Shown here: piece by piece, positions 1 to 64,000 of the stretch
Numbering within the stretch: the first letter of the stretch is position 1
Layout of the letters: every line of letters begins with the position of its first letter
Origin: a bacterium (Candidatus Blackallbacteria) CG13_big_fil_rev_8_21_14_2_50_49_14
Lineage (GTDB): Bacteria > Cyanobacteriota > Sericytochromatia > UBA7694
Length of the DNA stretch: 64,000 bases
Direction: 5' to 3'
Assembly (NCBI GenBank): GCA_002783405.1
Contig: PFGG01000065.1
Coordinates: 62,001-126,000 of the forward strand
Notes under the pieces: generated by a model
Told to the model about the DNA's origin: nothing
The model's database searches: none
The model's input: only the letters and a program-made list of their open reading frames with translations
Program-made: the position numbers and the translations under genes

Positions 1-121
1 CAGAATCACCCTGAATTTCAGATACTGGTTTTTCGGCCACTGGGGCTTTGGCTGCGGGAGGGGCAGATGGGGCTTGGGGGGTGATAAGCTGAGGATTGCT
101 TTGAATAGAGGTGATGCTCAT
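1..121 (-). CDS. Partial gene, unknown protein with disordered Pro/Ala-rich N-terminus
   Basis: Only the first 40 codons are in the window; the reading frame is open to the left edge. ATG at 121-119 is preceded by AGGAG (135-131) at 9 nt spacing, a strong ribosome-binding site. The visible N-terminus begins MSITSIQSNP and then becomes rich in Pro and Ala. It has no signal peptide and resembles the disordered starts of the EF-hand protein at 27702-28307 and the TPR protein at 28918-29478. Function cannot be assigned from this fragment. Confidence 0.6.
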   Translation of the reverse strand, partial: MSITSIQSNPQLITPQAPSAPPAAKAPVAEKPVSEIQGDS

Positions 122-262
122 GGGGGTCTACTCCTGGATGCTTTTCTTTTGGATAATTTGATTATCTCAGATAAACGATTATTCGTGATTATCTTCAGAT
201 TAAATCAAATTGAATTTTCAGCTAACTCTTTCAGCCCAAAACTCCCTTATTCTAAACAGATC

Positions 263-291
263 TTGTCAAGAAAGATTTTCTATGTAAGAAT
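263..291 (+). promoter_or_regulatory. Candidate promoter upstream of the lipoprotein at 377
   Basis: TTGTCA (263-268) is followed after 16 nt by TAAGAA (285-290) in the AT-rich 255-base gap between the divergent genes at 121 and 377. The match to sigma-70 consensus is partial, so this is a weak call. Nothing else was recognised in the gap. Confidence 0.3.
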
Positions 292-376
292 TTTTTACTT
301 ATAACTTTCACCCCTGAAAAAAAGAGTTGGCGCCTCCTCGCCAATTTACAAAGCAAAAAAGAGGTTTTGTGCTGAA

Positions 377-2263
377 ATGAAAAAGAAATTCTATGCCCCA
401 CTCAGTGTTACCCTGGCTGGTCTTTCCCTGAGTCTGCTAATAGGTTGCCAGGCCACTACTCCGGCAAATTTACAAGCCAAACCGACCACAGCCTCAAACT
501 CAGGCAATACGGCGAATCCAACTTCAGGTAAAAACAGCACTTTGCCTACAACAGAAACAGGCGAGCTGCCCAGCACCGAAACAGGTGAGCTGACCGACAC
601 AGAAACAGGCGAACTGCCCAGTACCGATACGGGTGAATTGCCGAGTACAGATTCAGGCAATAGCGGCAATTCCAGCTCCGGTTCAAATACAACAAATACT
701 AACAATCCCCCTTCAAATTCAGGCACTCTCGCCGATCTGGGCTTTGCAGTGAAAGTCAACGGATTTGGCTTTGCCAATGGCGATACCGACAAATATGACC
801 CCGCCAATCCCGCTACAGCCTATCTCACGCTCAGCAGCATGCAAAAAATGTTCGGCGACGATAAGGTCTGCACAGGAACCACCTCTGGCAGCAATTGCGT
901 ACCCACCCCTGCCGCAAAAAAATGGCAAGATCAAATCAATACAGGCATGAACGGCGGTCAATGCGAAGGCATGGCGGTTTTCTCTTTGGCTTTGTTCAAA
1001 GGCATTGAATCGATTAACCCGCTTGAAGCAGGCAAAACAAAAACCTTTGATCTCAGCTATAACAGCGCAGTAAAAGAAAAAATTGGTTATTATTTCGCCT
1101 ATCAATATACCCAGGAAGTCGCCAAGGCCACCATCAAGGGGACCCCTGTCGAAATTATTGAAAAACTCAAACCCTATCTCAGCAATCAGCAGAAAGATCC
1201 AGTCACCCTGGGATTTTATGCGCCTGATGGCAAGGGGGGACATGCCACCACCCCCTATGCCATTGTGGATAAGGGAAATGGCATTCAACATATTCTGATG
1301 TATGACAATAACTGGCCAGGTCAGGAACGCTATATTGAAGTAGATACCCAAGCCAATACCTGGATTTACAATTTTGGTGCCACCAACCCCACTGAAAAAG
1401 CAGACGCCTGGAAAGGGGATGCCGAATCCAAAACGCTCGAATTCACCTTGCTCTCAGCGCGCCTTTCAAAAGCCACCTGCCCCTATTGTGATCAGCCTGA
1501 AGCCGTCGAAGAGAAATCCAAACAGATTTTCCTCAACGCAGGCAATTCCGGCAATGCCCATATCAAAATTGTGGATAAAAATGACCCCAGTAAATTTATC
1601 GGCTGGGATGAAAAAACGCAGCGCTGGGTCAATAATCTACCCGGTGCCAGCTTTAAATACGATAAATCCGTGCTGAAGTCAGGAGATAGGCCCTCAGCTC
1701 CCGTGATTCAGGTGCCCACAGGAAAAGCTTTTGAGATCAAAGTTTCAGGCAAAGACCTCAAGCAGGCAGAAAATGTCGGGGTGTCTATTTTTGGCCAGGG
1801 CAAATCCATGAAAATCGACAAAATTGACCTCGACCCCGATCAAGAAGACACGCTCACTTTGCCAGCGGATGGTGACAGTATGAAATACAAACCCGGCAAT
1901 TCACCGGATAAAGAATCGCCCGTCTTCAGCTATGGTTTTGACAATCCCAATGGCAAAGACTATGAGTTTGAAGTCCAAAATCTGGATGCAGACAATGACG
2001 AAGAACTGGGCACAGATTTAGTCGGAGGCAAACTCCAAGTCAGTGATTCGGGAGGGGGCGCAGACAAATATGATGTAAAAGTCAAGCGTGTCAATGACGA
2101 TGGCAGTGAAGCCGATTACTCAAAAGATGATGTTGAACTCGGCGATGGTGAAACGGATGATATTGATTTCGAAGACTGGCAAGGCGAGGGTCAGGGCATG
2201 TTGATTGGCCCTGAGGGCGCCATGGCCGAAGAACCCGACGTGGATACCGACGCATTGGATTGA
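377..2263 (+). CDS. Lipoprotein with papain-like Cys/His/Asn motif
   Basis: 628 aa. The N-terminus is a lipoprotein signal with lipobox L-I-G-C (Cys24), so the mature protein is probably lipid-anchored in the envelope. Residues about 58-95 are an acidic linker of five 8-residue repeats (T-E-T-G-E-L-P-S type). A globular region has QCEGMA (Cys196), GGHATTPYA (His289) and YDNNWPG (Asp310/Asn311), the order and spacing seen in papain/transglutaminase-fold and C39-like cysteine peptidases; peptidase activity is inference. The C-terminal third (from about 430) is acidic, Asp/Gly-rich and probably beta-structured. A GAGG lies 12 nt upstream of the ATG. It stands alone and ends at a strong terminator. 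It could also be a non-catalytic binding protein using the same fold. Confidence 0.75.
   Translation: MKKKFYAPLSVTLAGLSLSLLIGCQATTPANLQAKPTTASNSGNTANPTSGKNSTLPTTETGELPSTETGELTDTETGELPSTDTGELPSTDSGNSGNSSSGSNTTNTNNPPSNSGTLADLGFAVKVNGFGFANGDTDKYDPANPATAYLTLSSMQKMFGDDKVCTGTTSGSNCVPTPAAKKWQDQINTGMNGGQCEGMAVFSLALFKGIESINPLEAGKTKTFDLSYNSAVKEKIGYYFAYQYTQEVAKATIKGTPVEIIEKLKPYLSNQQKDPVTLGFYAPDGKGGHATTPYAIVDKGNGIQHILMYDNNWPGQERYIEVDTQANTWIYNFGATNPTEKADAWKGDAESKTLEFTLLSARLSKATCPYCDQPEAVEEKSKQIFLNAGNSGNAHIKIVDKNDPSKFIGWDEKTQRWVNNLPGASFKYDKSVLKSGDRPSAPVIQVPTGKAFEIKVSGKDLKQAENVGVSIFGQGKSMKIDKIDLDPDQEDTLTLPADGDSMKYKPGNSPDKESPVFSYGFDNPNGKDYEFEVQNLDADNDEELGTDLVGGKLQVSDSGGGADKYDVKVKRVNDDGSEADYSKDDVELGDGETDDIDFEDWQGEGQGMLIGPEGAMAEEPDVDTDALD
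548..660 (+). repeat. 24-nt coding tandem repeat (TETGELPS units)
   Basis: About five imperfect 24-base units encode an 8-residue motif with Thr/Ser, Glu/Asp and Gly at fixed positions, forming a linker just after the lipid anchor of the lipoprotein at 377-2263. Units differ mainly at third codon positions, which suggests an old expansion kept at the protein level. Confidence 0.8.
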
Positions 2264-2287
2264 TCGTCTGATTGTCAAAGAGTCAAA

Positions 2288-2320
2288 GAGCGCTTTTACT
2301 AAGTAAAAGCGCTCTTTTTT
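2288..2320 (+). terminator. Rho-independent terminator
   Basis: Ten-base stem GAGCGCTTTT / AAAAGCGCTC with a short loop, then TTTTTT, 25 bases after the stop codon of the lipoprotein. The A-rich side could also serve the convergent Rieske gene. Confidence 0.9.
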
Positions 2321-2356
2321 CAGACTGCCACACAAATAACTTGATTGCCTCTATTT

Positions 2357-3445
2357 TTAAGCATGAAGGACCTGGGCCAAGAGTCGGTGAAAATGATGCA
2401 CACCTGTTTCCTGGCTCGGTGAATAGCGCCCCCGGTGATAAAGACGCGATTGAATACCGGCCTGCACCCGCGCAATAATTTGCTGATCTTCCTGCTCAAC
2501 CAAACCAGGATCTGCGCCAGCGCCCTGCCCCAAGAATTCAGGCTTCCAAAGAAAGGTCTGATAACGCACCAAGGTTTGATCAACCGCCTGGGGCAAAATA
2601 ATATTCACTGAAAGTCCCCAAGGGTAAAGATTCAACATCAGGTTTGGAAACAGCCAAAAATAATAGGCTGCCACTCTTTGCCCGGCATCCGGATGAAAAG
2701 AGGGAAAATCAAAGACAGGAACCGCTGGATCAGAGGCAAAACCAATCTGGAGAACCCCCCAGGGCAAAGGCATGACCTCATAGGTATCAGCATCTAGAAC
2801 CTGCGCCAAGGCAGGATGTACATAGGGAATATGAAACCCCTCCAAATAATTATCCACATAGAGCATCCAATTGGCTTTCAGCAGATAATCTCGAGAGCGC
2901 TCCTGACTGAATTGAAACTCTTTCCAGGGCACCCAGCCCAAGCGCTCCTGAATGGGCGCAATCCAATCTGCAAACTTAAGAGAAGGCTGCAGAGCGGCAA
3001 ATAAAAAGCCCTGCCAGTTCTCAAAGGGCACACGGGGAAGCGAGTCGCGCTCAGTCGGAAAATTTTTCACATCCTCAAAACCTGGCATGGCACGAAATTT
3101 GCCATTCAATTCGAAGCTGCGGTTGTGATAGGGGCAGCGCAGAAAACGCCCTTGACAGGGTTGATCAAGCAAGATACTGCCACGGTGGGTACAGGTATTG
3201 GAAAGGCAATGCAGGTGCTCCTGTGTGTCGCGAGTCAAAAGCAGAGGTTCCTGTACACTGCCTGGTAAAAAGGACCAGGGAATGGCCTGCCCCACCTCTG
3301 AAAGCAGAGAAGCACTGCCAAACCATTGCCAACTGGGAGCAAGCACTCTTTCTATCAATTGTTCATGCAGGCTTTGGCTGCGATAGGCTTCAGCTGGCAA
3401 GGTTTCAGCGACAGAGATATCTGAATCGATCTCAAAGAACAACAT
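2357..3445 (-). CDS. Rieske [2Fe-2S] ring-hydroxylating oxygenase, alpha-subunit type
   Basis: 362 aa. The Rieske ligands are visible as C85-x-H87 (CTHRG) and C104-x2-H107 (CPYH). The mononuclear iron site shows as NYLEGFHIPYVHP with His205 and His210. This architecture is that of the oxygenase component of the choline/carnitine monooxygenase and aromatic hydroxylase superfamily, which uses O2 and electrons from a separate reductase. The substrate cannot be read from sequence. Its ATG is 2 nt after the stop of the xanthine dehydrogenase-type gene at 3448-5787, so the two are almost certainly cotranscribed. No reductase or ferredoxin gene is nearby. Confidence 0.88.
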   Translation of the reverse strand: MLFFEIDSDISVAETLPAEAYRSQSLHEQLIERVLAPSWQWFGSASLLSEVGQAIPWSFLPGSVQEPLLLTRDTQEHLHCLSNTCTHRGSILLDQPCQGRFLRCPYHNRSFELNGKFRAMPGFEDVKNFPTERDSLPRVPFENWQGFLFAALQPSLKFADWIAPIQERLGWVPWKEFQFSQERSRDYLLKANWMLYVDNYLEGFHIPYVHPALAQVLDADTYEVMPLPWGVLQIGFASDPAVPVFDFPSFHPDAGQRVAAYYFWLFPNLMLNLYPWGLSVNIILPQAVDQTLVRYQTFLWKPEFLGQGAGADPGLVEQEDQQIIARVQAGIQSRLYHRGRYSPSQETGVHHFHRLLAQVLHA

Positions 3446-3447
3446 GT

Positions 3448-5787
3448 TTAAACAACAACACTCTCTTCCTGCTTTTGATGGGCTTTTAAGCCCATCAGAA
3501 TTTCTTCAGCACTGGCTGGCAATTTCAATTCAGGAATTTGACCCGGTTTCGCATAACTTAAAGCATTCTTGACGGCAGCCCAAACAGAGATGCCCAACAT
3601 CAAGGGAGGCTCGCCCACCGCTTTGCTGCCCCGCACATTGGTGGGTTCAAAATTTTCAAGAAATTCAAGCTTAAAGACACGCGGGGTATCCTGAATATTG
3701 GGAATTTTATAGGTGGTGGGAGAATGCGATAAAAGCGCTCCCTGAGAGGAATACACCAGATTTTCAGTGGTCACCCAGCCCATTCCCTGAACGAAAGCGC
3801 CGGTCACCTGCCCATGGTCAATGCCCTGATTGATCGGGCGGCCCAAATCCATCAGAATGTCTGTACGCAAAACTTTCAATTCCCCGGTAAAGCGATCCAC
3901 CTGCACCTCACTGGCAGCCACGCCATTGGTGAAATACAGAAAAGGATGCCCTTGGCCCCGATCCCGGTCATAACCGGGGATCGGCGTACGATAGAAACCA
4001 TAGCCACTTAAACTGATCCGGTTGAGGAAAGCCAGATTGACAGCCTCGACGAAGGACATGCGCTGCTCAGGCTGCTGAGTATTCACAATATAACCGGCTT
4101 CAAAAGCCAGGTTTCCAGTTTCTTCCTGACCATTCAGACTGATTTCTTCAAGGGGGCCCCGCTCAGGTTGCTGCCAATGCTTTACCAGGCAAGCCTTCAG
4201 ACGTTCCTGAATCTGGGCGCAGGCCAATTCAGCCGCAGCGCCATTGATATCAGAACCACTTGAGGCTGCAGTAGGCGAAGTATTGTGATTTTTATCGGTG
4301 GAGGTCGGCAGAAGGATCACCGCCTCAGGCGCAATCGCAAACGCTTCAGCCACGATCTGTTGAATTTTTGTATTGACCCCTTGTCCCATTTCTGTGGCGC
4401 CTGTAGCCACCTGTACTGTCCCGTCACGGTGAACATTGACCAAGGCATTGCCCTGGTTCAGAAAGCGGGTGGTAAACGAAATCCCAAATTTGACGGGGGT
4501 CAGTGCCAATCCCTTCAATTGGGTTTGAGAGCGCGCATTGAAAACTTCAATCTCAGCACGCCGGGTGCGGTAAGCAGAAGTTTCACTCAATTTGGCAAAC
4601 AGTTCGGGCAGGGTATTGTTTTCAACTTTCTGGCCGTAGGGCGTGAGATTCTTTTCGCCTTGATAGATATTCAAAAGACGGATATCCAGCGCATCTTTGC
4701 CCAAGTAAAGCGCAATTTCTTCAAGAATATTCTCAATCATGGCCACACCTTGGGGGCCGCCAAAGCCGCGAAAAGCCGTATGTGGCGTATTGTGCGTGCG
4801 GCAAATTCTTCCCACAAGCCGAGCTTCGGGCAAGTAATAGGCATTGTCAGAATGGAGCATGGCACGTTCCAGAATCGAAGTCGAAAGATCCGCATAGGCT
4901 CCGCCATCGGCAAAGAGACGGACATCCAAAGCTAAAATCCGGCCTTCGGCATCAAACCCCACCCGATACCAATCTTTAAAGGGATGGCGTTTGCCTGTAG
5001 ATTGCATATCTTCGTCTTTGCTCAGGGCCAAACGGGCAGGCCGCTTCAGCTTTTGAGCCACCAAGGCGGCATAAACCGAAAAAGTAGCGGCCTGAGACTC
5101 TTTGCCGCCAAAGCCCCCGCCCATGCGTTTGACAATACAGGTCACCTGGTTCTGTTGCAAACCCAAGGCTTCTGCTACCAAATGCTGGACTTCCGTCGGA
5201 TGCTGTGAAGAGGCATGCACTTCCAATTGGCCATTTTCAAGCGGATAAACAATCGAGATATGCGACTCCAGGTAAAAATGATCCTGCCCTTTGTTTTCGA
5301 AAACCCCCTCCAAACGATGGGGGGCACGCGCCAGAGCCTGATCAGGGTCACCGCGTAAAATGGTGCGTTCAACCGCAATAAAGGCCTCTGCAGCCCGCGC
5401 TTCGTCAATCGTCAAAATCGCAGGCAAGGGCTCAATATCCAATTGGACTAATTTTTTTGCAGCCAGCAAGGTTTTCCGGTCTTCAGCAGCGACAACAGCG
5501 ATGGGTTCCCCCAGAAAGCAGACCTCCTGATCGGCCAGCAAGGGCTGATCCTGGATAATCGTTCCCCAAAGATTGTGATGAAGATCTGCCGCTGTAAACA
5601 CCCCTGCAACCCCAGGCAAATCAAGCGCTTTTGAAGTATCCACAGATCGAATCCGGCCATGGGCCACAGGGCTGAGCACCAGCCCCACATGCAATTCCCC
5701 CCGCTGAAGTGGACGATCGTCTAAAAAAATCGATTCGCCGCTTACATGGCCTTTGGCTGAGTCGTGGAAAATGGGTTTCTGAGACAT
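3448..5787 (-). CDS. xdhB: Xanthine dehydrogenase, molybdopterin-binding subunit (XdhB type)
   Basis: 779 aa, the usual length for XdhB. Molybdenum-cofactor motifs are visible: GGGFGGKE, AFRGFGGPQG, a GSDINGAA stretch and the C-terminal RGSKAVGEPPLML with the conserved catalytic Glu. The family hydroxylates hypoxanthine and xanthine (purine catabolism) together with an XdhA subunit carrying two [2Fe-2S] clusters and FAD. No such partner is present in this window; the downstream gene is instead a Rieske oxygenase. AGGAG (5800-5796) lies 8 nt before the ATG, and a perfect TATAAT (5820-5815) sits just upstream. Other molybdenum hydroxylases (aldehyde or nicotinate type) are possible, but the closest resemblance is XdhB. 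Confidence 0.88.
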   Translation of the reverse strand: MSQKPIFHDSAKGHVSGESIFLDDRPLQRGELHVGLVLSPVAHGRIRSVDTSKALDLPGVAGVFTAADLHHNLWGTIIQDQPLLADQEVCFLGEPIAVVAAEDRKTLLAAKKLVQLDIEPLPAILTIDEARAAEAFIAVERTILRGDPDQALARAPHRLEGVFENKGQDHFYLESHISIVYPLENGQLEVHASSQHPTEVQHLVAEALGLQQNQVTCIVKRMGGGFGGKESQAATFSVYAALVAQKLKRPARLALSKDEDMQSTGKRHPFKDWYRVGFDAEGRILALDVRLFADGGAYADLSTSILERAMLHSDNAYYLPEARLVGRICRTHNTPHTAFRGFGGPQGVAMIENILEEIALYLGKDALDIRLLNIYQGEKNLTPYGQKVENNTLPELFAKLSETSAYRTRRAEIEVFNARSQTQLKGLALTPVKFGISFTTRFLNQGNALVNVHRDGTVQVATGATEMGQGVNTKIQQIVAEAFAIAPEAVILLPTSTDKNHNTSPTAASSGSDINGAAAELACAQIQERLKACLVKHWQQPERGPLEEISLNGQEETGNLAFEAGYIVNTQQPEQRMSFVEAVNLAFLNRISLSGYGFYRTPIPGYDRDRGQGHPFLYFTNGVAASEVQVDRFTGELKVLRTDILMDLGRPINQGIDHGQVTGAFVQGMGWVTTENLVYSSQGALLSHSPTTYKIPNIQDTPRVFKLEFLENFEPTNVRGSKAVGEPPLMLGISVWAAVKNALSYAKPGQIPELKLPASAEEILMGLKAHQKQEESVVV

Positions 5788-5814
5788 AGACGCTTCTCCT
5801 GGGGAATTTCCCTC

Positions 5815-5820
5815 ATTATA
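5815..5820 (-). promoter_or_regulatory. -10 box for the xdhB-Rieske operon
   Basis: On the minus strand this is TATAAT, 27 bases before the xdhB ATG, leaving a short leader containing the AGGAG site. No convincing -35 box was found. Confidence 0.5.
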
Positions 5821-5892
5821 GCAAAGGAATTACAAGCCGAGACGGCGCTTGAAGGGCGGGCAAGAGCAGATGATTTTATCCGATACTCAGGT

Positions 5893-5898
5893 TAGAAT
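5893..5898 (+). promoter_or_regulatory. -10 box (TAGAAT) upstream of the hybrid kinase
   Basis: GTTAGAAT in the 173-base gap between the divergent xdhB and kinase genes. The same GTTAGAAT string recurs at 26083-26090 before the SLH-porin gene. The -35 region is poor. Confidence 0.4.
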
Positions 5899-5960
5899 AA
5901 AGACATGTTGCGCTTGTCGTACAACTGAGTTCCAGAAAATACCTGAATGGGTGAAACGGA

Positions 5961-7826
5961 ATGGGTCAAAGCTATCGCGATCAGATTTTCAGTCAGGAAA
6001 ACTGGAAAGCGCTGACTGAAAATACGGATGATATCATTATCGTGCTCGATCAGGATGCCCGAATACGCTATATCAACCGCAGTTCAACCCACCTCCCCAC
6101 TGCCCATTATATGGGGCGCTCAGCCTTTGAAAACCTTGAAGCCAATCAGATTGAACTGATGCAGGAAACCCTGAAAAAAATTCAAACCACAGGCACTCCC
6201 CAGGCCTATGAAATGGAAGTCGATCTTTCAAACTATGGCGCCGACCTGCCTGTCTGCTGGTATCGCACCAAATTGATCCCTTTTCAGGTCGAAGCACATT
6301 ATGCAGGCGCGATCATGATCGTCACTGATATCACCCAAAGCAAGAAAATTGAAGCGGATCTGCGCCGAGCCAAAGAAGAAGCGGAAGCAGCCAACCGCGC
6401 AAAAAGCAGTTTTCTTGCCAATATGAGCCATGAAATCCGCACCCCCCTCAATGCAATCTTAGGTTTTACACAATTGGCCCAATTGGCCGAACCCCCTGCC
6501 CGCGTATCAGGCTATCTCGACAAGGTGATTTTTTCTTCCAAGCAGTTATTGGCCCTGGTCAATGATATTCTCGATCTCTCCCGAATCGAGGCCGGCAAAA
6601 TGCAATTGGAAGTCCAGAGCTTTGAATTGCCATCCTTTCTCAAAAATCTTGAAGATCAGTATCTTCAAAGTATCCTAACCAAAGGGTTAAACTTTGAACT
6701 CAGCCTGGATCCTGAAATTCCAAAGACCCTCTATGCAGATGCACTGAGACTCAATCAGATTTTAAATAATTTACTTTCAAATGCCATCAAGTTTACAGAC
6801 AAAGGAACGATTGGCTTAAAAATAAGCAAAATTTCACAAACAAACAGCTCAATTTGTATTCAGTTCAGTGTTTCCGACACAGGCATTGGCATTGTCCCTG
6901 AAAATTTCGAATCAATTTTTCACAGTTTCAGCCAGGTCGATGACAGCTCAACGCGCAAGTATGGAGGATCTGGTTTGGGTTTGGCCATTTGCCGCTTTTT
7001 GGTGCACCGCATGGGGGGAGAAATTGAAGTGAGCAGCACACCTGGCGCAGGAAGTGTTTTCAGTTTTACGCTGAATTTCAATTTACCGCCAAGCGCTCAA
7101 AGTTTAAAGACACAATCAGAACCCCTGCCAGATCACTTGTATTTTGCAAACTGTTTAAAAGGCCGAACCGTTCTGATCGTTGAAAACAGGGCCGAAAACC
7201 AGGAAATACTGCAAGAAATGCTTGGTTTGGCAGGCATGCAGGTTGAGGTTGTAAAGCAGGGAACAGAAGCACTCGAACGTCTCAAGCAAGAAAACCCGGC
7301 GATCGAGATTATTTTAATGGATATCCACCTTTTGGACAAAGAAGATTTCGAAACTTGCGCTAAAATCCGCTCCCGTTCAGAATGGTCAAATATTCCCTTG
7401 ATTGCTGTCACTGCCCATAATTTAAAAGGGGACCGAGAGAAATGCCTCCAGGCTGGCATGGATGAGCATATTCCCAAACCAATCGAACTCTACAGTTTGC
7501 TCTCCAGTCTTTCAGCTCAGCTCTGTCGCGCTCAGGATCTCATGCTGCAATGTCCCGCAAAACAAGAGCTCTCCCCCGACTCAGAAATGCCGCCAGAGGA
7601 GTCGGCCTTGCTCACACTGCCAAAGCTCTTGACTCATCTCAAACGGCTCTTGGAAGAGAACAGTTTGGATGCACTGCTGGTCTTGCCCCGCATTCAAGGC
7701 CTGCTCGAAAACGCGCAGGTTCAGGAAGTATTGAACCGACTTGAGCAGGAAATACGCTTTCTGGATTACCGTGGCGCCTTGAAAAGCCTCAATCTTCTCG
7801 AAGAAAGACTTCAGGACCGACTATAA
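5961..7826 (+). CDS. Hybrid sensor histidine kinase (PAS-HisKA-HATPase-REC)
   Basis: 621 aa, no transmembrane segment, so a cytoplasmic sensor. A PAS domain spans about 15-125; a HisKA domain carries the phosphoacceptor His157 (MSHEIRTPLN); the ATPase domain has the N-box NLLSNAIKF, a DTGIGI box and GGSGLGLAI. A receiver domain follows (about 402-525) with phosphoacceptor Asp454 (LMDIH) and Lys506 (IPKPI). The Mg-binding acidic pair is degenerate: Glu408-Asn409 in place of the usual two acidic residues. The helical tail (540-621) resembles those after receiver domains in BarA-like kinases but shows no Hpt histidine motif. It is divergent from xdhB; no cognate regulator lies beside it. Confidence 0.92.
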   Translation: MGQSYRDQIFSQENWKALTENTDDIIIVLDQDARIRYINRSSTHLPTAHYMGRSAFENLEANQIELMQETLKKIQTTGTPQAYEMEVDLSNYGADLPVCWYRTKLIPFQVEAHYAGAIMIVTDITQSKKIEADLRRAKEEAEAANRAKSSFLANMSHEIRTPLNAILGFTQLAQLAEPPARVSGYLDKVIFSSKQLLALVNDILDLSRIEAGKMQLEVQSFELPSFLKNLEDQYLQSILTKGLNFELSLDPEIPKTLYADALRLNQILNNLLSNAIKFTDKGTIGLKISKISQTNSSICIQFSVSDTGIGIVPENFESIFHSFSQVDDSSTRKYGGSGLGLAICRFLVHRMGGEIEVSSTPGAGSVFSFTLNFNLPPSAQSLKTQSEPLPDHLYFANCLKGRTVLIVENRAENQEILQEMLGLAGMQVEVVKQGTEALERLKQENPAIEIILMDIHLLDKEDFETCAKIRSRSEWSNIPLIAVTAHNLKGDREKCLQAGMDEHIPKPIELYSLLSSLSAQLCRAQDLMLQCPAKQELSPDSEMPPEESALLTLPKLLTHLKRLLEENSLDALLVLPRIQGLLENAQVQEVLNRLEQEIRFLDYRGALKSLNLLEERLQDRL

Positions 7827-7880
7827 TCCTTTTCAAGGCTTATGTTATGCTGAAACAAGCTGATACAGGAGGAATGCTCC

Positions 7881-8183
7881 ATGAAATGGCGTTTCTGGCT
7901 GACTGTCTTGCTCTGGACGGCGATCTTGATTCTTGCAATTCGATACGCGCACCTGATATTAATGGGTTTCGCGGGCTTGTTTTTGCTCGGCGCCTTGGGG
8001 CTTACCGCAGCTTATTTCTACCTGCGCCACCTCTGGAAAAAAACTGAAAAACAGCTCAAGCAAATGGCGCAAGAAACAGAAAACGCATTTGCCACCCCTC
8101 AAGAAGCCCCTGTGACAGAAACGCTTTTCAGTGAAGGCCCTGTGATTCATATCCAGGCTGAAACCGTTCACAAAAGCCCATAA
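7881..8183 (+). CDS. Small membrane protein, unknown function
   Basis: 100 aa. Two hydrophobic helices (about 5-24 and 27-48) form a hairpin, followed by a charged, probably cytoplasmic tail. The start is chosen at 7881 because AGGAGG (7867-7872) precedes it at good spacing. A TATAAT (7822-7827) overlapping the end of the kinase gene may be its promoter. It lies 24 nt before the thiolase gene and may be cotranscribed with it. No family recognised. Confidence 0.7.
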   Translation: MKWRFWLTVLLWTAILILAIRYAHLILMGFAGLFLLGALGLTAAYFYLRHLWKKTEKQLKQMAQETENAFATPQEAPVTETLFSEGPVIHIQAETVHKSP

Positions 8184-8207
8184 TCCCTTGCAAAGAAAGG
8201 TATTCCG

Positions 8208-9446
8208 ATGCCCCATAACGCCTATATTCTCAATGCCGTACGCAGCCCGCGTGGAAAAGGAAAAAAAGATCAGGGAGCGCTTTCAGGTTTGCACCCCCAG
8301 GAACTCTTGGCCCAAACTCTGAAGCATCTCGCCAGCAGCAGCCAACTCAATCCCAAACACGTCGACGATCTGATTGTGGGCTGCGTTTCGCAAGTGGGCG
8401 AACAAGGCGCCAATCTGGCGCGCAATGCCCTGCTCTCGGCGGATTGGCCCCAAGAGATTTCAGCGGTCACCCTCAATCGTTTTTGTGGCTCAGGTTTGCA
8501 AGCTGTGAATTTTGCCGCCATGGGCATTATGTCGGGTATGCAGGAGGTTGTAATTGGAGGCGGTGTCGAAAGTATGTCTCGGGTGCCGCTGGGGGCTGAT
8601 GGAGGTGGTATTGATGGCAACCATTTGCGTCTGCGCCTGAAAACACCGCAAGTGCCTCAGGGCATCAGTGCTGATTTAATCGCCAAACTCTATGGTTTCA
8701 ACCGTCAAGACTTGGATCAGTTTGCACTGGAATCCCAGCAGAAAGCAACCAAAGCCCTTGAATCCGGAGTCTTTGAGCGCAGCCTGTTTGCGGTTCAAGA
8801 TCCTGAAACAGGAGCGATTTTGCTTGAGCGAGATGAATATCCCCGCCCCGATACCCAGCTGGAAGGTCTGGCCAGCTTAAAACCCGCCTTTGAAAAAATG
8901 GGAGCAATGGCTGTCGGCCCCCAAGGCGAAACCCTGGATCATATTGCCCTGCTGAAATACCCACAGGCGGGAACCATTCCACACGTGCATACCGCCGGTA
9001 ATTCAAGCGGAATTGTCGATGGAGCAGCTGCTGTTTTATTGGTATCAGACCGCTATCTTCAACAAAATGGATGCAAACCCCGTGCCAAAATCCGGGCCAT
9101 GGCCACCCACGGCAGTGAACCGCTGATTATGCTCACCGGCCCGGCTGAGGTCTCTCAAAAAGCACTCAAGCAGGCAGGCATGTCGGTCGCAGATATTGAT
9201 CTCTGGGAAATCAACGAGGCATTCGCAGTGGTGCCCTTACAAACCATGCAAGCTTTGAATCTTAGCCCCGAAAAAGTGAATATTTGGGGCGGCGCCATTG
9301 CCCTGGGGCACCCCTTGGGGGCCACAGGCGCCATCCTTCTGGGCACAGTTTTAGACGCCCTTGAAGCCAAGGGGCTGGGCACTGCATTGATTACCCTCTG
9401 CATCGGGGGCGGGCAATCAATTGCCACGATCATTGAGCGGATCTAA
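8208..9446 (+). CDS. Thiolase (acetyl-CoA C-acyltransferase)
   Basis: 412 aa. Thiolase active-site residues are all present: nucleophile Cys93 in NRFCGSG, His368 in GHPLGATG and Cys398 in CIGGGQ, together with GGGVESMSR and NEAFA. The enzyme cleaves 3-ketoacyl-CoA with CoA (beta-oxidation) or runs in the condensing direction; the sequence most resembles the degradative FadA/FadI type. No other fatty-acid oxidation gene is adjacent. AAAGG precedes the ATG. Confidence 0.92.
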
Positions 9447-9578
9447 ATTAAAAATCAAATTTAAATTTATTGATGGCTAAAATTCAAATTAAGTTTAGGT
9501 AATCTACCGCAAGCTCCCGCCTCGATCAGGGCATAAGTATTTCAGAGAGAGTCTTTTTGTAGAGAGAGTGAAACAAAT

Positions 9579-11306
9579 ATGAAACGTATTCAAGGCATCC
9601 AGCGTATCCTGACCGGTTTGATCGCCAGCAGTCTTTTAACTGCCTGCGGCGGTTACAGCAATCCAATTACCAGTGCTCAGTATGTTCCCGTACAGCAGGC
9701 ACCGGCTCCAACCGTCACCCGTTCAGCCGTGCTTCCCAGAGTCATTCTCGACAATAAACAACCCACCCTGCCTGAAGGCAAAAGTGCAACCGATATCCGT
9801 TTCGATATGGCTTTTGAAGCCCCCAAAGATACCACCATTCCACTTGCGACTCCCTCTGCCTCTCCTTCTCCTGCGGCCACTGGTACTGCCGCTGCAACGG
9901 CTGCTCCCAAACCCACCAAGCCCGCCGCCAATGAAATGGGCGTGCCGATTGGCACCACCAAAAAATTCAGTGTTGAAATTACCTTGGATGACGGTCAGCT
10001 CCTGAGCAATTTCACCAATCTCAATTGGACCTCTACCAATCGCGACGTGGGCACGATCTCAAGCGCAGGCATTTTCACCCCCGTCCGTGAAGGAACCACC
10101 CAAGTCATCGCTTCGATTGGGGGCGTCGCCGCCACCATGGTCGTCAAAGTTACCCCTGGCAATTTCATCTGGCAACAGATGGCCTCTCCCACCCAAGCCA
10201 ATCTCTATGGGGTCAAACTGGTCAATGATGCCGAAGCCTGGGCCGTAGGCGCAGGTGGCACCGTGCTGCATTTTCTGCAGGGCACCTGGTATAACCTGAC
10301 CCAACAGCTGACCCCCATGACCAATGGTGCCAATATCTACAGCATCGATATGATCAGCAATTATGAAGGCTGGGCCGTCGGTGACAATCTGATTCTGCAC
10401 TATATCAGCGGCCGTTGGGAACGTGTTCCTGTTCCCGTCAATGGCACCTTTAAATCGATTGATATGCTCGCCCCTGGTATCGGCTGGATTGCCGGTGAAA
10501 GTGGTGGCAGTGCCGTGGTCCTGCGTCTGGCGGGCCCCATGGGCTGGCAGCCCGTGGCCTCTGGCATTGAAAAACCCCTGAATACCATCAGTGTAGTTGG
10601 CCCCAACAATGTTTGGGTCGGCGGAGATTCTGGCAATCTTGAGCGCCCCACCATCTACCGTTTCAATGGCACCACCTGGGTCAAGGATCGTTTTACCAAT
10701 AATTTGATTGACTGGAAACGCCCCACCGGCCGTTACAGCATTCGCGGCATCAAAATGGCCAATTCTTCTGTGGGCTGGGCCGTGGGTGAATATGATCCCG
10801 TCCTGAGCAGCTTAACCGGCAAACGGGGCGCGATCTTCAAATACGACGCCATCAACGATATCTGGGCTGAAGTTCCCATGGCTGATGGCATTGACAAGCG
10901 TTTTGAGCAGGTCACCTTCAATGCCGTGGGCATGCTGAGCCCTACTGATGGTTGGGTTTTGGGCGCCACCATTACGGCAGCGCTCGACCTCTCCGCCAAT
11001 AACCAGATCAATGGCAACCTGATGAGAACCGATGGTTCTACTCTGGCTCCCAGCCATGATTACAATGTCAAAGCCCTGCCCCAGGCCTTCAATGGTATTG
11101 ACGTGGTTCAGAATGGCAATGGCATCATCGTGGGTGACAATGGTCTGATTATGCACCACCAATACGACCTGAACTACCGCAATAACCAAGGTAATTTCGG
11201 CAATTTCAGTGGCGACTTTGGCTACGGCTATGCCCAGCCCCAAACCGGTGGCAGCCTCTATCCACAGACCAATATGCCCTATCCCCAGACTGGAACCACC
11301 TACTAA
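9579..11306 (+). CDS. Lipoprotein with Big2-type Ig domain and beta-propeller
   Basis: 575 aa. Lipobox L-T-A-C (Cys23) marks a lipid-anchored envelope protein. A Pro/Ala/Ser/Thr-rich linker (about 85-120) leads into a bacterial Ig-like (Big2) domain at about 125-195, recognisable by WTSTNRDVGTISSAG and the closing EGTTQVIA. The rest is a set of repeated blades carrying GWAVG, GWIAGE and VWVGGDSG, as in YCF48/sialidase-like propellers. The C-terminus is rich in Gly, Tyr, Gln and Pro. The likely role is adhesion or surface binding, by inference from the domains. Standalone gene ending at a terminator. Confidence 0.82.
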   Translation: MKRIQGIQRILTGLIASSLLTACGGYSNPITSAQYVPVQQAPAPTVTRSAVLPRVILDNKQPTLPEGKSATDIRFDMAFEAPKDTTIPLATPSASPSPAATGTAAATAAPKPTKPAANEMGVPIGTTKKFSVEITLDDGQLLSNFTNLNWTSTNRDVGTISSAGIFTPVREGTTQVIASIGGVAATMVVKVTPGNFIWQQMASPTQANLYGVKLVNDAEAWAVGAGGTVLHFLQGTWYNLTQQLTPMTNGANIYSIDMISNYEGWAVGDNLILHYISGRWERVPVPVNGTFKSIDMLAPGIGWIAGESGGSAVVLRLAGPMGWQPVASGIEKPLNTISVVGPNNVWVGGDSGNLERPTIYRFNGTTWVKDRFTNNLIDWKRPTGRYSIRGIKMANSSVGWAVGEYDPVLSSLTGKRGAIFKYDAINDIWAEVPMADGIDKRFEQVTFNAVGMLSPTDGWVLGATITAALDLSANNQINGNLMRTDGSTLAPSHDYNVKALPQAFNGIDVVQNGNGIIVGDNGLIMHHQYDLNYRNNQGNFGNFSGDFGYGYAQPQTGGSLYPQTNMPYPQTGTTY

Positions 11307-11321
11307 ATCCAGCGATTGAAA

Positions 11322-11360
11322 AGCCCGCTGAAGAATTGCTTCAGCGGGCTTTTACTTTTT
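11322..11360 (+). terminator. Rho-independent terminator
   Basis: Twelve-base stem AGCCCGCTGAAG / CTTCAGCGGGCT with a 5-base loop, then TTTTACTTTTT, just after the propeller lipoprotein. The T-rich side overlaps the stop codon of the convergent gene at 11352. Confidence 0.88.
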
Positions 11361-11639
11361 TGCTGATTTTTGGGCTGCTTTGTTCAGGTTTTCAGCCCGT
11401 CTGAAACGCACAATGCGCTTGACCAACTCCAAAGGCAGGGGCTGCCCCAAAGGAAACTGAACCGATCCTTTGGCGTGTTGATAGGCCTGAAGCTCACTTT
11501 CAAAGGCCGCAATGCCTGCCGCCCCTGGATAAAAGCCGATATGGGCCTTGAAAGCCGCAAAATGCACCAAATTGCCATAGCCTGCTCCTTGTCTGGTTCT
11601 CAATTTTAGCCTTAAACGGCTTCTAAAAAAAGTCGGCAC
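11352..11639 (-). CDS. DUF1801 (YdhG-like) protein, N-terminally truncated, possible pseudogene
   Basis: The open frame encodes 95 aa. From about residue 25 it matches the C-terminal half of DUF1801 proteins very well: LVHFAAFKAHIGFYPG, then FESEL, KGSVQFPL and the PLPLELVKRIVRFR stretch. The N-terminal half of the family (the helical region ending in a YGMP motif) is missing, because the upstream sequence is occupied by the end of the membrane-protein gene at 11612. The only starts in frame are GTG/TTG, and the nearest good Shine-Dalgarno (AAGGAG) points to an ATG in another frame. It is therefore probably a decayed gene at the end of the operon, although a short functional form cannot be excluded. 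Confidence 0.55.
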   Translation of the reverse strand: MPTFFRSRLRLKLRTRQGAGYGNLVHFAAFKAHIGFYPGAAGIAAFESELQAYQHAKGSVQFPLGQPLPLELVKRIVRFRRAENLNKAAQKSAKK

Positions 11640-12229
11640 TGTGCATCCAGAATCACTTGAAAACGCTGCTTCTGAAGACCCTGTTCTCGGATACGGGCCT
11701 CAAGATTGTGTAGCGGCCAGCAGACTTCTAAATCCAACGTGTCATGATCCAGAAACAATCCTGGGCTTTCATTCATCATCTGACCGATGGTAAGCGAAAG
11801 CAAATACTCATAAAAAGCATCCCAGTCAGGCCGATCTTGAAAACGCTCGCGTTCAGAAAGCTGGCGCGCTAAAATTTGCTGGCACTTTACTTTCAACTCA
11901 AGTAAGCGCGCTCCCTTTTGAGCGGGTCTTTTCTGAACTTCTCCCTCATGTGCTGAATAGACGGCCATCTGATAGGTTTCAACACGCAAAGCTCCCTTTT
12001 CATACTGGGCAGTCAAACGAAGTTCATCCAATTCTGATATTTTGGTTTGAAATTGGGCCAGCAGCCAATGAGAGACCGCACGGGGATTGTTAAAATCAAG
12101 GCTGGAAACAGGGGTCTGAAAAAGAAGGCTTGAATGATAAAAAGAAAAAACGACCCCAGCGGGAAGCAAAACAAAGAAAAGCAGAAAAATCAAGCGCGGA
12201 CCTAAAACCCGCCAATCCAAACGTTTCAC
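11612..12229 (-). CDS. Membrane-anchored protein, unknown function
   Basis: 205 aa when started at the GTG at 12229-12227, which overlaps the TGA of the Sua5 gene in a GTGA arrangement; an upstream in-frame ATG would extend it by 22 residues into that gene and is less likely. One N-terminal transmembrane helix (about 10-30, IFLLFFVLLPAGVVF) is followed by an extracytoplasmic domain of alternating strand and helix with charged residues. It resembles proteins annotated as secreted sporulation or DUF2993-like domains only vaguely, and I do not assign a family. Last intact gene of the operon headed by the amidohydrolase. Confidence 0.7.
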   Translation of the reverse strand: MKRLDWRVLGPRLIFLLFFVLLPAGVVFSFYHSSLLFQTPVSSLDFNNPRAVSHWLLAQFQTKISELDELRLTAQYEKGALRVETYQMAVYSAHEGEVQKRPAQKGARLLELKVKCQQILARQLSERERFQDRPDWDAFYEYLLSLTIGQMMNESPGLFLDHDTLDLEVCWPLHNLEARIREQGLQKQRFQVILDAQCRLFLEAV

Positions 12230-13260
12230 ACCCCAGCGGCTTTGCGCAGACGGTTGGCAATCGCATAGCCCAGACCCAGCGTTTGCTGGGGGCATTCCAC
12301 CAGCAGATAATCAGCCAAGCCCGCATCCAAAGCCCGCAGGGTGGCAAACAGCGAGCGGGCTGCCTCTGCCCAATCGCCGGTTTCACTGAGGGTCTGCACT
12401 TCACAGCCCAATTGCGCAGAAAGGGCTTGGGCAGAGCCGCTGAGCAATAAAAGCGCAGGGTTGCCGGTTTGAGGCTGGGGCAAAGGCTGATGGGGGGCCC
12501 AGCCAGACGGCAGCAGAAAAAGCGGTTTGCGCGGCGCATAGTGATTTTTCAGCATGCCAGGGGCCAGCACTTCTGCCGGATGAGGTGGATTGAGCTGCAG
12601 CGCGCGCCCCACAACAGCCTCCAGTTCAGCAGCCGAAACGCCCCCCGGTCGCAGCAAGAGGGGTTCATGGGCTTCATTCCAGCCCAAAACCGTCGATTCC
12701 AGCCCCACGGCACAGGGACCGCCCTCAAGAATCAGGGGAATCCGTCCCGACAGTTCAGCCGCCACATCCTGGGCCGAAGTCGGGCTGATGCGGCCAAAAC
12801 GGTTGGCACTGGGGGCTGCCAAAGGGGCCTTTGCAGCCTGGATCAGGGCCTGGGCCACCGGGTGGGCAGGCACCCGCAAGGCAATCGTTTCAAGCCCCGA
12901 AGTGGCCAAATCCGAGACCTTGGGCTGTTTGGGCACAACCAGGGTCAAAGGGCCGGGCCAGAAGGCCTGCATCAGTTGCTCGACTTCGCGGCGCCAAAGC
13001 GGACTCATGGCTGAAAAATTTACCAACTGAGCCAAAAATTCAGAATCTTTGGCCATTTCAGGGCTGAGATGCACAATCAAAGGGTCAAAACGCGGGCGTT
13101 CCTTGCAGGCAAAGATGCGCATCAGGCCGGCTTCACTCCAGAGCGAACCCGCCAGACCATAGACCGTTTCGGTGGGCATGGCCACCACTTCTCCCTGCTG
13201 GAGCAAGTGGGCTGCCCGTGCCAAAACCTCTGGCTCAGGCAAAAGCAGCTCAGTCTGCAT
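12226..13260 (-). CDS. tsaC: L-threonylcarbamoyladenylate synthase (Sua5/TsaC)
   Basis: 344 aa. The enzyme makes threonylcarbamoyl-AMP from Thr, bicarbonate and ATP for the t6A modification of tRNAs reading ANN codons. The YrdC domain shows MPTETVYGLAG near the start, KERPRFDPLIVHL and SANRFGRISPTSA; the C-terminal part (about 215-344) is the additional Sua5 domain, so this is the long Sua5 form. The start at 13260 is preferred: it begins MQTELL, has AAGGA upstream, and overlaps the flavoprotein stop by 11 nt. The longer frame up to 13383 lies inside the upstream gene. Confidence 0.92.
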   Translation of the reverse strand: MQTELLLPEPEVLARAAHLLQQGEVVAMPTETVYGLAGSLWSEAGLMRIFACKERPRFDPLIVHLSPEMAKDSEFLAQLVNFSAMSPLWRREVEQLMQAFWPGPLTLVVPKQPKVSDLATSGLETIALRVPAHPVAQALIQAAKAPLAAPSANRFGRISPTSAQDVAAELSGRIPLILEGGPCAVGLESTVLGWNEAHEPLLLRPGGVSAAELEAVVGRALQLNPPHPAEVLAPGMLKNHYAPRKPLFLLPSGWAPHQPLPQPQTGNPALLLLSGSAQALSAQLGCEVQTLSETGDWAEAARSLFATLRALDAGLADYLLVECPQQTLGLGYAIANRLRKAAGV

Positions 13261-14872
13261 GGGGGTTTCCTTGCAAAAGGTCCAAAGCCAAGGCCTCCGC
13301 CACGCGAATGCCATCGACCGCCGCTGAAAGAATCCCTCCAGCGTAGCCCGCCCCTTCCCCCGTGGGGTAAAGCCCTTTGACATTCAGGCTTTGCAGACTT
13401 TCTTGCTCACGTTTGATCCGAATCGGAGAAGAGGTGCGGGTTTCAACCCCTGTCAGCACGGCATCGGGTTTATCAAAGCCCTCGATTTGCTGCGCAAAAA
13501 CAGGCAGGGCCTCGCGAATGGCCTCAATCGCGAAATCAGGCAAGGCTTTGCTCAAATCGGTCAAATGCACGCCTGGGGTATAGGAGGGAATCACCTGCCC
13601 AAACTCAGTAGAGGGCTGGTTTGCCAGAAAATCCCCCACCAATTGCCCCGGTGCCTGGTAATTGCTGCCGCCCAGTTCATAGGCCAGCGATTCCAATCTG
13701 CGCTGCAATTCAATTCCCGCCAAGGGGTGGCCCGGATAATCGGTTTCGGGGTTGATGCCCACCACAATCCCGCTGTTGGCATTGCGTTCCTTGCGTGAAT
13801 ACTGGCTCATGCCATTGGTGACCACCCTGCCGGGCTCAGAGGTGGCGGCCACCACCGTGCCCCCTGGGCACATGCAGAAACTGTAAACCGAACGCCCATT
13901 GCTGGCATGGTGTACCAGTTTATAATCAGCGGCTCCCAAGAGGGGATGCCCAGCCAGGGGGCCATAGCGGCTGCGATCGATGATCGATTGCGGATGTTCT
14001 ATCCGAAAACCAATCGAGAAGGGCTTGGGTTCAATATAGACCCCCCGCTTGAAGAGCATTTCAAAGGTATCCCGGGCACTGTGCCCCACGGCCAGAATCA
14101 GGTGCCGCACAGGAATCTGCTCGCCATTGGCCAGCACCAGCCCCTCCAGCTGACCGTTTTCAATCAGCAGATCATCTACCCGGCTTTCGAAGCGAATTTC
14201 ACCGCCCAAGGCGAGAATTTCAGCCCGGATTTTTTCGACCATGCTCACCAGCCGGAAGGTGCCAATATGGGGCTTGGAGACATAGAGAATTTCTTCAGGT
14301 GCTCCCGCTTTGACAAACTCTTCAAGCACCTTGCGCCCATAGTGTTTGGGGTCTTGAATCCGGCTGTAGAGCTTGCCATCGGAAAAAGTACCGGCTCCGC
14401 CCTCACCAAACTGCACGTTCGACTCAGGGTGCAGTTTGCTTTTGCGCCAAAGCCCAAAGGTGTCTTTGGTACGCTCACGCACGGTTTTGCCCCGTTCCAG
14501 AATCAGGGGGCGAAAGCCCATCTGGGCCAAGACCAAACCCGCCAGCAGGCCCGCAGGCCCAAACCCCACCACCACCGGGCGTTCGCTCAGGTTTTCAGGG
14601 GCTTTGGCAACAAAACGGTAACGGGTATCTGGGGTCGGGCCTATCCGGCGGTCTTTTTTAAAGCGTTTGAGCAGTTTTTGCTCCTGACGCACCCCCAGAT
14701 CCAGGGTATAAATAAATTTGATCGCTTCGGGCTTGCGGGCATCGACCCCGCGCCGGAAAATTTTGATTTCGAGCAAATCTGAATCCTGAATCTCCAGGCG
14801 TTGGAGCAGGGCTTCACGCAATTCTGCCTCGCTGTGTTCCAGTGGCAGTTTAAATTCTGTCAGACGTATCAT
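13250..14872 (-). CDS. FAD-dependent dehydrogenase, COG2509 type
   Basis: 540 aa. After a basic N-terminal domain of about 90 residues comes a dinucleotide-binding motif VVVGFGPAGLLAG, then NVQFGEGGAGTFSDGKL, HIGTFRL and the C-terminal PTGEGAGYAGGILSAAVDG, the signature of uncharacterised FAD-dependent dehydrogenases (COG2509). Members are widely conserved and their substrate is unknown. The start at 14872 (MIRLTEF) is chosen because it follows the MutS stop by 4 nt; the longer frame overlaps mutS. Middle gene of the minus-strand operon. Confidence 0.88.
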   Translation of the reverse strand: MIRLTEFKLPLEHSEAELREALLQRLEIQDSDLLEIKIFRRGVDARKPEAIKFIYTLDLGVRQEQKLLKRFKKDRRIGPTPDTRYRFVAKAPENLSERPVVVGFGPAGLLAGLVLAQMGFRPLILERGKTVRERTKDTFGLWRKSKLHPESNVQFGEGGAGTFSDGKLYSRIQDPKHYGRKVLEEFVKAGAPEEILYVSKPHIGTFRLVSMVEKIRAEILALGGEIRFESRVDDLLIENGQLEGLVLANGEQIPVRHLILAVGHSARDTFEMLFKRGVYIEPKPFSIGFRIEHPQSIIDRSRYGPLAGHPLLGAADYKLVHHASNGRSVYSFCMCPGGTVVAATSEPGRVVTNGMSQYSRKERNANSGIVVGINPETDYPGHPLAGIELQRRLESLAYELGGSNYQAPGQLVGDFLANQPSTEFGQVIPSYTPGVHLTDLSKALPDFAIEAIREALPVFAQQIEGFDKPDAVLTGVETRTSSPIRIKREQESLQSLNVKGLYPTGEGAGYAGGILSAAVDGIRVAEALALDLLQGNPHAD

Positions 14873-14876
14873 CGGT

Positions 14877-17429
14877 TTAACCTTCAAACAGGCTGAGCTG
14901 CACCACATCGGGCTCAGGTGCATCGGCCCGCGCTTTTTTCATCAGCCCGGACTGAATCCGGCTGCGTTTTTCAATATCCTGGAGCAGGCCCTTGGCGCGC
15001 TCCAGCACAGGGGCTGGCAGACCCGCCAGACGGGCGACTTCAATCCCATAGCTGCGATCGGCCCCCCCAGGAACCACCTTGTGCAGAAAAACAATCCCAT
15101 CGGCGTTTTCCTGAACCGAAACCTGAAAGTTTTTCACCCCGGGCACATTCTCTGCCAGGCGGTTGAGTTCATGGTAGTGGGTCGCAAAGACGGTACGTGA
15201 ACGCAACTCACGGGCAATATATTCACTGACCGCCCAGGCAATACTCACCCCATCAAAGGTACTTGTGCCCCGCCCAATCTCATCGAGCAAGACCAGGCTG
15301 CGTGGCGTGGCATGGTGCAGAATATTCGAGGTTTCAACCATTTCCACCATAAAGGTACTCTGGCCGGTTGCGATATCGTCCACAGCGCCCACACGGGTAA
15401 AAATCCGGTCGCAGATCCCAATTTCAGCCTGGGCAGCCGGCACAAAAGAGCCCATCTGCGCCATCAGTACAATCAGCCCCGTCTGGCGCATAAAACTCGA
15501 TTTGCCCGACATATTCGGGCCCGTTAAAATAATCAGGCGTTGATCCTGAATATCCAGATAGGCGTCATTGGGCACAAACTGCCCAGCGGGCAGGGTCTTT
15601 TCAATCACGGGGTGACGCCCCCCCTGAATCAAGAGCAGGGCTTCAGGGCGCAGACGTGGGCGGGTATAGTGCTCTTGCACGGCCACTTCGGCCAAAGCAG
15701 CCAGTACATCCAGACTGGCCGTCGCCGAAGCAAGGATTTGCAGCATGCTCAGATGCTCAGCCACCTCAGTACGCAGGGCGAGATAAAGTTCATATTCCAG
15801 GTGTTTGACCTGCTCATCGGCATTCAGAATCGCCGCTTCTTTTTCTTTCAGGGCAGGGGTGATAAAGCGCTCGGCATTGGTCAGGGTCTGTTTGCGCAGA
15901 TAATCGTCGGGCACGGCATCCTTATTGGAATGGGTGATTTCAATAAAATAGCCAAAGGTTTTGCTATAGCCCACCTTGAGTGATTTGATGCCAGTGCGTT
16001 CACGTTCCTGCTGCTCCAGCTCATTGATCCAGCTTTTGCCGCCCCGCATCAGCTGGCGCAGTTCATCCAGTTCAGGCTGAATGCCATCGCGAAAAATGCC
16101 GCCTTCCTGAATCTTGACCGAGGGAGCTTCCTGCAGACAGGCCAAAACCTTTTCAGCCATTTCGAGCACTTCCACAGGCACCTGGCGCAGGGGTTGAAAC
16201 AACGAAGAATGCAGGCTCTCCAGGCATTGCGAAAGCCGGGGCAGACGCAGCAGGCCTTCCGCCAGCGAGCGCAACTCACGGGGATTCGCCGCTTGGGTCG
16301 CCACCCGTGCTGATAGGCGCTCCAAATCGCGAATGCCATCCAATTGTTCGCGCAGGTCAAAGCGCAGATTGCCCGCTTCAGTCAGTTCCTGCACGGCATC
16401 GAGACGGGCCTCAATCGCAGGAATATCCAAGAGGGGATGGTTGAGCCAATCGCGCAAGAGACGCCCTCCCATCGCTGTTCGGGTTTGATCCAACACCCAG
16501 AGCAGAGAGCCTTCAAAGCTGTTTTCGCGGTAGGTTTGGGTCAGTTCAAGATTGCGGCGGGTACTGCGATCGAGCACCAAAAACTGACTGAGCAGATAGC
16601 TGACAGGGGGCTGAAGCTGTTTCAGGGCACTCATTTGGGTCTGGCTGAGATAATGCAGCACCGCACCGGCAGCAGCCACCGCCTGGGGCATGTCCTGACA
16701 GCCATAGCTCTCCAGGGACTGAATGCCAAAATGATGTTTGATCCGATCTTCAGCGGTACGGGGGTCAAAGATCAGACGGGATTCCCAGGTCACGCCCTGG
16801 GGGTCGGGAATCATACCAGCCCACTCACTGTCTTCAATTCGGGCTTCTCCCCAGGGCTGATCACTGGGCAGCAGGGTTTCGGCCAACTCCAGACCCGCCA
16901 ACTCACGGGTCAGCAAATCGGCTGCATTTTCACCTGAAATCTGGGTCAGGCGAAATTCACCCGTCGAAATATCGGTATAGGCCAAGCCATAGCTGCCCTT
17001 GTGACGGCAAACAGCCCCCAGATAATTATTGCGCTTCTCCTGCAGCATGGCCCCTTCGAGCAGGGTTCCTGGCGTAATCACACGAATCACTTCGCGTTTG
17101 ACCAGTTTGCCAGGGCGGGGGGCTTCCATCTGCTCACAGATCGCTACCTTATAGCCCTTGCCAATCAAACGGGGCAGATAGGCTTCCAGGGCATGAAAAG
17201 GAATGCCCGCCATATCGATTTTCTTGCCCTGCCCGCCTTCACGGGCAGTCAGGGTAATTTCCAATTCACGGGCTGCGATTTGCGCATCTTCAAAAAAGGT
17301 TTCGTAAAAATCTCCCATGCGATAGAGCAAAAGCGTATGTGGATACTGACGTTTGACCTCCAGAAACTGCTGCATCATGGGGGTATAATCCTGGGGATCC
17401 AGTTCAGAATAGTTGAGCTTTTGCGTCAT
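14877..17429 (-). CDS. mutS: DNA mismatch repair protein MutS
   Basis: 850 aa, the normal MutS length. The N-terminal mismatch-binding domain contains the MGDFYETFFEDA stretch, the form of the conserved Phe-x-Glu mismatch-wedge motif. The ATPase has Walker A GPNMSGKSS, Walker B LVLLDEIGRGTSTFDG and the downstream ATHYHEL. MutS recognises mismatches and recruits MutL; no mutL is in this window. It starts 9 nt after the amidohydrolase and is followed by the flavoprotein, within a run of six minus-strand genes. Confidence 0.97.
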   Translation of the reverse strand: MTQKLNYSELDPQDYTPMMQQFLEVKRQYPHTLLLYRMGDFYETFFEDAQIAARELEITLTAREGGQGKKIDMAGIPFHALEAYLPRLIGKGYKVAICEQMEAPRPGKLVKREVIRVITPGTLLEGAMLQEKRNNYLGAVCRHKGSYGLAYTDISTGEFRLTQISGENAADLLTRELAGLELAETLLPSDQPWGEARIEDSEWAGMIPDPQGVTWESRLIFDPRTAEDRIKHHFGIQSLESYGCQDMPQAVAAAGAVLHYLSQTQMSALKQLQPPVSYLLSQFLVLDRSTRRNLELTQTYRENSFEGSLLWVLDQTRTAMGGRLLRDWLNHPLLDIPAIEARLDAVQELTEAGNLRFDLREQLDGIRDLERLSARVATQAANPRELRSLAEGLLRLPRLSQCLESLHSSLFQPLRQVPVEVLEMAEKVLACLQEAPSVKIQEGGIFRDGIQPELDELRQLMRGGKSWINELEQQERERTGIKSLKVGYSKTFGYFIEITHSNKDAVPDDYLRKQTLTNAERFITPALKEKEAAILNADEQVKHLEYELYLALRTEVAEHLSMLQILASATASLDVLAALAEVAVQEHYTRPRLRPEALLLIQGGRHPVIEKTLPAGQFVPNDAYLDIQDQRLIILTGPNMSGKSSFMRQTGLIVLMAQMGSFVPAAQAEIGICDRIFTRVGAVDDIATGQSTFMVEMVETSNILHHATPRSLVLLDEIGRGTSTFDGVSIAWAVSEYIARELRSRTVFATHYHELNRLAENVPGVKNFQVSVQENADGIVFLHKVVPGGADRSYGIEVARLAGLPAPVLERAKGLLQDIEKRSRIQSGLMKKARADAPEPDVVQLSLFEG

Positions 17430-17438
17430 GGTTTGGGA

Positions 17439-18818
17439 CTAACCTTTTTCAAATTCACTTTTTCGTTCCAGAATAGCGCGTTGAGCGGCATGGACCTTTT
17501 CTGGGCTGAGCGCTTGCTGGGGAATTTTAAGCGCCTTGCCCTGCCGGGCCACCATCTCACCATCCACCAGGGTCCAGGCCACTTGGGCCGGTTGAGTGGC
17601 ATAGACCAACGCTGAGGCCACCTGTTCCAGGGTTGGTAGTTCACCCACTGAAACCGGCATCAGATTCGCTGCCTGCCAAAGATCCACGGCAAAGAGATCG
17701 GCTTTTTTACCGGTTTCAAGTGAACCAATCTGGTCAAACCAGTTCAAAGCCTTGGCTCCGTGGATGGTCGCCATATCCAGAACCAGCGAAGCCGGCATAC
17801 TGCGCGGGCCATTGGCAGGTTTGTGAATCAAAGCTCCCAGGCGCATTTCCTGAAACATGTTTAAACCATTATTGCAGGGCGCGCCATCTGCCGCCAAGCC
17901 GATATTGATTCCTTCTGCCAGCATTTGGGGCACCTTGGCCAAACCTGAAGCCAGCTTTAAATTCGAACTGGGACAATGGGCAATATGTGTCCCTGTTTCA
18001 CGAATCAGAGCGGTTTCAGTCTCTGAAAGCCAAATACAGTGAGCCAGAACCAGGCGTTCCGACATCAGGCCGATATGGTGAAGATAGGCGGCATTGTCCA
18101 TGCCCACCAAATCGCGTACCAACTCGACTTCTTTGCGGTTTTCGCTGGAATGGGTATGAATCAGGGCCCCTTGGGCTTCTGCCATCTGTGCCACTTGCCT
18201 GAGCAGAGGCTCGGTACACGAAACCACAAAACGCGGGGCATAGGAAATGCGAATTCGGTCATTGCAGGCCCCATTCCATTCCTGATAGAGACTTTGGGCC
18301 TCTGCCAAAGCGCTTTCTGTACTTTCGCAGAGATAGGGCGGACAGGTTTGGGGATGATCCATCAGACACTTGCCCAAACTGGCACGCAGCCCAGCATCGG
18401 CCACAGCCTGGCAAATGGCTTCCGTATGCCGCAGGGTGCCCATATCCAAAATACAGGTCGTTCCCGAAGCCAGCAGTTCTTGAATTCCCAATTGGGCACT
18501 GAGGGTCAGGGTGTCAGGGCTATGGGCTGCTTCAAAGGGCCAGATCCGGTCAGAGAGCCAGTCCAAAAGTTCAAGATCATCGGCCATATTGCGAAAAAGC
18601 GTCTGGCAGAGATGAATATGGGGTTGAATAAAGCCTGGTAAAATGGCAAGACCTGTCGCATCCAGCACCTCAACCCCTGCAGGGGGAGACTGATCAGAGC
18701 TGATGATCTGACCAATCCGATCGTCGAGGATCTGTAAATGACCGTGCAGAATTTCACGGTTTTGATTCTGGGTCACAATCAGGGCATTGCAGATCCAGGT
18801 TTCACGTTTTTTGCTCAT
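17439..18818 (-). CDS. Amidohydrolase / deaminase of the ATZ-TRZ family
   Basis: 459 aa. Metal ligands of the family are visible: HIHLCQT (HxH) near 66, HTHSSEN, LVLAHCIWL and the catalytic Asp in LAADGAPCNN. Such enzymes deaminate guanine, 8-oxoguanine, S-adenosylhomocysteine/5'-deoxyadenosine or triazines; the exact substrate is open. A purine substrate would fit the XdhB-type gene 12 kb away, but they are not in one operon. AAAGGAAA precedes the ATG. First gene of the operon that continues into mutS. Confidence 0.88.
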   Translation of the reverse strand: MSKKRETWICNALIVTQNQNREILHGHLQILDDRIGQIISSDQSPPAGVEVLDATGLAILPGFIQPHIHLCQTLFRNMADDLELLDWLSDRIWPFEAAHSPDTLTLSAQLGIQELLASGTTCILDMGTLRHTEAICQAVADAGLRASLGKCLMDHPQTCPPYLCESTESALAEAQSLYQEWNGACNDRIRISYAPRFVVSCTEPLLRQVAQMAEAQGALIHTHSSENRKEVELVRDLVGMDNAAYLHHIGLMSERLVLAHCIWLSETETALIRETGTHIAHCPSSNLKLASGLAKVPQMLAEGINIGLAADGAPCNNGLNMFQEMRLGALIHKPANGPRSMPASLVLDMATIHGAKALNWFDQIGSLETGKKADLFAVDLWQAANLMPVSVGELPTLEQVASALVYATQPAQVAWTLVDGEMVARQGKALKIPQQALSPEKVHAAQRAILERKSEFEKG

Positions 18819-18967
18819 GGATTTCCTTTATAAAAGAGTGATCACCAAATCTTATATTAACATTCAACTGGGCTTAACCAAAGCATAAGATTTAAAACGT
18901 CACTTTTATGATTAAATAATCGATAAGAAGATTAAGGTAACTTGAAAACAAAGAAAAGGATTGCTAA

Positions 18968-19576
18968 ATGGCTATAAGCGCAACCTCGCTCTATAACCCC
19001 TATAATATGAGCTTTCCCGGCACTGTCCTGGCAGGTGGCGTCTCCACGGCTTCTTCGCCCCAGCTCCAGCCCAATATGGTCATGGATGGCGTTGAAATTG
19101 GGATTAAATCTCTGTTGGTAGGCCGCATGGCTTCAAAAACCGCAATCCAACAATTGGAATTCCGTACGATTCAAAACAATGAAGCGACCACAGCTGGCGT
19201 CATGGGCAGTACCATGATGCGTACCGCAGGCAAAGGCGCTCTGGTGGGCGGGATTGTATCCACTGCCCGCAATGTTTTTCATCTGGCCCAGGGTGAAATC
19301 AACGTGGCCCGCGCAGGCGGCAATGTTTCAGCTGATATTCTCGGCGGTGCCGTGGGTGGCCTGGCGGCAGGTGCCGGTGCCGGTCTGGCTGTGGGCATGA
19401 TGGCCAAATCCTCTGGTTTTACCATGGGCACGATGGGCTTGATTGCAGGCACGATTGGCTTTGCCCTCGCTGATACCCTTTACCACTATACCGGCCTGCG
19501 TGAAAAAGTATCCGACAAAGTCACCAGCGTAATCGAACGCTATTTCGATACCCAATCTCAGGGCGGTGGCGTTTAA
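18968..19576 (+). CDS. Glycine-rich hydrophobic protein, unknown
   Basis: 202 aa. The N-terminus (MAISATSLYNPYN) is disordered and has no signal peptide. Two Gly/Ala-rich hydrophobic stretches (about 85-100 and 120-170) have small-residue spacing typical of glycine-zipper membrane hairpins. The C-terminal 30 residues are amphipathic. AAAAGGA lies 8 nt before the ATG. It could insert in membrane or be a structural or exported protein; function unknown. Standalone, ending in a hairpin shared with the convergent gene. Confidence 0.68.
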   Translation: MAISATSLYNPYNMSFPGTVLAGGVSTASSPQLQPNMVMDGVEIGIKSLLVGRMASKTAIQQLEFRTIQNNEATTAGVMGSTMMRTAGKGALVGGIVSTARNVFHLAQGEINVARAGGNVSADILGGAVGGLAAGAGAGLAVGMMAKSSGFTMGTMGLIAGTIGFALADTLYHYTGLREKVSDKVTSVIERYFDTQSQGGGV

Positions 19577-19596
19577 GCCTCTCAGTCACTGATAGC

Positions 19597-19630
19597 AAGC
19601 CTGTCTCCAAAAGGGGACAGGCTTTAATAC
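19597..19630. terminator. Bidirectional terminator
   Basis: Stem AAGCCTGTCTCC / GGGGACAGGCTT with an AAAA loop lies between the convergent genes at 19576 and 19633. The T-run on the plus strand is interrupted (TTTAATACTTTT), so strength is moderate. Confidence 0.7.
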
Positions 19631-19632
19631 TT

Positions 19633-20688
19633 TTAAGCCCCAAAATCCTGCTCCAGCAAATCAAGCAAAAGCTCTTCATCGCAGGGTTCCACAGCAAACC
19701 CTGGAGGTTCCACCTGCTCACCCAAAGCGGGAAACTCGCGCACAAACCGATTTTCAAACCTTTGCATAATCGCAGCCACCGTTTCAGGCAAAACCTGCCG
19801 CCCGTCTGGAGCAAAGGCCGCCTGGCGATCGTGCATCACCAGTTCATAGGCCGGAAAATAATCCACCTGGGCAAATTCACGACAGAGGTTTTCAATCGCC
19901 ACACGCAAAAGCGCCTTGGAATAGCCCGTGGCTTCCAGTACATGTTTGGGCTCGGCCGTCACAGCCAGGGGCACAGGAGAAAGCGTGAGAATCCAGCGCA
20001 GCTTGGGGTTGATTTCAGCTAAAAAGGCAACGGAAGCACTTAAACAGGCTTCTATTTCTGCCAGGCTCAGATTGTGAAAGACATAGCGCTCTGAATCAAA
20101 GACGCCCCACTGCTTGCCCGGACATTGCGGGTAAACGGCCCCATCTAAACACGAGCGCCAGCACTCGGTCAAACCCAAAGTGAGAATCAAGAGATCAGCC
20201 TGGGCAAAGGCTTCGCGTACAGCTGCCAAATGGTGCTCGCGATCCAAACGCATCGCTTCTGGTGAAACAAAGCCCCCCGGTTGAATCCGGGGCCGAAAGG
20301 GGTCCACCCACCCCTGACCTGCGGCCCAGCAATCGTCCTGGGGAGAAAACTGCCCCCAGGCCCTTTGTACCAATTGCCAGAACTGAAGTGGGCCATAAAC
20401 AGGCCCATAGCGGGCTGAATAAACCCCATACTGAAATTTTTGAGCCTGCTCAGGGCGCAACCAGGGCGGGCCTGTTTCAGTCACCAGATAGGCAAAACCT
20501 TTTTGCTGTAAATAAGCGGCGATGGAATGGGCAAAACAGCTCCCAGCAGAAACAATCCGGGTTTGAGCGGTAATAAAAGGCGTAAAAACAGGCCCCGCAC
20601 CAGGCCAGTCAGGCATTGCCTGGGCATCAGCACGGGGCCAGATTTGAGCGGGTAAGGCCTGGTCGTAGGGAAACGCTTCAGCAGCCAC
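19633..20688 (-). CDS. GSCFA-domain protein
   Basis: 351 aa. The defining motif GSCFA occurs at residues 49-53, followed by the family pattern FQYGVYSARYG and LILTLGLTECW. The fold is related to GDSL/SGNH hydrolases, with Ser50 as presumed nucleophile; family members are often found near polysaccharide genes, but their substrate is not established. It begins with GTG at 20688, 9 nt after the antiporter stop, with only a weak ribosome-binding site, so it is probably translated from the antiporter transcript. Confidence 0.85.
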   Translation of the reverse strand: MAAEAFPYDQALPAQIWPRADAQAMPDWPGAGPVFTPFITAQTRIVSAGSCFAHSIAAYLQQKGFAYLVTETGPPWLRPEQAQKFQYGVYSARYGPVYGPLQFWQLVQRAWGQFSPQDDCWAAGQGWVDPFRPRIQPGGFVSPEAMRLDREHHLAAVREAFAQADLLILTLGLTECWRSCLDGAVYPQCPGKQWGVFDSERYVFHNLSLAEIEACLSASVAFLAEINPKLRWILTLSPVPLAVTAEPKHVLEATGYSKALLRVAIENLCREFAQVDYFPAYELVMHDRQAAFAPDGRQVLPETVAAIMQRFENRFVREFPALGEQVEPPGFAVEPCDEELLLDLLEQDFGA

Positions 20689-20697
20689 CCGTTCAGC

Positions 20698-22173
20698 CTA
20701 TTTCAGAAAAAACAGAAACGTAGTCACAATAAACAAAGGCACCAAGACCATACCTGACCAAACCATATAGCCCCCAAAAGAAGGCATTTTGATGCGGGCA
20801 TGTTCAGCAATCGCCTTGACCATGAAATTGGGGCCATTGCCAATATACGAGAGCGCCCCCATCATGACGGCACCACAGGAGATGGCAGCCAGCAAATGAG
20901 GTTGCTGCATCGCCAAATGAGCCAGATTCTCTGAAGAAAGACCTGTTTTTGAAGCCGCCAGAGTCACAAACGTGACATAGGTCGGGGCATTGTCCAAAAA
21001 TCCGCTTAAACCGCCACTCACCCAATAATACTGCCAAGGCAGGTTGATTGCCATTGAGCCGCCTTTGGCTTCCAAGAGGGTCAGGGCCGGAATCATGGCC
21101 CCGAAAATCCCCACAAAGAGGCAGGCCACTTCGAGGATCGGCACAAAGGAGAAACTGTTGGTTTCGTGAATATGTTTGGGGGTCATTTTATACGAAATCA
21201 GGGCAATCAAGCCCATGGCCACAATTTGGAAACCCTTTGAACCCAAATCGCCCATTTCATGACCCGCCATCTGGCTCAGCAAAGGAAATACCAAATAACC
21301 AGACGCCAAAATCACAGCCACAACTCCCATCAGGAGCCCCAGATTGAATTTCCCTTCAATATACAGCTTTTTCCCCTGAACCAATTCTGTGGCCTGTTGC
21401 TTAACGGCTTCGCGGGCTTCTTCGGTTTCACGGGCATGCATGCGGCTGTCGAGAAAATAGAAAATGGTCAAGAGCGCACCAATCACAAAAGCCCACTCCT
21501 TGACCAAACCCAGCGTCCAGGCAAAGGGTACGCCGCGCAGAAAGCCCAGATAGAGAGGAGGGTCTCCCAAAGGGGTTAGCAAACCGCCACAATTGGCGAC
21601 AATAAAAATAAAGAAAATAAAAATATGCGTTTTGTGCTCACGGTGCTGGTTGGCGCGAATCAAAGGACGAATTAACAACATGCTGGCCCCTGTGGTTCCC
21701 GTTAAATTCGCCAACACCGCGCCTATTGCCATAAAGGCTGTATTGACCTTGGGCGAACCCGCAAAAGCACCCGAAATATGAATGCCGCCACTGACAATAA
21801 ACAAAGAAGCCAGCAGGGCAATAAAAGCGACATATTCAACATAGGTATGAAAAATTTTTACCAGATCATGGGTTGGGAAGACATAAAGGCCAATTCCCAA
21901 AATGCCACAAATTCCAGCAACCAAGAGCTTATTGCTATTGTGCTCCCACCAATGGCTGAGTTTAGAAGTCAAAGGAAGAATGGCGATCATCAAAAGCAGG
22001 GCAACAAATGGGGCTACATTGAAAATAACAGCTCCTGTTCCCATATTCTGCCAATAGCTCAGATCGGTATGATGACCTGTTTCTGTAGTGTGACCGGCGA
22101 CGGCTGAGACTTCATGCGGGTTTGAATGCGCGCCGCTTTCATGGGTCGTGGCTTCTGCCAACTGGATTTGCAT
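20698..22173 (-). CDS. Sodium:proton antiporter, NhaD/ion-transporter superfamily
   Basis: 491 aa. A His-rich soluble N-terminus (about 1-40) precedes some 12 hydrophobic helices. Conserved stretches such as ANLTGTTGASMLLIRP, GGLLTPLGDPPLYLG and SGFLDNAPTYV are those of NhaD-type Na+/H+ antiporters (IT superfamily), in which Asp residues in these re-entrant regions carry the ions. The start at 22173 is preferred because a TATAAT (22246-22241) lies upstream and GGAG precedes the ATG; a longer frame to 22224 is possible. Cotranscribed with the GSCFA gene. Confidence 0.88.
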   Translation of the reverse strand: MQIQLAEATTHESGAHSNPHEVSAVAGHTTETGHHTDLSYWQNMGTGAVIFNVAPFVALLLMIAILPLTSKLSHWWEHNSNKLLVAGICGILGIGLYVFPTHDLVKIFHTYVEYVAFIALLASLFIVSGGIHISGAFAGSPKVNTAFMAIGAVLANLTGTTGASMLLIRPLIRANQHREHKTHIFIFFIFIVANCGGLLTPLGDPPLYLGFLRGVPFAWTLGLVKEWAFVIGALLTIFYFLDSRMHARETEEAREAVKQQATELVQGKKLYIEGKFNLGLLMGVVAVILASGYLVFPLLSQMAGHEMGDLGSKGFQIVAMGLIALISYKMTPKHIHETNSFSFVPILEVACLFVGIFGAMIPALTLLEAKGGSMAINLPWQYYWVSGGLSGFLDNAPTYVTFVTLAASKTGLSSENLAHLAMQQPHLLAAISCGAVMMGALSYIGNGPNFMVKAIAEHARIKMPSFGGYMVWSGMVLVPLFIVTTFLFFLK

Positions 22174-22240
22174 GCTGCGGTGATACTCCGTAAAAATGAG
22201 GGATATGTGCTTCAATGAAGGCACAACAGATTAAAGAATC

Positions 22241-22246
22241 ATTATA
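22241..22246 (-). promoter_or_regulatory. -10 box for the antiporter operon
   Basis: On the minus strand this reads GGTATAATGATT, a perfect TATAAT. It falls inside the longest open frame of the divergent hydrolase gene, which supports the later GTG start of that gene (22284). Confidence 0.5.
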
Positions 22247-22283
22247 CCAGGGTCCCCCCCAAAGAAAAGACAGAGGTAATGGG

Positions 22284-23861
22284 GTGTCGTTGCTAAAAAA
22301 ATACCTTTCACGGCCCGGGCTTGTTCCCCTGTTCTGCATTCTGCTGATGCTCTGTGGATCGTTTGGGATCTTTGCCTTGTCCACGCAATCGGCCTACAAC
22401 AGTCAGGAAGTCGCTATCCCAGTTGAAGCAAGTAAGCGGCAACTCAGGGGAAGTTTATTGCTCCCCAGCTTAGACAGCGAAAAGCCCCTTCCGGGAGTCG
22501 TGCTGGTACATGGTGTGATCGTGAACCGGCAGTATATGTCTTATTTTGCAAAAAGTCTGGCACAAATGGGATTGGCAGTGCTCAGTCTTGATTTAGGCGG
22601 TTATGGAGAATCCGACCCCCGCCCAGAATCCGAAGCAGACAATCTGGCCGATGCCCAAGCAGCCATTGCCTGGTTGCGTCAATTTCCGGGAATCGACAAT
22701 TCCCGTATCGCCTTGGGCGGGCACTCGATGGGAGGAACCACCGTCATTCAAGCCCTGGAAGAAGATCCCAGCCTCAAAGGCGGGGTGGTTTTGGGCATGG
22801 CCCCCGAAACAAAGCCCAGCGAAAAACTTCCACTTTGGTTTGGAATTGGGCTCTATGACGCCTTTCACCCGCCCTCACAGATGCGGCAGAAACTCGCCAA
22901 TGGCACGACACAAACGCTCAACACACGTCTGGTTATTTCAGGGTTTTCAAGCCACCAAACAGAAATGCAGGATCCCTACCTGCTGGCTGAAGCCTCAAAC
23001 TGGCTGGGAGAACGCCTCAATCTTTCAAACAAATCCGCCACCCACCATGAGTTTTGGCGTGAAATCTGGAGTGAACTCTATTTTTATGGCTGGATAGGAC
23101 TCTTGCTTACTCTGCTCTGGAAACCCGAGCATGGCTGGGGCGAATTGGTTTTACTCACATTCGGTTTGGGAGCCCTTTTACTCTTGGGACAGTTTCATCT
23201 GATCGCCCCGCTGCACAGCGCCAAGCTTTGCCTGCTCATGCTTTTGCTGATCCATCTGCGCAAAACCTTTACGGCAAAAGCACATGCCCATTGGCAGCGC
23301 ATCGGAATTTTAACGGGGTCATTTTGGTTGAGTTATCAAGCAGTGGCACTGATTGACACCCTGCCTGAATATTATAAAAACCCAGCCCAGGTTTTGGCGA
23401 TTCCCTTCTTCTTATTTCAGGAACTTCGGGTGCTTCCCCTGACCAGCCTGCAAAGTCTGTTGCCCGTTTTTTTTGAAGCCTATAGCCAAAGCGTGCAACC
23501 GGCTGGGCCCTTGGCTGTGATTTTAGCGCTGGAGTGGTTCAAGCCGGGGGTGATATCTCAAGCGGTCTTCATAGCTGAAACTGCACTCTCTGAGCGCTTG
23601 CTCAACCCGCAAACAGACAAAAAAAAACCTCCAAAACCCTGGGTATTGGGAGGACTTTTTGCAGGACTGAGCATCCTATTGGGCGCCCTGCTCTGGCAAC
23701 GGGCTGAAAGTGGTTTTTTACATGCAGGAGCTTTGAAAATGTTGTGGCAGCAAGGGCTTTTCAAATGGCTCCCGACCTGTGTGGGAGGCTTCTTTTTGGC
23801 CCGCTGGGGCCTAATGAAGACATGCCCCCGAGACGACTCGAACGTCCGACCCACGATTTAG
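22284..23861 (+). CDS. Membrane alpha/beta hydrolase
   Basis: 525 aa from the GTG at 22284, which has GAGGT 6 nt upstream; an in-frame ATG at 22215 would add 23 polar residues but overlaps the antiporter promoter. One N-terminal helix, then an alpha/beta hydrolase domain with GHSMGG nucleophile elbow, LVHGVIVNR oxyanion-region motif and DLGGYGESDP. The C-terminal half (from about 265) has several hydrophobic helices, so this is a hydrolase fused to a polytopic membrane region. Substrate unknown. The last 13 codons run antisense through the tRNA-Arg gene, giving a tail (CPRDDSNVRPTI) with no likely function. Confidence 0.82.
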   Translation: MSLLKKYLSRPGLVPLFCILLMLCGSFGIFALSTQSAYNSQEVAIPVEASKRQLRGSLLLPSLDSEKPLPGVVLVHGVIVNRQYMSYFAKSLAQMGLAVLSLDLGGYGESDPRPESEADNLADAQAAIAWLRQFPGIDNSRIALGGHSMGGTTVIQALEEDPSLKGGVVLGMAPETKPSEKLPLWFGIGLYDAFHPPSQMRQKLANGTTQTLNTRLVISGFSSHQTEMQDPYLLAEASNWLGERLNLSNKSATHHEFWREIWSELYFYGWIGLLLTLLWKPEHGWGELVLLTFGLGALLLLGQFHLIAPLHSAKLCLLMLLLIHLRKTFTAKAHAHWQRIGILTGSFWLSYQAVALIDTLPEYYKNPAQVLAIPFFLFQELRVLPLTSLQSLLPVFFEAYSQSVQPAGPLAVILALEWFKPGVISQAVFIAETALSERLLNPQTDKKKPPKPWVLGGLFAGLSILLGALLWQRAESGFLHAGALKMLWQQGLFKWLPTCVGGFFLARWGLMKTCPRDDSNVRPTI

Positions 23862-23895
23862 GAAACCGTTGCTCTATCCACTGAGCTACGGGGGC
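23823..23895 (-). tRNA. tRNA-Arg (CCU anticodon)
   Basis: Full cloverleaf of 73 nt: 7-bp acceptor stem GCCCCCG/CGGGGGC with discriminator A, D-stem GCTC/GAGC, anticodon stem ACGGT/ATCGT with loop TTCCTAA (anticodon CCT, reading AGG), T-arm with loop TTCGAGT. CCA is not encoded. It overlaps the last 39 bases of the plus-strand hydrolase gene in antisense. Confidence 0.95.
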
Positions 23896-23942
23896 ATGTA
23901 TTTTATCTTACCGGAGGATGGCTGAAACGGCCATCTATTCAA

Positions 23943-24560
23943 CTAATCTTCAAAGGCCTGTTTGATTTTTTTCTGCAAACGGCCATCTTTCACGTCATCT
24001 ACAAAATCCTCAATCGCGTCACCAGCATCTTCAAAAGTGTCTTTGATTGCGTTGCCCAGTTTTTCTGCAGGGGTTTGATGGGTAAAATTATCGCGAAACC
24101 CGCGTGAAACAGACTTCTTCAGATCGCGGCCCACGCGTCCATCTTTCAGGTCATCGACTTTTTCTTCAATCGCATTGCCCGCTTTTTTCAAACCCTTTTC
24201 AAGCTTGTCGGCCAGGGGTTTTTCAGGAGGATTGCTGTATTTTTCTTTTGCTGCTTCTTTGATCCCATTCACAGCATGGCCAATTTCTTTTGCACCTTTT
24301 TTGGTAAGGTCTACTGCTTCTTCAACAATCAAAGAAACCAAGGGCAAGGCACCGCCTGTCGCCAAAGCACCCACTGAAAGAGCGGCTTTCTCACCCGCTG
24401 ACATTTTATTCACTTCAGCTTTCACTTCAGCCAAACCTGTTTGGTCACCATCAAAATCATGAACCTGATCTACCACCGCTTCGGCAGCAGTTTTTACCAC
24501 TTCATTCATTTTATGAAAGGCTGATGTGGTTTGACGTAAGGGATTATTATTGATTGCCAT
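23943..24560 (-). CDS. Amphipathic repeat protein, unknown
   Basis: 205 aa, no signal peptide. The middle (about 55-85) is a short Gly/Ala-rich hydrophobic stretch; the remainder is highly charged and helical. The C-terminal half has two related units, each with an A-G-[ND]-A-I-E-[ED] core followed by VDD[LV]KDGR (about 125-145 and 175-200). Long amphipathic helices of this type resemble apolipoprotein- or phasin-like proteins, but no family is recognised. AGGAG lies 8 nt before the ATG. Monocistronic, between the tRNA and the divergent TPR-PDZ gene. Confidence 0.72.
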   Translation of the reverse strand: MAINNNPLRQTTSAFHKMNEVVKTAAEAVVDQVHDFDGDQTGLAEVKAEVNKMSAGEKAALSVGALATGGALPLVSLIVEEAVDLTKKGAKEIGHAVNGIKEAAKEKYSNPPEKPLADKLEKGLKKAGNAIEEKVDDLKDGRVGRDLKKSVSRGFRDNFTHQTPAEKLGNAIKDTFEDAGDAIEDFVDDVKDGRLQKKIKQAFED

Positions 24561-24683
24561 GCAGTTGCTCCTGAAAAAAAAATTAAATTATACGCTAAGT
24601 ATAGAACAAAGGAACCTAAAACTTACCAGGAAAATTAAGCAGGAGAATTCATTTGCCCTCTGGCAGAAGCTGCGCTGGAGGCT

Positions 24684-24689
24684 TACAAT
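24684..24689 (+). promoter_or_regulatory. -10 box placing transcription start near the ATG (possible leaderless mRNA)
   Basis: TACAAT ends 7 bases before the ATG at 24697; CTGGCA (24660-24665) lies 18 bases upstream as a weak -35. Transcription would start at or beside the ATG. The alternative is a GGAGG at 24677-24681, 15 nt from the ATG, which is too far for a normal ribosome site. Confidence 0.35.
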
Positions 24690-24696
24690 AAAAGCT

Positions 24697-25992
24697 ATGA
24701 GTAAGTATGAAAATAATCCCCTGGCAGCCGCGGTTGAAAAAAAGGCCCACCTGAAAAAAAACATTTCAGCGTTGGTCGAACAAACCCAGGATGCCAGTAG
24801 CAGTTTTAATATTGCGCTTTCAGCCCTGAAAAACAATCAGCCTGAAACCGCCATCAAAAAATTCATGCAAGTGCTTGAAATCGACAGTTCCGAAGAGATG
24901 GAGCGTCAGGTTCGCCCCAATTTGGGCCAGGCCTATCTTCAGCAAAGCGAGTACAATACGGCACTGGCAGAATTCAGACGTGCGCTCAAACTCAATCAGC
25001 CGCCCGAAATTAAAGCTTTTATCTACGCCAATCTGGGCTATATTTATACACAGCTCAATTTTTATGGCTTTGCCATTCGCGAATACCGCCAGGCAGTCAA
25101 AGAAAACCGCAAAGACACCACCAGCCTGCTCACCCTGGGCATGCTCTATGAAACCAGTTTCAGACCCCAGGAAGCCACCGAAGTCTTTGAACAGGTGCTC
25201 AAATTCGACGCTGAAAATACCTATGCCCGCGAAAGTTTGGAACGGATCGCCAAAGCCCGCCCCGTGCTTCCCAAAGAAGAAATTGTCAGATTGGTCAAAC
25301 TCTTGCCCACCCTGGGAATCATTGTCGTGATGAGCTATGATCCCACCTATGATGGCTGGTTTCCCATGGTGATCTATATCTATCCTGAATCTCCGCTGCA
25401 GGGGAAAATTCAACCCGGTCAAAAAATTCTCAGTGTTTTTCTCAGCCATTCTGAAAGTATTGACGACGAAGATGAACGAGAGCTGGTTGAATTGCTCGAA
25501 TCACCAGCCGGTACCGAGGTGGGATTTTTTGTAGGAGAAACCGAAATTCAGGTCAACTGTGTGCCTCCCATTCAAAGAAAAATGGAGCAGAACGAACGGC
25601 TACAGGTGTATAAAAACTGGTTGCTCAGTTTTGATACACGTCTGGCCTGGCTCTGGTCGGCAACCCCTGAAATCAGAGAACATATTGGCCCCATCTGGGG
25701 ACAGGAACTTGAATCTTTGGTCAGAGAACTCAAGCCCCTTCAGCACACCTATGTGTTTGATTTCGCTTACGCGCTGATGATAGAGCATTTACAGGCCTTT
25801 TCAATTACTGAAACCGATCCCCTCAATGGTGAAGTACGTGAGCTTGAAATGCGCTACCAAATTCACCTCGGGCGCTTTTTTGGACGAACCGACTTTACAC
25901 AGGTTCACCCATTTTCAGATATGGTACAGCAATTTTCAGAAACACAGTTTCAATATCTTGCCAATCTTCTGGCCTCACGTTTACAAGCTTAA
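24697..25992 (+). CDS. TPR and PDZ-like domain protein
   Basis: 431 aa, no signal peptide. The N-terminal part (about 30-200) contains four or so tetratricopeptide repeats (A-L-x3-QPETAIKKF, NTALAEFRRAL, GFAIREYRQAV, EATEVFEQVL). Residues about 215-300 look like a PDZ-type fold: YPESPLQGKIQPGQKILSV is the characteristic PDZ loop. The last 130 residues are helical and unassigned. It may be a scaffold that gathers partners. The start at 24697 is the first ATG past the divergent gene; longer frames overlap it. No operon partner. Confidence 0.75.
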   Translation: MSKYENNPLAAAVEKKAHLKKNISALVEQTQDASSSFNIALSALKNNQPETAIKKFMQVLEIDSSEEMERQVRPNLGQAYLQQSEYNTALAEFRRALKLNQPPEIKAFIYANLGYIYTQLNFYGFAIREYRQAVKENRKDTTSLLTLGMLYETSFRPQEATEVFEQVLKFDAENTYARESLERIAKARPVLPKEEIVRLVKLLPTLGIIVVMSYDPTYDGWFPMVIYIYPESPLQGKIQPGQKILSVFLSHSESIDDEDERELVELLESPAGTEVGFFVGETEIQVNCVPPIQRKMEQNERLQVYKNWLLSFDTRLAWLWSATPEIREHIGPIWGQELESLVRELKPLQHTYVFDFAYALMIEHLQAFSITETDPLNGEVRELEMRYQIHLGRFFGRTDFTQVHPFSDMVQQFSETQFQYLANLLASRLQA

Positions 25993-26084
25993 TTTTTTGG
26001 GCTCAATTGCGCCGTTTATCTTTTCAGATTGTAAATTTTTAGCTGGATTCTCAGTGAATAATCCCAAGCCGAACTGAATTTGGT

Positions 26085-26090
26085 TAGAAT
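26085..26090 (+). promoter_or_regulatory. -10 box (TAGAAT) of the SLH-porin gene
   Basis: TTGGTTAGAAT lies 41 bases before the SLH-porin ATG and repeats the GTTAGAAT seen upstream of the kinase gene. A TATAAA (26095-26100) close by is an alternative. No good -35 box. Confidence 0.4.
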
Positions 26091-26130
26091 GATGTATAAA
26101 TCACATATCCACTCTTCAAGGAGAAAAACG

Positions 26131-27603
26131 ATGAATAAACGGACACTCGGCTTATTGCTCGCCAGCTCACTGCTTCTCAGTGCGCCTCTGGCCTTCAATG
26201 CCTCTCAAGCAATCGCTGCTCCCGCTTCCTATCAAGTGGCCATGAACGTTGAAGACTTGGTTGACGTTCCTCAAAACCACTGGGCTTATAATGCCGTCAA
26301 GGTTTTGGTTGAAGAACTCGAAATCATGCCAGCCAAAACAGCCAATCAATTCAAAGGCCAAGACCTTTTGACCCGCTATGAACTGGCCGATATTTTTCAC
26401 CGCGCGATGATGAAACTCGAAAGCATCAGTGGCAAAGATTTAAGCAGGATCAGCAAAGCTCCCAATACAGAAATGACAGATCTCGATTCAAGTCACGCCA
26501 AAGTGGTGGATGAAATTGTCAATAAATACGGCATTATGCAACCCATGCCCGGCAAACGCTTCATGGGTGATGAGCCCATCAGCCGCTATGAAATCGCCTT
26601 TGAAATGTTCAATTATTTCACCCTGCTCGAAAGCAATGGCACCTCTCCAGCTCTTTCCCGCCGGGATCGTGCCAGTGAATTGAACGATTTGCCTGCGGAT
26701 CATTGGGCCACCAAAGCCGTCAATGAAATCGTTGACAAATACCAAATCATGAACGGATATCCCGACAGCTCATTCAAGGGGGGCAAACGCCTGACCCGCT
26801 ATGAAGCAGCAGCTACGATCCGTGAGTTTATCCGCTATGTGGACACCTACCTGATTCCGCTGACTCCCGTCCCCACTCCCGTTCCCACCCCCGTCCCCAC
26901 AGCAGTACCCACCCCCAAACCCACACCAACTCCCGTTCCTGCTCCTACCAAGGTGCCTGTGAAAAAACTGGATATTCGCGTGGGCGGAGACTTCAAAGTC
27001 TCAAGCGTTCCGACCGCAACCGATCCCAATGGTTTGGGCATGCTCTATGGCCCCAATCTGATGATCGATTGGACTCCCCTCAGCGCCAACGAATACAACC
27101 ATTTCGGGATTGACCTGCATGGCGATATGATGCTCTATGAAGCAAACAAATTCAACGCTTCAAAAGTAGATGCCAATGGCCAAAGCGTCTCCACCCCCCT
27201 GAACTCACGTCTGACAGCCGGTGGCGGACTGCTCTGGAAACTCCAAGGTTCAGCTCAGGATATTGGCTTGACCGTAGGTGCAGGCTATGATTATCTGCAA
27301 CTTTTCGGTGTGGATTATACCTATGTCAACCATGGCCCCCGCGGTCGCGTTGATTTGGAAATCCCAATCGGCTCTTGGTTCAGCCTGGTCGCTCGCGATG
27401 CCTTTACCTATTTCATCGGTCAGAGCAGCAGTGTCAGCGATAATTATCAATGGAAAAACGATGCCTTCTTGGGCCTCACCATTCCCGCTTACACCACTTT
27501 CTCTGTCGAACTGGGCTTCAAAGACACCCGCTATATGAAAGTCGGCAACAATACCGTCTTTGGTGATATGGGTGGAGAACTGAACCTGCGTTTCCGCTTC
27601 TAA
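26131..27603 (+). CDS. SLH-domain outer-membrane porin
   Basis: 490 aa from ATG 26131, with AAGGAG 7 nt upstream. Signal peptide with likely cleavage after AIA (about residue 30). Three SLH-type repeats follow: VDVPQNHWAYNAV...RYELA, MTDLDSSHAKVV...RYEIA and LNDLPADHWATKAV...RYEAA. A Thr/Pro/Val linker (about 245-272) leads into about 215 residues of alternating strands ending in Phe (LRFRF), typical of an outer-membrane beta-barrel. In cyanobacteria and some diderm Firmicutes, SLH-porins span the outer membrane and tether it to peptidoglycan-linked polymer; the same role is inferred here. Standalone gene with its own terminator. Confidence 0.88.
   Translation: MNKRTLGLLLASSLLLSAPLAFNASQAIAAPASYQVAMNVEDLVDVPQNHWAYNAVKVLVEELEIMPAKTANQFKGQDLLTRYELADIFHRAMMKLESISGKDLSRISKAPNTEMTDLDSSHAKVVDEIVNKYGIMQPMPGKRFMGDEPISRYEIAFEMFNYFTLLESNGTSPALSRRDRASELNDLPADHWATKAVNEIVDKYQIMNGYPDSSFKGGKRLTRYEAAATIREFIRYVDTYLIPLTPVPTPVPTPVPTAVPTPKPTPTPVPAPTKVPVKKLDIRVGGDFKVSSVPTATDPNGLGMLYGPNLMIDWTPLSANEYNHFGIDLHGDMMLYEANKFNASKVDANGQSVSTPLNSRLTAGGGLLWKLQGSAQDIGLTVGAGYDYLQLFGVDYTYVNHGPRGRVDLEIPIGSWFSLVARDAFTYFIGQSSSVSDNYQWKNDAFLGLTIPAYTTFSVELGFKDTRYMKVGNNTVFGDMGGELNLRFRF
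26862..26946 (+). repeat. Coding repeat of a Pro/Thr/Val linker
   Basis: Imperfect CCCACTCCCGTT-type units encode a P-T-P-V-P linker between the SLH repeats and the barrel of the porin. Confidence 0.7.
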
Positions 27604-27610
27604 AAATACA

Positions 27611-27644
27611 AACCCAGGGAGAAGTTTTTCTCTCTGGGTTCTTC
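27611..27644. terminator. Terminator after the SLH-porin
   Basis: Stem AACCCAG-GGAGAA / TTCTC-CTGGGTT with a short loop; the T-run after it is short on the plus strand. Confidence 0.6.
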
Positions 27645-27652
27645 GCAAACGA

Positions 27653-27678
27653 AAAGCCCCGCTTATAGGCGGGGCTTT
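27653..27678 (-). terminator. Terminator of the EF-hand gene
   Basis: Stem AAAGCCCCGC / GCGGGGCTTT (with 5-base loop) followed on the minus strand by TTTT, 24 bases past the stop codon of the gene at 27702. Confidence 0.8.
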
Positions 27679-27701
27679 GAAGTATCTGTAAGGGGAGGCG
27701 A

Positions 27702-28307
27702 TTAGAAGCCGAGCAAATCGCGAATGCTAATTCCAAGGGTCAATTGAGCTTTGACATATTCACGTTTGCTCATCAAACCATCCATATTGGTGTCTACGCG
27801 CGGATCACGGTTGGCCAGGTAATAGCGACCCACCGCTCCGATTTCAGCCACATTCAGAAAACGATCCGCATTTGCATCCTTTTGCTTGAAAGCCACTTCA
27901 AGGCGCTCTTTGCGGTATTTGGCATATTCAGGAAGAGTAACCCGCCCATCATAATTGCGATCAGCATTCTGAAATTCAAAGGGATTTAAGGTTGCAACTG
28001 TAAATTCACCGTGGTTGAGAGTGCCATCGCCGCTCAAATCGACTTGACGGAATTCACGCTCCACCAGGTTATAGGTTTCACCCATATGCATGCTATAGGC
28101 CATATTACTAAACATTTGGCCTACAGAATCACCAAACTTTTTAAAGAACCCAGCTTCCATGGGGGGATTGGCAGCCTCAGAAAGCTGAACACTGTCCTGT
28201 GGCATGGCGGTTGTGCTGGTCGTTGTTGTTGAAGCGGCAGCAGGGGCTGTAGAAGAACTTCCAAACCAGGAGGCAATGGGATTGCTGGATTGAACAGATA
28301 AAGACAT
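27702..28307 (-). CDS. EF-hand protein with four calcium-binding loops
   Basis: 201 aa, no signal peptide. A disordered Ser/Thr/Ala-rich N-terminus (about 1-45) precedes four EF-hand loops: DLSGDGTLNHGEF, DRNYDGRVTLPEY, DANADRFLNVAEI and DTNMDGLMSKREY. Loops 1, 2 and 4 have acidic residues at canonical positions; loop 3 lacks the conserved Gly. This is calmodulin-like and suggests Ca2+ binding, though dockerin-like structural use is possible. GAGGTA lies 8 nt before the ATG. A second EF-hand protein is 1.3 kb away (29601). Confidence 0.85.
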   Translation of the reverse strand: MSLSVQSSNPIASWFGSSSTAPAAASTTTTSTTAMPQDSVQLSEAANPPMEAGFFKKFGDSVGQMFSNMAYSMHMGETYNLVEREFRQVDLSGDGTLNHGEFTVATLNPFEFQNADRNYDGRVTLPEYAKYRKERLEVAFKQKDANADRFLNVAEIGAVGRYYLANRDPRVDTNMDGLMSKREYVKAQLTLGISIRDLLGF

Positions 28308-28595
28308 AAACAGATACCTCTACGTTAAAATTCGGCTCTGCTTATTTATCCCGCAAGCCCAGTTGAAACTGAAGAGCAAAAGTTTAAATATAGATTAATA
28401 TAAAATAAACTTTTATTTATATCAAAGTTAGTACCCTCTAAGCTCATTTCCCGCAAAAGCTTGACGGTTTTTGTTTAGAGTAGATAACCTTGTGAGCTAT
28501 ATCTCATGCTTTGACACACCGTTTCATGGTAAAATAGGCTCGAAAAAATAAAAGCTGTATCCGTTTAAATGTATCGCAGCATTCTAGGAGCCTTT

Positions 28596-28769
28596 ATGTT
28601 ACAGAACAATACCCCCACCCAGCCCACTGACTTTAAAGAATTCATCAATGAATTCAGATCCATTCGCAAAGAGCGTCCCGATATGTCCATTTCTAAATGC
28701 CTGGATTCCCTTTTAAGCCATGAGTCCTCTCATTCCCAATCCAGAGGCTCGACTTCCCATCGCGCCTAA
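28596..28769 (+). CDS. Small protein, unknown
   Basis: 57 aa from the ATG at 28596, chosen because AGGAG (28586-28590) sits 5 nt upstream; an in-frame ATG at 28569 has no such site. The product is polar (MLQNNTPTQPTDFKEFINEF start, Ser/His/Arg tail) with one helix at 11-35. TAAAAT (28530-28535) may be the -10 box. No family recognised; placed between EF-hand and TPR genes. Confidence 0.5.
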   Translation: MLQNNTPTQPTDFKEFINEFRSIRKERPDMSISKCLDSLLSHESSHSQSRGSTSHRA

Positions 28770-28917
28770 GCGCTCCAAGATCCGTTCCCCAAATTCTCTT
28801 GAGAATTAATTTTGCAAAAAAAATAATATTTTGCATAAAACAGAAGGGGCATGGGTATATACATAACAGAATAAAACAAAGGTCGAAGCGAATTTTCGCA
28901 ATTGAAGGACAACAGCC

Positions 28918-29478
28918 ATGACGACGATAAGTAATAGATTTGACGATCCTTTTATCAATAAAGGTATTCAGTCCCCTGCACAACCGGCGTCAACTACACC
29001 GGCCTCCCCTGCGGCCCCCAAAGAAGCTGTTGAATCCCCCCCCAAAACCACTGAAGCGGCTTCTCCTCAGGATACTTCTTCAGTTAATGGTTCTCGTACC
29101 TATGAATTTTCTGAAAAAGATATCAGCTTTGGCGCTTCTTTGGGCGAAAGCTCTAAACTCAAATCGGTTCAAGCGGTCCAGTCCGTTCAGACTGTTTCGC
29201 TCGAAAGCGAAGATCCTGCAGCGCTTGGTGCTGCCAAAATGCTGGCTGACGAAGGCAAAGAAGCCTACAAAGCCCAAGACTATGAAACAGCGACTCTGTT
29301 CTTTGAGGCAGCCTGCGAATATGATGCAAAATCACCTGTCTTGGCCTATAATCTGGGCTGTTGTTATCAGCAGACAGGCAATATGGACAAGGCCCTTGAA
29401 CTCTTTGAAACGGCCAAGGCCTTGGATCCCCTCAACCTGGATTTAAAACATCGTATCGAACAAAAAACAGTCCCCTGA
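28918..29478 (+). CDS. TPR protein with disordered N-terminus
   Basis: 186 aa, no signal peptide. The first 60 residues are a Pro/Ala/Ser/Thr-rich disordered stretch, then a short linker, then two TPR units (GKEAYKAQDYETATLFFEAA and YNLGCCYQQTGNMDKALELF) in the last 80 residues. TPRs mediate protein-protein contact. AAGGA precedes the ATG. The gene ends at a terminator and is convergent with the EF-hand/glycine-zipper gene at 29601. Could be a chaperone or adaptor for the neighbouring soluble proteins; that is inference. Confidence 0.78.
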   Translation: MTTISNRFDDPFINKGIQSPAQPASTTPASPAAPKEAVESPPKTTEAASPQDTSSVNGSRTYEFSEKDISFGASLGESSKLKSVQAVQSVQTVSLESEDPAALGAAKMLADEGKEAYKAQDYETATLFFEAACEYDAKSPVLAYNLGCCYQQTGNMDKALELFETAKALDPLNLDLKHRIEQKTVP

Positions 29479-29503
29479 ACCTGTTTTTAAGATTCGCTCA
29501 CAG

Positions 29504-29536
29504 GCTCTGGAAACCTCCTCCTCCAGAGCTTTTTTT
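29504..29536 (+). terminator. Rho-independent terminator
   Basis: Stem GCTCTGGA / TCCAGAGC with a 10-base loop, then seven T, 25 bases after the TPR gene. Confidence 0.85.
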
Positions 29537-29555
29537 CTGGGCATTTTTTCCATGA

Positions 29556-29583
29556 AAAAAAGCCCTCTTTTGAGGGCTTTGAG
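29556..29583 (-). terminator. Terminator of the gene at 29601
   Basis: Stem AAAGCCCTC / GAGGGCTTT; on the minus strand it is followed by a run of T (TTTTTTTCATGG). It lies 18 bases past the stop codon. Confidence 0.8.
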
Positions 29584-29600
29584 GTTAAAGTTTACGCAGT

Positions 29601-30125
29601 TTAATTGTCAAAAAGACTACCAATCAGACCAATGACGCCACCAATAGCGGCACCAGGAGCCACGCCCACGGGTCCGCTGACAGCATAACCCACACCAGCA
29701 CCCACACCGGCACCGACAACAGTGGTAATCAGGGCATTTTCACCCCGTGAAATATTACGATAGGGGTTATTGGCATAGGGGTAAGCAGGCGCTTGGGGAT
29801 AGGGAGCATAGCCACCGGGATAACGGGGATGGGGGGGCATTCCATAGCCAGGACGTGGATAGCCCGGTTGAACATAACCAGGATTGCCATAGGGATTGCC
29901 ATAATAAGCAGGATAGGCCTTGCGATCAGAAGTAATATAAATATCGCCACGCATCAGCGACTGGGCAAGTTCTTCAGTGGTTACAGTACCATTGCGATCC
30001 CAATCCACACGTGACTTTGCACCATATTCAAAGTCAAGTTCACGGCGGTCAATCCGACCATTCCAATTATAATCCACATTGTTTGCCACCATGCGTGCAT
30101 GGTATGGAGTTAATCCTACGTACAT
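29601..30125 (-). CDS. EF-hand protein with Tyr/Pro/Gly linker and glycine-zipper tail
   Basis: 174 aa. Two EF-hand loops at the N-terminus (DYNWNGRIDRREL, DWDRNGTVTTEEL), then a 65-residue stretch rich in Tyr, Pro and Gly (about 65-125), then a hydrophobic Gly/Ala/Val segment (about 135-170) with GxxxG spacing, as in glycine-zipper proteins. No signal peptide; the zipper may insert into membrane. AAGGA is 5 nt before the ATG. Together with the protein at 27702 it forms a small Ca2+-linked set. Function unknown. Confidence 0.78.
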   Translation of the reverse strand: MYVGLTPYHARMVANNVDYNWNGRIDRRELDFEYGAKSRVDWDRNGTVTTEELAQSLMRGDIYITSDRKAYPAYYGNPYGNPGYVQPGYPRPGYGMPPHPRYPGGYAPYPQAPAYPYANNPYRNISRGENALITTVVGAGVGAGVGYAVSGPVGVAPGAAIGGVIGLIGSLFDN

Positions 30126-30203
30126 ATATCCTTAACCTCGTTTAATCTAGCTTAATCTTTACTTAACTTTCTTATAGAAATCATAACATTACATCTTGCG
30201 TGT

Positions 30204-30209
30204 TACAAT
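30204..30209 (+). promoter_or_regulatory. -10 box (TACAAT) of lysA
   Basis: GTGTTACAAT is an extended -10 (TG-T-TACAAT) 45 bases before the lysA start. The -35 region is not recognisable. A run of A8 and a run of T9 lie between it and the ribosome-binding site. Confidence 0.4.
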
Positions 30210-30254
30210 CCATGAAATGCAAAAAAAATAGATTTTTTTTTAAGGAGCAGGACC

Positions 30255-31514
30255 ATACATTACTTTGAAGCTATCAATGGAGAACTTTATTGTGAGGATC
30301 TGCCCTTAAGTCAGATCGCGGAACAGGTAGGAACCCCCACCTATATCTACAGTCACCGCACTTTAGAACGTCACTTCAGAATTTTTTCTGAGGCCTTGGG
30401 AGATATCCCGCATTTAATTTGCTATTCCATGAAAGCCAACTCAAACCGTTCAATTCTGCAAATTTTCCTGAATCGGGGAGGCGGGCTGGATATTGTCTCT
30501 GGGGGAGAGCTTTACCGTGCTATTCAAGCCGGGGCCTCTCCGCAACGGATTGTGTTCTCAGGGGTTGGCAAAACCTCTGCTGAAATAGCCCAGGCTCTGC
30601 AGGCTGATATTCTGATGTTCAATGTGGAGTCTGAAGGTGAGCTGAACCGCATTCAAGAGGTCGCAAAAAATTTGGGTATCAAAGCCCGCATCGCGCTGCG
30701 CGTAAACCCGGATATTGATCCCAAAACCCATCCCTATATCGCCACAGGCTTAAAAAAGAGCAAGTTTGGCATCGCCATCCAAGATGCTTTGCGTCTGTTT
30801 CAATACGCCAGCACGCTTTCCCATATTGAGGTCAGCGGTGTCGATTGCCATATTGGCTCGCAAATCACAGAATTGAACCCCTTTATTGATGCACTGCACA
30901 AACTGAAAGAGCTGATCCACGAACTACGTGAAGAATACCATTTGCCGATTCGATTTCTGGACCTTGGCGGAGGGCTGGGCATTCCCTATCACCAGGAAAC
31001 CCCGCCGCACCCCGATGAGTATGCAGCTCGGATACGGGAGGAGACACGCGATCTGGACTGCACCCTGATTTTCGAACCCGGTCGCGTACTGGTAGGCAAT
31101 GCCGGGATTCTCTTAACCGAAGTTCAGTACCTCAAACAACACGAAGAAAAAACCTTTGTGATTGTCGATGCAGGCATGAATGCTCTGATCCGCCCTGCAC
31201 TTTACCAGGCTTGGCAAGCCATACGCCCTGTAAAACCACGTGAAGGGGTAGGTCGGATTGTAGATGTGGTCGGCCCCATTTGTGAAAGTGGAGACTTTTT
31301 GGCGCTTGACCGTGAATTGCCCCCAGTAGAACCGGGTGATCTCTTGGCGGTCATGAGCAGCGGAGCCTATGGATTTAGCATGGCTTCTCAGTACAATTCC
31401 TATCCCCGACCGGCTGAGGTTTTGGTCAAGGGCCATGAATATGCAGTGATCCGTGAAAGAGAGAACTATTCAGATCTAATTCGCAGTGAGCAGAGCCCCC
31501 ACTTTGAATTGTAA
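30255..31514 (+). CDS. lysA: Diaminopimelate decarboxylase (start codon AUA)
   Basis: Decarboxylates meso-diaminopimelate to L-lysine, the last step of lysine synthesis. PLP lysine is Lys60 in CYSMKANS; HIGSQI, DLGGGLGIPY, EPGRVLVGNAG and GPICESGDFLA complete the site. The family's N-terminus (HYFEAINGEL then QVGTPTYIYS) is encoded from 30258, but the first in-frame ATG is only at 30396. A perfect AAGGAG (30242-30247) sits 7 nt before an in-frame ATA at 30255; no ATG, GTG or TTG is in frame between the stop at 30213 and 30396. Starting at ATA gives 419 aa, the normal length. A 1-base error, or slippage on A8/T9, is the alternative. Confidence 0.85.
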   Translation: MHYFEAINGELYCEDLPLSQIAEQVGTPTYIYSHRTLERHFRIFSEALGDIPHLICYSMKANSNRSILQIFLNRGGGLDIVSGGELYRAIQAGASPQRIVFSGVGKTSAEIAQALQADILMFNVESEGELNRIQEVAKNLGIKARIALRVNPDIDPKTHPYIATGLKKSKFGIAIQDALRLFQYASTLSHIEVSGVDCHIGSQITELNPFIDALHKLKELIHELREEYHLPIRFLDLGGGLGIPYHQETPPHPDEYAARIREETRDLDCTLIFEPGRVLVGNAGILLTEVQYLKQHEEKTFVIVDAGMNALIRPALYQAWQAIRPVKPREGVGRIVDVVGPICESGDFLALDRELPPVEPGDLLAVMSSGAYGFSMASQYNSYPRPAEVLVKGHEYAVIRERENYSDLIRSEQSPHFEL

Positions 31515-31551
31515 TCGTTTCAATCAGCCTGTCCGCTAAAAGCGGTGAGAC

Positions 31552-32358
31552 TCAGTCCGATCTCACTCGCACAGGGATTGGCTGATGGAACATGCGCTGA
31601 TAGGCCTCAGCGACCCGATCATCATAGGCACGTTGTTCAGAACCCCCTGCCGCATTGTAACGGCCTAAAACCCCCCACATCCCCATGGTGGCTGCGTTTT
31701 GTCGCCCGCCATCTGCACGATCCATCACAATTCGGGCATAGGCCGTCGAGGTCCAGATATTGTCGTGAATATTATTGCGATTGGCTCGACTTTGATCGAT
31801 CCGTCTAAAAATGGCCTGGATCTCAGGTCTTTCAAACTGGGCACGGATATCTGGGTCTGGATAGTGCTGACGCTCCCCTGGCCCCCGGTAGGTGGGGTCA
31901 TAGCTCAAGCGACGGGTTTCATTGATGGCACTGTCGGTCAATTGGCCCAAGCCCCCTGCTCCGGTATGGCTGCGGGCATCAACGTCAAAACCACCGCTTT
32001 CATGGGCCAGAATCGCCAGCAACATTTTGGGATCAACTTGAAACGTGCGGCAGGCAGCATCGACATGGGTGGCAATTTCGCGGGCCTGGGCTTCTGTCGC
32101 CTGATTATCAGGGTAGGCTCGAATCGCATCATACAAAACTTTGACCTGGGGAGACATGGCAGGGGCTGGAAAATTGACATCCCCCCGGCTCAAGTTGGCG
32201 GTACGCCGAGGCTGTGCACTGTTTTGATCACGGGGAGGGGCAGGTTGTCTGGGCTGGGTTTGTGGAGCAGGTGTTCCCTGACGCCGACGGGGAGGAGTGG
32301 GTGCCCCCGTAAACAGGCTCTGCAAATTGCGTGAAATATTGCTAAAAAAATCTCCCAT
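31552..32358 (-). CDS. Lysozyme-like lytic transglycosylase
   Basis: 268 aa. A Pro/Gln/Arg-rich N-terminus (about 15-60), then a lysozyme-fold domain (about 75-255) with catalytic Glu in ILAHESGG, GAGGLGQLTDSA and the NIWTSTAYARIVMDR and VLGRYNAAGG motifs of soluble lytic transglycosylases. These cleave the glycan strand of peptidoglycan to 1,6-anhydro ends. There is no classical signal peptide, so export may use another route or it may act in a secretion or cell-wall complex. GGAGG precedes the ATG. Convergent with lysA. Confidence 0.82.
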   Translation of the reverse strand: MGDFFSNISRNLQSLFTGAPTPPRRRQGTPAPQTQPRQPAPPRDQNSAQPRRTANLSRGDVNFPAPAMSPQVKVLYDAIRAYPDNQATEAQAREIATHVDAACRTFQVDPKMLLAILAHESGGFDVDARSHTGAGGLGQLTDSAINETRRLSYDPTYRGPGERQHYPDPDIRAQFERPEIQAIFRRIDQSRANRNNIHDNIWTSTAYARIVMDRADGGRQNAATMGMWGVLGRYNAAGGSEQRAYDDRVAEAYQRMFHQPIPVRVRSD

Positions 32359-32615
32359 GGAGGCTCCTTATAAAATACATAAAGCATGCTGCCTGATTTA
32401 TACCCCAAATCGGCAAGAATAAAACAGAAGAGCGCAAGATCTTCCCCCCATTTTGCGGGTGGAGTGAGAAAAGCATGTTCCTTAACATCTCAAGGAGCAG
32501 CAAGGCTTTTACTAACTGAATTCCAAACAGAATGCCTCACAGAAGCGGATCGGGTATGTTACCCTGAAATGCAGTCACAGCAGACTCCTACAGCTAATAA
32601 ACCAGGAACACGAAC

Positions 32616-34028
32616 ATGAGCAATACCTCTCAACGCCCCTTTGCAATCGCAATTATGGCCGCCGGCAAAGGCACCCGCATGAAATCTGAAACCACCCCCA
32701 AAGTTTTACACAGCTTAGCCGGACGCAGTATGTTGGGCCATGTCCTTCACGCCGCCTATGCCTTAAACCCCGAAAAAATTCACGTGATTGTCGGGCATTG
32801 TGCCGAACAGGTGCAAAACTTTGTACAGACCCATGGTTCACCGACGCTTCATGAACGCTTGGGTTGGGTTGAGCAGAAAGAACAGTTGGGAACCGGACAC
32901 GCGATTATGCAACTGATGCCTGTGCTCGAAAACTTTAAGGGCAACCTGATGATCCTCAATGGCGATGTGCCTCTGCTGCGCAGCGAAACCCTGAAAGAAT
33001 TGCTCGAAACCCATGAGGAATTGGATTATGCAGCCACCCTGCTGACTACCCGCGTGGAAAACCCCAGTGGCTATGGACGAATCGTGCGCCTGCATGAACA
33101 ATTTGTGCGGATTGTAGAGCACAAAGACGCTTCCCCTCAGGAACTGGCGCTGAAAGAAATCAATACGGGCGTGTATATTTTTTCTTGGCCCATTCTCGAG
33201 AAGTATTTGCCAAAGATCAGCAATGCCAATGCCAAAGGCGAATATTATCTGACCGATGTGATTGAAATGCTGGTACATGATCGCCAACGCATCGGCACCG
33301 TCACAGCAGAAAACCCCCTCGAAGTATTGGGTGTGAACAGCCGCAAAGAACTGGCTGAAATGGAATGTATTCTGCGCAAACGCATCAATGATCATTGGAT
33401 GGAAGCTGGCGTTACCCTGCGGGACCCCTCTTCGATCTATATCGACAGCCAGGTTCAGTTGGGTGTCGATATCGAGATTCTGCCGGGCACCCTGCTGCAG
33501 GGATATACCAAAATTGGAGACGGCTCAAAAATTGGCCCCCACTGTGAAATTCGCGAATCGGTGATCGGTGAAAACTGTGAAATTCGCTTTTCGGTACTCG
33601 ATCAGGTTGAAATCAAAGATCAGGCCAAAATTGGCCCCTATGCCCATTTAAGACCTGAAACCGTGATCGAAAGAAATGCCAAGGTCGGCAATTTTGTCGA
33701 ACTCAAAAAAACACACCTGGGCGAGGGAGCCAAAGCCTCACATCTGAGTTATCTGGGTGACGCAGAAATAGGAAAAGACTGCAATATTGGCGCGGGTACG
33801 ATTACCTGCAATTATGATGGCGCAAACAAACACCAAACCACCCTCAAAGAAGGCGTTTTCGTGGGCAGCAACAGCACCCTGATCGCCCCCCTAACCCTGG
33901 GCGAACAGGCTTTTATCGCCGCAGGCTCAGTGATCAGTGAAGACGTGCCCGCTGGTGCATTGGGCCTGGGCCGCAGTCGCCAAACCAATAAGGAGGGCTG
34001 GTCCGAACACCGGCGCCCGAAAAAATGA
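32616..34028 (+). CDS. glmU: Bifunctional UDP-GlcNAc pyrophosphorylase / GlcN-1-P acetyltransferase
   Basis: 470 aa. Makes UDP-GlcNAc from glucosamine-1-P, for peptidoglycan and lipopolysaccharide. N-terminal uridylyltransferase domain with AAGKGTRM (about 15-22) and LNGDVPLL; C-terminal left-handed beta-helix with hexapeptide repeats and the acetyltransferase site KKTHLGEGAKASHLSYLGDA and NYDGANKH. Length is normal. Its last four bases overlap the pth start (ATGA), so the two are translationally coupled. Confidence 0.97.
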   Translation: MSNTSQRPFAIAIMAAGKGTRMKSETTPKVLHSLAGRSMLGHVLHAAYALNPEKIHVIVGHCAEQVQNFVQTHGSPTLHERLGWVEQKEQLGTGHAIMQLMPVLENFKGNLMILNGDVPLLRSETLKELLETHEELDYAATLLTTRVENPSGYGRIVRLHEQFVRIVEHKDASPQELALKEINTGVYIFSWPILEKYLPKISNANAKGEYYLTDVIEMLVHDRQRIGTVTAENPLEVLGVNSRKELAEMECILRKRINDHWMEAGVTLRDPSSIYIDSQVQLGVDIEILPGTLLQGYTKIGDGSKIGPHCEIRESVIGENCEIRFSVLDQVEIKDQAKIGPYAHLRPETVIERNAKVGNFVELKKTHLGEGAKASHLSYLGDAEIGKDCNIGAGTITCNYDGANKHQTTLKEGVFVGSNSTLIAPLTLGEQAFIAAGSVISEDVPAGALGLGRSRQTNKEGWSEHRRPKK

Positions 34029-34618
34029 GTGATTGGTTAGTCGTCGGTTTGGGCAATCCCGGCCAACAATACGAAAAAACCCGACACAATATTGGCTGGA
34101 TGCTGATTGATCAACTGTGCAGCCGTTGGCAGACTTCTTTACAAGCCCGCAGCAAAGAAAAATGCCTCTTGGGTTCAGCCCGTCTGGGCTCGGTCAAGGT
34201 CTGGCTCTGCAAACCCACAACCTATATGAATCTTAGTGGTGAATCCGTTCAACCCCTGATGGCCTATTATAATATTCCGCGAGAAAACCTGCTTGTGCTC
34301 TCAGACGATGTCCACCTCAATTTCGGGCGGGCCCGCTTACGCGCAAAAGGCAGTTCAGGAGGGCAAAAAGGGATTCAGAATATTATTCAACGCCTGGGCA
34401 GTGATGAGTTTGCCCGCTTACGTATGGGGGTTGGCCCCTTTCCACAGGGGCGCGATATGGCAAATTTTGTGCTCGACCGCCTGCCCAAGCCTCAGCTTGA
34501 GGCCTTGCCCGAATATATGGGCGTGATGGCTGATACCGTTGAACGCTGTATTCAGAACGGAGTCGAAGCCACCATTCCCTTTGCCAATGGTTACCGTTTG
34601 CCAGGTTTTGAAAACTGA
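34025..34618 (+). CDS. pth: Peptidyl-tRNA hydrolase
   Basis: 197 aa. Frees tRNA from peptidyl-tRNA dropped by ribosomes. Conserved VVGLGNPG, catalytic His in TRHNIG, KPTTYMNLSG and DDVHLNFGRAR with GSSGGQKGI are all present. Overlaps glmU by 4 nt (ATGA), a common arrangement in bacteria. It is convergent with the large propeller gene, 4 bases apart. Confidence 0.97.
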   Translation: MSDWLVVGLGNPGQQYEKTRHNIGWMLIDQLCSRWQTSLQARSKEKCLLGSARLGSVKVWLCKPTTYMNLSGESVQPLMAYYNIPRENLLVLSDDVHLNFGRARLRAKGSSGGQKGIQNIIQRLGSDEFARLRMGVGPFPQGRDMANFVLDRLPKPQLEALPEYMGVMADTVERCIQNGVEATIPFANGYRLPGFEN

Positions 34619-34621
34619 ACG

Positions 34622-37600
34622 CTAATCTTTGACCAGGGGTTGATTTCCCAATTCAAAGCTCCAACAGAGATGCCCACTTTCATCAACTTCTTGCATCTGC
34701 CGGAAATTATCAGCAGCAATCAAAGTATTGCCATTGGCCAGACGCTTACAGAAACAGGGCTTGCTCAGGGGTTGCTCTTCGCTGCCGGCATACTCCCATA
34801 AAATCTGTTGGTGCGGTGAGACTTCAATTACCCGATCATTGTGGGTATCGGCAATCAAGGTAGAACCGGCAGGCAAACGCACTGCGTATTCTGGCGAAGA
34901 AAGCTGATTTGGCCCACGGCCCACACGCCGAGACTGGCCATAGGACCAGATCAGCGTGCCATCACGCCGAATTTCTTTGATCATCTGCAAAGCCCAATCC
35001 GCAAACAGAATCGTGCCTGTGCCCTGTTCTGCCGCAAAATAGGGACTGGCAATATGTACCAGATTTTTAAATTCCCAAACCTGCTGCCCATGGGCATTGA
35101 ATTCCACCAAACGGCGGTTGCCTTGATCGGCAATCAGGGTATTTCCTGAAAGGGTGCGATACGCGCTGCGGGGTTGATTGAGAACCCGCTCCAACTTGCC
35201 TCCCACCTGCCAAAGAATTTTCTGACTTTCTTTTTCAACTTCCAAGACACGGTGGTTGCCAGTATCGGGAATCAGCAAGCTGTTCTCTGTTTCGGTGACC
35301 AACCCCGGACGCTGCAAACGATGGCTGGGATCTGTGCCAAAATGCCAGAGCGGCTGGCCTTTGCGATTGACCGCTGCAATATAGTGGTGGGTACGGTCAA
35401 TACAATAGATTGGCAAATTCATCAATTGCGTCCGCTTAAAGTCTTTGACCCGAACCCGCTCTGCGCGTTGACTGTCAATTTCCCGGCGCACTTCCAGCAG
35501 CTCTTGAAATTTCTCCATCAAACGGGCATTCAAGCCCGCCAATTCATGGCCTTGCCCTTTTTTGCGCAAACGCTCAACCAATTCATCCATATTCGGCATT
35601 TTGTACTGAAAAAAGGACTGGCTGTAGTGTTCGGCAGCTTCCTGGCTTTCACTCGCAATTTCAATCCGGCGGGCCAGATGCTCCAAAAGCGAAGACCAAA
35701 TCAAACGGCGTTTGCCAGGCAATAATTCAATCACCTTCTCTTCATCCATCAGAATCAGATTCTGCCGATCGCCGCGCATGACAAAAGTCGGCATATCAAT
35801 CCGCATGGCATCGCCCAAATCTTCTCTGAAATAGAAGCACTCATTGACCAAATCACCTTCTAAATCAAGCTCTAGAACACGGTAATTGCCCGCATCGACA
35901 ATCAAGGTCGTATCGTTATACAGACGCTGTGCAAAGACGGGTCCCGCCAAACCCAATTCTTCACCAAAGACGCGCACGACCTGACCATCGTTGAGATTGA
36001 CTTCCAAAACACGGTTATTGCCAGCATCCACGATCAAGGCTGTTTGGTTGGCCGTCCACTGCAGGTCAAAGGGCATATCGAGAAAACCCAAATCAGAACC
36101 CGGCTCTCCTTGCACCCCATATTGCCAGTGAATCTGGCCCTGACGATCAAGGGCCAGCACCCGATGGTTGCCCTGATCGACAATCAGAAAAAGTTCTTGA
36201 TTCCCATCAGAAAAATACGTTGCTTTGACAGGAAAGCTCAATTGTGTTTCAGGCTGTTCCTGGGCAAGCGTCCATTTCACTTGGCCTGAAGGGCCCAATT
36301 CATGGATCTGGCTGTTATCACGGTCTACCAAAAGTAGATTTTTATTGGGCAGCCAGAGCATCTGCCAAGGACTCATCTCAGCCAAACGATCCGCATCAAG
36401 CACCCAATCCAGGGTGCGATTCTGATCGAGCACCAAAAGCCGTTTTCGCAGGGGATCTGCCAGGGGAATATGTTGCGAATAAGCATGGCTGGCCGGCGTC
36501 AAGGATGACTTTGCCTTTTTCTGTTTGCGCTCAGGGCTTTCAAGCTCCAGCCCACAACTCTCGCAATCCCAACTCTGCAAAAGCGCTGCACACTGCGGAC
36601 ATTGTTTGGGATGCGCTTCGGAAAGAGATCGCTCCAAAAGGTATTGCTCAATCAGCGCCAAAACTTCTTTACGGGTCAGATAAACAACCAGGGCATGCTG
36701 TTCCACCAGTTCAGAGAGCTGAATATCTACAGCATCATGCCCTTCAAGAAATTGACGGGCCTCTTCAGCTGCAGCTTCAAGACGCACCAAAGCCTCTGCC
36801 TGCGCCGAAAGTTCAATTTCAGTCTGGGCATAAAACTTGTCACAGAGCACTTTCACAATCAGCGGCAGTGAAATTTCTGGGGAGAGAGCAATCGGCTCAG
36901 CCGCAAGGGGAACCAGTGTCGGCACAGCCCCTTGCCCTTCATCAGGTGCATCGGGCGCATCTAAATCAACCACCTGTAAACTGGCAAGGGTTTGCGCACT
37001 GATGATTTTTTCTTCTAAAAGCAATTCGAGCACAGATTTCTGGCAGTCCTTAAGGGGATTGGTCTGCGGAAAAGCCAAAAGCACAGGAAGTGTTTGATCC
37101 TGCAGGGCATAGCGTTGGGTTACCCTGCCACGATCTGCATCAATCAAGGTGATCAGGGGTGAAACAGGGTCAGGCTCATCTTGATAGGTCAAAAGCAAAA
37201 GATGGCGCAAATCAGGGGTTAAGGTCATTAAATCATAGGGTTTCGACTGCCCCGTACTGAAAAGGTGTCCCTTTAAAGGCAAATCGCGGATCAGCTCATG
37301 GGTTTCAAGATCGAGATAAAGCAGACTTTCATTGGGTTTTAACGTCAAAAGGAAAAGATGACGCCCATCAGGAGAGAGTGCAAGATTGCCCAAAGCATAG
37401 CCACTCAAGCCAATATCTATTTTTTCAATCTGCAAGGACTCAAGATCAAGCAGATAAAGCATCGAAGACTGATTATCTGTTAGATAGGCACAGAGATTGG
37501 GGCTGTCAAAAATCACATTCATGGCTTTTTTCAGACCCTGTGGGCGCACACCCAAACAAGCCAAAACCTGGTGATTTTGAGTAGAGATCACCGTTACCGT

Positions 37601-38119
37601 TCCGGCTTCACGCTCACAGACCAAGAGATAGTCGCCATTTTCATCTAAAAACAGGTCAAAGGCGGGGAATTCTGAACCCAAGGGACTATAGCAATGCGAA
37701 GAGCGCAAGAGGGTCTCAGCATCAAAAATCGAAGGGGGATAAAGATAGGCCGAGGCCTCCGTCACCAGCAGGCCATACGCATCTGCTGGCTCCCATAAAT
37801 AAAGCCCAGAGGCGGCTCCTGTTTCAGATTGAAACAGTGAAACCTCAAGACTTTCAGATGGCACGGACGGTACTCCGCTGGTTGAAGAGCCGCCAGAACC
37901 AAGCTCAATTTCTTTTAGACACTCTCCACTGAGCGCATCCCGCACCACGAGTTTACGCTCAGCGCGTTGAATGGCATAAATCGTTCCCTTGAGCTGGGCT
38001 TGGGCTTGCTCATAACGGCTGCTTTGTCGGGCCACCAAGGTATCGATCGTCTCTTGGCTCACCAAGGATCTTTGTTTCAGTTTCTCAATCAAAACCGTCT
38101 CTTGCTCTAGCTCTGGCAC
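34622..38119 (-). CDS. Very large NHL/PQQ-type beta-propeller protein with zinc ribbon
   Basis: 1165 aa from the GTG at 38119, which has AGAGGGGA upstream; an in-frame TTG at 38143 would add 8 residues. No signal peptide or membrane segment. The N-terminal 400 residues carry WD/YVTN-like blades (LALSPDGRHLFLL, DLETHELI). A small zinc ribbon (CPQCAALLQSWDCESCG) lies near 530. From about 580 there are at least nine NHL-like blades of the form TLIVDAGNYRVLELD, ending with W-x-[YFV]-G. Between them (about 835-910) is a helical insert. It is probably a cytoplasmic scaffold; function unknown. Downstream of, but separate from, the gene at 38242. Confidence 0.78.
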   Translation of the reverse strand: MPELEQETVLIEKLKQRSLVSQETIDTLVARQSSRYEQAQAQLKGTIYAIQRAERKLVVRDALSGECLKEIELGSGGSSTSGVPSVPSESLEVSLFQSETGAASGLYLWEPADAYGLLVTEASAYLYPPSIFDAETLLRSSHCYSPLGSEFPAFDLFLDENGDYLLVCEREAGTVTVISTQNHQVLACLGVRPQGLKKAMNVIFDSPNLCAYLTDNQSSMLYLLDLESLQIEKIDIGLSGYALGNLALSPDGRHLFLLTLKPNESLLYLDLETHELIRDLPLKGHLFSTGQSKPYDLMTLTPDLRHLLLLTYQDEPDPVSPLITLIDADRGRVTQRYALQDQTLPVLLAFPQTNPLKDCQKSVLELLLEEKIISAQTLASLQVVDLDAPDAPDEGQGAVPTLVPLAAEPIALSPEISLPLIVKVLCDKFYAQTEIELSAQAEALVRLEAAAEEARQFLEGHDAVDIQLSELVEQHALVVYLTRKEVLALIEQYLLERSLSEAHPKQCPQCAALLQSWDCESCGLELESPERKQKKAKSSLTPASHAYSQHIPLADPLRKRLLVLDQNRTLDWVLDADRLAEMSPWQMLWLPNKNLLLVDRDNSQIHELGPSGQVKWTLAQEQPETQLSFPVKATYFSDGNQELFLIVDQGNHRVLALDRQGQIHWQYGVQGEPGSDLGFLDMPFDLQWTANQTALIVDAGNNRVLEVNLNDGQVVRVFGEELGLAGPVFAQRLYNDTTLIVDAGNYRVLELDLEGDLVNECFYFREDLGDAMRIDMPTFVMRGDRQNLILMDEEKVIELLPGKRRLIWSSLLEHLARRIEIASESQEAAEHYSQSFFQYKMPNMDELVERLRKKGQGHELAGLNARLMEKFQELLEVRREIDSQRAERVRVKDFKRTQLMNLPIYCIDRTHHYIAAVNRKGQPLWHFGTDPSHRLQRPGLVTETENSLLIPDTGNHRVLEVEKESQKILWQVGGKLERVLNQPRSAYRTLSGNTLIADQGNRRLVEFNAHGQQVWEFKNLVHIASPYFAAEQGTGTILFADWALQMIKEIRRDGTLIWSYGQSRRVGRGPNQLSSPEYAVRLPAGSTLIADTHNDRVIEVSPHQQILWEYAGSEEQPLSKPCFCKRLANGNTLIAADNFRQMQEVDESGHLCWSFELGNQPLVKD

Positions 38120-38241
38120 AATGGTATTTTCCCCTCTGCTCAAACAATCACACTGAAATAATTAATCTGAATCAAACGATAGATACGTTAACACGGCTAT
38201 CCAGTGAATGCAAGCCAGCAGCATCAGGCAGGATCAGCTCT

Positions 38242-39015
38242 TCAATCGGAATCTGAACCAGGCTCAACACGCTCATGCACACTGCTTTGAGCTGCGAATT
38301 TCTTTTCAGCCCAAGCCATCAGGAAACCTGCTTTACCGGCTTGAGACTGCTGTAAATAAGTCGTCATTGATGCAGGCACAGGCAAAAGAATTCCCAATTG
38401 GGTCAAATGACCACGAGCCGCTTCACAACCATGCATCAACCCAATCCGCACAGCCACCTGGGAAGCTTGAAGATGATGAAAACTGAAATGCTCAAGCATA
38501 TCTTTGCCAAAAGAATAGAGGCATTCACCATTCAGTTCATTCAGTTGTGCCAGCAGCGCCTCTGTATTCTTAAAACGCGGTGCAATTTTGGCTTCGGCAA
38601 GCGTTTTCGCAATCACAGGTTCTGCCAAGAGGGCTTTTAAAACCTCAGCGTCAGGAAAAAGATCTGTCAAACGCAGTGCCTTGCCTGGCTTGCGCAGATC
38701 GATCGCCTGAAAATTGGTAGCAGCCCCTGGATGCGCAGTGCCTTTACAACTCCAGTAATCTTCCTGTTGATAACTGAAATAAGGTCCGACCCATGAGAGT
38801 GGTCGCAAAGAGCGGGAATGTGTGCAGGGCATCTCAGGATCAGGCGCAGGAAAAGCATCGAAAAGAGTTTTCGCAGGTTGCTTGCCTGCTTTTACACGCA
38901 AATCATCGCTGCTGAATTCAAGCTGAAAACCAAGATTGTGACCCGACCAGAAGCGTTTCGGGGTGGCTCCCATCAAAAGGGCCCCCAGACACGCAAGCGC
39001 CAGTAATTTTTTCAT
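38242..39015 (-). CDS. Secreted protein, unknown
   Basis: 257 aa. Signal peptide at 1-17 (MKKLLALACLGALLMGA) with a probable cut after MGA. The mature part has five or six Cys residues (for example PCTHS, YWSCKG, GECLY, HGCEAA) that could form disulphides in the periplasm. No family recognised. It starts 4 nt after the aldolase-like gene and is probably cotranscribed with it. Confidence 0.7.
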   Translation of the reverse strand: MKKLLALACLGALLMGATPKRFWSGHNLGFQLEFSSDDLRVKAGKQPAKTLFDAFPAPDPEMPCTHSRSLRPLSWVGPYFSYQQEDYWSCKGTAHPGAATNFQAIDLRKPGKALRLTDLFPDAEVLKALLAEPVIAKTLAEAKIAPRFKNTEALLAQLNELNGECLYSFGKDMLEHFSFHHLQASQVAVRIGLMHGCEAARGHLTQLGILLPVPASMTTYLQQSQAGKAGFLMAWAEKKFAAQSSVHERVEPGSDSD

Positions 39016-39019
39016 AGAC

Positions 39020-40471
39020 TCAGACCTTGCTCAACATCTGTAACCAAGGCGAGCTTCCAGAACCCGCCCCGCCTTGCAATTCATCTACACTCAGACCGGC
39101 GGCCTCGACCTCTTCAGCGGTAATCGCTGAACAATTATAGGCCAGACGAAAATAATTCAAGAGTCCACGGCCTGTTGCTGCGTCATCAAAGACATCTCCA
39201 CTGAGGGTGGCCTGAGCAGCTTTGGCAATAAAGTTTTTCAAGCGCACAGTCGCGCCATCCAATTCACTCAAAAAGAAATCAAAGAGCGTAGCATAGCGGG
39301 TAATCAGCTGGGCCGGGTGCAAATCCCAACCCTGATAATAGGCATGGGTCAGCGAATGGCGGATATGATCCACATGCAGTTTCCAGGCAGCATGTACAGC
39401 TGCTGTATTCTCTTGGATCTGAATCGCATTCAATGGCTTGTCGGGGGTCTCACGGTGAACGGGCACCGGCATAATATTCGTCGCACCATCGGAGAGCATC
39501 ACCCCCGTACTGGCCAGGGCAACCTGCATAATATGACGGGAGAAATCACAGGCCGGATGATCCATGGACTGATAACGGGCAATAATACTGCAACTGGCGG
39601 TATAGTCATAGGTGCCAAAATGCGCGCCGCGACAGCGCCCTGCCGCTGCAGTCAGCATGGCAGGCAGCATAATTTCGCCTTCAAAATCAAACATCGACTG
39701 GGTCGTTTCGACCATGATTTCAAGCGGAATACTGCCTTGGGGCAAGCCATTTTCGGCTTCCAAATGTTCAAGCAATTGCACCAGACCCGCCACCTGCTCA
39801 GGCGAAGTGACCTTGGGCAAGGTCACTACAAAATTCTGGGGCAAATGCCCTCCTGTGGCATCGAGCAGGGCACTCATGAAAATATCCAGCGTGCGCACAC
39901 TGCGCTGAAAAAGCTGCTCTGTCCAAGGCTTGATCCGAATCCCGATAAAGGGCGGCAAAATTCCTTCGGCCATGCCCCGAGCCACTTCCTGGGCATTGCG
40001 AACGGCATCTGCATCTTCTTCGGCATCGGGCCGATTGCCATAGCCATCTTCAAAATCAATCCGAAAATCTTCAACCGCTTCACGGCCTAATTTTTCTTTG
40101 ACCCGTTCGTAAATCGTCCAGGCCAGCCAAGCCTGCCGGTTTAATTTTTTTGCCTCGTCGGGGTTGGCAGCAATACTTTCGGCCAGTGCTTCCGCTTCAT
40201 TCCAGCCTGCGGGTAAATATTCGGCGCCATTCAAGCCCGCAGCACGCGCAAATATTGCAAAATTCGGCGCATAGTTTTCCAGGGCTTTGAGGGAAAGTTC
40301 TCCCATTTTTTGAGCAGTCTCTGCCTTAAAGAGTTGTGCCCCCCCATAGAGGGTATGCACAGGTTGACGCCCCACAATAATGCCCGGATAGCGATCGGCA
40401 AAGGCTTGGTTGGAAGTATTCAAAGGTTCAGCAACCTGGGAAATCAAAGAATCGGGAAGCGATCTGCGCAT
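39020..40471 (-). CDS. Aldolase / citrate lyase-like TIM-barrel enzyme (DUF6986-like)
   Basis: 483 aa from the ATG at 40471, with GGAGGA 6 nt upstream. Motifs RIDFEDGYG, GIRIKPW, LEIMVETTQSM and HFGTYDYTASC are of the HpcH/HpaI-citrate lyase superfamily in its PEP/pyruvate-metal binding form; long members of this kind are often labelled DUF6986 or 'phosphoenolpyruvate kinase', with reaction unproven. Some members sit in purine-breakdown loci, which would fit the XdhB-type and amidohydrolase genes here; that link is inference. TATCAT (40507-40502) is a likely -10. Confidence 0.75.
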   Translation of the reverse strand: MRRSLPDSLISQVAEPLNTSNQAFADRYPGIIVGRQPVHTLYGGAQLFKAETAQKMGELSLKALENYAPNFAIFARAAGLNGAEYLPAGWNEAEALAESIAANPDEAKKLNRQAWLAWTIYERVKEKLGREAVEDFRIDFEDGYGNRPDAEEDADAVRNAQEVARGMAEGILPPFIGIRIKPWTEQLFQRSVRTLDIFMSALLDATGGHLPQNFVVTLPKVTSPEQVAGLVQLLEHLEAENGLPQGSIPLEIMVETTQSMFDFEGEIMLPAMLTAAAGRCRGAHFGTYDYTASCSIIARYQSMDHPACDFSRHIMQVALASTGVMLSDGATNIMPVPVHRETPDKPLNAIQIQENTAAVHAAWKLHVDHIRHSLTHAYYQGWDLHPAQLITRYATLFDFFLSELDGATVRLKNFIAKAAQATLSGDVFDDAATGRGLLNYFRLAYNCSAITAEEVEAAGLSVDELQGGAGSGSSPWLQMLSKV

Positions 40472-40627
40472 GGGTTCCTCCGCTTGGGATATGTGCTGAG
40501 TATGATACCATGCGCCCGTGCTGCTGTTGAGAGGGAGCTTCAAGAGCTAGAGAAAAAAGACCCATGAGCTTTCCACCCAACGTTTCAAGGCCGCCCCAAC
40601 CACAAAGTCAACTACAAGAAATCACTG

Positions 40628-40656
40628 TTTACAAAAAGTAAACTATATGCCATAAT
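40628..40656 (+). promoter_or_regulatory. Promoter with overlapping inverted repeat
   Basis: TTTACA (40628-40633), 17-base spacer, CATAAT (40651-40656): the best -35/-10 pair in the window. A perfect inverted repeat GTTTAC-AAAAA-GTAAAC (40627-40643) overlaps the -35 and spacer, as an operator would. It drives the vWA lipoprotein gene. Confidence 0.6.
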
Positions 40657-40699
40657 CAAATCTAGATTTATACAAACCGGTATAGCCTAGGAGAACCCC

Positions 40700-42172
40700 A
40701 TGCGTAAACTCACCTTCTTAGCCCTTCTGGCCCTCAGTATCACAGCCTGTCAACCCTCTGGTATCTTTCAATCACTGCCCATAGCTCAACCCAGCAGCCA
40801 ACCTTCAGCTTCCCCCAGCGCTCCCCCCGTAGCAGGGAATCAACCTCCTGCCATTCCCCGCTTCCCCTCCCAAGGCCCTTTGCCGAGCCCAAACCCAGCC
40901 GCCCAGGGTGGAGAGAAACGACTGGCCATGGGATCCCCCATGATGGATGGTGCCATGCCTGCTCCTGCCTCAGCTGAAAGTGGGGCCTCTGGAGGTTCTG
41001 CTGGGGCGCTCCCGCCCGCAAGCTATGCCAAACCTGCGGCCCCTGTCAGCAGCATGCCGACAGACAGCGCGCTCGAAGCGCCGGTCGGAATCGATCCCAT
41101 CTTTCCTGCCCCCAACCCTCAAGCCGGTACGCTGACAGCAGGGGAATGGAACGATTTAAACAATTGGGCTTTCTGGCTCAGTCTGTTCCAGGATCAGGAG
41201 TGGTCAACACAAATTCAAAACTGGGGAATCAATACCCAGGGACGGGTAAAAGTCGTTGTGACAGGCCCCAATGGCTTACTCGCGGATATTCCCGTCCAGT
41301 TGCGGGATGCCGAAACCCAAACTGTGATTTTTGAAGCCCGCACCAATACCCAGGGCGAAGCCAACCTCTTTACCCAAGCCCTGCCTGAGAGTCCCAAAGC
41401 CAATAAAATTCAGGTTCAGGTCTCACTTGGCAAAGAAACTCTCAGCCAGGATCTTGAGACCAATAGCACAGGCTTGCAAAATCTGAATTTCAGCACACAG
41501 ACCAGCCCAGAACCCGCTGTCAATGCCGATTTAATGTGGGTAGTAGATACCACCGGCTCAATGGGCGATGAGCTTGAATACCTCAAAACCGAATTGAAGA
41601 ATGTTGCCAGCCAGATCAGTGCCCAAAACCGCCAGGATTTGAAACTGCGTCTGAGCGCCAATTTTTATAGGGATCTGAGCGATGAATATGTCGTCAGGGC
41701 CTTTCCCTTTAGCGAGCAGGTGGATACGGTACTCAAAGAATTCAGCGAACAAGCTGCCAATGGCGGCGGAGACTTTCCTGAAGCCGTAGATGCAGCCCTG
41801 CAGGATGCTGTAGATGAACACGAATGGAGTGCCACCGCTCGGGCCCGCCTGCTGTTTCTGGTTCTCGATGCCCCGGCCCATGAAGACGCCAAAAACCTGC
41901 TGCGCCTGCGCACCAGCCTCAGCCGTGCAGCCGCCAAAGGTATTCGGATTATTCCGATTGCCAGCAGCGGCATCGATAAAAATACAGAGTTTATGCTGCG
42001 CCAGTTCGCCATTCTAACAGGTGGGCGCTATGTCTTTCTAACCGATGACAGTGGCGTAGGCAACAGCCATTTGAAACCCACCGTGGGCAAGTTTAGCGTA
42101 GAAAAACTCAATGCCCTGATGGTCAGAATTGCCAATGAATATATTGCAGGCAGCCCCAGCCCTGCTCAATAA
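40700..42172 (+). CDS. Lipoprotein with von Willebrand factor A domain
   Basis: 490 aa. Lipobox I-T-A-C (Cys17). A Pro/Ser/Ala-rich linker covers about 20-150. A beta-sandwich-like region (about 165-265, with GRVKVVVTGPNGLLADIPVQ) leads to a vWA domain (about 278-470) whose MIDAS motif D283-T-T-G-S287 is intact; further parts of the fold are LLFLVLDAPAH and GIRIIPIASSG. Such domains bind ligands through a metal ion. Lipid-anchored, probably outward or periplasmic; ligand unknown. The gene has a good promoter and a strong terminator. Confidence 0.85.
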   Translation: MRKLTFLALLALSITACQPSGIFQSLPIAQPSSQPSASPSAPPVAGNQPPAIPRFPSQGPLPSPNPAAQGGEKRLAMGSPMMDGAMPAPASAESGASGGSAGALPPASYAKPAAPVSSMPTDSALEAPVGIDPIFPAPNPQAGTLTAGEWNDLNNWAFWLSLFQDQEWSTQIQNWGINTQGRVKVVVTGPNGLLADIPVQLRDAETQTVIFEARTNTQGEANLFTQALPESPKANKIQVQVSLGKETLSQDLETNSTGLQNLNFSTQTSPEPAVNADLMWVVDTTGSMGDELEYLKTELKNVASQISAQNRQDLKLRLSANFYRDLSDEYVVRAFPFSEQVDTVLKEFSEQAANGGGDFPEAVDAALQDAVDEHEWSATARARLLFLVLDAPAHEDAKNLLRLRTSLSRAAAKGIRIIPIASSGIDKNTEFMLRQFAILTGGRYVFLTDDSGVGNSHLKPTVGKFSVEKLNALMVRIANEYIAGSPSPAQ

Positions 42173-42201
42173 AGATTCAGCCTGCTTTTTCTGATTGTGC
42201 G

Positions 42202-42227
42202 GCGCGCCCAAAAGGCGCGCTTTTTTT
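42202..42227 (+). terminator. Rho-independent terminator
   Basis: Stem GCGCGCC / GGCGCGC with a CAAAA loop and seven T, 30 bases after the vWA gene. Confidence 0.92.
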
Positions 42228-42301
42228 AGGAACTCTGCCCCAGCTTGGCCTAAACTGTATTAAGCTGCCAGGGTATGCAAACCATCGAAGAGGAAACTCC
42301 C

Positions 42302-42550
42302 ATGTCAGATTTACCGACACCCGATTTCAAATGCCCCTTCTGCCAATCCATGATTCAGGCCGCAAATATTAAAAAACATTTGCTCAGCAAGCACAATGAC
42401 AGCCATACCCTGGATAAATATCAACCCTGTCAGATTTGTGGAGAGCTGCTTTTAAAAAACAAAGTCACCCCCCATATGCGTAAAATGCATGGCACCGTGC
42501 CAACAAAAAAGGGAAACTCGAATAAGCCCTCCAAAAGAGCCAAATCCTGA
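42302..42550 (+). CDS. Small tandem C2H2 zinc-finger protein
   Basis: 82 aa from the ATG at 42302 (GAGGAA 8 nt upstream); an in-frame ATG at 42275 would add 9 residues. Two fingers of identical spacing C-x2-C-x11-H-x4-H: C11, C14, H26, H31 and C43, C46, H58, H63. The tail is basic (Lys/Ser/Arg). The C2H2 layout is unlike the Ros/MucR type of bacteria (whose spacing is C-x2-C-x9-H-x14-H or so). A nucleic-acid binding role is likely by inference. Monocistronic. Confidence 0.82.
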   Translation: MSDLPTPDFKCPFCQSMIQAANIKKHLLSKHNDSHTLDKYQPCQICGELLLKNKVTPHMRKMHGTVPTKKGNSNKPSKRAKS

Positions 42551-42757
42551 GCAATTGACAAGCTTGCAGTTCAAAGGAACAGCGAAGACGTTTCCCTTTT
42601 GCTGAATACGCAATCCGCTTTTTGGAATTTCAAAAAAAGTTAAATCAGCGTTATTTTTCATTTAAGCCTGGAAAGTCAGCCAGCGATTTAGCGACAATCT
42701 TTTTATCACCGGCAGCAGAGATTCTGCCAAAATGCGTAGAGACAAGGTTTATTAATC

Positions 42758-43633
42758 ATGAAAAAATTAGTGCTTTCCAGCCTTTTAGCCGCTTTCACCC
42801 TGAGTGCCTGTTCATCTGCTGGCCCCCTGCTCACCCCCAATACCGCTCAATCACCTGTACGTTTTCAAGCCATGGCCAATGATGATACCGATTTATTGGC
42901 CCGGATGCTGCGCAATATTTTTAAAGAAAACTTTGCCGATGATGTCGACAATGGTCGCCCCGCAGAGCTCATTCCCACCCCCCGTGGCGGATTGGTTTTT
43001 GAAGGCATGAACCGGGCCTGGATTGTGCGCGCCATGCTCTACCCCATCAGTGATCGGATTATCAAAAAAGAATTCAATAAACCCAGCACCCCCGACAATA
43101 TCCCGCCCATCGACGAAGCGGGTCTGCGCGAGCTGATGGGACGCCTGCAACCTGGAGATATTGTACTTTGCGGCAATAATGATTCCTTCGTACATGCCTT
43201 TGTCTATCTGGGCAATGACGAAATCATTCATGCCCTGGCCCAGCTCAATGCCAAAGGCGAATTTTTAGGCGTGATTCGTGAAACACTCAGTGGCTACCTC
43301 AAACGTATCCGCCGTGATAAGTTCGTGGTACTGCGCAAGCCCGGTCTGAGCCCTCAGGATGTACAGAAAATGCGTGGTTATTTGAGTGCCCAAGTTGGAA
43401 AAACCTATGATTCTCTGTTTTTAAACAAGGCCGATGATCGCTTTTATTGTACCGAACTGACCTGGATGGCTTTGCAACAGGTTGCCGCTCCCCCACGGGT
43501 CTATGCCCACCGCGCCAAATATGGCTGGGATCTGATTAAAAATGAAGATTTCATGGATTCACCGGATTTACAAACCGTCTGGACCTATCACTATACCCGC
43601 CCCCCAGTCGCTCAAAGGCATACCTACCATTGA
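42758..43633 (+). CDS. YiiX-like (permuted NlpC/P60) lipoprotein
   Basis: 291 aa. Lipobox L-S-A-C (Cys18). The catalytic core shows LQPGDIVLCGNN, His in SFVHAFVYLG and Cys in RFYCTELTW, the circularly permuted papain-fold arrangement of YiiX/YebB and LRAT relatives, which act as amidases or acyltransferases. The natural substrate is not known. It overlaps the M20 gene by 4 bases (TTGA), so the two are coupled. Confidence 0.82.
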   Translation: MKKLVLSSLLAAFTLSACSSAGPLLTPNTAQSPVRFQAMANDDTDLLARMLRNIFKENFADDVDNGRPAELIPTPRGGLVFEGMNRAWIVRAMLYPISDRIIKKEFNKPSTPDNIPPIDEAGLRELMGRLQPGDIVLCGNNDSFVHAFVYLGNDEIIHALAQLNAKGEFLGVIRETLSGYLKRIRRDKFVVLRKPGLSPQDVQKMRGYLSAQVGKTYDSLFLNKADDRFYCTELTWMALQQVAAPPRVYAHRAKYGWDLIKNEDFMDSPDLQTVWTYHYTRPPVAQRHTYH

Positions 43634-44790
43634 GCCCTGAACAGGCAGAAGCGCTGCCTTTTCTGGATGAGATCATCACCCTGCGACGGCTGCTGCATAT
43701 GGAACCTGAACTTTCAGGCCAAGAGCAGGTGACTGCACGTTTGCTTGAAAATTTTCTCAACCGCTATCAACCCGATCAGCTGCTGACAGGTCTGGCGGGT
43801 CATGGCTTAGCTGCAATCTATGATTCTGGGCAGGCAGGCCCGACGCTGCTTTTACGAGGGGATATGGATGCCCTGCCGATCTATGAAAGCAATGATTTCA
43901 TTTACCGCTCGACCTATGATGGCATTTCGCATAAATGTGGCCACGATGGCCATATGGCGATTATCGCAGGTCTTGCCCCCCTTTTAAAGGAAACGCCTCC
44001 GCAAAAAGGACGTGTGATCTTGCTCTTTCAACCCGCTGAAGAAACGGGGCAAGGTGCAAAGGCAATCCTCGAAGATCCACAGTTTCAAACCCTTAAACCG
44101 GATTATTGTTTTGCAATGCATAATTTGCCCAGTTTTCCTTTGGGAGAAGTCGTCATTAAAGACCAGGTCTTTGCAGCAGCCTCTGTGGGTCTGCAAATCG
44201 AACTCCAAGGAGCAACCTCACATGCCGCTTATCCCGAGCGGGGCAAGAGTCCTGCCCTGGCTTTGGCCAGACTGATTCAAAGCCTGGAAGCCCTGAATCA
44301 AAACATTCAATCCCACGAAAATTTTTCACTTTTGACCGTTGTTTCTGCCCGTTTGGGCGAAGAATCCTTTGGCATCACACCCGGTGAAGCCCGTCTGATG
44401 GCAACCCTGCGCAGCTATGAGGATCAAACCCTGGAAGATCTGCGTCAGAAAGCCCTCCACTGTGCAGAAGCCATTGCTCAGGAATACGGACTGGAAATGG
44501 CTTTCAGTTGGCATGATTACTTCCCTGCGACCTGTAACCACCCTGAAGCTACTGGCATTATTCGTGCCAGTGCCCGAGCCCAAGGCTGGACAGCCATGCC
44601 TCCCGAAGAGCCTTTTCGCTGGTCAGAAGACTTTGGCTGGTTTACCCGTCTGGCTCCAGGTGCCCTTTTTGGATTGGGAGCGGGATTTAATCTCGCTTTG
44701 CACAGCGCAGACTACGATTTTCCAGAAGCATTGCTGGCTCCAGGGATCCGAATTTTTCAAGGCATTCTAAACGAACTCGTTTTTGACTGA
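43630..44790 (+). CDS. M20 family amidohydrolase (metallopeptidase)
   Basis: 386 aa with a TTG start that overlaps the previous stop as TTGA. Two-metal site residues: GDMDALPI, HKCGHDGHMA, QPAEETGQGA and AMHNLP, with a GATSHAAYPERG dimerisation domain, typical of the M20D subgroup (N-acyl-amino-acid, hippurate or indole-acetyl amidohydrolases). Cytoplasmic, without signal peptide. The partner lipoprotein could release a product taken up and cleaved by this enzyme; that is inference. A later in-frame ATG at residue 24 is the other possible start. Confidence 0.88.
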   Translation: MSPEQAEALPFLDEIITLRRLLHMEPELSGQEQVTARLLENFLNRYQPDQLLTGLAGHGLAAIYDSGQAGPTLLLRGDMDALPIYESNDFIYRSTYDGISHKCGHDGHMAIIAGLAPLLKETPPQKGRVILLFQPAEETGQGAKAILEDPQFQTLKPDYCFAMHNLPSFPLGEVVIKDQVFAAASVGLQIELQGATSHAAYPERGKSPALALARLIQSLEALNQNIQSHENFSLLTVVSARLGEESFGITPGEARLMATLRSYEDQTLEDLRQKALHCAEAIAQEYGLEMAFSWHDYFPATCNHPEATGIIRASARAQGWTAMPPEEPFRWSEDFGWFTRLAPGALFGLGAGFNLALHSADYDFPEALLAPGIRIFQGILNELVFD

Positions 44791-44879
44791 TTTCTAGCTT
44801 TTATTATTTTATTCTGAATCCAATCCTCTGCTTTTTTATTCATTTCTTGATCTTTCACACTTGATATGTTAAGCTTGTT

Positions 44880-44908
44880 TTTATAAATTATAATATTTTA
44901 CTTATAAT
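44880..44908 (+). promoter_or_regulatory. Promoter of the GNAT gene
   Basis: TTTATA (44880-44885), 17-base spacer, TATAAT (44903-44908) in the very AT-rich gap 44791-44984. A second TATAAT begins at 44889 without a matching -35. Confidence 0.55.
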
Positions 44909-44984
44909 TTTCAGAAAATAGGTTTTTATCATTTTTTCAATCAAGGAGAAACCTCAGAAACCTTAAGCAGCAGGAGAATTCAAA

Positions 44985-45521
44985 ATGCAAACTCAAGTTA
45001 AAAGCCGTTACCAACCCCTTCAAATCAAAGCCGCACGACGCGAAGATATGCCGCTCGTCGCACAAATGATTCGCGCCTCAGCAGATTGGTACGCTGAATT
45101 TGTCGATCCAGAAGACCTGAACGAACACTATGTCGATGAAAATTGGCAAACGCGCAATTTTATCAAACGGGATTTTTATCTGGGCTATAACGAAAAAAAC
45201 CAGCCCATTGGAACCCTCTCATTGCAATACTTCAACAACTACGCCTATATTGGCTATCTTTATCTTGACACCTCTGAAGTCGGCAAGGGCTATGGCCATA
45301 CCCTGATGAACTTTGCCCGCAGACAGGCATTGCAAAAAGACATGGAAGGTCTCTGCCTGATTGCTCACCCTGAAGCTGTATGGGCTGTCAAAGCCTATGA
45401 AAAATTTGGTTTTGAGTGTCTGCACACTGAAGAGAAACAGATCTTAAGCTGGAACCAGGAAGCCCTCAAAGGCTATTACGAATCAGGCTTTCACCTCTAT
45501 CATTACCCCTTTAACGCTTAA
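44985..45521 (+). CDS. GNAT-family N-acetyltransferase
   Basis: 178 aa. The acetyl-CoA binding motif A is YLYLDTSEVGKGYGHTLM, followed by AVKAYEKFGFE (motif B). The enzyme transfers acetyl from acetyl-CoA to an amine; the acceptor is unknown. AGGAG lies 8 nt before the ATG. Monocistronic and convergent with the App1-like gene. Confidence 0.9.
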   Translation: MQTQVKSRYQPLQIKAARREDMPLVAQMIRASADWYAEFVDPEDLNEHYVDENWQTRNFIKRDFYLGYNEKNQPIGTLSLQYFNNYAYIGYLYLDTSEVGKGYGHTLMNFARRQALQKDMEGLCLIAHPEAVWAVKAYEKFGFECLHTEEKQILSWNQEALKGYYESGFHLYHYPFNA

Positions 45522-45537
45522 GTGCCTTTTTAAAAGC

Positions 45538-46764
45538 TTAATAAGCTTGGGGGGCTGCCTGCGTCACAGCAGCCAAGACCTGCATCTGTTCCTGACCTGA
45601 AATCAAGCCACGGGCGGCCGCATCTGCGGCTGCCTGGTCGGCATTGTCAAACAGAACCATGCCTTGAAAGCGGGCATCAGAGGCCTGAGAACCCGTCACA
45701 TTGTGAATATACACAGCCTGCACCCGGCCCGGAAACTCAAGTGCAATTTCACGATAGACCTCAGGATCCTTTTCGCCACTGTCTCCGACCAAGACGAAGC
45801 TGCGATTGGGATAGGTTTCAAACAGCGTCCGAATTTTACCCAGTTTATAATTAAACTGCTCAGTCGGATTGTCCCGACCCGCTCCCAACCCCATATACTT
45901 GAGGTCCATGGCTCCTTCGGGAAAACCATGCAGGGTTAAAAAAGTCTCCAAACGCGGGGCAATATTTAAGGGGCTGCCAGAAACATAATTCACATCGCCA
46001 TCGATCTTGCCGTCGGCATGCCGATCCAGTGCCGTCAGAAATTCAGCCATTCCTGGCACCGGCTGCTGGGTATAGGGGTTTTTAAATAAAAGCGTTTCCA
46101 TCATTTTGGTTTTATTCACAGCGTGGGAAACCTGTATCGTATCGTCAATATCCGAAATCACGCCACGACTCATTTCAGCAGGGTTCTGAAGCACCACTTT
46201 GCCCAAACTTGGCAGCGAATAATAGTGTTTCTGGCCTGGAACCAACTGGGCTTGAACAGGCAAATAGCCTGTTTCCTGAAGGCCCGGAGCAGAAAGTTTA
46301 AGCTCAAAAAAGCCTTCATGATCTGTTTTTACACGGTGAATTTGGCCCAAAACAGTAATATCAACCCAAAGATTTTGCTTGTCTTCAGCTTTTAACTGAT
46401 GGGCTGTACGGCGCAAATTATCCAGCCAATTGTCTGAAACAGAAGGATCAGAGGCTTCAGCCTCAATCACCCGCCCTTTCACTGAAAAACTTTGCGGCGT
46501 ACCATAGCTGGTATACAGGGGAATATCCAATTTGGTGCCACGCATCGAGGAAAAATTTACATAGTGTGTTTCTGAAGCAGGAGCCGCATGGGGAACACTC
46601 CCTGTCGCCAGATTCATCGTTTGAAATTGATCCTGAGAAAAAATCTCTTGAGGGGACTTGAGTTGGATACTTGAATTCAAACCTGTATTGGCACCGGCAG
46701 AAAGTGCTGAAGCAGGGGGTTGAAGATCGGGCAAGCTCGGTACGGAGAGCGGTTTCAGATTCAT
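45538..46764 (-). CDS. App1-type phosphatase (DUF2183)
   Basis: 408 aa from the ATG at 46764 (AAGG 7 nt upstream); longer frames are unlikely. The N-terminus (1-60) is Ser/Pro/Ala-rich and disordered. A beta-domain (about 65-200) is followed by a HAD-like catalytic domain (about 205-385) with GVISDIDDTIQ, NYVSGSPLN and FVLVGDSGEKDPEVY. In yeast App1 this domain is a phosphatidate phosphatase; in bacteria its substrate is open. No signal peptide. TATAAT (46801-46796) is a probable -10. Confidence 0.85.
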   Translation of the reverse strand: MNLKPLSVPSLPDLQPPASALSAGANTGLNSSIQLKSPQEIFSQDQFQTMNLATGSVPHAAPASETHYVNFSSMRGTKLDIPLYTSYGTPQSFSVKGRVIEAEASDPSVSDNWLDNLRRTAHQLKAEDKQNLWVDITVLGQIHRVKTDHEGFFELKLSAPGLQETGYLPVQAQLVPGQKHYYSLPSLGKVVLQNPAEMSRGVISDIDDTIQVSHAVNKTKMMETLLFKNPYTQQPVPGMAEFLTALDRHADGKIDGDVNYVSGSPLNIAPRLETFLTLHGFPEGAMDLKYMGLGAGRDNPTEQFNYKLGKIRTLFETYPNRSFVLVGDSGEKDPEVYREIALEFPGRVQAVYIHNVTGSQASDARFQGMVLFDNADQAAADAAARGLISGQEQMQVLAAVTQAAPQAY

Positions 46765-46795
46765 AATTTGCCTTTTTGGACTGTCAGATAGCTTG

Positions 46796-46801
46796 ATTAT
46801 A
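46796..46801 (-). promoter_or_regulatory. -10 box of the App1-like gene
   Basis: GCTATAATCAAG on the minus strand, 32 bases before the ATG at 46764. No clear -35. Confidence 0.4.
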
Positions 46802-46865
46802 GCAGGCCAAAAGTGTTTACTTGCCTTATGCTGTGAACTCAAATCCAAACAGAAAGTCTTTAAAA

Positions 46866-47279
46866 ATGAAACCCTTTAAGAACTCAGATTTTGAACAGGT
46901 CTTTAGGCAGACCCAAACCATTGCAGTGGTTGGGCTTTCCGACAAGACCTGGCGTGATTCCTATCGCGTCGCGCGCTATTTGCAGACTGCTGGCTTTAAA
47001 ATCTATCCTGTCAATCCTGCCCTCGGAGAGGTGCTGGGAGAAAAAGCCTATCCCGATTTGCTCAGCCTGCCTGAGCCTGTCGATTTGGTCAACGTCTTCC
47101 GCCGCCCGGAGGAAGTTCCCGCGCTGGTGGAACAGGCCATTGCCCTGCCCAGCAAAGCCCTTTGGTTGCAATTTGGCGTGATTCATCATGAAGCGGCCAA
47201 CGCAGCGCGCTCTGCAGGCCTTGAGGTCGTCATGGATCGCTGCATCATGATTGACCACGCTGAGTGGACACGAAAATAA
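46866..47279 (+). CDS. CoA-binding domain protein (YccU type)
   Basis: 137 aa. A single Rossmann CoA-binding domain: AVVGLSDKTWRDSYRVA, YPVNPA, and VNVFRRPEEVP with the WLQFGVIHHEA stretch and CIMIDH near the end. The start at 46866 is preferred to an upstream ATG (46821), as the domain begins here. Role is probably binding of CoA or its esters; unproven. Confidence 0.88.
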   Translation: MKPFKNSDFEQVFRQTQTIAVVGLSDKTWRDSYRVARYLQTAGFKIYPVNPALGEVLGEKAYPDLLSLPEPVDLVNVFRRPEEVPALVEQAIALPSKALWLQFGVIHHEAANAARSAGLEVVMDRCIMIDHAEWTRK

Positions 47280-47353
47280 ACATCTGTGTTTAAAAATTTT
47301 TTGAACTGGGAAAATGAGAATAACAATATCTAAAGCAAGAGTTCAAACGAACG

Positions 47354-47695
47354 ATGACTGAGCCAACAAAACCCTGTCTCTCCCGGCCCCATTTTCCCAA
47401 ACGTCTCAAGTTCAGAGGGCAATCCTATTTTCTGGTCTTAAAACGTTATATTCCAGAATGTCAGACCTATGCCATTTACCAAGGCCCCAAACTGCTGATC
47501 CGGGGAAAGCTTCACGACCATTATCAAATTGCAGATGCTGAGTTAAGCTTTCAGGCAGAAGGTTCCAGCCTTCAGGAAATGCTGCACAAACTGGCTGAAA
47601 TCCAAAAAAAAGTCAGCCTTCGCGGGCCAAACCGGCTATCCAAAGGCCGGCGCCCGTTATCTGGTACTCAGCATTCAACCAACCCGCGCCGATAA
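47354..47695 (+). CDS. Hypothetical protein
   Basis: 113 aa, soluble, basic, with no recognised family. Middle region (PKRLKFRGQSYFLVLKRYI) reads as beta-strands, followed by a helix (LQEMLHKLAEIQKKV). The ribosome-binding site is weak. Its last 28 codons overlap, tail to tail, the end of the minus-strand gene at 47613. Confidence 0.55.
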   Translation: MTEPTKPCLSRPHFPKRLKFRGQSYFLVLKRYIPECQTYAIYQGPKLLIRGKLHDHYQIADAELSFQAEGSSLQEMLHKLAEIQKKVSLRGPNRLSKGRRPLSGTQHSTNPRR

Positions 47696-47984
47696 ACTCC
47701 CGACAGAGCAATTGGGTTTCTTGCGCTTCGCATTGGAGCAAAACCTGCAAGACCGTTTCAAACATATCCGTGTCTGGCCAGAGCGAATCATAGCGATCCC
47801 GCAGCATCAAAACCACCAAACGCCAAGATTCCTGGAGCAGGGTCAAACGAATTTCAGATTCAGACTGCCCTTCAGATCGGGCCTTGTCTTCAGTTCGCCA
47901 AACCTGATCGGCCACCAGTGCGTTCAGTAATTGGTCGAGGGGATCGCCCTCCTGGGCATTCGCAAGCGAGGAATGGGTATGCAT
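47613..47984 (-). CDS. Hypothetical protein
   Basis: 123 aa, soluble, acidic and helical (LTLLQESWRLVVLMLRDRY). No family recognised. There is no Shine-Dalgarno; instead TATAAT (47996-47991) ends 6 bases before the ATG, so the mRNA may be leaderless. Its C-terminus overlaps the previous gene by 83 nt. Confidence 0.5.
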   Translation of the reverse strand: MHTHSSLANAQEGDPLDQLLNALVADQVWRTEDKARSEGQSESEIRLTLLQESWRLVVLMLRDRYDSLWPDTDMFETVLQVLLQCEAQETQLLCREFIGAGWLNAEYQITGAGLWIAGLAREG

Positions 47985-47990
47985 AGCGTT

Positions 47991-47996
47991 ATTATA
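47991..47996 (-). promoter_or_regulatory. -10 box directly before the ATG (possible leaderless mRNA)
   Basis: TATAAT with only 6 bases before the ATG at 47984 puts the expected transcription start on the start codon. The -35 region does not match consensus. Confidence 0.35.
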
Positions 47997-48029
47997 GGGC
48001 AGCCCTGAGAGAAGAGCCAGAGACTTTCC

Positions 48030-50102
48030 TTAAGTGGTGAAGCTGCAAATCTGAAAGAGTTGGGTTTCTATCTCGCGAATGATTTGCTCAGGATGCGCAA
48101 AGGGAGCTGCTAAAACTTTGGCACGCAAAGCCTGACGATCTTTTAATTGAAAGGGTTGAGTCAGCAACTGGGCGGCCTGTGCAAGAAACTCCGCTTCAGA
48201 GGCCGCACACCATTCTCGATGCCCAACCTGTGCCAAGAGACTTTGATTGCCACGCATGGGTCCTTCCAGAGCCAGAACAGGCACCCCCATCCAAAGCGCT
48301 TCACAGGTCGTTAGCCCCCCATGGTAGGGATAGGCATCCAAGACCAGAGCCAAGCGATTGTAAAAAGCAAGATAATCATAATAGGCTGAACTGCATTCAA
48401 AGACCAGCCGTTCCGAGGCTATCCCCCACTGCTGAAAGCGCTCCCGAAACACCTGACGGGTATCAGCACTGCGAAAACAGGCATGCTTGAAAATCAGCAT
48501 AGACCGTGGAAACGCGTGCAAAATTTGCGCCCACAGTTCACAGATTTTGACAGAAATTCGCCCAGGATGATGAAGGCAAGCCAAATGCAGACGTTCAGTG
48601 GTTTCCTCCAGCGGCACTGGCTGCTGTGGAACAGACCAATAAATCCAGGAAGAGAGGAAAAGCGGCAACTCACTTTGCAGGGTGTCCTGCGCTTGAGGTG
48701 TTGAAAGACGATCTGTAAACCGGTATTGTATGGCCGAGAGAGCTGTCTCGGTATTGAAACACAGACCCGAGATCTGTATCGGTGCAGGTTGATATGCCAT
48801 CAGCGCCAAAAGACTTTGCGAAGTATGGCCACTGAGATCAATCAGGATATCCAGCTGATCGGCAGCAAGCCGCTCAGCCATGAGGGCAGGGTCTGAAAAA
48901 GAAAGATCCAGCCAGTGATCAGACAAAGCCTGCAATTGCTGGGTAGCAAGATCATGGCGTTCACGGCCTGAATAGGCCCAAATCTCAATTCGAGAGCGAT
49001 TGTGTTGCGTCCAGAGGGTTTGAATCATTGGAAAAGTAGAATGCAATCCAAAATCTGGAGAGAGGTAGCCCACCCGCAGTTTGCCATCGGTTCGTGGGCT
49101 TGAAGCTGCTCTCTTTTGCGCTACAGCAAACCTGTGATTCCAGCCCTGAAAAGCCAGCTCTCTTTGTTCAGGCAGGGTTTCAGCCAAACTCTCCAAGCAA
49201 ATCAAATATTGCGAATACAGTCGGGCCCAGCTCAAAGTGGAGGCAAGGGAAATGGCTTGCTTTTTATCATAAGCAGCAAGTGCCTGACTTAAAAGTAAGG
49301 CGGCCTGATCCGTTTTTCCCAAGGCTTTATATACTTCGGCCTGTCTCTGAATGTTTTCAGGAAGCTGAGGCAAATCTGGGTAAAGCGCCAGGGCTTTTAA
49401 ATAGGCTCCTTGCTCCTCATAGGCAGCCGCCAGATAGGGCCCCAAACTGGGTTCGGCCTGTTGCGCCCAAGCCCTTTCCAATAAATTTAAAGCTTCTGAG
49501 GCATATCCCTGGGCACGCAAATGCTGAAACCAGTGAAGAAGCCACCCGGCTGGCAAAGCTAAAATTGAGTTTGAACCCAACCATTGCCAGACCTTGAAAC
49601 GCTCGGGGCTCTCCCAAAGCACAAATGCCCACCAGGCGAAGACCTGCAAGGGATACAAACTGGTTTTCGCTTGATTAAAAGCCTGTTGAGCGGCAGGAAA
49701 ATTTCCCTGCCGCCCCAAATAGGCACTGGCCCCAGCCCAGAGCAACCCTATGTCCCATTCAGGGAAATAAAACTCCAGAAATTGCTTTAAAATCTGAAGA
49801 CTCAAACGGGAGTGAAACTGATTCAAAAGTTTGAAGCAGATCTGCTCCATTTGAGACAAATTCTGACTGACAGCTAATTTTAAAATTTCTAATTTCCAAA
49901 GCGGAAAGGAACTTCCTTCACTGAAAAGCGTTTCAAGCTCGGACAAAGCCAGGGAAAAAGCATCGGTTTCGGCATTTCGCCACAAACAATAGGCGCGCAG
50001 ATAGGCCTGCTCAAGACGTTCAGCAGGGGAATGCCGCTCTGGCAGAGAATCGGATAGATATTTCTGACAAAGCGCATTGAGCATCGATTCAAAATTTTGC
50101 AT
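48030..50102 (-). CDS. SPINDLY-type O-GlcNAc transferase with TPR-like N-terminus
   Basis: 690 aa. The N-terminal 320 residues form helical TPR-like repeats. The C-terminal GT41 domain contains LRVGYLSPDFGLHST, DILIDLSGHTSQS, QISGLCFNTET and AYPYHGGLTTCEALWMGVPVL (nucleotide-sugar binding). It probably glycosylates proteins or other acceptors with a sugar nucleotide; acceptor and sugar are not identifiable. Monocistronic, with starts at ATG 50102. Confidence 0.88.
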   Translation of the reverse strand: MQNFESMLNALCQKYLSDSLPERHSPAERLEQAYLRAYCLWRNAETDAFSLALSELETLFSEGSSFPLWKLEILKLAVSQNLSQMEQICFKLLNQFHSRLSLQILKQFLEFYFPEWDIGLLWAGASAYLGRQGNFPAAQQAFNQAKTSLYPLQVFAWWAFVLWESPERFKVWQWLGSNSILALPAGWLLHWFQHLRAQGYASEALNLLERAWAQQAEPSLGPYLAAAYEEQGAYLKALALYPDLPQLPENIQRQAEVYKALGKTDQAALLLSQALAAYDKKQAISLASTLSWARLYSQYLICLESLAETLPEQRELAFQGWNHRFAVAQKRAASSPRTDGKLRVGYLSPDFGLHSTFPMIQTLWTQHNRSRIEIWAYSGRERHDLATQQLQALSDHWLDLSFSDPALMAERLAADQLDILIDLSGHTSQSLLALMAYQPAPIQISGLCFNTETALSAIQYRFTDRLSTPQAQDTLQSELPLFLSSWIYWSVPQQPVPLEETTERLHLACLHHPGRISVKICELWAQILHAFPRSMLIFKHACFRSADTRQVFRERFQQWGIASERLVFECSSAYYDYLAFYNRLALVLDAYPYHGGLTTCEALWMGVPVLALEGPMRGNQSLLAQVGHREWCAASEAEFLAQAAQLLTQPFQLKDRQALRAKVLAAPFAHPEQIIREIETQLFQICSFTT

Positions 50103-50193
50103 ATCCCTATTCTAGGCTGCAGCCAAAGCAAAGCAAACCTCAATTGCTTTTTTCAAGAAACGTTTTCATCGCCAGCGATCAAAAAGTCTATGT

Positions 50194-50199
50194 TATGAT
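50194..50199 (+). promoter_or_regulatory. -10 box upstream of the gene at 50313
   Basis: ATGTTATGAT: TG-T-TATGAT, an extended -10. The following 110 bases are AT-rich and otherwise featureless. Confidence 0.35.
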
Positions 50200-50312
50200 A
50201 AAAACCAGCCAAACTGAATAAAATCAAGCGTTTTAAAAAGCTAAATACAAATCAAGATTAATATTAAGTTAATAAACTGAGATTGGGTATCCGGGGGAAT
50301 AAAATCTAAATC

Positions 50313-51275
50313 ATGGATCTTTCAGCACTTTCTAAGATCTCATCCAAAAAAACGCAGAATATGCAAGATGAGCGTCAAAAGCGATTTGACAGGCTCTATC
50401 GTATGGGCGCAGAATATCTGAAACGAGCAAAAAAAACGGATTTCAGTGATCGTTCTTTGGTCAAAAAAGCGGGAATCTGTTTCAGTCAGGCGATTGAAAA
50501 TAATCGCAGAGATCCCCGTCCTTTGGTCAAATTGGGCTATATCTCCACTGTTTTTCGAGACACAAAATTGGCAACCCGCTATTTAAATGAGGCTTTGCGA
50601 CTGGACCCAGAGAACAAGGACGCAAAAAAACTCTTGGCACATATTGAAAAACAGTCCACCCAAGCAATTAAAAATTTGAAAAAGGACAAGGGGCTGAGCT
50701 TACAAAAGGTTCAAAAACTTTCTGAAGCCGCCCCCGTTACAGGCAAAGCCTTTTATCTCCAAACCCAGGAACTGATACTGACTCAAATTCGCGAATCCTT
50801 TGAGCGGATGCAAGGCATTCAACCCACTTTGGTGCCGATCAACCTGCAAAAATTTGAAGAAATTCATCAACAGCTTGAAACCAATTATGAAGAGCTCAAT
50901 CAAAAGCTCGATCAACTGGAAGAAGAGGGATTTGATATTGAGCCCCTTGAAAGAGACTTTCAGAAATTAGAAGTCAATCTCAATCTGATGGAGGATACCT
51001 GCAAGCTTTCACGCAAAATGATTGCCCTGAAAAAATCTATTCAGGAAGAAACCAGCAAGGTTCAAGACTGGAATCAGGTTCTGGAGATGCATCCTGCCCC
51101 AGAAAAAAAAGCTGAAATTGACAGCCATTTTGATGAAATGATGGATCGCAGCGATGAACTCGCTGATGAATTGGATGAACTGGAAGGCTCTGGTTTTGAT
51201 ATCCAAGCACTGATGAAATATTACAACCAGTTTTCAGCGGCATGTCATCGTCTTGAAAAACTCCTGGAAGATTAA
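50313..51275 (+). CDS. TPR and coiled-coil protein, unknown
   Basis: 320 aa, no signal peptide. TPR-like helices lie at about 55-110 (LVKLGYISTVFRDTKLATRYLNEAL). The second half is a long coiled coil containing a repeated motif: LEEEGFDIEPL (near 205) and LEGSGFDIQAL (near 290), each followed by a helix. No known family. The Shine-Dalgarno (GGGGGA) is far from the ATG, so translation may be modest. First of three plus-strand genes that end with a trigger-factor-like gene. Confidence 0.72.
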   Translation: MDLSALSKISSKKTQNMQDERQKRFDRLYRMGAEYLKRAKKTDFSDRSLVKKAGICFSQAIENNRRDPRPLVKLGYISTVFRDTKLATRYLNEALRLDPENKDAKKLLAHIEKQSTQAIKNLKKDKGLSLQKVQKLSEAAPVTGKAFYLQTQELILTQIRESFERMQGIQPTLVPINLQKFEEIHQQLETNYEELNQKLDQLEEEGFDIEPLERDFQKLEVNLNLMEDTCKLSRKMIALKKSIQEETSKVQDWNQVLEMHPAPEKKAEIDSHFDEMMDRSDELADELDELEGSGFDIQALMKYYNQFSAACHRLEKLLED

Positions 51276-51361
51276 GTTATAAAATTGAAATATTTGGGTA
51301 TAAAGAAAAACAGCATTGTATTTGAAGCGCCTGTGAGTCAGAAAAAAGAGAGGTTCAGTGT

Positions 51362-52885
51362 ATGCAAGGATTAGGTGGTGGTAGCTCTATGATTCGGGGA
51401 ACAGGGCCCTTAATGGCTCCCAGTTCCATTGCCCCTACACGTACAGCGACGCCAACAGAACAACCAACCAAGACAACAACCCCCAACCCTTCTGCTTTTG
51501 AACCCAAAGCGACCCAAGTCATTACCACCGACAAAGAAGCCATTTGCTCTGCGGTAGACAATTGTCCTCAACCCGATGGTTCAACCCCTGAAATTCCAGA
51601 TGAAAGCACAGGTTTTGAACAAGAATCGGTAGAAAGCTTGGATCAGGGTTTTGAAGCTGAGACAGGCGAAGTCGCTGAAAGCGGCGAATCAAATGAAACC
51701 GAAGCCACTGATGAATCAGGCGGGTCAGACGAAACCGAAGCCACCGATGAATCAGGCGGGTCAGACGAAACCGAAGCCACTGATGAATCAGGCGGGTCAG
51801 ATGAAACCGAAAGCAGCAGTGGAACAAGCGAGTCGGGAGGAACTGAAGCGGCTCAGACAGATAAGGATGGAAACGAAGCTCCCTCCGTAGCCGCTCATGC
51901 GCCCCAAGATCTCTCACTTTCAAAAATGGCAGCCATAGGTGGAAAAATAGGCACAGGGGCAGCTAAAATCAATGAAGCTGTACAAGCTGTGCGCACACAA
52001 AATCAGGGAAAAACCCCCACAGCCTCCGCTACACCGGGTGGTGCAGCCAAAGTCAATTCTCATTTGACCACAGCGAAAAACATCGGCACTTTATTGGATG
52101 GGGATGCCAATGCCGCCGATATCAAAGCGGGTTCCGAGCTTTTGGGTGATGCCTCAAAAGCACTTCAGAATTCTACACGTGCCGCACAAGTCGGACAGGT
52201 ACTTGGACAAGCAGCGAAGGTGGGTACGCTTGTCGGTTCAACCGTCAATCTTGTAACGACGGTTTCGAACGGCCAATTACAAGCCAATATCGCCAAAGCA
52301 GCAGAAGATCCCTCGGCTCAAAATCTCGGTGCGGTTGCAAATGACAGCAAAGCCCTGACCACAGCAGTTCAAGGCGTCACCAATGGTGCCAAGGGCGCTC
52401 AGGCGACCCTCGATGCAGTTCACGCGGCTTCAACCGCAAGAACCGCAGCCACCACAACGGGTCGCGTAGCTCTGCGCACAGCAGAAACGGGTGCCCACGT
52501 CGCAGCAAGTGCTAGCCGTGCTGTGGGCCGTCTGGCTCCAGGCGTCAATGTTGCCATGGCCGTTGTGGACACAGCTGTCGCGGCCACCGACATCGCCAAA
52601 GCGGTGCAAAATCCCACCACAGATAATGTTGTAAACGCAGCATTTAGCAGTATTACCGCAGCGGGCTCGATTGCTGCGGCTTCTAATGTTCCGGTGGTAT
52701 CTCAAGTGGGCGCCGCCGTAGCAACCGTTTCTGATGCCGCCAAATTGGTCTACAACAATCGGCATGAAATTGCGGCTGCCGCTGATAAGGCTGCCACGAC
52801 AGTCACCAACGCAGCCAGCAATGCCGTCAGTGCCGCCAGCAGTGCTGCCAGCAGCGCTTATACCTGGGCTAAGAGCTGGTTTTAA
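51362..52885 (+). CDS. Low-complexity Ala/Thr-rich protein with acidic repeats
   Basis: 507 aa, no signal peptide. The first 110 residues are disordered (Pro/Thr-rich). Then come three perfect or near-perfect 12-residue units (ETEATDESGGSD) and a partial fourth (about 112-155). The rest is built of Ala, Thr, Val and Asn with helical amphipathic stretches and hydrophobic blocks (TLVGSTVNLVTTV, SSITAAGSIAAASNVP), ending in SAASSAYTWAKSWF. It resembles surface or secreted low-complexity proteins; no family found. The stop is 3 nt from the ATG of the next gene. Confidence 0.75.
   Translation: MQGLGGGSSMIRGTGPLMAPSSIAPTRTATPTEQPTKTTTPNPSAFEPKATQVITTDKEAICSAVDNCPQPDGSTPEIPDESTGFEQESVESLDQGFEAETGEVAESGESNETEATDESGGSDETEATDESGGSDETEATDESGGSDETESSSGTSESGGTEAAQTDKDGNEAPSVAAHAPQDLSLSKMAAIGGKIGTGAAKINEAVQAVRTQNQGKTPTASATPGGAAKVNSHLTTAKNIGTLLDGDANAADIKAGSELLGDASKALQNSTRAAQVGQVLGQAAKVGTLVGSTVNLVTTVSNGQLQANIAKAAEDPSAQNLGAVANDSKALTTAVQGVTNGAKGAQATLDAVHAASTARTAATTTGRVALRTAETGAHVAASASRAVGRLAPGVNVAMAVVDTAVAATDIAKAVQNPTTDNVVNAAFSSITAAGSIAAASNVPVVSQVGAAVATVSDAAKLVYNNRHEIAAAADKAATTVTNAASNAVSAASSAASSAYTWAKSWF
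51695..51802 (+). repeat. 36-nt coding tandem repeat
   Basis: Three 36-base units (starting 51695, 51731 and 51767) encode ETEATDESGGSD; they differ only at a few silent positions, so the expansion is recent. A partial fourth unit follows. Confidence 0.92.
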
Positions 52886-52888
52886 GCC

Positions 52889-54160
52889 ATGAAATACGCA
52901 GTTAAAGAAAAATCAAACGCCTGGATAGATGTCTCCTTTCAGCTATCAAACGCTGAACTGGCCATGAAACAAAGGCAAATTGAAACCCGCTTGCCACAAA
53001 AACCCAGCCCAGATGAGCTTAATAAATTGGTTCGTCAAACGAGCATGCGTGATGCGGTACAAGCCTATTTAAAAAAGGAAAGTCTGACCACTTGGGGGCT
53101 TCCTCGCTATAAAGTTGTACAGGAAGCCACTGAGTCTGGTCTAAATTTTATTTCCAGGCTCTCCTTGCTTCCAGAAATCAAACTGCCAAACTATGAAAAC
53201 CTACAGTTAGAAGTCAATCCTGTGCCCATGCCCACCGAAGAAGGCATGCAAGCAGAACTGTTTCAGTTGAAATATTTGGTCTCTAACCCTGTAGAAGTTA
53301 CGCGCGGTATTCAGTGGGGCGATATTGTAGAATTGGGTTTTAGCGCCTTTGACAGCGAAAATCAGCCCATTCCCTTGAGCACCCGTGAACGTCAGTCCAT
53401 GATTATCAACGGTGCACTGTTTTACCCTGAATTTTTAGAACAGATTTTGGGCCTGAAAGCAGGAGAAAAATTTGAATTTCAATTCAAAGCCCCTGCTGAT
53501 TATTTTCATCCACCTGCTCAGAACCAGGCAGTTACCTACCGCGGAATGGTTTATCAGGTGATGGAACCCCAGCATGTGCAATCTGATCAAGAGTTTCTCG
53601 AACGCGTGGGTGAGTTTGAAAATATGGACGCCCTTTACGCACAAATTGCCGAAGATGTCTTGATTCACAATCAAAATGCCTGGCAGAAAGAATTGCGTCA
53701 AGCCGTGGTTCAGTTGCTCAATCAAAATACAGAAGTAACATTTTCTGAAGAACTCTTGCAATCTGAACTGCGCTCAGAGTGGGAAAGACTGGAGCGGGAT
53801 CCTTTAATCGCATTGGGATACGCCGAAACCATACTGGAACAATCCTGGCTGGCTTGGCAAAGTTTGCCCCCTCTCAAAGAACAAACTAAAAATAAGCTCA
53901 AAAACAGTTTGATTCTGTATCAAATCGTTAAAGAACAAAATCTCACCGTAGATCCCAGTGAGGTGATAGCGCTCATGATGGCCACGGCTGATACTTTCGG
54001 TGGAGACAGTCCTGAAGCCTTGTTTATGGAATTAAAACGAAGTAAAAAGCTCGATTCTCTCGTAGCGCAGTTTGAATCTGAAAAAGCTGTCGACTACCTC
54101 ATGGGTCGGTTAACGGTTATTTGTCAGGGAGAAGTTTTGATTTCACCTCAAGCGGAATAA
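52889..54160 (+). CDS. Divergent trigger-factor-like chaperone lacking the ribosome-docking loop
   Basis: 423 aa. The middle (about 140-235) aligns with the FKBP-type domain of trigger factor: WGDIVELGFSAF, FYPEFLEQILGLKAGEKFEF and FHPPAQNQAVTYRGMVYQV. The last 180 residues are helical like the chaperone domain. In the N-terminal domain the loop G-F-R-x-G-K-x-P, which binds ribosomal protein L23, is missing; that place reads PQKPSPDELNKL. It is therefore probably not a general ribosome-bound trigger factor. It is 3 nt downstream of the low-complexity protein gene and may fold or hold that product (inference). Confidence 0.72.
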   Translation: MKYAVKEKSNAWIDVSFQLSNAELAMKQRQIETRLPQKPSPDELNKLVRQTSMRDAVQAYLKKESLTTWGLPRYKVVQEATESGLNFISRLSLLPEIKLPNYENLQLEVNPVPMPTEEGMQAELFQLKYLVSNPVEVTRGIQWGDIVELGFSAFDSENQPIPLSTRERQSMIINGALFYPEFLEQILGLKAGEKFEFQFKAPADYFHPPAQNQAVTYRGMVYQVMEPQHVQSDQEFLERVGEFENMDALYAQIAEDVLIHNQNAWQKELRQAVVQLLNQNTEVTFSEELLQSELRSEWERLERDPLIALGYAETILEQSWLAWQSLPPLKEQTKNKLKNSLILYQIVKEQNLTVDPSEVIALMMATADTFGGDSPEALFMELKRSKKLDSLVAQFESEKAVDYLMGRLTVICQGEVLISPQAE

Positions 54161-54176
54161 GCCCTGCAAATTGTGT

Positions 54177-54182
54177 TAAAAT
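54177..54182 (+). promoter_or_regulatory. -10 box of the subtilase gene
   Basis: TGTTAAAAT: extended -10 (TG-T-TAAAAT) 30 bases before the ATG at 54212; the -35 region is weak. Confidence 0.4.
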
Positions 54183-54211
54183 GGGGTACTTCCTGCGTTC
54201 TGGAGACCTCC

Positions 54212-55468
54212 ATGTCAAAATATCTGCCTTTGCTCTGTAGTTTGGCTTTGTTTTCCTGCCAATTGCCCTCTTTCTTGCCACAAACTCAACCGACAGCTCG
54301 TTTTCTCGCTCAATCAAGCATTCAAGCTTCAGCGATTTCCGGGCAAACCATTGTCCGTCTGAAACCAGGCAATGCACCTGAAGCATTCGCACAGAAACAT
54401 GGGTTACGCCTCAAACACAGCTTGGGCTTGGGCATGTATGTCTTTGAAGGGCTCAAGCCCTTTTCCGTTTTGGCGAGCGATCCGGCTGCGGTTTGGGCAG
54501 AACCCGATTACAAAATTCAATTGCCAGCCATGCAAGGGCGCAATCTCTCGGCCCCCCTCCCCCGCGTAGAGAATCCAATGCTGCCCAATGATCCCCTGAT
54601 TCCAGCAGAATACGGATTTACCCTGACAGGCACAGATAAAATCTGGCAACGTCAGCCCGGACGCCCCGAAGTGATTGTCGCAGTCGTAGATTCAGGCATT
54701 GATGCCAGTCATCCTGAATTGCAGGGCCAGGTCGTGGAAGGCTTTGATTTCACAGAAAAAGTACCTGTTCCTGGTGGAATGCATGATGGCTATGGCCATG
54801 GCACCCATGTCGCAGGTGTGATTGGCGCCAAAGCCAATAATGGCATCGGCATTGCAGGTATTGCACCGGGATGCCGTCTGATGCCCGTACGTATTTTCAA
54901 TAATTGGGGAAGTTCCGAAGGGGGCCTCTCAACTCAGGCGATTCTCTGGGCTGTGGATCATGGAGCCAAAGTGATTAACGCCAGTTGGGGCAGCCCCATG
55001 TTAGGTGAGGCCGCCAAAGCGGCCTATGAATACGCCATCGCCAAAGATGTGGTTTTTGTAGCTGCCGTCGGCAATTCAGGCAAAGAAGACACCGAATATT
55101 ATCCTGGCGCAAGCCCTGAAGCCATCGGTGTTTCTGCCGTAAATGCTGATGATCGTTGGGCCTCTTTTTCAACCTTTGGCGAATGGGTGGATCTGGCGGC
55201 CCCCGGTGCAAATGTGCTCTCAACCTATCCCCTGGCCCTGGGCAATGGCTATAAAATCATGGATGGAACCTCCATGGCTGCCCCCTTTGTCACGGCTGCC
55301 GCCGCCTTGGTGCGCAGTGAACACCCCGATTGGAGCCAGGCACAGGTGCGTGCGCAATTGGAGCGCACAGCCAAAGACGTGATTATGACAGGAAAAGACA
55401 AATATTCAGGCTTTGGGCGTGTCGATATTGCCCGAGCGGTTCTGGAGCCTCTTCCAGCCCGCCCCTGA
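54212..55468 (+). CDS. Subtilisin-like serine protease, lipoprotein
   Basis: 418 aa from the ATG at 54212 (GGAG 6 nt upstream). The signal ends in lipobox L-F-S-C (Cys16). An inhibitor-I9-type propeptide region (about 35-100) precedes the S8 domain with catalytic Asp160 (VVDSGID), His196 (GHGTHVAG) and Ser354 (GTSMAAP), plus oxyanion Asn in AAVGNSG. Extracytoplasmic protein digestion or processing is its likely role. Its TGA overlaps the next ATG by 1 nt (TGATG). Confidence 0.93.
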   Translation: MSKYLPLLCSLALFSCQLPSFLPQTQPTARFLAQSSIQASAISGQTIVRLKPGNAPEAFAQKHGLRLKHSLGLGMYVFEGLKPFSVLASDPAAVWAEPDYKIQLPAMQGRNLSAPLPRVENPMLPNDPLIPAEYGFTLTGTDKIWQRQPGRPEVIVAVVDSGIDASHPELQGQVVEGFDFTEKVPVPGGMHDGYGHGTHVAGVIGAKANNGIGIAGIAPGCRLMPVRIFNNWGSSEGGLSTQAILWAVDHGAKVINASWGSPMLGEAAKAAYEYAIAKDVVFVAAVGNSGKEDTEYYPGASPEAIGVSAVNADDRWASFSTFGEWVDLAAPGANVLSTYPLALGNGYKIMDGTSMAAPFVTAAAALVRSEHPDWSQAQVRAQLERTAKDVIMTGKDKYSGFGRVDIARAVLEPLPARP

Positions 55469-57120
55469 TGTCGGATCGCTTACTTTTAGAAGAGGCTTGC
55501 CCGGCCTCGCAATCGCTGAGCTGGAAAATTCATGCCCAGGCTTTTGCACAGGAAGGCATGCAAGCCTGGTTGGATTTTCGTATCCCCTACAGCGTGACCG
55601 GCAATATAGCCCTGGCCCGCCAAAAAGCCTATGTTTTATTTGAAAGCCTGCCACAGGGCACAGATCCTGTCTATGTCTTGGAGCTGGGAGCTGGCCCTGG
55701 TTTTTTTGCCTGGCATTTTCTTCAGGCCTGGCAGGAGCTGGCCCCAGACAGGCCAATACATTACCTTTTAACCGACTTTTCCCGTGCCACGCTCGAAGGG
55801 GTGGCAGCACGCCCCGCCTTTCAGGTCATGGTTGAAACGGGATGCCTGGGTATTTTTCAATTGGATACCCCAAGACCTGAAGCCCTGGTCGCCATTTCAG
55901 AAGTTCAGTTCGAAATCCCCAAGCAGCTTCATGCCATCATCGGCAATTACTATGCCTGCACCTTGCCAACCACGCTTTTGTGTTGGCAGGAAGAAAGACT
56001 GCAGGAACGCTGGTGTAAAACCTGGCTGCACCTGCCAGAGGGTTTTCCAGATCTCAGCCCTGAGCAAAGTCAAGCCCTCAAACAGTGGGTTTTAGAGCTT
56101 GCTGTTTCGCAAAAGATCTCTGCGCAAGCCCTGCAAAACCTGCATGCAATTTTTAGTCAGGAATCCCCCGACACCTTGAAAAAGCTGACCAAATGGGCCG
56201 AAGTTCTGCCTTTTGAACTCATGAATGAATTGGATGAAAGCAGTTATTACGAACCAATTCAATTCTCGGGTCTTTCAGAGAAAGAAATTCAACTGCTCTT
56301 GAACGCAGGCCAAGCGCTGAGAGAGCAAAGTTTTCCCTGGCCCCAGGGGCTTTGGGAACGGCTCAAGCAACTGGAAAACTGGCTAGCACCCAATGCGCTC
56401 TTCTTTTTATCGGATAAGGGTTACTACCTCAGCTCGCAAAGTGTTCCTGCCGATCTCTCTCAACCTTCCCTGCATGGAAACACCCTGGCCTACCCCCTGC
56501 ATCTGGATCTCATCAGTGATTGGTTGCGCCTACATGGCTGGCAGACCGCACATACTCCCTATCCTTTTGATCCCCTGCAAACCTTGGTCGCAGCCTGGAG
56601 GCCCAGCCCCCAGAACAGCTGGAGAGAAAACTTTGCTGCCCATTTTATTTTGCAAAACAATAATTTAGATGCCGCCCGACTGGTGCGTGCAGCTCAGGAT
56701 TATCAGACCCAAGGCGATGATCAGACCGCTGTGGGCTTTTACCAAAAGGCACTGCGTTACCGTCCCGGAGAGCCCCGCATTGTGCATGAACTGACAGCTT
56801 GCCTGATTCGGCTGGGAGCCTTTCGCTTGGCGGAAGAAATGCTCGATATTCCGGTGATCGATCTATACCAGCAATTTGATTTTGATTATCAACGGGGCCA
56901 GATCGCTTTCTTTCTGGGGGAACCAGCGCAAGCTATCGAGTCTTTTCAGCTCTCACTCATCGAGCAGGGAGAATACGCAAGCGTTTATTACAGTCTGGCC
57001 TTGTCCTATTTGGCATTGGCACAGGAAGCAGAAGCAAAAGACAGCCTAAAAAACTGTCTGAAACTGGAACCCCACCACAGCGCAGCCCAAACGCTCTTAG
57101 CTAAAATTCAGACCCCCTGA
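55468..57120 (+). CDS. SAM-dependent methyltransferase-like protein with TPR tail
   Basis: 550 aa from the ATG at 55468. The SAM-binding motif I reads VLELGAGPGFFAW (about 69-81), with LLTDFSRATLEG as the second acidic motif. A helical middle (about 170-390) is not assigned. Residues about 400-550 form TPR repeats (DQTAVGFYQKALRY, YSLALSYLALAQEAEAKDSL). It probably methylates a macromolecule held by the TPRs; substrate unknown. Coupled with the subtilase by an overlapping stop-start. Confidence 0.75.
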   Translation: MSDRLLLEEACPASQSLSWKIHAQAFAQEGMQAWLDFRIPYSVTGNIALARQKAYVLFESLPQGTDPVYVLELGAGPGFFAWHFLQAWQELAPDRPIHYLLTDFSRATLEGVAARPAFQVMVETGCLGIFQLDTPRPEALVAISEVQFEIPKQLHAIIGNYYACTLPTTLLCWQEERLQERWCKTWLHLPEGFPDLSPEQSQALKQWVLELAVSQKISAQALQNLHAIFSQESPDTLKKLTKWAEVLPFELMNELDESSYYEPIQFSGLSEKEIQLLLNAGQALREQSFPWPQGLWERLKQLENWLAPNALFFLSDKGYYLSSQSVPADLSQPSLHGNTLAYPLHLDLISDWLRLHGWQTAHTPYPFDPLQTLVAAWRPSPQNSWRENFAAHFILQNNNLDAARLVRAAQDYQTQGDDQTAVGFYQKALRYRPGEPRIVHELTACLIRLGAFRLAEEMLDIPVIDLYQQFDFDYQRGQIAFFLGEPAQAIESFQLSLIEQGEYASVYYSLALSYLALAQEAEAKDSLKNCLKLEPHHSAAQTLLAKIQTP

Positions 57121-57147
57121 ATTCTGCCCGATAGCACTGGGACAGGC

Positions 57148-57153
57148 TACAAT
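57148..57153 (+). promoter_or_regulatory. -10 box of the ArsA-like gene
   Basis: GGCTACAATAGAAG; TACAAT lies 30 bases before the ATG at 57183. No strong -35. Confidence 0.4.
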
Positions 57154-57182
57154 AGAAGCACCTTGATCCTGGAAACGAAGCT

Positions 57183-58343
57183 ATGCGAATTATTCTCTAC
57201 ACTGGCAAAGGCGGTGTAGGCAAAACCACCCTTTCTGCCGCAACAGCCTTAAAAGCGGCCCAAATGGGATACCGAACCCTGATTATCAGTACAGATCCTG
57301 CCCACAGCCTGTCCGACTCTTTTGACTTGCAACTCTCCGATGAACCCACTTCTATCCGTGAAAATTTATGGGGCCAGGAGATTAACGTTCTCAAAGATAT
57401 TCACAAATATTGGGGGGAGCTTCAGGCCTCTTTAAGTGCACTCTTAGTCACCAAAGGCTTCGACAATGTTGTGGCCGATGAATTAGCGGTGATGCCTGGT
57501 ATGGAAGAAGTGGCAAGCCTCTTACATGTGCATGAAAAAGCGCAATCTGGGCAGTTTGACCTGATTATTCTGGATTGCGCCCCCACGGGTGAAACCATCC
57601 GCTTGATCAGCATGCCCGATATCATTGACTGGTATATTGAGAAAATGTTTTCGATATCCCTGAAAGGCGCAGGCATTTTCGAGCCTGTGCTGAAATCAGC
57701 CTTGGCCATTCCAGGTCAGGCCGTATTTAAAGCCATTCAAACCCTTTTTGGCGGTGTAACCGCCTTACAAGCGCAATTGATCGATCCTGCAATTACCTCG
57801 ATCCGAGTCGTGATGAACCCTGAAAAAATGGTCTTGAAAGAAGCCCTGCGCTCGTTTACTTATTTTTCATTGTTTGGCTACAATGTTGACTTGGTCTTAC
57901 TCAACCGCATTGTTGAAGAAACAGGGGATTCTGAACTCTTACAGAGCATGCGCACGGTCCAGGCGGGGTATATCAGCCAGGCCAAAACATCATTTACGCC
58001 AGTGCCCATGAAACAAATCCCCCTCTTTGTGGGTGAGATTGTCGGGCTTGAAAACCTCGAAAAAATTGCAAAGGCGACTTTTTCAGCGCAAGAAGATCCC
58101 ACCCAAGTCTATTTTCAGGAAAAGATCCAGGAAGTTCACAAACTGGAAGGTGGCGAATATCTTTTGAAAAGACGCTTTCCACCCTTTGAAATTGAACGGT
58201 TTGATTTGCGAAAAAAAGGGGATGAACTCATTCTCACGATCGGCAATGTCAGAAGATCGATTATTTTGCCTCAAACCCTGGCCATGCTTGAGCCTGTGAA
58301 GGCAGAATTTCGCAATGGAGAATTGCAGGTCAGGTTTCGCTGA
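57183..58343 (+). CDS. ArsA/Get3-family ATPase with HSP20-like C-terminal domain
   Basis: 386 aa. Deviant Walker A GKGGVGKTT (8-16), switch STDPAHSLSDSF (about 37-48), and LIILDCAPTGETIRLI (switch II). The last 80 residues, starting around EYLLKRRFPPF, look like the ArsA HSP20-like domain found in cyanobacterial and chloroflexal members. ArsA/Get3 proteins move membrane proteins or arsenite by ATP-driven dimer changes. No arsB or arsR gene is near, so targeting or chaperone use is more likely. Ends in a 14-base convergent overlap with the HEAT gene. Confidence 0.9.
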   Translation: MRIILYTGKGGVGKTTLSAATALKAAQMGYRTLIISTDPAHSLSDSFDLQLSDEPTSIRENLWGQEINVLKDIHKYWGELQASLSALLVTKGFDNVVADELAVMPGMEEVASLLHVHEKAQSGQFDLIILDCAPTGETIRLISMPDIIDWYIEKMFSISLKGAGIFEPVLKSALAIPGQAVFKAIQTLFGGVTALQAQLIDPAITSIRVVMNPEKMVLKEALRSFTYFSLFGYNVDLVLLNRIVEETGDSELLQSMRTVQAGYISQAKTSFTPVPMKQIPLFVGEIVGLENLEKIAKATFSAQEDPTQVYFQEKIQEVHKLEGGEYLLKRRFPPFEIERFDLRKKGDELILTIGNVRRSIILPQTLAMLEPVKAEFRNGELQVRFR

Positions 58344-61299
58344 CTGTACGCTCGCGCAAACGTGCCAAGGTGTCCCGAATCGCCTGTTTTAAAATCCAGC
58401 CCTTTAAACTGGGAGATTGTTCCTGACCTTGCAATTGTTTTAAAAGTCGCAGAGCTTCAATCCGGGGAAAATAGTCCAAAACCTCAATCACACTGCGCAG
58501 CAAAGGCCACGGCAAACCTGAGTGAATTAGTTTTTCAAGCGTTGCAAGAATCCAACGTTCACCTGTTTTTGCCAATTGCACCAGCGCAATACGTTGCCAA
58601 GCCAAGGGCCATTCCTGCAGATGATCCAAAAGATAGTTAATCGCCTGGGGCTCGCGACTGGTTCCCAAAATTTCAAGGGTTTTTATTTTCTGCTGCGAAT
58701 CCTGAATACTTTCAAAGTATTCAATCAGACGTTGAAACGCCTCAGGCGTTTTAAATTCAGCCAAAGCCTGCAGTACGGGGAAATGCTGATCGGTAGGTTC
58801 ACTTAGATTCAAACGCTTCAGTAAAAGCGGAAAAACAGAATCCAATTGCAGCTTGCCCAAAGCCATCAGACAAATCGCACGCAATTCAGAATTAGACTCA
58901 GCTTCGGCTGACTGCAAAAGCTGAGACAAAAGCGTAAAAGCCTGAGTGGCTTTCAGATCTCCCAACGCTTCAATCGCGGCATAGACCACCCCGGTGTCCG
59001 AATCCTGAAGACAGGCCATCACCGCTGAAATGACTTCTGAAGCACGTGTTTTCGCCAAAATACGCAAGGCTTCCCGCCTTAACTCAGGATGGCTTTCCTC
59101 AAGCATCGGCAGAAGGGGCTGCCAACGCAAATCTTTGCCAAAACTACTCAAGCTTTTTAATAGCGCCAATTGCAAAGGATGGGGAGACAGGGGCAAGAGC
59201 TGCCAAAGTTCGTCTTGACCTTCAACGCAACCCTTCTTTAAAAGGGCTTGAATCAATAAAACACGCGCCTGAACATGCTGGATTTCATGCAAGGCCAAAC
59301 GCAAATCCTGGGCTTCATAGCGCACCAAAAGAGAGAGGGTCTTGGGCTCTCTTTGCGGTGAAATCAGAGCCCAATTCAATACAGCCTTCAGCGAAGCAGA
59401 CCCCCAAGCCACCAATAAATCTTCAATCTGTAAACCGTGCTCAGGGTCTTCGAGAAACTGCGTAAGGCATTCTGCCCAATGAGAAGCTGAACTTATATTC
59501 CAAAGAACCAAAACCAAGCGGAGATTTTCAGAGGCTGCCTGCTTCAGCAGCGCACCCAATTCCTGTGCAGAAAGGGTCTGTTGATTGACCAGGTGCGCAA
59601 ACAAGGCTTGCCAGTCTTCAATAAATTCTTCGGGCACGTGAAATTGAAGGATTTCAGGCAAAATGCGCAAGCCCCGTTCACGCAAGATTTCTAAAATCAG
59701 TTCACGGGTTTCCGCTGAAATATCTTCGCAAACCCAGCGCCAGAGGTTTTCTGCTCCCCCCTTTAAACGCCTCAGCGCCAATGCTGCACGCAGTTGGTCG
59801 CCTCGCTCAGCCCGCATCAAAATTTGTATCAGCCAAGAAAGACTTTCTTCATAGGGTTCAAGCCGCAAGAGCAACTCAAGCCCTTCTCGCACAAAAAGAG
59901 GGTCTTGGCTTCTTTGGAGTTCTTGCAATAAAAAGGGAAGCATCAGATTTCCAAAATTTAGCAGGTACTGTAAGAGGCGTTGACGCAAAAGTGCAGATGA
60001 AGACTGTTTTAAGAGACGCAGTGCAATCGGCAACCCGCCGGTGTTTTGAAATCCCTCTAAAAAATATAGACTGTTTTCCTGAGCCTGGGGGCTCATTTCA
60101 CGTAAGCTCAAATGTTGCAAACGCTGACAGACCACATCCCCATTGCGGTTTAAAAGCGGCAAAATTTGTAGAAAAAGAACCGAAGAAGCCTCAAGAAACT
60201 CTGGTAGAGCATCCAGAGCACCCAGCCCCCCATAACGCGCCAATAACTGATAGGCCTGTTCCTGTTCTGAGGGCGGGGTATCTGCTCCAGCCTGTTCCAA
60301 AAGCAGACTTTCCAAAAGGGCTCTCAGCTCTAAAGGAGCAGACTCTGGCAACTCCAAACAATTGAGTTTGAGTCCCCAACGCAAGGCCAATAAATAAATC
60401 GACTTGCCTTTCTCTGGTGGAATTTCCAATAAACGCTGAATCAAATGGATCTGATCGGCCCGAACAAAACGGTAAATCTGATTCAAGCCTCTGCTTAAAC
60501 TGGTTTCAACCAAAGCAGCCCGCGCTTCATCCGTTTCATCGCAGAGCCACACCGCAAGGGCCATCAGTTCAGAAGCCACCAATTGTGCGGGATCTTTTTG
60601 CAATAAAGCCTCAAGTTGCTGGCCAATATTTTCTGCGGCATCTAAAAGCGCAGGTTTAAGTTCTGAAGGGGTTTTCGGCAAAACGAGTAAATCCTTTAAT
60701 TGCAGCATGACCCGGTAAGAGGCAGTATTGCTCAAGGTCTGCAAAACCTTCAGAACCACCTCAGGCTGGGCATCTGAAAGCATTTCCAAAAGATAATTTT
60801 CCACTTCCTGGCTCCAGGGTTGAGCGCCCAAAGCTTCGACTGCTTTTTTTCGTACAAAATAATGTGGATGTTTTAAACAATCAGCCAACCAGGCTTGCAG
60901 TTCAGGATCGGCCAAAGGGCCAATCGCCTGTACAATATGCGCCACCAAATCCCAATCTTTACTTTGTAATAATTGCAAAAGCCGTTCACGCGAAGCAGGC
61001 CCATGGGGCATGCGATAGAGCAAAGCTTTGAGAATCGGAGCCCGCAATTCCCAGCAAAGCGGATCCTGCAAAATCAAGAAAAACAGGTCTTGTATCCCGG
61101 CATCCAGATTGAGACTGATTTCAATCAGCAATTCCAGAGCTGAAAGACGCAATTCAGGCTCGCCATGCAAAAGCAACTGACTCAGTACACCAACCGATCG
61201 CAAGGCATCCTGCGCAACCATCTGCTGAAGAATACGAAGTGACTTATCATGACTCCAGGCCCGCTCAAGTTCAGCTTCAAGTGCCTCAAACGACTTCAT
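58330..61299 (-). CDS. Large HEAT-repeat protein
   Basis: 989 aa, no signal peptide, nearly all alpha-helical. Paired-helix repeats of HEAT/PBS-lyase type can be read throughout (for example LRREALRILAKTRASEVISA, VVYAAIEALGDLKATQAFTL, ALGKLQLDSVFPLLLKRL). Such solenoids act as scaffolds; no catalytic domain is seen. Its ATG overlaps the FapA gene stop as ATGA, so the two are coupled. Confidence 0.82.
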   Translation of the reverse strand: MKSFEALEAELERAWSHDKSLRILQQMVAQDALRSVGVLSQLLLHGEPELRLSALELLIEISLNLDAGIQDLFFLILQDPLCWELRAPILKALLYRMPHGPASRERLLQLLQSKDWDLVAHIVQAIGPLADPELQAWLADCLKHPHYFVRKKAVEALGAQPWSQEVENYLLEMLSDAQPEVVLKVLQTLSNTASYRVMLQLKDLLVLPKTPSELKPALLDAAENIGQQLEALLQKDPAQLVASELMALAVWLCDETDEARAALVETSLSRGLNQIYRFVRADQIHLIQRLLEIPPEKGKSIYLLALRWGLKLNCLELPESAPLELRALLESLLLEQAGADTPPSEQEQAYQLLARYGGLGALDALPEFLEASSVLFLQILPLLNRNGDVVCQRLQHLSLREMSPQAQENSLYFLEGFQNTGGLPIALRLLKQSSSALLRQRLLQYLLNFGNLMLPFLLQELQRSQDPLFVREGLELLLRLEPYEESLSWLIQILMRAERGDQLRAALALRRLKGGAENLWRWVCEDISAETRELILEILRERGLRILPEILQFHVPEEFIEDWQALFAHLVNQQTLSAQELGALLKQAASENLRLVLVLWNISSASHWAECLTQFLEDPEHGLQIEDLLVAWGSASLKAVLNWALISPQREPKTLSLLVRYEAQDLRLALHEIQHVQARVLLIQALLKKGCVEGQDELWQLLPLSPHPLQLALLKSLSSFGKDLRWQPLLPMLEESHPELRREALRILAKTRASEVISAVMACLQDSDTGVVYAAIEALGDLKATQAFTLLSQLLQSAEAESNSELRAICLMALGKLQLDSVFPLLLKRLNLSEPTDQHFPVLQALAEFKTPEAFQRLIEYFESIQDSQQKIKTLEILGTSREPQAINYLLDHLQEWPLAWQRIALVQLAKTGERWILATLEKLIHSGLPWPLLRSVIEVLDYFPRIEALRLLKQLQGQEQSPSLKGWILKQAIRDTLARLRERTVSET

Positions 61300-62870
61300 A
61301 GACGCACACTGCCAATCGCAATTTCCTGTTTTTGAGAATCCACATAGAGTGTCGCACCTGAAAAATCTTGATCAAAATAACGTGAATAGCCCCCAATCGT
61401 CACCGTCACCCCAGCATAAATATGATCGGTAATGATAATTTTACCTGTGTGGCTGGAGACCGGAATTTGACTGAGCTGCTCTGAAATTTCGTTCACCCTG
61501 AGCAATAATTGTTCTCGCAAGGCTTCTAAGGCAGATAATAATTCACGTGTATTCTGGCGCACTCTTGCAAAGACCAGCGATTCACCCACCCTGTCCAATT
61601 TTTGGCGATAATATTCAAGACGTTTTTTTAAAAGAATTTCCTGGGTTTCTAAAACAGGATCCATCCCCACTTTTAAATAGGTCTTGGTATTGGAGGGCGA
61701 ACCTGCAATCCGGGCCTGGATTCTTTTTCCGGCAGAGACAACCCCCCCCGCAATTTGCCCTTTGCCTGAATAAAACCCAACTTTGACCTCATTTCTGGCA
61801 TGCACCTGACTGTGAATGACAATATCTGAAACAGAAACTGAATCCAAAGCCAAAACCTGAGAATGTTCAATAAAACGACTTTCCAAGTTCTGTCCTGCCA
61901 CAATCCGGCTGTTGCGATTGCCCACCATTCCCTGCCGGGCCAATAAATGTCCCTGAGATTTAATCCAGGCAGCTTCAATCGTACCGTCTACCAAGATATC
62001 GCCCAAAGCTTCAAGGGCATAGCCCTGAAAAACAGTACCATCCACCAATACTGTTCCTGGGAAATAGATATCACCCGTCGAGGCCCCTATTTCAGCGACA
62101 TGAAAAACAGGCTCTACGTAGACGGTATTGCTGCGCACCCGAATCCGCCCTGGAATACTGGAAATCAAAAGATTGGAATCATGCGCAGCAACCTCTGCTC
62201 CTCGAGAGGGGCCAAAAGGCAAATCATGCCCTTTTTTCTGAGGCACCTGTCGCTTGAGAAGATTCATGCCCGGCTTTCCAGGAGATGGGGGATGCCGACG
62301 CATCAAAGGAACGCCCATCTCCACGGTTTTCATCAATTGCAAATTATGAAAATCAACCCGTTGATCAGACAAAACCAAGGGTTGGCCTGAATGGGGTGGC
62401 TCTTCTACCAGGGCTTCAAAATAGGCGTCTTCACCGTCCACAGGAAGCTCTCCCTGTGCAACCAATAAACGCACCGGCACTTCACTCTGAATCAGTCGCT
62501 CCAGAATATCTGGCAATACCCCATAGACAATCCGCTGTTCCCGCAAAAGCAGAATCAAATCATCCAGACAGGCCTGCTGCCCCCCATAGGCTGGGGTCAG
62601 AGAGATCCAGGCCTGCATGCGATCCTTGCTAAGCTCCAAATCAAGTTGATAAGGTCTGGCTTCCGCAATCGTACAGGCCAAAGGATTCTGAGGTGCTTGA
62701 TAAATTTTGAGGAGAAAGGATTCCCAGATTTCTTCAAACAGAAAAAAATCCAGAAAGTCCTGCTCCTCAAGGAAATCTCTCAAGTCAGAACCCTGTGGAG
62801 GGTCTGCCCCTGGAACCGGCTCCCAACGGGCCAAGACCGTGGAGCCCAAATGTTCAAAACTCAGTGACAT
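61296..62870 (-). CDS. FapA/DUF342 family protein
   Basis: 524 aa. The central beta-helical FapA domain is visible in GDIYFPGTVLVDGTV, GDILVDGTIEAAWI, IVAGQNLESRFIE, ARNEVKVGFYSGKGQI and GGVVSAGKRIQA, followed by a coiled-coil region (about 405-470) and a C-terminal strand-rich part. Members were first tied to flagellar assembly or polymer formation, but are widespread without flagella. There is no flagellar gene here. It is 19 nt downstream of the DUF3352-like gene. Confidence 0.85.
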   Translation of the reverse strand: MSLSFEHLGSTVLARWEPVPGADPPQGSDLRDFLEEQDFLDFFLFEEIWESFLLKIYQAPQNPLACTIAEARPYQLDLELSKDRMQAWISLTPAYGGQQACLDDLILLLREQRIVYGVLPDILERLIQSEVPVRLLVAQGELPVDGEDAYFEALVEEPPHSGQPLVLSDQRVDFHNLQLMKTVEMGVPLMRRHPPSPGKPGMNLLKRQVPQKKGHDLPFGPSRGAEVAAHDSNLLISSIPGRIRVRSNTVYVEPVFHVAEIGASTGDIYFPGTVLVDGTVFQGYALEALGDILVDGTIEAAWIKSQGHLLARQGMVGNRNSRIVAGQNLESRFIEHSQVLALDSVSVSDIVIHSQVHARNEVKVGFYSGKGQIAGGVVSAGKRIQARIAGSPSNTKTYLKVGMDPVLETQEILLKKRLEYYRQKLDRVGESLVFARVRQNTRELLSALEALREQLLLRVNEISEQLSQIPVSSHTGKIIITDHIYAGVTVTIGGYSRYFDQDFSGATLYVDSQKQEIAIGSVRL

Positions 62871-62889
62871 CCAAAACCCCGAAAAAGGC

Positions 62890-64000
62890 TCAGGGCGTTT
62901 CAGTCTCCGATTTGGTTTCAGGCTCTGCGGGCCCTGCAGGCTCAGCGTTCTCTAAGTCGCTATCCCCCAGCATTTTACCTAATAATTCAAAATCGACCTG
63001 ATCCATATCCACATCAATCAGGAAAACACCTTCAGCACCGCCGTCCTTGTAGCTGCCACCTGCCATCATCGATTTCATGGCCTGCAAAGTAGGCAAAAGG
63101 GTTTGAACCTCTTCATCTTCACCCATGAAAAGTTTCACCAAACTCACTATTTTGCCGAGATCCACGAAGAACATGCCAGCATCTTCCTGAAGCGCGTATT
63201 TTTCACGCAAGGCTCTGAAATAGCCATTGTCATCCAGGCTGCTGTCCTGCGCATGGGCGTAGTCAATCGCAGATTTCAAGGCGTCCATATTGCTGCCAAA
63301 AAACCACAGGTTTCCAACACGGGTATAGCCGGCCTGAATCCCCATTTCATTTTTAAGCCCTTGAGCTGCAGGGGTCATATTCGCCATATACAAAGGCGCT
63401 CCCCGATAATGGGCCTGAGGCGTTTTCGGAAAGGTAATATTCAGGGCCTGTTTTTTCTTTTGTTTGCCCTTTTTCTCAGCGCCTGTCTCAAGCGCATCAA
63501 AATCAAGTATTAATTTCTGAGTAAGGGTCTTCAAAAAAGCATCGTTGTTTTTGACACCCAAATAGATCACAGTATGCGGAGGCTGGGCTACAGTTTTGAC
63601 GGTTTCAGGGTAAAACATCGCCAGACCGACACGTCCATCACTGTGAGAGAGTATATCCTTGTCAAGATCCAGATGGGTCAGAGAACGGAAACCTTTGTAA
63701 ACAATTTCATCAATCATCTGACGTGCTTCAGCCTGATCTGCCAAAAATGATTTCAGCCCCATGGGCAAAAGATGAAAACCTTGAGAAGCCCCAAACAGCA
63801 AAGGTCTTTCAGGCGCAGCCTTCAAAACAGTCCGCAAGGGGGCCATGGGATTGCGAATAGCCTGTTCTGCCTGGCGCAAGTATTTGCGCTGGGGGGTGTC
63901 GGGCCCGTCCTGGCGAAAAGTCACAAAGGATTTCAGACGCAACCCTCTTTTGTTTATATCCAAACCCATCGCAAAGCTATTGTAGAGGTTAAAAGATTTT
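62890..64000 (-). CDS. DUF3352-like protein, 5' end outside the window
   Basis: 369 residues visible. The frame stays open from an ATG at 63969 to the right edge (with FNLYNSFAMGLDINKRGL reading as a continuous family-like strand), so the gene begins beyond 64000 and 63969 is not the true start. Motifs GRVGLAMFYPE, HTVIYLGVKNNDAFLKTL and GNLWFFGSNMDALKSAID follow the DUF3352 pattern known from cyanobacteria and relatives; the tail is acidic. Function unknown. Coexpressed with FapA and HEAT genes. Confidence 0.78.
   Translation of the reverse strand, partial: KSFNLYNSFAMGLDINKRGLRLKSFVTFRQDGPDTPQRKYLRQAEQAIRNPMAPLRTVLKAAPERPLLFGASQGFHLLPMGLKSFLADQAEARQMIDEIVYKGFRSLTHLDLDKDILSHSDGRVGLAMFYPETVKTVAQPPHTVIYLGVKNNDAFLKTLTQKLILDFDALETGAEKKGKQKKKQALNITFPKTPQAHYRGAPLYMANMTPAAQGLKNEMGIQAGYTRVGNLWFFGSNMDALKSAIDYAHAQDSSLDDNGYFRALREKYALQEDAGMFFVDLGKIVSLVKLFMGEDEEVQTLLPTLQAMKSMMAGGSYKDGGAEGVFLIDVDMDQVDFELLGKMLGDSDLENAEPAGPAEPETKSETETP

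Follow-up and report, generated by a model that had tools for sequence, protein, structure and literature searches.

Trigger factor paralogs lacking the ribosome-docking loop as probable dedicated chaperones of the proteins encoded just upstream in one family of Sericytochromatia

Trigger factor (TF) is a universal ribosome chaperone and, in the textbook view, a single-copy, ribosome-bound generalist. What role, then, might be played by a TF-like protein that lacks the ribosome-binding loop and is encoded directly behind a low-complexity protein? This question is raised by a 64,000-nucleotide stretch of DNA (the window) from a genome of the Sericytochromatia (Cyanobacteriota), a lineage of non-photosynthetic relatives of cyanobacteria. 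Three genes lie head to tail on the plus strand of the window. The first (50313-51275) encodes a TPR/coiled-coil protein of 320 aa, identified from the open reading frame (ORF) list, Pfam, a structure model, and a family profile. The second (51362-52885) encodes an Ala/Ser/Thr-rich, low-complexity protein of 507 aa, recognized by ORF list and composition and referred to here as the client. The third (52889-54160) encodes the TF-like protein of 423 aa, which comprises a degenerate N-domain, a PPIase-like domain, and TF C-terminal arms. The ORF coordinates confirm the 3-nt spacing of the last two genes given in the first-pass annotation, as the client stop codon TAA is followed by GCC and then by the ATG of the TF-like gene. 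The same annotation had called the client repeat-bearing and of low complexity, which agrees with an overall Ala content of 20% and a 36-nt tandem repeat (51695-51811, plus strand; 3.2 copies of the 12-aa unit ETEATDESGGSD) in its acidic linker. The repeat separates an S/T/P-rich N-terminus from an Ala/Gly-rich C-terminal half, and the protein ends in an aromatic tail, SSAASSAYTWAKSWF (52838-52882, plus strand), with a Trp within the last 15 residues. The upstream protein was likewise correctly described as a coiled-coil TPR protein, since it combines TPR-like units with a long helical C-terminal half.

The 423-aa protein had been credited with both the FKBP and the chaperone domains of TF. 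The chaperone domain was recovered by Pfam (Trigger_C, 4.9e-13; Trigger_N, 8.5e-6), and the FKBP domain, for which no Pfam match was obtained, is supported by the domain order of the structure model. The TIGR00115 (tig) HMM matched residues 48-404 (2e-50) with a score of 171.8 bits, under the equivalog cut-off of 180.2 bits. Structure prediction with AlphaFold yielded a TF fold with the domains ordered as in TF (pLDDT 87), and the best PDB matches of this model in Foldseek were E. coli TF (1w26, E 7e-22), other solved TFs, and chloroplast TIG1. The model of the TPR protein (pLDDT 91) matched solved structures in the PDB with its TPR units only. Alignment and model agree with the earlier claim that the L23-binding loop, GFRxGKxP, is absent from the TF-like protein: helices 1 and 2 are joined by a six-residue linker (residues 35-40; 52991-53008, plus strand), and the docking loop is deleted together with flanking helix residues of canonical TF. 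It is this motif and its flanking helices that mediate the binding of TF to the ribosome (PMC9527764).

The window genome was then found to encode five Trigger_C proteins, one canonical tig and four TF-like copies. The canonical gene, located on contig C11, has the sequence GFRKGKVP, which rules out the gene at 52889 as the sole trigger factor of the genome; a normal tig elsewhere had been named as a point to check. A survey of 17 other genomes of the same class identified TF-like copies in three (two, one, and one copies), each of which also has an ordinary tig and all of which belong to the GTDB family of the window genome. One tig or none was found in the remaining genomes, with the exception of a marginal second match (22.5 bits) in one of them (G008). 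TF-like genes are known, in sum, from four genomes of draft quality in one GTDB family. In a tree of the eight TF-like sequences and 13 ordinary TFs, all eight formed one clade (100/100). The docking motif in the form GFRxGxxP is present in 13/13 ordinary TFs vs 0/8 TF-like sequences, and in the copy from G003 the whole N-domain is gone and the gene starts at the stop codon of the client. The TF-like sequences evolve fast, and their reading frames are intact.

In all eight loci, spread over the four genomes, the TF-like gene lies directly 3' of a low-complexity client gene on the same strand, with gaps of 3, 9, -1, -1, 14, 11, 0, and -13 nt. With a normal tig present and the pair recurring in this way, genomics backs the original suggestion of a dedicated chaperone and its client. 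A genome of the same genus as the window genome (G001, recorded as Candidatus Sericytochromatia bacterium MAG_89) encodes a second client-type protein downstream of its TF-like gene in addition to the one upstream, resulting in a set of nine clients. These proteins are amphipathic and Ala-rich, have S/T/P-rich, acid-poor N-termini, and are almost devoid of Cys, and sequence analysis of the nine revealed no strong transmembrane segment. A Trp occurs in the last 15 residues of 9/9 of these clients vs 0/9 clients from loci of a second type, described below, in which the third gene encodes a YbjN-like protein. The last 15 residues contain 13 of the 20 Trp residues in the nine TF-type clients. None of 20,000 within-sequence shuffles attained the observed value; the resulting p-value is optimistic because the tail was spotted before testing and four of the nine clients are near relatives. 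Alignments among the more divergent, low-complexity clients are poor (16-20% identity), and the client family is therefore partly defined by position, composition, and tail.

No Pfam or NCBIfam domain was found above cut-off in any client. Obligate pairing with translational coupling and a hydrophobic, Gly/Ala-rich C-terminal domain would also be expected of a toxin/antitoxin-like pair, in which a membrane-active client harmful to its own cell is neutralized by the TF-like protein until release, and toxin-antitoxin modules that contain chaperones exist (PMC5105189). We nonetheless regard this reading as very improbable, given that no client has a Pfam toxin domain, that the third partner belongs to a TPR family rather than being an antitoxin, and that such a reading largely reduces to that of a secretion chaperone. 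To our knowledge, no neutralizing role of TF has been reported.

The third gene of the module proved to be less constant than the pair. Joint occurrence of all three genes, which the first-pass annotation had put forward as a check, holds for the TF-like gene and its client at 8/8 loci; a gene of the TPR family adjoins only six of the eight, on either strand, and at the other two loci no TPR neighbor is present within the stretch read. A profile built from 27 members retrieved 32 matches from the window genome, so that the family numbers about 32 copies, and full-length matches in a phylum-wide sample were confined to the GTDB family of the window genome. A scan for further relatives with conserved peptides found no usable stretch in a six-row TPR alignment, and that with a two-row alignment returned only MAG_89. 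At 19 of 28 TPR loci checked, a neighbor within 350 bp or less has an S/T/P/Q/N/A/G-rich, acid-poor, non-Sec N-terminus. By this loose definition, such N-termini are found in 20/50 genes adjoining TPR genes vs 53/289 elsewhere (Fisher p 0.0013), and the S/T/P-rich, acid-poor type is common to many TPR-paired proteins of unrelated sequence. The scaffold role initially proposed for the TPR protein is unsupported; the roughly 32 paralogs mostly each stand beside a different S/T/P/Q-rich protein, and judged by this gene context the family looks like one of cognate adaptors or chaperones.

Several additional features of TPR loci and of proteins with similar N-termini were recorded. On contig C25 of G001 (L095:2666-5301), several TPR/coiled-coil paralogs are arranged in tandem with no obvious client in between. 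Large TPR-paired proteins (~625-1181 aa) with P/Q/S/T-rich N-termini, several of them mutually related, are encoded at L090:2297-5842, L091:3580-5502, L092:4728-6644, L096:3509-6175, L097:4075-6021, L108:1589-3853, L166, L168, L169, and L173; several have a hydrophobic hairpin and a YbjN-like neighbor, and none matched Pfam or NCBIfam above cut-off. Within the window, the products of 27702-28307 and 31552-32358 (both minus strand) lack a Sec signal and begin with a strongly S/T/P-rich, acid-poor segment, making them candidates for the client class. An S/T/P-rich N-terminus is also found on an APP1-type phosphatidate phosphatase (PF09949, 2.7e-43; 45538-46848, minus strand; L045:11589-12791), the domain of which is best known from eukaryotes, and the G001 ortholog of this gene is oriented divergently to the TPR gene of a TF-like module.

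What the TF-like protein might act on is indicated by loci at which the client is shortened. Two genomes, G002 and G004, have sister genes of the window TPR gene (tree support 100/100; 36% identity), each followed by a gene for a protein of 167-170 aa in which similarity to the window client is limited to the first ~95 client residues (E 9e-8) and both the Ala-rich domain and the tail are missing. No TF-like gene follows the shortened client in G002 or G004, the latter being the weaker case as its contig ends soon afterwards. The TF-like gene thus tracks the C-terminal domain of the client, and the TPR gene tracks the N-terminal part. At approximately ten other TPR loci, the same order of TPR gene, client, and third gene is observed with a YbjN-like protein (~175-209 aa) in third place, and among the TPR loci compared a TF-like and a YbjN-like gene were never found together. 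Pfam YbjN matched 5 of 11 YbjN-like members (best 2.5e-4), and a search of PDB sequences with a YbjN-like profile gave no meaningful match. YbjN proteins have the fold of class I type III chaperones, and those from elsewhere have an unproven role in secretion (PMC5398634). From these sister loci, the TF-like protein appears to take the place that a secretion-chaperone-like protein has elsewhere.

Loss of the docking loop in every copy, the presence of a normal tig, obligate coupled pairing, and a Trp tail in all clients are established at the level of gene sequence, as is the finding that loci whose client has no Ala-rich C-terminal domain have no TF-like gene either. Could the TF-like genes instead be degenerate tig copies that act as general chaperones off the ribosome, their neighborhood being incidental? 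The fast evolution of these sequences would fit, and E. coli TF also works off the ribosome. Intact frames, well-modeled arms and overall fold, the same kind of gene upstream of 8/8 copies, and the tracking of the client C-terminal domain all argue against such decay, and we consider it highly unlikely. We favor the reading that the TF-like proteins are probably monophyletic TF paralogs that have left the ribosome and act post-translationally, each as a chaperone dedicated to the product of the gene just upstream. In the mechanism that we propose, the TF-like protein would use its TF arms to bind the Ala/Gly-rich amphipathic C-terminal domain of the client right after synthesis, with the aromatic tail as its likely recognition point, and would thereby keep this domain from aggregating. 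The TPR/coiled-coil protein may take the N-terminal part, and the two together could keep the client soluble until a subsequent step, with export the likeliest, and would themselves remain behind.

Export is favored mainly because a YbjN-like protein, from a family with a type III secretion chaperone fold, fills the third slot in sister loci. In the clients themselves, the composition of the N-terminus is the one feature that points to export. Alternatively, the client may never leave the cell, and the three proteins may build an intracellular or membrane-surface assembly, such as a granule coat, a phasin-like layer, or a scaffold, with the TF-like protein as its assembly chaperone. The amphipathic, Ala-rich clients without a strong transmembrane segment would suit such an assembly, as Ala/Ser-rich helices resemble lipid-surface coat proteins and TPR proteins are frequent scaffolds. 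This alternative seems to us rather unlikely, as S/T/P-rich, acid-poor N-termini recur in many other, unrelated TPR-paired proteins and the third slot is elsewhere held by the secretion-chaperone-fold family.

If the clients are exported, which machine might be involved? The window genome (G000) encodes two flagellar-type export sets (FlhA, FliF, and FlhB, two each), with the paired export genes on contigs C55, C57, C64, C80, and C11; G008, from the same class, likewise has paired sets. A search of the window genome for a non-flagellar type III system identified none: each FliF gene has the length of a flagellar one, with no short SctJ-type FliF, and no type III secretin was seen, the two secretin genes being one of PilQ type and one not matched to a type. 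An injectisome-type system was accordingly rejected as the partner. A contractile (eCIS) system was also rejected, as the sheath gene examined lies in a prophage-like cluster and G001 has the modules without a sheath. Tentatively, and with less confidence than in the dedicated-chaperone role itself, we propose an undescribed export or delivery system in this Sericytochromatia family. It would handle dozens of substrates, each with its own TPR/coiled-coil chaperone and with a second one of interchangeable type: a YbjN-like protein, or a TF that has lost its ribosome dock and recognizes a Trp tag at the C-terminus. One of the two flagellar-type exporters, or an as yet uncharacterized apparatus, would serve as its machine. 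As a separate observation, contig C80 encodes a 413-aa protein (185314-186555; L064:7314-8555, minus strand) that fuses an excisionase/MerR-like helix-turn-helix to the FlhA cytoplasmic domain (PF00771 columns 309-653, 166 bits). Its gene adjoins fliP-fliR-flhB, partial FHIPEP copies akin to it occur in G001, and the fusion is possibly a regulator that reads flagellar export chaperones.

A literature search for TF-like or duplicated TFs returned chiefly chloroplast Tig2, a form consisting of the ribosome domain only and hence a mirror image of the proteins described here. A TF in the role of a dedicated type III or flagellar chaperone was not described in the papers searched, and no paper joining trigger factor with Sericytochromatia was found, which is weak evidence as most subscription papers lie outside the search. 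The gene arrangements suggest that single proteins have come to be served by private versions of a general chaperone. If so, TF duplication, loss of the ribosome grip, and gene-by-gene pairing would show a route from a general to a specific chaperone, and structural studies would gain naturally occurring chaperone-client pairs in which a short tail is the candidate recognition element. Beyond these loci, the TPR family as a whole suggests that this little-known sister lineage of cyanobacteria has many unstudied proteins that are paired with chaperones and possibly exported.

Compared with known systems, the TF-like proteins share with trigger factor (PF05697/PF05698, TIGR00115) the domain order and fold of N-domain, PPIase domain, and C-terminal arms, but differ in lacking GFRxGKxP in 8/8 cases, in the sub-equivalog score of the window copy, in being multi-copy, and in being coupled each to one client gene. 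Like SurA, which is periplasmic and has no ribosome domain, they would use TF-type substrate arms off the ribosome; unlike SurA, they have no signal peptide, each has a single client gene as its partner, and a TF N-domain and an FKBP-type domain are retained. SurA prefers aromatic-rich segments. Its arms are similar to those of TF (PMC9527764). Chloroplast Tig2 is likewise a second, specialized TF form besides the normal one (PMC11731035), but it is essentially a ribosome-binding domain that has lost the chaperone domains, whereas the TF-like proteins have kept the chaperone domains and lost the ribosome loop. Finally, the dedicated chaperones of type III and flagellar export (class I CesT-like, class II TPR, FliS/FliT) resemble the present set in that the gene for a small cognate chaperone adjoins its substrate gene and in that TPR and YbjN/class-I-like folds occupy the same gene slot. 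The set departs from them in its longer TPR family, the helical C-terminal half of which is without match among solved structures, and in a genome with only two flagellar sets and no injectisome found.
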